Of a DNA stretch of 24,654 nucleotides, positions 1 through 24,654 are shown piece by piece. The stretch is from Candidatus Alcyoniella australis. GTDB taxonomy: Bacteria; Lernaellota; Lernaellaia; JAVCCG01; Alcyoniellaceae. The stretch lies in contig JAVCCG010000078.1 in assembly GCA_030765605.1 (NCBI GenBank), positions 1 through 24,654 of the forward strand, given 5' to 3'. How positions within the stretch are numbered: the stretch's first letter is position 1; every line of letters begins with the position of its first letter. The notes below the pieces were generated by a model. That model was not told where the DNA came from, did no database searches, and worked only from the letters and a program-made list of their open reading frames with translations. A program made the translations under genes and the position numbers.

Positions 1-94
1 CTACAATGGCAAACGCAAACACTCGACCAATGGCAACCTGAGCCCGGTCGAATACGAAAGACGTTTCGAATGTCAGGCTGCTATGGCAGCATAA
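1..94 (+). pseudogene. C-terminal end of an IS3-family transposase (partial at window edge)
   Basis: The frame from position 2 to the TAA at 92-94 encodes a 30-residue tail containing YNGKRKHSTNGNLSPVEYER. This matches the well-known end of the IS3/IS150-type DDE integrase (rve) domain, where a 'Y N x x R x H S x L x x x S P x E Y E' pattern closes the protein. Only the C-terminus is inside the window, so it cannot be told whether the transposase is intact. Composition and position agree with the inverted-repeat-like end that follows directly. Family assignment rests on this tail alone. Confidence 0.72.
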
Positions 95-125
95 AAGAAC
101 CGTCCACTAAACCGGGGGAAGACCA
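1..125 (+). mobile_element. Right end of an IS3-family insertion sequence
   Basis: After the transposase stop at 94 come about 30 bp, with CCACTAAACCGGGGGAAG at the core and a terminal CA at 124-125. IS3-family elements end with TG...CA inverted repeats placed just beyond the transposase stop, which fits. The left end and the target duplication lie outside the window, so the exact border at 125 is inferred from the terminal CA and from the start of a different repeat at 129. Confidence 0.55.
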
Positions 126-128
126 TCT

Positions 129-251
129 GGGGACATCATACTTATTTCTGAATGAGTCCAGCTTAAGAACCGAAAATGTTAAATCGTTGATTTATAGGAC
201 ATAATCTTAATAGTTTTTGCTAGGAGATACTTTAATTAGTATGGTGTCCCT
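129..251. repeat. Short element with inverted ends (REP/MITE-like)
   Basis: GGGGACATCATACTTATT at 129-146 is matched in inverted orientation by AATTAGTATGGTGTCCCT at 234-251 (15 of 18 bases complementary). The roughly 85 bp between them hold no gene. Ends of the type 'GGGGACAxxATACTTAATT' resemble small non-autonomous elements mobilised by REP-associated tyrosine transposases, but no such transposase is in the window, so the family is a guess. It begins within four bases of the IS end. Confidence 0.5.
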
Positions 252-289
252 CGATTAACCTGTTCACAACGTAGATTAAGTTCTATCTT

Positions 290-1342
290 TTATAGATCAG
301 TAACGCACCTGAAGCCCGCTGTTGAATTCATTGCATTAGTAAAATCCCAATACCTATATGTCGCACGAAATTTGGATTTGTCGCTGTACTGGTAGGCTCC
401 CCCTCGCAGCACCTTGTATGGACCCAGCGGCAGGTGTGGATTCGACCAGTCGCGCCAACCGGACGATGGCCCCTGCGGGTCGACCCAGCCCTCTTCAGGA
501 GGCTCGGAGTAGTAATCAGGATCCCACCAATCCGACACCCACTCCGCCGCATTGCCCGCCATGTCGTACAGTCCGTGCGGGCTGCGGCCATCGAGCGTCT
601 GGTAGCCATCGACCAACGACCCGTTAAAAAAGCCCACAGGGGTAGTATCGGGGTATAGCTCAGTACCCTCGTAGGGATCTCCATTGTGTGCCCAATTCGC
701 CGCGTTGCTCAGCCAATCGTTGCCCCATGGGTAGATAAACTGGTATGTATTGCCAACATCGTCAATGGTGAACTTCGCCGCCTTCTCCCACTCCGCCTCT
801 GTAGGCAACCGCATGTCGTAAGCCCGACAGTACCAGTCGGCTCCGTCCCAGTTGACTCCGATCGCGGGTCGCTCCTCCCAACCTGGGTCCACAATCCAAC
901 CGTCAACCTCATGCCTGATACCCCTCTCGGTTTCCCAACCGAAGTAATCGGCCGGAACAACGCAGAGCTCATACTGCTCCTCATTGCATTGATTCTCGGG
1001 GTTATAGGCATTCAGATAATCAGCATACTGCTGATTAGTCACTTCGTAGAGGTCGATGTAATAGGCTGAGACGTACACGTCGTGTGCAGGCTGTTCATCT
1101 TCCTCGCAGCTGTTATCAGTTGGCTCGCAGCCCATGGTGAACACTCCGGCCGGAATCAGCGCCTGTTCTGTATCAGCATCATCGTCGTCGTCGTCGATGT
1201 CGTCATCGTCCTGATCGTCATCACCTTGGTCGTCGTCGTTATTGTCCTCAGTGTCCATGCCGAAAAGGCTGCAAGTCACCGATAACGCGGTTACCAGCAA
1301 CAAAGCTGCAAGCAACGCCCATCCGAGTTTTTGTATTTTCAT
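290..1342 (-). CDS. Probable lipoprotein with an FGE-like (SUMF1) domain
   Basis: 350 residues. Residues 1-23 form a signal peptide ending at Cys24; the SVTC cleavage site is a poor lipobox, so lipidation is likely but unsure. Residues 30-57 are an Asp-rich linker. Residues 62-350 carry the FGE-sulfatase fold: IPAGVFTMG, RLPTEAEWEKAAK (178-190), GNAAEW (263-268), RGGAY (313-317) and the closing GFRC (343-346). True formylglycine-generating enzymes bind copper through a cysteine pair near the RGGS motif; here that stretch reads RGGAYQYSDKSKF and has no cysteine, so catalysis on sulfatases is doubtful. A structural or ligand-binding role outside the inner membrane is more likely. The ATG start has AAGGGG 6 bases upstream and a good promoter (1370-1399). 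Monocistronic by position. Confidence 0.85.
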   Translation of the reverse strand: MKIQKLGWALLAALLLVTALSVTCSLFGMDTEDNNDDDQGDDDQDDDDIDDDDDDADTEQALIPAGVFTMGCEPTDNSCEEDEQPAHDVYVSAYYIDLYEVTNQQYADYLNAYNPENQCNEEQYELCVVPADYFGWETERGIRHEVDGWIVDPGWEERPAIGVNWDGADWYCRAYDMRLPTEAEWEKAAKFTIDDVGNTYQFIYPWGNDWLSNAANWAHNGDPYEGTELYPDTTPVGFFNGSLVDGYQTLDGRSPHGLYDMAGNAAEWVSDWWDPDYYSEPPEEGWVDPQGPSSGWRDWSNPHLPLGPYKVLRGGAYQYSDKSKFRATYRYWDFTNAMNSTAGFRCVTDL

Positions 1343-1369
1343 TTTATTCCCCTTATCCCGCTTATGCGT

Positions 1370-1399
1370 ATTTTAATTACACTCAGAATGAAATGTCAA
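1370..1399 (-). promoter_or_regulatory. Sigma-70-type promoter of the FGE-like gene
   Basis: On the minus strand TTGACA (1399-1394) is followed after 18 bases by TAAAAT (1375-1370), five of six matches to the -10 consensus. The start codon is 27 bases downstream of the -10. The spacing and position fit the only gene on that strand. Confidence 0.6.
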
Positions 1400-2112
1400 G
1401 CTGTTTATTTACATTTTTCGGTTTTAGCCAATTTTTCTTCGTATTACTTTTTTAAATCCATGTAAAAGAACTCTAAATCAACGTAGAGACTCTACGCTAT
1501 CACACTGTATTTCACCCTCTTTGTCTGTTGTAATTTGACACGTCACCCCAGCCCTGGTAAAATATATAGGTGCTCATTGAAATCCAAATCTCGGACGGCG
1601 AAAGGAAATTTGCGCCTGAAGTCGTGTAGTTGACATAATGTTTTGCCCAATTTTCCATGCGATTATTTCCCATGTAAAACAGCAAGTTGTAAACCTGCGA
1701 AAACAGAACCTATGCGATCAACTAAGCCCTATCGTACTTAGGTGAAATTACAGGGAAATCGCGGTTTTTTTCGAAAGATTATCGCATGCGTGCGGTTTCA
1801 AGATTACCCTGATTAATCAGCAACTTGCGCGGCAGGGGAAAGCAGTATATGAACATCGTATGGAGCCAAATCGCGATTACACTGTAATTACAAGCACTAT
1901 ACGCGCTTCGTAACCTATACGAAATCTGTGTTTTGAAATCCCAATTCGTATGCAACACCTCAAGCAAGTTATCACATTATTGCCTTCAACCACTTATTTA
2001 GCCTCATTAATCATCGGTTTTTTGACAAATCTCGGATGTAAAGTAACTTCTTACTAAAGCGCCCTACCCGGCTGAAAAGCATGCTGTTTTGGAAAACTAC
2101 CGATCGGGGCAC
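1400..2112. other. AT-rich non-coding stretch
   Basis: About 710 bp without a convincing gene. The longest open stretch (62 codons, minus strand, 1967-1779) has no recognisable motif or ribosome binding site. The region holds two perfect short palindromes, CTGATTAATCAG (1809-1820) and TGTAATTACA (1883-1892), either of which could bind a regulator. I see no tRNA, no riboswitch consensus and no long hairpin. Confidence 0.5.
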
Positions 2113-2865
2113 TTATTGGTGGTCGAACCATTTGTGGAAGGTGTAGAAGGCGCGTAGCGGCTTGAACCCCAGGCCGGTCCAGAGCTTCTGGGCGTTGATG
2201 TTGATCAGTTGGGTCGAGGCCAGCAAATGTTGCAGCCCCTGCTCGCGGCATAGCTGCATGCTGTGCAGCAGCAGTGAGCGGCTGATCCCGCTGCCTTGGA
2301 CCTCGGGCCTGATGCCGATCAGGCGCACTTCCCCGCCCTGATCAGGGGTGCGCGACAGGGCCACAAAGCCGACGATTACGCCTTGGCGCAGGGCCACGAG
2401 CACCTGGTCGCCCGCAGTGTGCGACACGCAGGCGTTATGGGCCCAGGACTGGTAACCCTCGTCGCACTTGACCCGATCAAGGCGCGGATCGCTATGATAA
2501 TGGCCGCAATATCCTGTGAAGGCCGCGGCAGCCACCTCCCGCACCTGTTGCTCCTCACCCGGGGCCATGGGCCGCACCTCGAGGTCCGAGCCGTTGTCAA
2601 TGCCGTTAATGGACTGGAGCGGCTGCAGGTCGGAGCGGTAGTAGATCAGCGTATCCATTAGGGAAAAACCCAGGCGCTCCATGTGTTGGGCAATGCCGAG
2701 ATCCGCCACCAAGCAGCGGGCGATGAGCATCGCGACATTGTTGCTGCGGCAAAATTCGAGGATAGCGTCCAGATTATCAGCGCTTACCAGCGGGGCGCGG
2801 GCAATGCTCACGCTGAAGCGCTCGCTGTCGACCTGGGACAAAAATACCGCGGGCTGCTCGCTCAT
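2113..2865 (-). CDS. GNAT N-acetyltransferase, WecD-like
   Basis: 250 residues in two parts. Residues 5-80 resemble the N-terminal lobe of sugar N-acetyltransferases such as WecD/RffC (pattern '...LLIAR...D...AQ..E.LGFSLMDTLIYY'). Residues 95-245 are a GNAT fold, with the acetyl-CoA loop RPEVQGSGIS at 186-195 and a C-terminal 'N..A..LW..LGF' helix. It probably acetylates an amine, perhaps on a nucleotide- or lipid-linked amino sugar; the substrate is inferred from the neighbouring glycosyltransferases. The ATG at 2865 overlaps the upstream gene's stop by four bases (ATGA), which decides this start over a longer frame that shadows that gene. It is the last gene of the operon. Confidence 0.75.
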   Translation of the reverse strand: MSEQPAVFLSQVDSERFSVSIARAPLVSADNLDAILEFCRSNNVAMLIARCLVADLGIAQHMERLGFSLMDTLIYYRSDLQPLQSINGIDNGSDLEVRPMAPGEEQQVREVAAAAFTGYCGHYHSDPRLDRVKCDEGYQSWAHNACVSHTAGDQVLVALRQGVIVGFVALSRTPDQGGEVRLIGIRPEVQGSGISRSLLLHSMQLCREQGLQHLLASTQLININAQKLWTGLGFKPLRAFYTFHKWFDHQ

Positions 2866-3809
2866 CCCTGCCCCGTGTGCTCGCGCACCACGCTCGACGG
2901 ACGTCCCATGGTGCGGAAGTGCATGCGCGCGAGGTATTCGCCGATGATGCCCAGTGCGAACAGCTGGGCACCGGAAAAGATAGCAATAATCGAGGCCAAG
3001 AACGGGAACCCGGGCACGCTGGTCCCCTGAATCAGGTAGCGCCCGATCACGTAGGCCAGCACGCATCCTCCGAACAGTGTAAAGCCAAAGCCGATCAGGC
3101 TCGCCAGCTGTAGCGGCAGGGTGCTGAACCCGGTCATCATGTTCATCGCGTGGACGATCAGCTTGCGCACGGAGTAGTTGGACTTGCCTGCAGCCCGCGA
3201 TGCATGGGGCATGGCCAGCGCGGCAAAGCGCGTGGTGCCCCAGGTCAGCAGCACGTCGATCGACACGAACGAGTTCTCGTAATCGCGAAATGCGTCGCGC
3301 AGGCTGGTGCGCAGCACGCGCCAGGCGCTGACCTGAGAGGCAACGTCCACGCCCATCGAGCTTCGCAAGGTCCACTTGGTGATGGACGAGGCCAGGTCGC
3401 GGCCCAGGCCGTGCTGCTGCTTGTCCGGAGTAATGTAGAGCACGTCGATCTGCGGGGTGAAGTGGTCGAGCACCTCGGGGATGCTCTCCGGCGGATGCTG
3501 CAGATCGTCGTCAATGGTCATTATCAGTTCGTGGCGAGCGGCGCGGATTCCGCGCAGCAGGGCGTTGTGCTGGCCGTAGTTGCGCGAGAGCTGAATACCG
3601 CGCAGGCGTGGGTCGCGCCGTGCTAGAGCACTCACAACATCCCACGAGCCGTCGCGGCTTCCGTCGTCGACCATGATGATCTCGTAGTCGTCCAGCCGCG
3701 CAACCTTGCCCAGGGACTCCACCAGCCGCGAATACAGCTCCTCCAGGCAGGGCTCGGAGTTGTAAACCGGAATGATTACCGAGAGCTTGTAGCTGGGCTG
3801 CGCTTCCAT
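2862..3809 (-). CDS. GT2 polyprenyl-phosphate glycosyltransferase (ArnC/GtrB-like)
   Basis: 315 residues, the usual length for this family. The N-terminal GT-A domain shows VIIPVYNSE (11-19), VDDGSRDGS (47-55) and the metal-binding IDDDLQHP (99-106). The ArnC/GtrB signature R-x-x-G-x-S-x-Y-S-x-x-K-L is at 205-217. Two membrane helices follow (about 231-258 and 266-292). These enzymes transfer a sugar from a nucleotide donor to undecaprenyl phosphate at the cytoplasmic face of the inner membrane. The ATG has AGGA 7 bases upstream and lies 12 bases after the GT-C gene, so the two are probably co-transcribed; the GT-C would use the lipid-linked sugar made here. Confidence 0.88.
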   Translation of the reverse strand: MEAQPSYKLSVIIPVYNSEPCLEELYSRLVESLGKVARLDDYEIIMVDDGSRDGSWDVVSALARRDPRLRGIQLSRNYGQHNALLRGIRAARHELIMTIDDDLQHPPESIPEVLDHFTPQIDVLYITPDKQQHGLGRDLASSITKWTLRSSMGVDVASQVSAWRVLRTSLRDAFRDYENSFVSIDVLLTWGTTRFAALAMPHASRAAGKSNYSVRKLIVHAMNMMTGFSTLPLQLASLIGFGFTLFGGCVLAYVIGRYLIQGTSVPGFPFLASIIAIFSGAQLFALGIIGEYLARMHFRTMGRPSSVVREHTGQG

Positions 3810-3821
3810 CTCCGGTTCCTT

Positions 3822-5399
3822 TTATGACAGTCGATGGTCGGTGTCAATGTCGAACGGACGCGGCTCAGTCTCTGGCCGAGCCACCCTGGGGTTCCGTATC
3901 TGCATCCTGCGAGGGCGTTTATAAACCGCGTATATCAAAGCGCCGATGGCCAACCAGACAAACAGCAGCGGCACAAGGGACCACGGCCCGCGGTAGCCAG
4001 CCAGCTCGCCCAGGTTGTACGCGGCCCATCGCTCGTTGAAGGTCGCCAGCGCAAAGATATCGGGCCAGTACTGGTTAAGATGCTGGCTGTTGGTCGAGAC
4101 CAGCCCGTTGCGAAACAGCGGCCAGATGTAGCCAAACAGCGGATTGCCGATGGCCTCCAGGTGCGGGGCCTTAGGATTGACCGCCGTGATCATCAACTGT
4201 ACGCCGATCGAGAGTCCGGCCAGGAACGCGGCGACCAGCCGCAGCAGTCGGCCGCGGGAGAACGCCGGCACCAGCAGCACGCCAAAGAACGGCAGCGCCG
4301 GAATCAGATATCGCGGCCCCACGGTCCAGCCGCCGGGCCAGTAGAGGTACGAGGAGTTGAACAGCAGGTAACTGCAAATAATCGCTACGCACGCCACGAC
4401 CAGGGGCCGCGTCCGTTTGTCCCTGCCAAAAAAATAAATCCCGAGCAGCGAGAGGATCATCACCGGGCTGCCCCAGAACAATCCCCGGATCGGATGGAAG
4501 GTGATCTTGTACAGAACCTCCAACGAGGGCCGCTGCAAAACTCCCATCAGCATCTTCTGGTCCGGAACAAAGATCGGGTTCACCGACATGGCCGGGTCGT
4601 CGTGGATCGAGTAGACGTCGGAAAATACGCTGCCGAAGGTACCGATGTTATAGGCTGCCAACGCCGCGGCCAACGGCAGCCCGCCGAGAATGAACAGCGT
4701 CCAGTTACGCAGGCCGAGGCGGAAATACAGCAGCAGTCCGCAGAATGTCAGCAGCCCGAACACCGCGTTGGGCTCGCAGAACACCGCGTAGCCCAGGGCA
4801 AAGCCGGTGATCAACATCATCGTAGGCGAGCTATGACCGCTCGCTCTGCGGTCGGCCGCTCGCCACAGGCAATATGCGGCGATCATATAGCACGAGGCGA
4901 CGATCATGTGCGGATTGAGTAACGAGGAGTAGCCGAAGGCCACGCTGCCCAGGCTGATGCACAGCGTAGCGGCCAGAGCCGCAAGGGGCGGGCCGAAGCG
5001 TCGCGCCCAAAGGTAGAACAATGCGAATGCGAAAGCGGCGAGTAGCGAGACGGTAAACGCCGTGGTCATGTGCACGGCAGCCTGGGCTCCGACAAACGTA
5101 TCGAACGCATGGGGGAACAGCGCGTCGTAGACGAAGTAAAACGGCACCGCGAGCATCGAGGGCCCAGGGTATTTCGCCAGGTAATAATGCCCGCCGGAAA
5201 CCGCCCAATCGCCGGTGTTGGCGCGATAGTCGTCCAGCCTCAGCGTCCCCTGCTCGACAATCGCCCGGGTCAGGTCGACATAGCCGTTGACGCACCACGA
5301 CCCGCCGTTGAAAAAATAGACGAACGACAGCCAGCACAGCACAAATATCAGCAGTGCGATCCGGCGATCCACGGATCGAGGCTTCCGTTCGTTCGTCAA
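3822..5399 (-). CDS. Multi-pass GT-C glycosyltransferase (ArnT/PMT-like)
   Basis: 525 residues with roughly ten to twelve hydrophobic helices, the first at 13-32. A large acidic first loop with D42 and 'LRLDDYRANTGDW' follows, as in GT-C enzymes that put their catalytic acidic residues in the first periplasmic loop. The late segment GGWTVGPRYLIPALPF is typical of PMT/ArnT-like proteins. These take a sugar from a polyprenyl phosphate donor and transfer it to lipid A, a glycan or a protein on the outer face of the membrane. The start codon is TTG: GGAG lies 6 bases upstream and no ATG precedes the first helix. First gene of the three-gene operon. Confidence 0.78.
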   Translation of the reverse strand: MTNERKPRSVDRRIALLIFVLCWLSFVYFFNGGSWCVNGYVDLTRAIVEQGTLRLDDYRANTGDWAVSGGHYYLAKYPGPSMLAVPFYFVYDALFPHAFDTFVGAQAAVHMTTAFTVSLLAAFAFALFYLWARRFGPPLAALAATLCISLGSVAFGYSSLLNPHMIVASCYMIAAYCLWRAADRRASGHSSPTMMLITGFALGYAVFCEPNAVFGLLTFCGLLLYFRLGLRNWTLFILGGLPLAAALAAYNIGTFGSVFSDVYSIHDDPAMSVNPIFVPDQKMLMGVLQRPSLEVLYKITFHPIRGLFWGSPVMILSLLGIYFFGRDKRTRPLVVACVAIICSYLLFNSSYLYWPGGWTVGPRYLIPALPFFGVLLVPAFSRGRLLRLVAAFLAGLSIGVQLMITAVNPKAPHLEAIGNPLFGYIWPLFRNGLVSTNSQHLNQYWPDIFALATFNERWAAYNLGELAGYRGPWSLVPLLFVWLAIGALIYAVYKRPRRMQIRNPRVARPETEPRPFDIDTDHRLS

Positions 5400-5432
5400 T
5401 AAGTTCTCCGATTAAATACTCACAGTAGGGAT

Positions 5433-5461
5433 TTAATAGCTTTCACATCAGGAGAAGTCAA
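5433..5461 (-). promoter_or_regulatory. Promoter of the glycosyltransferase operon
   Basis: TTGACT (5461-5456), 17 bases, then TATTAA (5438-5433) on the minus strand, 33 bases upstream of the TTG start of the GT-C gene. Good -35, moderate -10. Confidence 0.5.
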
Positions 5462-5699
5462 CCAAAGCCGCCGATATCACTGACTTGGATCGGCCATGGC
5501 GTGGTAATTGGGAGGTACGCCCTGATGGTCCACAGCGATCAGACACAAGGTCGACCTTCCGTGTTTGGCCGTTACAACCGAGTCGGTCCCAGCCAAGAGG
5601 TTGATCATCCTGCCTGTTGATTTAGGCTAGCCCTGGGCTCGGGCGATAATTTTCTGCTTTTGAGCCACCAATTTAAATAGAATGGGCGCGAGAAACGGA
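5462..5699. other. Spacer between divergent units
   Basis: About 240 bp between the promoter of the leftward glycosyltransferase operon and the promoter region of the rightward tetR-GRE unit. No coding signal. A TAGAAT at 5678-5683 is a possible -10 but lacks a good -35. Confidence 0.4.
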
Positions 5700-5729
5700 A
5701 TTGACTGGTCCGTCCGTTTGGCATAGGCT
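5700..5729 (+). promoter_or_regulatory. Operator-like palindrome overlapping a promoter of tetR-GRE
   Basis: ATTGACTGGTCCGT (5700-5713) fits the partial palindrome AC-N-GAC-NN-GTC-N-GT at nine of ten defined positions, a layout common for TetR-family operators. Its TTGACT could also serve as a -35, with TAGGCT (5724-5729) as a weak -10 after 17 bases. A repressor bound here would block the -35. The same palindrome lies at 23756-23769 before the heme operon. Autoregulation by the adjacent TetR is inferred. Confidence 0.45.
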
Positions 5730-5755
5730 CTAGCTAGATTGGCAGGAGTATGGCC

Positions 5756-6376
5756 ATGGTTTCTCCTTTAAGACAACAGCGTGATTACGACCGCAAGGAG
5801 AACACACGCCAGGATCTGCTTAACGCTGCCATCGATGTGTTCTACGACAAGGGTTATCATCGCAGCCTCATTTCCGACATTGTTGCTCGAGCAGGCGTTG
5901 GTCAGGGCACCTTCTATCGTCACTTTAAAAGCAAGCGCGACCTGATCGACGCCATCATGGACCGGTTTGGCCAAATGCTGCTGAGCCAGTTCGAGTTCAT
6001 GACAGTCAACCTACCCTCCAATGCCGATGAGTACCGCGATGCCAGCATGAACGCTGTGATGGCCATGGCGGTCCTGGCGGAAAAGAATCGCAAGCTGGCC
6101 CTGCTGCTGCGGGAAGCTCCCACCGTCGATCGAGAGTTCGAGCAGCGCACCAACGATCTTTACGACCAGCTTGCCGGCCTTGCGGCCTTTTATCTGGACC
6201 ACGCCGTTTCCCAGGGCTTCGCCCGGCCCTGCAACACGGCCATCGTCTCCCAGGCCATTGTGGGCATGGGACTGCGCCACATGACAATGTGGCTCAACGA
6301 CGAGCACAACGCCGTGGATATCCACAAACTGATAACCGAGCTGGTGGATTTCGCCTTCTTAGGTTTTGGGGCCTGA
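5756..6376 (+). CDS. TetR/AcrR-family transcriptional regulator
   Basis: 206 residues from the second ATG. Residues 15-60 are the TetR DNA-binding domain: an 'R..LL.AA..VF...GY' helix, then ISDIVARAGVGQGTFYRHF with the recognition helix, then the KSKRDL turn. The C-terminal ligand-binding half is mostly helical and not assignable to a ligand. Two ATGs lie six bases apart; the first (5750) is only one base from AGGAG and the second (5756) is 7 bases away, so the second is preferred. It lies 52 bp upstream of the activase-GRE gene on the same strand and probably represses this unit, responding to the GRE substrate, product or a related toxic compound. Confidence 0.88.
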   Translation: MVSPLRQQRDYDRKENTRQDLLNAAIDVFYDKGYHRSLISDIVARAGVGQGTFYRHFKSKRDLIDAIMDRFGQMLLSQFEFMTVNLPSNADEYRDASMNAVMAMAVLAEKNRKLALLLREAPTVDREFEQRTNDLYDQLAGLAAFYLDHAVSQGFARPCNTAIVSQAIVGMGLRHMTMWLNDEHNAVDIHKLITELVDFAFLGFGA

Positions 6377-6428
6377 GGCGTAGTGATGCACTGCGTGATC
6401 CACCATGTTTTAGACGGAGTTAAATAAG

Positions 6429-9400
6429 ATGTCCGTACAGGGCCAGCATCCTTTAAAGCAAAGCGTCTCCGGTCATCCAGCAAATAAAAAACAAGGCCTT
6501 GGCAAAAACAAGCTCAGGGTCCTGACAATACAGCGCACGTGCGTCCATGACGGCCCGGGCATTCGAACAACAATTTTCTTCCAGGGGTGCGCTTTGCGAT
6601 GCCTGTGGTGCCAAAATCCCGAGTCGTTTTCATTGAACCCTGATATAGCGCTTGACAACGATTATTCGATCCCCGAGATCGCAAAAATCGTCTTGCGGGA
6701 TAAAGATTATTACTTAAAAACAGGCGGCGGCGTAACTCTGAGCGGTGGCGACCCGTTGCTGCAGGATCCCGCTGCCCTGATTTCTCTGTTGAAATTATTG
6801 AAAAAAGAGAAAATACACGTTGCGGTTGAGACATCCCTCCACGTGCCATGGAAAAATGTCGCAAAGCTGGCTCCATACATCGATCTGTTCCTGGTTGACC
6901 TGAAGCTTGTCGGTGATGAAATACTGCATAAGAAATACACAAAACAAAACACCAGATTAATCCGCAGCAATATCAAGAATCTGATCGATCTGAAAGCCAA
7001 CGTCAAATTCCGCATGGTGATGGTGCCGGGCTACAACGATAGCCAGCGCGATATCATGGCCGCTGCCAAATATTTGAAGTCGGTGAGCCATCGCTCGATA
7101 GAGCTGCTGAAATACCACAACATGTACGAGGACAAGGCCAAGCAACTGGGCCTGGAGCTGGAGACGCTCAATATTACAAACGATCAGGCCTTGGCTTCCG
7201 TTAAAAAAGCAGTGGAGCTTTTCAAGAAAAAAGGCATCAAAGCCGCATGCCTTGACCTTGATTCGTCAAGGCACCAGGCCGTTTTCCCCCAACGCGTTTA
7301 CGATATACAAAATGCGATCAGGGAAAGCGACTACGAGCTATGCTTTGAGGTTGCCCGACTCAAGACCGAGTACTACAAGCGCAACGGCTTTGACAAACCC
7401 AACCCAGTGCATCGCGCCGAGCGCCTGGATTATGTGTTGTGCAAAAAAGAAGTACTTATCTATCCCCAAGAACTGCTGGTCGGCAACTTCACCTCTAAGC
7501 GCCGCGGCTCGCAGCCCTGGGAGGAATATTCGGGCGCTGTCTTCGGCATGATCCTGCACCATATCGACCGCCAGGATCCGATCCCCTTCAAGTGCTCGCG
7601 GGAAGACAAGATCGATTTCTACAAGGACATCTTGCCCTTCTGGCTCAAGCACGGCCTGCTTACTCACGCCTTTGATTCGTTTAACGGCTACGCCCAGTAC
7701 TTTGCGCGGGCCTCGGAAATGAATACGGGCTTTAACAACAACTTGGCCGGGATCGCGCACTTCATAGTCAACTACGAGCGGCTTCTCGAGTTGGGGACCA
7801 GCGGTCTGATCGAACAGGTCGAAATCAAGCGCCGGGAACACCCGGAGAACGACCAGGACTTCTACGACGCCCTGATCATCGCCCTGCGTTCCCTGGAGAG
7901 CTGGGCCCAGAACTATGCGGACAAACTCTCCGAGCTCAGCCGCCGGGAGCCCGATCAGCGGCGACGCGCCGAGCTCGAGCAGTTGGCCGCCATCTGCCGC
8001 CACGTGCCGCGCAACCCGGCCCGCACCTACCACGAAGCCTTGCAGTGCATGCTGTTCCTGCACATCGCATTGTGCATCGAGTCTTTTGAGAACGCCGTTT
8101 CCCCCGGACGCCTGGATCAGATCCTCAACCCCTACTACGAGCGCGACAAAGCGGCCGGCATCATCGACTACGAACGGGCCAAGGAGCTGCTGGCGCTGTT
8201 TATCCTCAAGATGGACGAGGCCTTCCTGGTCAACGACGGCGACACTTACCTACGCGTGGGCCGACTGTTCGAGACCATGTCCACAGACCAGACCGTGACC
8301 GCCGGCGGCCTGGGTCGCGATGGCAAGGACGCCACCAACGACCTGACCTACGCCCTGCTCGACATCTGCGAGTTGCAACCCTACGCGGTGAACATGACCG
8401 CCCGCATCCACCCGGACAGTCCGCAGAAGTACCTCGACCGGCTAGCCGAGGTCTACATCAACGGCTCACCCATGCCCGCGTTGTACAACGACGAGCTGTA
8501 TCTCGAGACCCTGCAACGGCACTACGACACCACGATCGAGGATGCTCGCAACTACGCGATCGTCGGCTGCGTGGAGCCCAACGCCTCGGACGACCACTAC
8601 GGCAACACCGACTGCGCCAACATGAACGTGGTGCTGCCCATGCTCCAGGCGCTCAAGGGGCAAGAGGACGACCTGTGGCACTTCGACCTTCCCAATCGGC
8701 TGGAGAAGATGACGACCAAGGCTGTTGAGTACAACTTCGACGGCGATGGCAAGGTCTCCGAGTTCGTCAACTCGCGCTACAACCGGCTGCGGAAGGTCTA
8801 CAAGAAGGCGCGGGCCAAAAAGATCAACCCGCCGCAGAGCATGGACGAGCTGCTCGAGCGCTTCCAGCGCCGCCTGAATTGCCTAGCGACCTCGGTTCTA
8901 ACCGATCACCAGCGGATCGAGAAAATGATCAGCGAGCAGTTCACCACCCCGCTGACCTCCTCGCTCTCGCGTAACTGTCTCGAGACCGGCAAGGACGTTA
9001 ACCAGGGCGGCGCCAAGTTCAACAGCTGCGGAATCCAGGCAGTGGGCATCACCGACGCGGCCGACTCGCTGCACACCGTCGACCAGCTGGTGTTCAAGCA
9101 AAAGCTCTACTCGATCGAGGAGATCATCGAGGCCATGGACGCCGATTTCGTTGGCGAGAAAAACCAACAGATCCGCGAGGCGCTGCTGGCAGTGCCCAAA
9201 TTCGGTCAGGACGACTCACAGGAGGCCGTCGACTGGGTCAACCGCACCCTGGAGATCTACAACAACGCCCTGGACCAAGTGCCGGGTTGCCCGCGCAACG
9301 GCCGCTACTCGGCGGGCTACTACGCACTGAACGTCAACGACGTCTACGGCAAGAAGACACCCTCCCTGCCCTCGGGTCGGATGAGTGGTGTGCCGTTGGC

Positions 9401-9767
9401 CAACAGCATCACGCCCCACTACGGCATGCAGAGTAGCGACCTGCTCTCGTCGCTGAACTCGGTTGCCGGAGTGGACTACGTTAAGTACGCGCCCAACGGC
9501 ACCACCGTGACCTTCACCATCGACTCGGCATTGTTCCAGGGCCCCGATGGGGTTCGAAACCTCTCGAGTATATTTAGCACCTTTTTCAAGAAAGGCGGCA
9601 TGCAGATCCAGCCCAACGTGATCAACCGTGAGATATTGCTCGACGCCTACGATCATCCGGAGAAATACCCGTATCTGCTGGTGCGCGTCGCTGGTTACTG
9701 TGCCTACTTCAATCATCTTTCCGATGATTTGAAGAAGATCATCATTAATCGGACCTGTTATTGTTAA
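6429..9767 (+). CDS. Fused radical-SAM activase and glycyl radical enzyme
   Basis: One uninterrupted frame of 1112 residues. Residues 30-280 are a PFL-activase-like radical SAM domain: TCVHDGPGIRTTIFFQGC, the cluster motif C54-x3-C58-x2-C61, GGGVTLSGGDPLLQ (99-112) and DLFLVDLKL (152-160). It lacks the two extra ferredoxin clusters of the longer activases. Residues 286-1112 are a complete GRE: substrate-barrel start at FPQRVYDI, the thiyl-radical loop GCVEP with Cys714 and Glu716, and the glycyl radical motif RVAGY with Gly1089 near the C-terminus. GCVEP resembles the glycerol/diol dehydratase and choline lyase branches rather than pyruvate formate-lyase, so a dehydratase or C-X lyase is likelier; the substrate cannot be read. 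Normally activase and GRE are separate proteins. The linker is only about ten residues. GGAG lies 9 bases before the ATG. Confidence 0.9.
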   Translation: MSVQGQHPLKQSVSGHPANKKQGLGKNKLRVLTIQRTCVHDGPGIRTTIFFQGCALRCLWCQNPESFSLNPDIALDNDYSIPEIAKIVLRDKDYYLKTGGGVTLSGGDPLLQDPAALISLLKLLKKEKIHVAVETSLHVPWKNVAKLAPYIDLFLVDLKLVGDEILHKKYTKQNTRLIRSNIKNLIDLKANVKFRMVMVPGYNDSQRDIMAAAKYLKSVSHRSIELLKYHNMYEDKAKQLGLELETLNITNDQALASVKKAVELFKKKGIKAACLDLDSSRHQAVFPQRVYDIQNAIRESDYELCFEVARLKTEYYKRNGFDKPNPVHRAERLDYVLCKKEVLIYPQELLVGNFTSKRRGSQPWEEYSGAVFGMILHHIDRQDPIPFKCSREDKIDFYKDILPFWLKHGLLTHAFDSFNGYAQYFARASEMNTGFNNNLAGIAHFIVNYERLLELGTSGLIEQVEIKRREHPENDQDFYDALIIALRSLESWAQNYADKLSELSRREPDQRRRAELEQLAAICRHVPRNPARTYHEALQCMLFLHIALCIESFENAVSPGRLDQILNPYYERDKAAGIIDYERAKELLALFILKMDEAFLVNDGDTYLRVGRLFETMSTDQTVTAGGLGRDGKDATNDLTYALLDICELQPYAVNMTARIHPDSPQKYLDRLAEVYINGSPMPALYNDELYLETLQRHYDTTIEDARNYAIVGCVEPNASDDHYGNTDCANMNVVLPMLQALKGQEDDLWHFDLPNRLEKMTTKAVEYNFDGDGKVSEFVNSRYNRLRKVYKKARAKKINPPQSMDELLERFQRRLNCLATSVLTDHQRIEKMISEQFTTPLTSSLSRNCLETGKDVNQGGAKFNSCGIQAVGITDAADSLHTVDQLVFKQKLYSIEEIIEAMDADFVGEKNQQIREALLAVPKFGQDDSQEAVDWVNRTLEIYNNALDQVPGCPRNGRYSAGYYALNVNDVYGKKTPSLPSGRMSGVPLANSITPHYGMQSSDLLSSLNSVAGVDYVKYAPNGTTVTFTIDSALFQGPDGVRNLSSIFSTFFKKGGMQIQPNVINREILLDAYDHPEKYPYLLVRVAGYCAYFNHLSDDLKKIIINRTCYC

Positions 9768-9870
9768 ACCAATAATTTCGGTTATTGTAGCCTTCGATGC
9801 GCTCGCGGCGAGGTTTCGCAGGACATCGAACCCGCCAAAGTGATTGATCTTCGAATTTTCGGAGGCACCG

Positions 9871-12099
9871 ATGAACTCCAATACCAGCCGCACCATTTTT
9901 CTGATGCTGGCTCTGCTCGCGATTGCTTGCGCCGCGTGTAATTTCGGATGCGCCAAGGATCAAGACGATTCTGGAAACGACGATAATAATGACTCCGGCG
10001 ACGACGACTCCAATGACGATGACGACGATTCCTTTCCCTTTATCGCCGCGGTTGATCCATTGCAGTGGAAACGCTATTCCTGCCCAGCCCAGCCAAGGGA
10101 GGGCATCACAATCGTCACCGGCAATTTCAATATCCACGGCGGCAAAGAGGGATCGCCCGAGGAAATCGGCCGGGCCCTCGCTGCTTACGGCCCGTTTGAT
10201 ATGTTTTCCTTGCAGGAATGCCCCGAGGAATATGCTCAGCCGATAGCCGAGGAACTGAGCATGTACTTCTTCTACGCTGAAGAGCAATCCCTGATGTCGG
10301 CCACGCCGCTGATCGATCCCCAACGGCACGAATACGCGGTCGCGGGCTGGGGGCGTTTTCTGCACGCAACAGTCGAGATCAAAGGCCGGGAGGTTTCCGT
10401 TTACGGCGTGCATGTGAATTGGGATGATGTCGGCGATCTGCAAAACCGCGAATTGGTCGACGACTATCTGGCCCTCGATCCGGTCGAGCGCATCCTGCTG
10501 ATGGGCGACTGGAACGAGGAATTGGGCTCCACCCAGGCCCGGATTCTGGATGAGTGCCTGGCCGATACCTGGGCGTCCCTGGGCGTTTGCCCGTCGTGTA
10601 GAACGACCTGGCCGGCTGTGATGTTCTACGGCGCGGAAGGCCAGCAGTTGATCGACAACACCTATTTCAACAAATCTTCCGGCGGCTGCGCTGTGGACGG
10701 CGAGATCATTCACCTGACGCCCAACCGCTCGGACCACAAGCCGCAGACCACCAGCGTCTTTTTCCCGGACACGGTCGGCTTCGTACCGCCGCTACTGCTC
10801 GACGTGGTTTATGGCCTGGGGCCCGAATCGATCGGACTGCTTTTCGACAAGCCGCTGGCCGACGCCCAGGTGGAGCTTTATGCCGGAGACACTGAGATCG
10901 AATTATCACACCTGCAGATCATCGGCGAGGGCACACTGGTTCAGGTTGTGGCGGCTCACGCATTGCCCACCGGCATCGAGCTGACCGCCCGCGTCCTTTC
11001 TGCCGTTGATCTCGACGGCGCCCAGACCACTCAAATCTTGGAGCTTTCCTTTCCGCTTTACGAAAATCTCGTGGAGAACCCCGGTGCGGAGCTGGGCGAA
11101 CCCGGCTGGACCTTGGATGGTATGGAGCCGTCTTCCGGGTTCAATCACGTGCTTCCCCTGGCCGGTGACAGTTATTTCTGCGGATCATTGGCCACGCTCC
11201 AAGGGCGGGCCGAGCAGATGGTCCCCTTGGCGGATTTTGCCGAGGTCATCGATGCTGGTCACGGTCTGCTGGTTTTTGGAGGAGCCTCGGCCACGGGATA
11301 CCGAATTGAGGAAGGCGGCACATCCAATATCCTGCTTCCCCATGACGAAGGCGAAGGGGTTGTGGAACTGCTCGACGAACAGGGCAATCTTCTCAAACAC
11401 ATTTCGGGGAGACGGTTCGACGTGATGTATTGGCAACCCTGGCGGGTGACGGATACGATTCCGCCCGGAACCCGTTTTGCCAAGATCATTCTACGGGCTG
11501 TGGCCGGCGAAATGCCTCTGACCTTCAACTCGACATCCTTCGATGCCCTGCACTTGTCAGTCGTGACCCTGGATAAACCGCACGAGCTGGTCGGAGGCAA
11601 CCTGGTGGCCAATCCGCTGTTTGAGGACGGCCGGGCTTACTGGAATATTCCCGCCGGTGTCATCCTGGCAAAAGATCATTTCATCCCCATCCGATCCAAC
11701 GTCAACGTCAACACGGCCACAGGCGATTACTGGCTCGGCGCGTTTTTGGTAGCACCGGAGGCAAAGACGGTTTCACAGGTTATTCCCCTCACCACCTATG
11801 CCGATCGGATCGCCGCAGGCAAGCTCGCCTTGCAATGGGGTTCGTACCTACGCACATGGAATCCGCGCTCAAACGCTGTTTTACGGCTTTCGTTCCTGGG
11901 CGATTCGGGCGAACTCTTGCAAAGCGATGAGCTGGGTCCGGTCAACATTCCCGAATGGTTCCAATACAGCAAGACCACCGCCGTGCCGACCGGCGCTGTG
12001 GCAGTACACTTCGAATGGATCGCGGCGGGCGACAGCATCGTGGCTGGGGTCATTTCATTCTTCGACGCGCCTTGGGTCTATCCCCTGACTCTGGAGTAA
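9871..12099 (+). CDS. Lipoprotein with endonuclease/exonuclease/phosphatase domain and beta-sandwich modules
   Basis: 742 residues. Signal peptide with candidate lipid-attachment cysteines at 20, 23 or 27, then an Asp/Asn-rich linker (30-53). The EEP domain (about 78-297) shows all its motifs: GNFNIHG (N87), LQE (E116), VHVNW (H181), GDWN (D213, N215) and SDHKP (D288, H289). Such enzymes cut phosphodiester or phosphomonoester bonds of nucleic acids, inositol phosphates or phospholipids with a divalent metal. Residues about 305-395 look like an Ig-like module. Two modules starting near 397 (NLVENPGAE) and 575 (NLVANPLFEDG) resemble CBM4/9-type carbohydrate-binding sandwiches. It likely sits outside the cytoplasm, bound to a glycan or the cell surface. 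ATG chosen because GGAGG lies 5 bases upstream. Placed 103 bp after the GRE; co-transcription is uncertain. Confidence 0.8.
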   Translation: MNSNTSRTIFLMLALLAIACAACNFGCAKDQDDSGNDDNNDSGDDDSNDDDDDSFPFIAAVDPLQWKRYSCPAQPREGITIVTGNFNIHGGKEGSPEEIGRALAAYGPFDMFSLQECPEEYAQPIAEELSMYFFYAEEQSLMSATPLIDPQRHEYAVAGWGRFLHATVEIKGREVSVYGVHVNWDDVGDLQNRELVDDYLALDPVERILLMGDWNEELGSTQARILDECLADTWASLGVCPSCRTTWPAVMFYGAEGQQLIDNTYFNKSSGGCAVDGEIIHLTPNRSDHKPQTTSVFFPDTVGFVPPLLLDVVYGLGPESIGLLFDKPLADAQVELYAGDTEIELSHLQIIGEGTLVQVVAAHALPTGIELTARVLSAVDLDGAQTTQILELSFPLYENLVENPGAELGEPGWTLDGMEPSSGFNHVLPLAGDSYFCGSLATLQGRAEQMVPLADFAEVIDAGHGLLVFGGASATGYRIEEGGTSNILLPHDEGEGVVELLDEQGNLLKHISGRRFDVMYWQPWRVTDTIPPGTRFAKIILRAVAGEMPLTFNSTSFDALHLSVVTLDKPHELVGGNLVANPLFEDGRAYWNIPAGVILAKDHFIPIRSNVNVNTATGDYWLGAFLVAPEAKTVSQVIPLTTYADRIAAGKLALQWGSYLRTWNPRSNAVLRLSFLGDSGELLQSDELGPVNIPEWFQYSKTTAVPTGAVAVHFEWIAAGDSIVAGVISFFDAPWVYPLTLE

Positions 12100-12111
12100 A
12101 GCGCGGCTACC

Positions 12112-12353
12112 ATCGTCTTCTTTACTCGCAAAGGGTTTCGCAAAAGAACTTTCCAGCCCAACAGCCGAATCGATCTGGGCAACGACAGAGTGATATGCAT
12201 CAGCCAACGACTGAAATTGGTCCCCAAGACATAGTCCCTGGCGCCGTTCACATTTAGGGTCTTTGCCTCTGCGATTTCGGCATGGATTTCTGTGATGTTC
12301 TTTTCGTTGACTCGCCTTAAAACAACCGGAAGCGGAGCGCTGTCGCTCGCCAA
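12112..12353 (-). pseudogene. Fragment of a 2-oxoacid dehydrogenase E2-like acyltransferase
   Basis: The minus strand encodes about 80 residues, including PLPVVLRRVNEKNITEIHAE and DYVLGTNFSRWLMHI, and ends at LLRNPLRVKKTM. I recognise this as the middle of a small E2-like (chloramphenicol-acetyltransferase fold) family in which 'KKTMG-TV-x-VTSVG' normally follows. Here the family pattern stops at the Met and unrelated sequence leads to a stop at 12078. The 5' side is cut by the inverted repeat at 12340, and no ATG or ribosome binding site remains. It looks like a decayed remnant truncated on both sides. Family assignment is from memory of the motif. Confidence 0.42.
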
Positions 12354-12374
12354 AACTCGTTAATCGATGGATTC
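12340..12374 (-). repeat. Copy A of the 35-bp repeat (inverted)
   Basis: The outer 21 bases, CTGTCGCTCGCCAAAACTCG plus T, are the exact reverse complement of 12482-12502; across 35 bases the match is 29/35. With copy B it forms terminal inverted repeats of a 163-bp MITE-like element (12340-12502) holding no gene. No clear target-site duplication flanks it. Confidence 0.7.
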
Positions 12375-12467
12375 AACACGTTGGTAGCCTGACAGGTCAG
12401 TTTTTAACAGATTGCGAGCTTTAATGTGGCCAAACATACGCCACTGCTGGCAGGCTGCTAACATAGC

Positions 12468-12502
12468 GATTTCATTGACGGACGAGTTTTGGCGAGCGAC
12501 AG
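12468..12502 (+). repeat. Copy B of the 35-bp repeat
   Basis: A 35-base sequence whose last 21 bases begin ACGAGTTTTGGCGAGCGACA. It is 34/35 identical to 23828-23862 in the same orientation and lies 32 bases beyond the hemL stop, so B and C flank the whole heme operon as direct repeats. Confidence 0.75.
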
Positions 12503-12534
12503 CCGGGAGCGACCATCCATAAGCTCGATCCGGC

Positions 12535-13809
12535 CTAAGCGAACGCCGCTTTTGCCGCGTCAAGGGTCTTTTCAAGCTCGGCGTCGACGTGGGCCGCGCT
12601 TATGAACCAGGCCTCAAAGGCCGACGGCGGCAGATAGACGCCTGCGTTTAGCATGGCGTTGAAAAACGCACCGAAGCGGGCTGTGTCCGTGGTCTTGGCC
12701 GAGGCGAAATCGAACACCCTGGACGTTGTGAAAAACATTGTCATCATCGACCCTACCCGGTTGATCGCAACCGGCACGCCCGCATTTTTTGCTCTTTCAA
12801 TCAGGCCCGCCTCAAGCCTCGCCCCATAGCTTTCCAGCGCGTCGTAGACATCTTGGGTGAGCAGGCTGAGCGTGGCGTATCCGGCGGCCATGGCCAGCGG
12901 GTTACCCGACAGCGTGCCCGCCTGGTAGACGGGTCCCAAAGGGCTCAAGTTGTCCATGATTTCGGCTTTTCCGCCAAAAGCGCCCACAGGCAGCCCGCCG
13001 CCGATCACCTTGCCCATGCAGGTAAGGTCCGGCGTCACGCCGAAAAGCCCCTGGGCCGAGCCGGGCCCGACCCGAAAGCCTGTCATCACCTCATCGAAGA
13101 TAAGCACGATCCCGTCTCGGTCGCAAAGCTCGCGCAGCCCCTGTAAAAACCCGGGCCGCGGCCCGATAACGCCCATATTTCCGGCAACAGGCTCAACAAT
13201 GACGGCGGCGATCTCGCCCGGGTTGTTGTCCGCAAGCGCCATCACCGATTCGAGGTCGTTGAACTGGGCTGTCAGGGTGTCTTTTGCTACGCCCGCGGTC
13301 ACGCCGGACGAATCGGGCTCGCCAAATGTCAGCGCGCCCGACCCGGCTTTTATCAAAAACGAATCGCCGTGGCCGTGGTAGCAGCCTTCGAACTTGATCG
13401 CCTTGGCCCTGCCCGTGAAGCCTCTGGCAAGCCGCAAAGCGCCCATGGTCGCCTCGGTGCCCGAGTTGACGAACCGGATCTTTTCGACGGAATTCACACG
13501 CTCACAAACAAGCGCGCCGAGCAGGTGCTCCATCTCACCGGGCGCACCGAAGCTGGTGCCCTTTTCGACGCTTTCCAAAAGCGCCCTGGTCACCTCGGGC
13601 CGGGAGTGGCCCAGGATCATCGGGCCCCATGAGCCCACGTAATCGACGTAGTCGTTGCCATCGACATCGCGCATGACAGCGCCTTTTGCCGATGCGAAAA
13701 ACACAGGCTCGCCGCCCACCGAGCGAAAGGCGCGCACAGGCGAGTTGACCCCGCCCACCAGCACCTTTTGCGCCATGTCGAACATCTTTTTAGAACTGTC
13801 CCGTCTCAT
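12535..13809 (-). CDS. hemL: Glutamate-1-semialdehyde 2,1-aminomutase
   Basis: 424 residues, normal length. A PLP enzyme that converts glutamate-1-semialdehyde to 5-aminolevulinate, the first committed tetrapyrrole precursor. Diagnostic motifs: GGVNSPVRAF near the N-terminus, NSGTEATMGALRLAR, FEGCYHGHGD, FDEVMTGFR and the PLP-lysine motif MGKVIGGGLPVGAFGG. The ATG overlaps the ahbD stop by four bases (ATGA), so translation is probably coupled. Last gene of the operon, ending just before repeat copy B. It works on the product of HemA, encoded near the other end of the same operon. Confidence 0.96.
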   Translation of the reverse strand: MRRDSSKKMFDMAQKVLVGGVNSPVRAFRSVGGEPVFFASAKGAVMRDVDGNDYVDYVGSWGPMILGHSRPEVTRALLESVEKGTSFGAPGEMEHLLGALVCERVNSVEKIRFVNSGTEATMGALRLARGFTGRAKAIKFEGCYHGHGDSFLIKAGSGALTFGEPDSSGVTAGVAKDTLTAQFNDLESVMALADNNPGEIAAVIVEPVAGNMGVIGPRPGFLQGLRELCDRDGIVLIFDEVMTGFRVGPGSAQGLFGVTPDLTCMGKVIGGGLPVGAFGGKAEIMDNLSPLGPVYQAGTLSGNPLAMAAGYATLSLLTQDVYDALESYGARLEAGLIERAKNAGVPVAINRVGSMMTMFFTTSRVFDFASAKTTDTARFGAFFNAMLNAGVYLPPSAFEAWFISAAHVDAELEKTLDAAKAAFA

Positions 13810-14882
13810 CTACCCTCCCGGCGCTTTTTCGGCTCATAAACGCAATACGGCTCTTCGGCGAAATAATCGCCTGTGGCGGCAAATGCCCTTGCGCGACAAC
13901 CGCCGCAGACCTTGCGAAACTCGCAATAGCCACACTTGCCCTTGTAATTTTCCCAGTCACGCAATTTGAGAAAAAACTCGCTTTCCCGCCAGATCTTCTT
14001 AAACGACAAGCCGCTTTGAAGCAGGTCACCTGCCTCCTCTTCCGCAAACCCGCACATCTGCACCTTGCCCACGTGGGATATGAACGCGAAGCTAAGCCCG
14101 CCCATGCAGCCTTTGCTCATGGCGTCCATGCCATGGGTCTCGACCGTGACGCTGCGGCCCGCGGCGCGCTCTTTTTGGCGAAAAATCCGGTAGTAATGGG
14201 GCGCGCAGGTCGGCTTGAAATTCAGCGGCAGATCGCCCCGCCTTTCGTAGATCCATACGAGCGTTTCCTCGTACTGCTCCGGGGTGATGGCAAGGTCGGC
14301 CATCTGTTTGCCCCTGCCTGTGGGCACCAGCAAAAACGGGTGAAACGCCACAGCGCCAAGGCTGACCGAAAGATCGAGGATCTCGGGAAGCCGGTCCAGG
14401 TTTACCTTGCTCACCGTGGTGTTGATCTGAAACTCAAGGCCCACCTTTTTCGCGTTTTCGATCGCGGTCATGGCCCCGTCAAATGCGCCCACAACCCCGC
14501 GAAAAGCGTCGTGGCTTTTGGCGTCGGGACCGTCGAGGCTGATTGAGATGCGCTGTATCCCGGCGTCTTTGAACTCCTTTGCCTTTTTCTCGGTCAGAAG
14601 CATCCCGCAAGGGGCCATGACCATCCGAAGGCCCAGCGATGCGCCGTAACGGGTGATTTCGAGAATGTCGTCTCGCAGCATCGGCTCGCCGCCGGTCAGG
14701 ATGATGATCGGCTTTGCAAACGATGCGATGTCGTCCATCACCGCCTTGATCTGATCCGTGTCGAGTTCGCCCGCATAAGGGCCCTTGCAGGCGGCGGCGC
14801 GGCAGTGCATGCATTCCAGCACGCACGAGCGGGTCACCTCCCATGCGATCAGCCGCGGGATGAAAGCATCGTGTTCTTTCAA
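13806..14882 (-). CDS. ahbD: Heme b synthase, radical SAM (AhbD)
   Basis: 358 residues. Radical SAM enzyme of the siroheme-dependent pathway that oxidatively decarboxylates two propionates of Fe-coproporphyrin III to the vinyl groups of heme b. The cluster motif is C20-x3-C24-x2-C27 in [15 protein letters not shown], followed by [11 protein letters not shown]. The C-terminus carries a SPASM-like auxiliary cluster region (GCMGG..., [23 protein letters not shown]). TTG is the start: it overlaps the hemB TGA by four bases, and the first in-frame ATG falls inside the cluster motif, so no ATG start is possible. AhbD is told from AhbC by the '[14 protein letters not shown]..' pattern and by lacking AhbC's N-terminal extension. 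Confidence 0.92.
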
Positions 14883-15859
14883 CGGCCGCCCCGGATCAGG
14901 GCCGCAGCCTCCATGGCGAAGTAGGTGAGGATAATCTGCGCGCCGGCTCTGCGGATCGATATCAAAGACTCCATCATGGCCCGCTCGCCGTCCAGCCAGC
15001 CCCGCTCGGCTGCGGCCTTTATCATGGCAAACTCGCCTGACACGTTGTACGCGGCGATGGGCAGCTCGAACTCGTCGGCTGCGCGGCGGATCACGTCGAG
15101 ATACGGCAGCGCCGGTTTGACCATGACGATGTCGGCTCCCTCGTCGATGTCAAGGGAGATTTCCCTTATCGCCTCGTCCAGGTTGGCCGGGTCCATCTGG
15201 TAGGACCGCCGGTCCCCGAACGCCGGGGCCGAATCAGCGGCCTCTCGAAACGGGCCGTAAAACGATGAGCAGTACTTGGCCGAATAAGCCATGATCGCCT
15301 TGTCCACAAACCCAGCGTCGTCCAGCGCCTCTCGTATCACGCCCACCCGGCCGTCCATCATGTCCGAAGGCGCCACAATGTCCGCTCCCGCATCCGCATG
15401 ACTCAGCGCTGTCCGGGCCAGCAACGGCAACGTCGCGTCGTTGTCAACGGCGTTTTGCTCGATCACGCCGCAATGCCCGTGGCTGGTGTACTCGCAAAGG
15501 CACACGTCGGTAATCACGGTCAGGTAGGGCACGGCTTTCTTGATGGCCCGCACCGCGCTTTGCACGATCCCGTTATCGTCCCATGCGCCCGAGCCGTTAT
15601 CGTCCTTGGACTCGGGGATGCCGAACAGGATCACAGCCGGGATGTCGAGCGATTGGATCTTTTCGCATTCGGCGGCGATCAGGTCCACCGACATCCGAAA
15701 GCATCCGGGCATGGCCCCAATGGGCTCGCTTATACCCCTGCCCGGCCGAACGAAAAGCGGCATGACAAGGTTGTCGCAGCTTATGCGGGTCTGGCGCACC
15801 ATCCGCCTTATGTTCTCGCTGATCCGAAGCCGTCGCAGCCGCTCGACTGGAAATGGCAT
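14879..15859 (-). CDS. hemB: Delta-aminolevulinic acid dehydratase (porphobilinogen synthase)
   Basis: 326 residues, family length. Condenses two 5-aminolevulinates to porphobilinogen. It shows the zinc-type metal site [14 protein letters not shown], the first active-site lysine in [16 protein letters not shown] and the Schiff-base lysine in [10 protein letters not shown]. The ATG directly abuts the ahbB TAG, with GGAGG 8 bases upstream. It lies between ahbB and ahbD, an arrangement also seen in sulfate-reducing bacteria where hemB travels with ahb genes. Confidence 0.96.
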
Positions 15860-16336
15860 CTAATCGTCCTCCGAAAAATAGCGCATGCTGGTGCGCTTTA
15901 GCTCTTTTATTGAAAACAAAACCTCGTATCGTGTTTCGCCCGTCTGATTTGCGATCTTTTCGGCCACGGCCAAAACCTCATCGCGGGTCCGACCGTGTAT
16001 CATCGCGTAAAGGTTGTAAGGCCAGTCGATAATCCTGGGCCGCAAGTAGCAGTGGCTCACCTCGCGCCTTTTGGTCATGATCGAAGCGACCGCATCGACC
16101 CTGTCATCGGCCACGTCGAAAGCGGCCATGCCGTTGGCAAGATAGCCCAGATTTTTATGGCGGACCGCCATGCCGAAACGGCGCATAACACCCTCGGCCT
16201 TCATCGTGGCGATCTCGGATACGATATCCTCCTCGGACAATCCCATAATCTTCGCAAGCTTTGAATAAGGCCGGGGCTCAAGCGGCAGATCGCCCTGTAT
16301 AAACCTTATGATCTTGATGCGCTCAGCTTGCGTCAT
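15860..16336 (-). CDS. ahbB: Siroheme decarboxylase subunit AhbB
   Basis: 158 residues of the Lrp/AsnC fold: an N-terminal winged helix followed by a ferredoxin-like domain. With AhbA it removes two acetate carboxyls from siroheme to give 12,18-didecarboxysiroheme. The family patterns RRFGMAVRHKNLGYLANGMA and SHCYLRPRIIDWPYNLYAM match the heme-binding subunit I know as AhbB. The ATG at 16336 overlaps ahbA by 14 bases and has GAGAG upstream; a longer frame upstream only shadows ahbA. Which of the pair is called A or B is less certain than their membership in the complex. Confidence 0.86.
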   Translation of the reverse strand: MTQAERIKIIRFIQGDLPLEPRPYSKLAKIMGLSEEDIVSEIATMKAEGVMRRFGMAVRHKNLGYLANGMAAFDVADDRVDAVASIMTKRREVSHCYLRPRIIDWPYNLYAMIHGRTRDEVLAVAEKIANQTGETRYEVLFSIKELKRTSMRYFSEDD

Positions 16337-16793
16337 CAGCGCTCTCAAGGGTTTTAAAATCGACCTTAAGTTTGTAAAACCGCTCGGCGGGCAGGCTGTG
16401 AAGAACCAGAACGCCGGGAAGCTTTGCGATCCTTGCAAGTATCTTGGCGCGGGCCGAATCGCCCTTTGCGATCAGCGTGAACCAGACGTTGTAGCTTGCA
16501 TCGCGTAGGTAGTTGTGGGTCACGCCGTTGTATTCGTTGATCGCATCCGTGGTTTCTTCCAACAGATCGGGCGAAACCCTTGCTGCGACCAGGGTCGATA
16601 CGTACCCGAGCTTTCGCGGATCGAAAAGCGCGCCGATCCTACGGATGATTTGGCGCTCTTTGAGCGCGCCAAGACGGCGGATCACCTCTGATTCATCACT
16701 GCCCACGCGCCGCCCGATCTCGGCGTACGGAGATACGCAGATCGGAAAATCGGTCTGAATCATCTCAACGATGGCCCGGTCCAGCGCGTCCAT
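16323..16793 (-). CDS. ahbA: Siroheme decarboxylase subunit AhbA
   Basis: 156 residues, an Lrp/AsnC-like protein paralogous to its neighbour AhbB. Signature stretches: DLAIGRRVG-type winged helix (here YAEIGRRVGSDESEVIRRL), IIRRIGALFDPRKLGYVSTL and GVTHNYLRDASYNVWFTLI. It pairs with AhbB to decarboxylate siroheme. The ATG at 16793 is preferred over the GTG two codons earlier, because GGAG lies 5 bases before the ATG; this places it two bases after the ahbC stop. Lrp-like fold notwithstanding, the conserved 'THNYLR' and 'YN.WFTL' patterns point to the enzyme rather than a regulator. Confidence 0.86.
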   Translation of the reverse strand: MDALDRAIVEMIQTDFPICVSPYAEIGRRVGSDESEVIRRLGALKERQIIRRIGALFDPRKLGYVSTLVAARVSPDLLEETTDAINEYNGVTHNYLRDASYNVWFTLIAKGDSARAKILARIAKLPGVLVLHSLPAERFYKLKVDFKTLESADDAS

Positions 16794-16795
16794 TG

Positions 16796-17983
16796 TCACT
16801 CCACTGGCGCAATCTCGTCATCGGTCAAATAGCATGCCGGATCGTCGGCCCACGGGTCTCCGGTCACAGCCTCGGCCCGGGCTCTGAAGTTGCCCCCGCA
16901 CACGTTGATCCACCGGCAGTTTTTGCACCGGCCAGTAAGGTGAGGTCGCTTGTCTTTGAGCTTCATCAAAAACTCGTTTTCAGAATCTGTCCAGATCTCG
17001 GAAAAGGGACGTTTGCGCACATTTCCCAAAACGTGGTTGCGCCAGAACTGGTCCGGGTGAACGCTGCCGTTCCAGCTTACGCACCCGATGCCGCGGCCTG
17101 TGCTGTTGCCCTCGTTGTATTGCAAAAGCTCCAGAACCTTTTTTGCCCGCTCGGGATTTTCGCGGCGCAGCCTGTTGTACAGGTGGACGCCGTCGGCGTG
17201 ATTGTCCACGGTGAGCACCTCTGTGAGCCTGCCGGATTTGTGCAAAGCGGCGGTTCTGTCCATGATCAGATCCACCGCCGTCCTGGTCTGAGCATGGTCC
17301 AGGTCCTCTTTCACAAGGTCGGACCCGCGGCCGGAGTAGACCAGGTGGTAAAAGCAGACCCTGGGGATTTCCCGCTTTTCGACCAAATCGAATATCAATG
17401 ATATCTGATCGGCGTTTTTCCTGTTGATGGTAAACCGTAGCCCGACCTTGAGCCCGGCGTTGCTGCTGTTTTCGATACCGGCCATGGCCGATGCGAACGC
17501 GCCTTTTTTACCCCGGAATTTGTCGTTGACCTCTTCCATCCCGTCCAGGCTAATGCCGACATACGAAAGCCCGATGTTTTTCAGACGCTTGGCCGTGGGC
17601 TCGTCTATCAACGTGCCGTTGGTGGACAATACTGCCCGCATTCCCTTTGACACCGCGTACTCGGCAAGCTCGAAGACGTCCGGACGCATCAGCGGCTCGC
17701 CGCCTGAAAAAAGCAGCACCGGAGCGCCGAACGCGGCCAGGTCGTCGATCATGGCCCTGCCTTCGGTGGTGGTAAGCTCGCCGCCGTAGTTGGTGTCGGC
17801 GGATCGGGAATAGCAGTGAACGCAGTTGAGGTTGCAGCGACGGGTGCAGTTCCAGACCACCACCGGCTTTTTGTCGGCGGAGAATTGCAAGAGCTCGCTT
17901 GGCAGCTTATCGGACCGGCGGCCGTAGCGAAGCGCGTCCGAAGGCTCCACTGTGCCGCAATAAAGCTTGCTGATTCCTATCAT
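16796..17983 (-). CDS. ahbC: 12,18-didecarboxysiroheme deacetylase, radical SAM (AhbC)
   Basis: 395 residues. Removes the two acetate side chains of 12,18-didecarboxysiroheme to give Fe-coproporphyrin III. The N-terminus MIGISKLYCGTVEPSDALRY is a strongly conserved extension of this family. The cluster motif is C50-x3-C54-x2-C57 in CTRRCNLNCVHC, then LLFSGGEPLMR. A SPASM region closes the protein (GCVSWNG, CKNCRWINVCGGNFRARA, ACYL). The ATG shares one base with the cobA-hemD stop (TGATG); a TTG one codon earlier is possible but the family start favours the ATG. Confidence 0.93.
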   Translation of the reverse strand: MIGISKLYCGTVEPSDALRYGRRSDKLPSELLQFSADKKPVVVWNCTRRCNLNCVHCYSRSADTNYGGELTTTEGRAMIDDLAAFGAPVLLFSGGEPLMRPDVFELAEYAVSKGMRAVLSTNGTLIDEPTAKRLKNIGLSYVGISLDGMEEVNDKFRGKKGAFASAMAGIENSSNAGLKVGLRFTINRKNADQISLIFDLVEKREIPRVCFYHLVYSGRGSDLVKEDLDHAQTRTAVDLIMDRTAALHKSGRLTEVLTVDNHADGVHLYNRLRRENPERAKKVLELLQYNEGNSTGRGIGCVSWNGSVHPDQFWRNHVLGNVRKRPFSEIWTDSENEFLMKLKDKRPHLTGRCKNCRWINVCGGNFRARAEAVTGDPWADDPACYLTDDEIAPVE

Positions 17984-19518
17984 CAAAGGACCTTTCCGCC
18001 GGCGAGGTGATCCAGGATCGCCTCGATCAGGCCGGGGATTGTGTAGGTTTTCGCCTCTATGTGAATCGGGATGCCATGGTCTTTCATGGTCTTGCTGGTG
18101 ACAGGGCCGATGGATGCGAAAAGCGCCCGGCCCAAAAGCTCGGCCATGACCTCATCGCCGGCAAAGGCTGCGAAGTTTCTCACCGTCGATGAGCTTGCAA
18201 AGGTGATGATCGGCTCTTTTGCGTCCATGATTCGCGCTATGGCGTCGGGCTCTCCTTGTTCCGGAACTGTCCTGTAGGCGCAGACCTCGTCCACAATCGC
18301 CCCGGCGTGCAAAAGCGCATCGGCAAGGGCCTCCCGGGCAAGGTCGGCCCTTGGTAAAAGCACCCGTTTGCCCTTGATCGGCCCGGCTGCGATAAGCGCT
18401 TTTGCCACCGACTCGGCCACGTAGCGCTCGGGCACAAGGTCGGCCCGAATACCGATGCCCAAAAGCGCGTCGGCGGTGGCCGGTCCTATGGCGCATATCT
18501 TCGCCGAACCAAAAGCCCTTGCGTCAAGGCCCAAGTCCGAAAGCGCGCCGCTAATTGCCAAAACGCCGTTTATCGATGTGAACACCACCCAGTCGTAGGT
18601 GTGAAGCCTTGATGCTGCGCCGGCCAAAGGCTCGCCGTTTTCAGGCGGCTCGATACGAATAGCGGGAAACTCGATCACCTTTGCGCCCAGCCCGGAAAGG
18701 GTTGCCGCAAGGCCCGAGGCCTGGGCCCTTGCCCTTGTGACAACGGCGGTTGCTCCGAAAAGCGGCCGGTTTTCAAACCATGCTAGCTTTTCGCGCAGGG
18801 CCACGACCTCGCCCACAACAAAAAGCGCCGGGGGCTTGATGTCGGCTTTGCGGGCGGCGTCGACGATGGTCTCAAGCGTGCCGGTCACCGTCTGTTGGTC
18901 CGGCATGGTTCCCCAGCGGATAAGCGCAGCAGGCGTGTGGGGCTTTCGGCCGTTTTCCATAAGCGCGGCGCAGATCCTTTCCAGGTTGCGCACGCCCATG
19001 AAAAACACCAGCGTTCCGACGCCTGTTGCGATCCGGGCCCAATCGATGTCGGAGCTTTCCTTTGTTGGGTCCTCGTGGCCTGTGATTGCGGCGAAAGTGG
19101 ATGCAAGGCCCCTGTGGGTCACCGGGATCCCGGCGTAGGCGGGAACCGCAACAGCCGCGCTGATCCCTGGCACCACCTCAAAGTCCAACCCGGCCTCGGC
19201 CAGAGCCAACGCCTCTTCGCCGCCGCGGCCAAACACGAACGGGTCGCCGCCCTTGAGGCGGCAGACGCTGCTGCCCGAACGCGCCAGCTCGACCAGCAGC
19301 GGGTTGATCTGATCCTGCCGCAGGCTGTGTTGGCCCGCGCGTTTGCCCACGTAGATCAGCCGCGCGTCAGGCCGGGCGTACGCCAGCAGTGCGTCGTTGG
19401 CCAAGTTGTCGTAGACCACGGCGTCGGCCGCGGCCAGCACCTGCTTACCGCGCAGGGTCAGCAGTCCCGGGTCGCCCGGACCCGCGCCCACCAGATAGAC
19501 GGTCCCCGCTTTGATCAT
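17983..19518 (-). CDS. cobA-hemD: Uroporphyrinogen III C-methyltransferase / uroporphyrinogen III synthase fusion
   Basis: 511 residues. Residues 1-245 are the SAM-dependent methyltransferase (CobA/SUMT) that makes precorrin-2: VYLVGAGPGDPGLLTLRG, LKGGDPFVFGRGGEE, VPGISAA, PVTHRG and GTLVFFMGVRNL. Residues about 256-511 are HemD, which closes and isomerises hydroxymethylbilane to uroporphyrinogen III: VVTRARAQ, VFTSINGV, ITFASSSTVRNF and SIGPVTSKT. CobA-HemD fusions are known in anaerobes. The ATG overlaps the tetR stop by four bases (ATGA), ruling out a longer frame. Codon style changes within the gene at roughly residue 120-140, where AAAAGC hexamers cease. Confidence 0.94.
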   Translation of the reverse strand: MIKAGTVYLVGAGPGDPGLLTLRGKQVLAAADAVVYDNLANDALLAYARPDARLIYVGKRAGQHSLRQDQINPLLVELARSGSSVCRLKGGDPFVFGRGGEEALALAEAGLDFEVVPGISAAVAVPAYAGIPVTHRGLASTFAAITGHEDPTKESSDIDWARIATGVGTLVFFMGVRNLERICAALMENGRKPHTPAALIRWGTMPDQQTVTGTLETIVDAARKADIKPPALFVVGEVVALREKLAWFENRPLFGATAVVTRARAQASGLAATLSGLGAKVIEFPAIRIEPPENGEPLAGAASRLHTYDWVVFTSINGVLAISGALSDLGLDARAFGSAKICAIGPATADALLGIGIRADLVPERYVAESVAKALIAAGPIKGKRVLLPRADLAREALADALLHAGAIVDEVCAYRTVPEQGEPDAIARIMDAKEPIITFASSSTVRNFAAFAGDEVMAELLGRALFASIGPVTSKTMKDHGIPIHIEAKTYTIPGLIEAILDHLAGGKVL

Positions 19519-20096
19519 CTTTGCGCTCCTCGTCCCAGTCCGTTTTGCAGCAGCTCGAGGATCGGCTCCGGGCCTTCGACCTCCCCGTTCCCCGCGATCT
19601 GCCGTTCCACCAGCGCCCCGAGCATGCCCAGGATCAGCGACGCGGTTTGCTGTTCGCACAGCTCGCCGAAGGCTCCGGCCCGGCTTCCCTGGCGCAGCAC
19701 CGAGCACAGCAACTCGAACAGCCGTTGTTGCAGGCGTTGCAGCGACTCGTCCTCGAGCCGGCCTTTGCCCGCGCGCCACATTCGATAGAAGTCCGGGTTG
19801 CGCACCATGAACGCCTGCCAGTGGATCAGGTAGCTGCGCAGGTTGCGCCAGGGCTCGTTGCGCTCGGAGTAGGTCTGTTCGAGCAGCCGCACCAGGCGGT
19901 CGAGGCGAAAGGTCAGGGCCGCGTGGTACAGCTCGAGCTTGGAATTGAAGTTGTAGTAAAGCGTGCCCTTGGCAACGCCCGCGCTACGCGCGATCTCGTC
20001 CATCTGCACCGAGTGGAAGTCGCGCTCGGCGAACAGCCTGATCGTCGCGTCGAGGATGCCCTCCCGGCGCTCGAGCCTAGCGTTGCCCACGCTCAT
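19515..20096 (-). CDS. TetR-family regulator inside the heme operon
   Basis: 193 residues. The DNA-binding part is residues 10-55: EGILDATIRLFAERDFHSVQ, then MDEIARSAGVAKGTLYYNF with the recognition helix, then NSKLEL. The C-terminal half (WQAFMVRNPDFYRMWRAGKG...) is a ligand-binding bundle of unknown specificity. It overlaps hemC by 20 bases upstream and cobA-hemD by four bases downstream, so it is made in step with heme enzymes. The ATG is preceded at once by GGAG, too close to serve it; GTG or TTG codons at 20102 and 20129 are alternative starts. A heme- or tetrapyrrole-sensing repressor acting on the palindrome at 23756 is a reasonable inference, not shown. Confidence 0.85.
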   Translation of the reverse strand: MSVGNARLERREGILDATIRLFAERDFHSVQMDEIARSAGVAKGTLYYNFNSKLELYHAALTFRLDRLVRLLEQTYSERNEPWRNLRSYLIHWQAFMVRNPDFYRMWRAGKGRLEDESLQRLQQRLFELLCSVLRQGSRAGAFGELCEQQTASLILGMLGALVERQIAGNGEVEGPEPILELLQNGLGRGAQR

Positions 20097-21033
20097 CTCC
20101 ACAGCGCTCGGGCCGCAGAGCCGCCGCAATCCGGCCGTCCTCGTCCAGCGCCAACAGCTCGCGTCCCAGGCGTCGGCCCAGCTCCCGCGGATCGTCGGAC
20201 GATCCGATCGCGCTGCGGCGCAGCACCAGGTCGCCCTCCGGGGTCGCGATCAACCCCTGCAGCTCCAATGCGTTCTCCGTCACCCTGCAGTGCGCGCCCA
20301 GGGGCACGTGGCAGCCGCCTTCGGTGAACTCCAGCAGCGCACGCTCCGCCTCCACGGCCAGGCGCGTGAGACGATGATCGAGCAACGCCAGCAGCTCGCG
20401 CAGGCGTCGGTCGTTTTCGCGGCACTGCACGGCCATCGCGCCCTGGCCCGGCGCAGGCAGCATCTGCTCGAAGCTCAGCGGCAGCATGCGCTCGTCGAGC
20501 AGGCCCAGTCGCCGCACGCCCGCGGCGGCCAGCACCAGGGCGTCGTATTCGCCGGACTGCTCTAGCTTGCGTAGCCGCGTTTCGACGTTGCCGCGAATCT
20601 CCAGGCAGCGGCAGTCCGGCCGCAGCAGCCTAATTTGCGCCCGTCGACGCGGGCTGCCCGTGCCGATGCGCACATCCGGGGGCAGGCCGTCGGGGCCGAG
20701 GCCTCGGGGACTGACCAGCATGTCGCGCGGGTCCTCGCGCTCCATGATCGCGGCCAAAACCAGGTCGGGCGTTGGCTCCGTGGGCAGGTCCTTGAGGCTA
20801 TGCACGGCCAGGTCGATCTCGCCACACAGCAGCGCCTTCTCGATCTGCCGCGTGAACAGACCCTTGTCGTCGATCTTGGTCAGCGGATGGTCGAGCAATT
20901 GGTCGCCGGTGGTGCTGATAATCCTGCGCTCGATCTCCAGCTCCGGCCGCAGCCGCAGCAGGGCCTCGATGCACATTTCGGTCTGGCATCGCGCCAGCGC
21001 GCTGCCGCGAGTGCCGACGATCAGCCGCGTCAT
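20077..21033 (-). CDS. hemC: Hydroxymethylbilane synthase (porphobilinogen deaminase)
   Basis: 318 residues, family length. Joins four porphobilinogens into hydroxymethylbilane. Motifs: IVGTRGSALA at the start, VHSLKDLPTE with the catalytic aspartate (D82), IGTGSPRRRAQ, EIRGNVETRL, LPAPGQGA, and EGGCHVPLGA carrying Cys241, which binds the dipyrromethane cofactor. The ATG overlaps the hemA stop (ATGA); a longer frame extends back into hemA and is rejected because the family start is MTRLIVGTRGS. Confidence 0.96.
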   Translation of the reverse strand: MTRLIVGTRGSALARCQTEMCIEALLRLRPELEIERRIISTTGDQLLDHPLTKIDDKGLFTRQIEKALLCGEIDLAVHSLKDLPTEPTPDLVLAAIMEREDPRDMLVSPRGLGPDGLPPDVRIGTGSPRRRAQIRLLRPDCRCLEIRGNVETRLRKLEQSGEYDALVLAAAGVRRLGLLDERMLPLSFEQMLPAPGQGAMAVQCRENDRRLRELLALLDHRLTRLAVEAERALLEFTEGGCHVPLGAHCRVTENALELQGLIATPEGDLVLRRSAIGSSDDPRELGRRLGRELLALDEDGRIAAALRPERCGDERGQR

Positions 21034-22913
21034 GAATGCTCCTCGGGCAGGCCCATGATCTCGCGCACGAGTTGGATCAGCTTGGCCGCGTTGGGCTGGC
21101 GCGCCGCGTTTTTCACATGCAGGATCGGGTGCGCCAACATGCGCTTGGTCATCCGGCGCGTGGTTCCATCCACCAGCTCCATCACCTCGGGACTGAGCTG
21201 TGCGCCGATCTTCTCCAGCTCGTCCATACGAATGCTCTCCAGGGTCTGCTGTAGCTGTTTGATTGTCGGCGTGACCTTGAACTGCATGTGCCACTGGGCG
21301 AAGCGTTCGGTGTCCGAGGCGATCAACTGCATGGCGTGGCGGCGCTCATCTTTGCGCGTGGCGAGGTTGGCCTCGACCTGCCTGCCCAGGTCGTCGATGT
21401 CGTAGAGGAACACGCCCTCGATGCTCTCAACGCCAGGCTCAATGTCGCGCGGCACCGCCATGTCGATCAGAAACAGCGGCCGGCGGCGCTTGGCGCTCGC
21501 CCGGGCGATCTGCTCGCAACCGAGCAACGGCTGCGGCGAACCGGTGCTGCTGATCACGATGTCCGTTTCGCAAAGCGCAGCGTCGAGCTGTTGCAGGTCT
21601 CCTGCTTCGGCGTCGAGGCGATTAGCCAACTCCTGGGCGCGCTGCAGGGTACGGTTGAGGATCGTCAGTCGTTGGACACCACGGTCGCGCAGGATGCGCG
21701 CGGCCAGCTCTGCGTTCTCGCCCGCGCCGATCAGCAGCACCCGGCATTGTTCGAGGTGCAAAAAGATCTTGGCCGCCAAGTCGCAGGCCACCTGGCTGAC
21801 CGACAGCGAGCCGCGGCCGATGCCGGTCTCGCTACGCACGCGCTTGGCAACGCGGAAGGTGATGTGCATCAGCTTGTTCAGCAGCGGCCCGGTGGTCTGC
21901 GCCTCGACTGCGGCGCGGTAGGCGTCCTTAAGCTGGCCCAAGATCTGGGTTTCGCCGAGCACCATCGAGTCCAGACCCGAGGCCACCTCGAACAGGTGCG
22001 ACACGGCCTGGCCGTTGAGGTAGGTGTAGGTCGAATCGCACACCTGCAGCTGCGCGAGCCCGCTTTGCTCGGCCAGAAAGCTGGACAGCCGCTGCGCATT
22101 GAAAAGTTCGGGCTTGAACGCGGCCAGCAGCTCGGTGCGGTTGCAGGTGGAGAGGATCAGGCACTCGGCGATCTCGTCGCAGGCGTGCAGCGCGCGCAGT
22201 GCGTCGCCCAGTCGCGGGGACGGGAAAGCCAACTGCTCGCGGACTCCCAGGCTCGAGCAACGATGGTTGGCGCCCACCAGAGCTACACGCACGCCATCGC
22301 CTCCCGCATCGGCCCGCTCGCGCTCGCCGTTGCTGATCAGCGGCAGCAGCTCGAGCTGCGCCACACGCCGTCCGGCCTCCATCCGCGCCTGGACATCGTG
22401 GGGATAGCGTTGGCGCGCGTGGTCGCGGCAGGCTGCGATGATCTCCAGGTACTCGGCGTACTCCTCGCCGAACTGCTGCTCGAGCTCGCGGCGCAGACGC
22501 TTGGCCAGGGCCGGTCCGGCACCGCCGGTGGAGATCGCGATGCACAACTCGCCGCGGCGCACCACCGCGGGCACGATGAAGCTGCACAGCTCGGGCTGGT
22601 CCACCACGTTGACCAGCAGCCCGCGTTGCGAGGTGTGCCGGTGCACGGCGCGGTTGACCGACTGGTCGTCCGTGGCCGCGATCACCAGCGCCACATCGTC
22701 GAGCTGGGCCGGGTCGAACTTCCCGGCGATGTAGCTGACCAGGCCCGCGTCCACCAGCTTCTGCATTGCGGGCATCAGGCGCGGAGCTGCCACGCGGACC
22801 TCGGCCCGGGCCTCGAGCAGCGCCTCGGCCTTGCGCGCCGCCACCTCACCGCCGCCCACCACCAGGCAAGACCGTCCCTCGATCATCAACTGGATGGGGT
22901 AGGTCCTGCTCAT
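21030..22913 (-). CDS. hemA: Precorrin-2 dehydrogenase (Met8/SirC-like) fused to glutamyl-tRNA reductase
   Basis: 627 residues. Residues 1-200 are a Met8/CysG-N-type domain that oxidises precorrin-2 to sirohydrochlorin: VVGGGEVAARKAEALLEA binds NAD, and NVVDQPELCSFIVPA holds Asp105, the position of the catalytic aspartate in Met8p and CysG. Residues 207-627 are a full glutamyl-tRNA reductase: ANHRCSSLGVREQLAF, the catalytic Cys257 in STCNRTEL, GLDSMVLGETQILGQLKDAY and the NADPH motif LIGAGENAELAA. The protein thus holds both the entry step of tetrapyrrole synthesis and a later branch step. These domains are usually separate, often adjacent, genes. The ATG lies four bases after the ccsA stop. 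Confidence 0.95.
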   Translation of the reverse strand: MSRTYPIQLMIEGRSCLVVGGGEVAARKAEALLEARAEVRVAAPRLMPAMQKLVDAGLVSYIAGKFDPAQLDDVALVIAATDDQSVNRAVHRHTSQRGLLVNVVDQPELCSFIVPAVVRRGELCIAISTGGAGPALAKRLRRELEQQFGEEYAEYLEIIAACRDHARQRYPHDVQARMEAGRRVAQLELLPLISNGERERADAGGDGVRVALVGANHRCSSLGVREQLAFPSPRLGDALRALHACDEIAECLILSTCNRTELLAAFKPELFNAQRLSSFLAEQSGLAQLQVCDSTYTYLNGQAVSHLFEVASGLDSMVLGETQILGQLKDAYRAAVEAQTTGPLLNKLMHITFRVAKRVRSETGIGRGSLSVSQVACDLAAKIFLHLEQCRVLLIGAGENAELAARILRDRGVQRLTILNRTLQRAQELANRLDAEAGDLQQLDAALCETDIVISSTGSPQPLLGCEQIARASAKRRRPLFLIDMAVPRDIEPGVESIEGVFLYDIDDLGRQVEANLATRKDERRHAMQLIASDTERFAQWHMQFKVTPTIKQLQQTLESIRMDELEKIGAQLSPEVMELVDGTTRRMTKRMLAHPILHVKNAARQPNAAKLIQLVREIMGLPEEHS

Positions 22914-22917
22914 CGCT

Positions 22918-23733
22918 CTAAAAACTGTGGCTGGACGAGGCCAGGAAGGTCAGCAGCCCATAGGCGAACAACAGGCTGCAAAACGAGAACAGCGTCAGTT
23001 GCGCCGATCGCTTGTGCGTCCAGGTGGGCGCCAGGCGCAGCAGCAGGTTAACTAAATACAGCAGCCAGACGATCAGCGTGGCCGCCGGCTTGGGATCGAA
23101 GAAAATGTTGATGTCCCAAACCTGCTTGGCCCAAATGCTGCCGGCGATAATGCCCACGGTCAGGAAGGTCCAGCCCACGGAGTTGGCGTGATTGGACATG
23201 GTCGCGAGCATGCCCAGGGACGGCAGGCGCTGGTAGAACACGCCGAGCCTGCGCTGCTTGATCTCGTAGTGCTGGAGCATGTACAGCACGCTGAACAGGA
23301 AGCCGAGAAACAGCCCGGCATAGGCCAGGGTCAAGGCCAGCACGTGAATCGTGAACACCGGCCCATGCAGGGTCTGGTCCGCGGCCGCGGGCTGACCCAG
23401 CGCGAACAGCGAAACGCCGAAGAACACCGTGGCCAAAGCCAGTACAAAGCCTCCCACCTCGCGCTGCTCGGTGCGCCACTCCAGTATCAAATAAAGAGAG
23501 GAGTAGCAGAAGATCACCAGCGAAAGCATCTCGAAGCGGTTGTGCAGCGGCAGTCGGCCCAGGTGGTTCCAGGCCAACAGAATGAACGCCAGGTGCACGA
23601 ACAGCGTTAGGCGCAGGGCCAGCGCGCCGTAACGGCCCAGGGCGTATTCGGGCCTGAAAAAACGCAGCAGGTAGAGCAACGTCGTCAGGCCGTAGAGCCC
23701 CAGAACAACGAAAGCCAAAACTTCATGCATCAT
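22918..23733 (-). CDS. CcsA/HemX-type cytochrome c assembly membrane protein
   Basis: 271 residues with about eight hydrophobic helices. The family core is present: RLPLHNRFEMLSL in place of the usual PL.N.YE, a conserved histidine in FTIHVLALTLAYAGLFLGF, MSNHANSVGWTFLTVGIIAG, and WDINIFFDPKPAATLIVWLL, which corresponds to the 'W..YW.WDPKE' signature. Proteins of this family handle heme for cytochrome c maturation or, as HemX, sit next to hemA and modulate heme synthesis; position before hemA favours the second name, though the activities may overlap. The start is ATG at 23733 or 23730; no strong ribosome binding site separates them. First gene of the operon. Confidence 0.85.
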   Translation of the reverse strand: MMHEVLAFVVLGLYGLTTLLYLLRFFRPEYALGRYGALALRLTLFVHLAFILLAWNHLGRLPLHNRFEMLSLVIFCYSSLYLILEWRTEQREVGGFVLALATVFFGVSLFALGQPAAADQTLHGPVFTIHVLALTLAYAGLFLGFLFSVLYMLQHYEIKQRRLGVFYQRLPSLGMLATMSNHANSVGWTFLTVGIIAGSIWAKQVWDINIFFDPKPAATLIVWLLYLVNLLLRLAPTWTHKRSAQLTLFSFCSLLFAYGLLTFLASSSHSF

Positions 23734-23755
23734 CGTCAGTGCCGATCGTAATTAA

Positions 23756-23769
23756 ACTGACTGGTCGGT
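23756..23769. promoter_or_regulatory. Operator-like palindrome before the heme operon
   Basis: ACTGACTGGTCGGT fits AC-N-GAC-NN-GTC-N-GT perfectly. It lies two bases downstream of the putative -10, where a bound TetR protein would block initiation. It is 12/14 identical to 5700-5713 upstream of the other tetR. Confidence 0.5.
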
Positions 23770-23771
23770 AC

Positions 23772-23799
23772 AAAATAATGACTGTGGCTCAAAAGTCAA
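23772..23799 (-). promoter_or_regulatory. Promoter of the heme operon
   Basis: On the minus strand TTGACT (23799-23794), 16 bases, TATTTT (23777-23772). The -35 is good and the -10 moderate. It is the only promoter-like pair I see before ccsA. Confidence 0.5.
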
Positions 23800-23827
23800 G
23801 TGCGCGCTCTGGCCCTGAGAACATGTT

Positions 23828-23862
23828 GATTTCATTGGCGGACGAGTTTTGGCGAGCGACAG
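23828..23862 (+). repeat. Copy C of the 35-bp repeat
   Basis: Identical to copy B (12468-12502) except for one base (G at 23838 for A at 12478). It lies upstream of the heme promoter, so the two copies bracket the operon in the same orientation. Relative to copy A it is inverted. Confidence 0.75.
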
Positions 23863-23959
23863 GTTATCTCTGTCCAAGCTCACGCACCGCGAACCCCCGG
23901 TGCTCTGGGAAGACCAGCGCCGTGGATATGGGTTTGCCAAGCTAGGATAACGATACAAA

Positions 23960-24654
23960 TCACTTGGCGACACTCGCATTTACCAGCATGAGTACGGCCG
24001 CAATGAGCGTAGTGACGGCAAAAAGCAATTTGAGATATTTTGGTTTTGATTTAAGAGCGATTTTGCCTCCTAAAATACCGCCAAAAATCGTTATTCCGGC
24101 AATTGGTATAGCCCAAGTAGGATTGAAGCTTCCATGTAAGGCATGCCCCATGAAACCAGCAAATGCGGTTGCTGCTACCATTGCTGAAGCTGTTCCTACC
24201 GCGATGCGCATTGGTACGCCGCATGCTATTACCATCAGTGGGACTAGAAATGATCCTCCCGAAACACCGACCATCCCCGCAAAAAAGCCTGTAGCCATTG
24301 CAAGGGGCACAGCCAACCACAGATTTATGACAAAAAGCTCCTTGCCTGTTTTTAAATTCCAGTATCCCCGCCTCGAATTCGGCTTCTTTTTGTTTTCCTC
24401 TACCGTGAAAAACATAGCTGTCCCTGCAAAGGCCAATAAAATCGAAAAAACGATTTTCAATTCTCTGCCGCTGAAAAGGTGAGCCAGAAAACCACCGGTA
24501 AACGCCATGCTTGCCGTTAAAGCGGCGAGAAACAATGCAAGCGGCACGGAGAGGATTTTCCCTTTTTTAAAAATAAGCGTTGCTGCCGCCGCTGTTGCAA
24601 AGAGTACGAACTGGCCCGTTGTCGCTGCCTCGTGCATGGGTAACCCCGCGAGCA
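23960..24654 (-). CDS. TauE/SafE-family sulfite/anion permease (partial, N-terminus outside window)
   Basis: The frame stays open to the window edge (…LAGLPMHEAATTGQF before the first internal Met), so the true start is outside. At least 231 residues are visible with about six membrane helices. The family's internal repeat is seen as MVGVSGGSFLVPLMVIACGV (second half) and its cut first half at the edge, followed by AVGTASAMVAATAFAGFMGH. TauE/SafE proteins export sulfite or sulfonate-derived anions, but many members have other or unknown substrates. It ends about 160 bases upstream of the heme promoter on the same strand; copy C lies between, so it is probably a separate unit. Confidence 0.85.
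   Translation of the reverse strand, partial: LAGLPMHEAATTGQFVLFATAAAATLIFKKGKILSVPLALFLAALTASMAFTGGFLAHLFSGRELKIVFSILLAFAGTAMFFTVEENKKKPNSRRGYWNLKTGKELFVINLWLAVPLAMATGFFAGMVGVSGGSFLVPLMVIACGVPMRIAVGTASAMVAATAFAGFMGHALHGSFNPTWAIPIAGITIFGGILGGKIALKSKPKYLKLLFAVTTLIAAVLMLVNASVAK

Follow-up and report, generated by a model that had tools for sequence, protein, structure and literature searches.

A single gene of Candidatus Alcyoniella australis appears to join an oxygen-sensitive glycyl radical enzyme (GRE) to its own radical SAM activase, which is ordinarily a separate protein. The question is whether the join is real and, if so, what such a protein would do and which chain its activase would act on. 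The gene lies in a window (the whole stretch of DNA that was analysed) of 24,654 nucleotides, and its features are collected in Table 1.

Reading frame and domain content

No internal stop was present when the frame was read from its ATG to its stop codon. The original prediction had described one continuous activase and GRE frame with a join of about ten residues, and both points were borne out: the activase fold ends near residue 274 and the GRE fold starts from 280-282. The motifs were also where they had been placed, with C54-x3-C58-x2-C61 in the activase, Cys714 in GCVEP and Gly1089 in RVAGY. Three Pfam families matched the 1112-residue protein, all well over their cut-offs (Radical_SAM, 49-209; PFL-like, 288-746; Gly_radical, 991-1095).

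Table 1. Positions of the fusion gene, its functional elements and the neighboring genes in the window.
Feature	Position	Strand	Basis or description
TetR-type regulator	5750..6376	+	53 bp upstream of fusion gene; Pfam TetR_N
Activase-GRE fusion gene	6429..9767	+	ATG start, 1112 aa plus stop, single open frame
Activase (radical SAM) domain, residues 27-274	6507..7250	+	Pfam; structure comparison
CxxxCxxC [4Fe-4S]/SAM motif, Cys54, Cys58, Cys61	6588..6611	+	Invariant, 40 aligned homologues
Junction between domains, ~residues 275-285	7251..7283	+	Domain limits from structure comparison; near-constant length in homologues
GRE half, residues 281-1112	7269..9764	+	PFL-like and Gly_radical Pfam; structure comparison
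His444, aligned with His164 of glycerol dehydratase	7758..7760	+	Invariant; alignment
Cys714-Val715-Glu716, CXE motif (thiyl radical Cys and catalytic Glu)	8568..8576	+	Invariant; alignment; Cys714 codon at 8568-8570
Family-specific insert of ~55 residues after Cys loop, ~745-801, two predicted helices	8661..8831	+	Alignment; AlphaFold pLDDT 83-89
Gly1089, glycyl radical site in RVAGYC	9693..9695	+	Invariant
Lipoprotein-like gene	9871-12099	+	Asp/Asn-rich long stretch after signal; weak endonuclease/phosphatase match
Heme biosynthesis cluster	12535-19779	-	hemL, AhbD-type heme synthase, hemB, second radical SAM/SPASM protein, uroporphyrinogen methylase-HemD fusion

In structure comparison, the activase half shares the fold of the pyruvate formate-lyase (PFL) activase PflA (3cb8, Z 29.9). 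PflA is a separate protein, and by sequence the PFLE/PFLC activase family gives the fused activase a higher score than PflA does. The score of the fusion with TIGR02494 (GRE activating enzyme) was 222 bits in one scan and 228 in another, over the curated cut-off of 174, with the match limited to profile positions 1-47 and 103-287 and positions 48-102 unmatched. The ferredoxin-type insert that most GRE activases have between the SAM motif and GGGVT was absent from the fusion, as it is from PflA; only 34-38 residues with 0-1 Cys are found there. The CxxxCxxC, GGGVTLSGG(D/E)P and further activase motifs were near-invariant among homologues, and by sequence comparison the fused activase domains group with one another.

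The best structural matches of the GRE half were diol and glycerol dehydratases (5i2g, 9rcp and 1r8w), and 767 residues were aligned with 1,2-propanediol dehydratase 5i2g at Z 48.8 and rmsd 2.3. Gly_radical (PF01228) scored 82 bits, the RVxGY motif lies near the C-terminus, and the central Cys loop of the GRE barrel fold is present. Eight residues were invariant in the 40 aligned members, namely the three Cys of the SAM motif, Cys714, Glu716, His444, Asp728 and Gly1089. Two features set the family apart: Cys1091, close to Gly1089, where other aligned GREs have S, A or N, and the insert of about 55 residues, found in none of the other GREs aligned. The GRE half is near-identical in length throughout, with 831-832 aligned residues in all 20 sampled members.

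None of the equivalog families fits the fusion. Scores fell below the curated cut-offs for trans-4-hydroxy-L-proline dehydratase (NF043068, 351 bits against 1100), choline trimethylamine-lyase (TIGR04394, 300 against 1050) and the PFL2-3 subfamily (TIGR01774, 502 against 678). The Cys-Cys pair of the pyruvate formate-lyase Cys loop was absent and is replaced by Gly713-Cys714. CXE is a motif common to GRE eliminases, and a His-Glu pair is essential in HypD (PMC7077986). GCVEP, which had been read as the mark of a dehydratase or C-X lyase, does group the fusion with eliminase-type GREs, and CXE together with the conserved His argues for a radical 1,2-elimination of one of these two kinds.

Distribution, relatives and gene neighborhood

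Searching for the two-domain order in other genomes, as the original prediction had proposed, recovered it in 43 aligned full-length proteins (the source protein counted in), and a contig scan of genomes yielded 48 loci, about 45 of them members of the fusion family (51-74% identity). Its hosts are anaerobes from unrelated lineages of both bacteria and archaea, represented by deltaproteobacterial/Syntrophia, Spirochaetota, Clostridia and Asgard MAGs. When whole genomes were searched, strong matches came from 3 of 7 in the source protein's class and from 17 of 155 and 9 of 46 in the classes to which a Smithella MAG and a Spirochaetota MAG belong, respectively; one clostridial order contributed 5 of 297 and one Asgard phylum 5 of 195, the last count leaving out two matches that represent a different kind of GRE. 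A missed stop or frameshift near the junction, which had been raised as a danger to the fusion, was not found: the 43 full-length proteins are in frame there with a linker constant to within one residue, and they include a 72% identical copy in a second genome of the same class.

In the partial members examined the break was a contig end, including a copy in G719 that seemingly has no activase. The exception was G099 (L152:1-1749 (-)), with an in-frame deletion of ~58 residues across the junction, either a natural variant or, possibly, a fault of assembly. Among the family members examined, none had an intact GRE half standing alone. Two Asgard loci (L141 and L142, in G636 and G672) were considered as fusions and rejected. 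There, an activase gene immediately precedes a GRE of another kind and shares its reading frame, with one TAG and one codon between them; the TAG is an ordinary stop, so these are two genes with another GRE type.

When the GRE half was placed in a GRE tree (FastTree; reference sequences partial and taken from alignments), the fused GREs formed one long-branched clade with support of 1.0. It lay next to the plasmid GRE of Acinetobacter (L092) and an orphan GRE from G006; L092 and L013 formed the sister clade, and both lack the family insert. The nearest stand-alone GREs are 33-40% identical and consist of the Acinetobacter towneri plasmid GRE (L092) and the G006 and Syntrophia orphans (L095, L154-L157). 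None of these is fused; a separate activase is encoded downstream of L092, whereas the others have no adjacent activase. Four Syntrophia genomes carry both the fusion and a stand-alone GRE at 39-40% identity, and a divergent GntR-type regulator lies beside three of these four stand-alone copies; a GntR-type regulator also lies beside the fusion there. Three of the four Syntrophia copies adjoin a gene that we read as a QueG-like 4Fe-4S protein. Across the family, pairwise distances of the two halves correlate at 0.73, and the fusion has therefore mostly been inherited as a unit.

Further unusual GRE frames were noted. Another GRE of the source genome (L153:4395-7376 (-), G000 contig C35) has an N-terminal extension of ~190 residues that in our reading resembles an SCP2-type lipid-binding domain, with no Pfam match, and L016 has a similar extension. 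GRE frames of ~1000 aa occur in several genomes.

The TetR-type gene upstream of the fusion is probably co-transcribed with it. A TetR gene also lies directly upstream of the fusion in L030 and L074, L038 has a divergent gene that is TetR-like by its sequence, and a GntR with an FCD domain lies upstream in nine loci. Across the fusion loci, no neighbor genes other than regulators recur widely, and the fusion gene is usually without a nearby separate activase or pathway genes. Other neighbors include an aldehyde:ferredoxin oxidoreductase (L057), MFS_2 transporters (some Clostridia loci), corrinoid and methyltransferase-type genes (L061/L067) and a QueG-like protein (L038). The lipoprotein-like gene and the heme biosynthesis cluster downstream in the window have no evident link to the fusion. 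Assigning a substrate from the neighborhood was rejected, as the non-regulatory neighbors are confined to single lineages and too scattered.

Predicted structure and proposed mechanism

AlphaFold models were obtained for the source protein (pLDDT 86.8, pTM 0.86) and for the 53% identical L060 (pLDDT 87.1, pTM 0.88), from alignments that were shallow and overlapping. We would expect a pTM of ~0.7, by our own estimate, if the activase domain floated freely. The values near 0.87 are higher and favor, without proving, a docked activase domain, and they do not decide between cis and trans.

Our main reading, to which we give a probability of roughly two in three (0.68), is of a self-contained GRE eliminase, with the activase domain placing the radical either on the chain it belongs to or on that chain's dimer partner. 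We hold it because both halves are complete, with the catalytic residues kept in every intact homologue; because the fused state is kept over several phyla, with near-constant GRE-half and linker lengths and halves that change together; and because of the pTM values, the CXE motif, the His-Glu pair essential in HypD, the dehydratase-like structural matches and the usual lack of separate activase or pathway genes nearby.

On this reading, the N-terminal radical SAM domain would bind a [4Fe-4S] cluster and SAM and receive an electron from a cellular reductant. The 5'-deoxyadenosyl radical so formed would abstract H from Gly1089 of its own or the dimer-partner chain. The glycyl radical would then pass to Cys714, which would take H from the substrate, and the Glu716 and His444 pair would promote loss of a neighboring leaving group (water, amine or other), with a product probably of the aldehyde or imine type. 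A more specific form of this proposal, in which activation is in cis, has somewhat less than an even chance in our judgment. The family would then be a self-radicalising GRE and a fixed machine, with the insert (745-801) and the linker keeping the glycyl domain near the SAM site and a single gene supplying any anaerobe that gains it with a new radical elimination.

Alternatives and significance

The activase domain might instead also, or mainly, serve other GREs of the cell, with the fusion mainly ensuring co-production. Some trans activation has room in the source genome, since seven GREs are encoded there but, apart from the fusion, only two stand-alone activases score over the TIGR02494 cut-off, and the related stand-alone GREs of G006 and the four Syntrophia genomes lack an adjacent activase. 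However, G006 has such a GRE and no fusion was found in that genome (84% complete), GREs and activases are generally specific pairs, and the strict length conservation and confident whole-chain model favor a fixed intramolecular or intra-dimer arrangement. We regard this alternative as unlikely.

Slightly less probable again is a diol or polyol dehydratase of the glycerol/propanediol type that has merely acquired a fused activase. The B12-independent glycerol/1,2-propanediol dehydratases, which supply the top structural matches, resemble the fusion in GRE fold (Z 44.8-48.8), CXE motif and active-site His and Asp, and the alignment pairs His164, Glu435 and Asp447 of glycerol dehydratase with His444, Glu716 and Asp728 of the fusion. 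Identity is ~31%, however, their activase is separate and they lack the insert; the fused GREs form a separate clade, nearer to stand-alone GREs without an assigned function, and as a rule no shell genes or aldehyde dehydrogenases lie nearby. In the alignment, glycerol dehydratase H281, S282 and Y339, which we take from its structure to be substrate contacts, correspond to N555, A556 and D620 in the fusion family, so the substrate is probably other than glycerol. With these positions changed, we infer elimination only from CXE, His444 and Asp728.

That only one domain is active, for example with a degenerate activase, is very improbable: the domain lacks the ferredoxin insert that most activases have, but PFL activase is active without it, the activase motifs are near-invariant and the GRE catalytic residues are all invariant. 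An assembly, frameshift or gene-model error joining two neighboring genes could draw on the common adjacency of activase and GRE genes, on the two Asgard genomes with an in-frame activase one stop codon ahead of a GRE and on the differing GC3 of the halves in the source genome (0.60 for 6429-7253, 0.83 for 7269-9764), but it is refuted by the 43 full-length homologues that cross the junction in frame with equal linker length, and the close relatives L011 and L030 have no such GC3 gap. Local recombination or gene conversion is a possible source of that gap.

The fusion is thus real and conserved, belongs to a well-known class of enzymes and is apparently undescribed. Searches of an open-access library turned up no naturally fused activase and GRE, which is weak evidence of novelty. 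The dhaB1-dhaB2 fusions were rejected as a precedent, as they join the large and medium subunits of glycerol dehydratase and contain no activase-GRE pair (PMC4777399). The original prediction would have been overturned by many known homologues with a described function; the homologues exist, while the open-access literature yielded no described function. Its candidate for something undescribed keeps that standing in the searchable literature, but it is not a single oddity, being a conserved family over several phyla.

The docking of an activase on its GRE and the exposure of the buried glycyl loop are hard to study in transient two-protein complexes. In a natural covalent pair the ratio is fixed at 1:1, and both can be tested with a single construct. 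The fusion also adds a GRE clade that reaches the Asgard archaea and may offer engineers a portable radical enzyme encoded by one gene.
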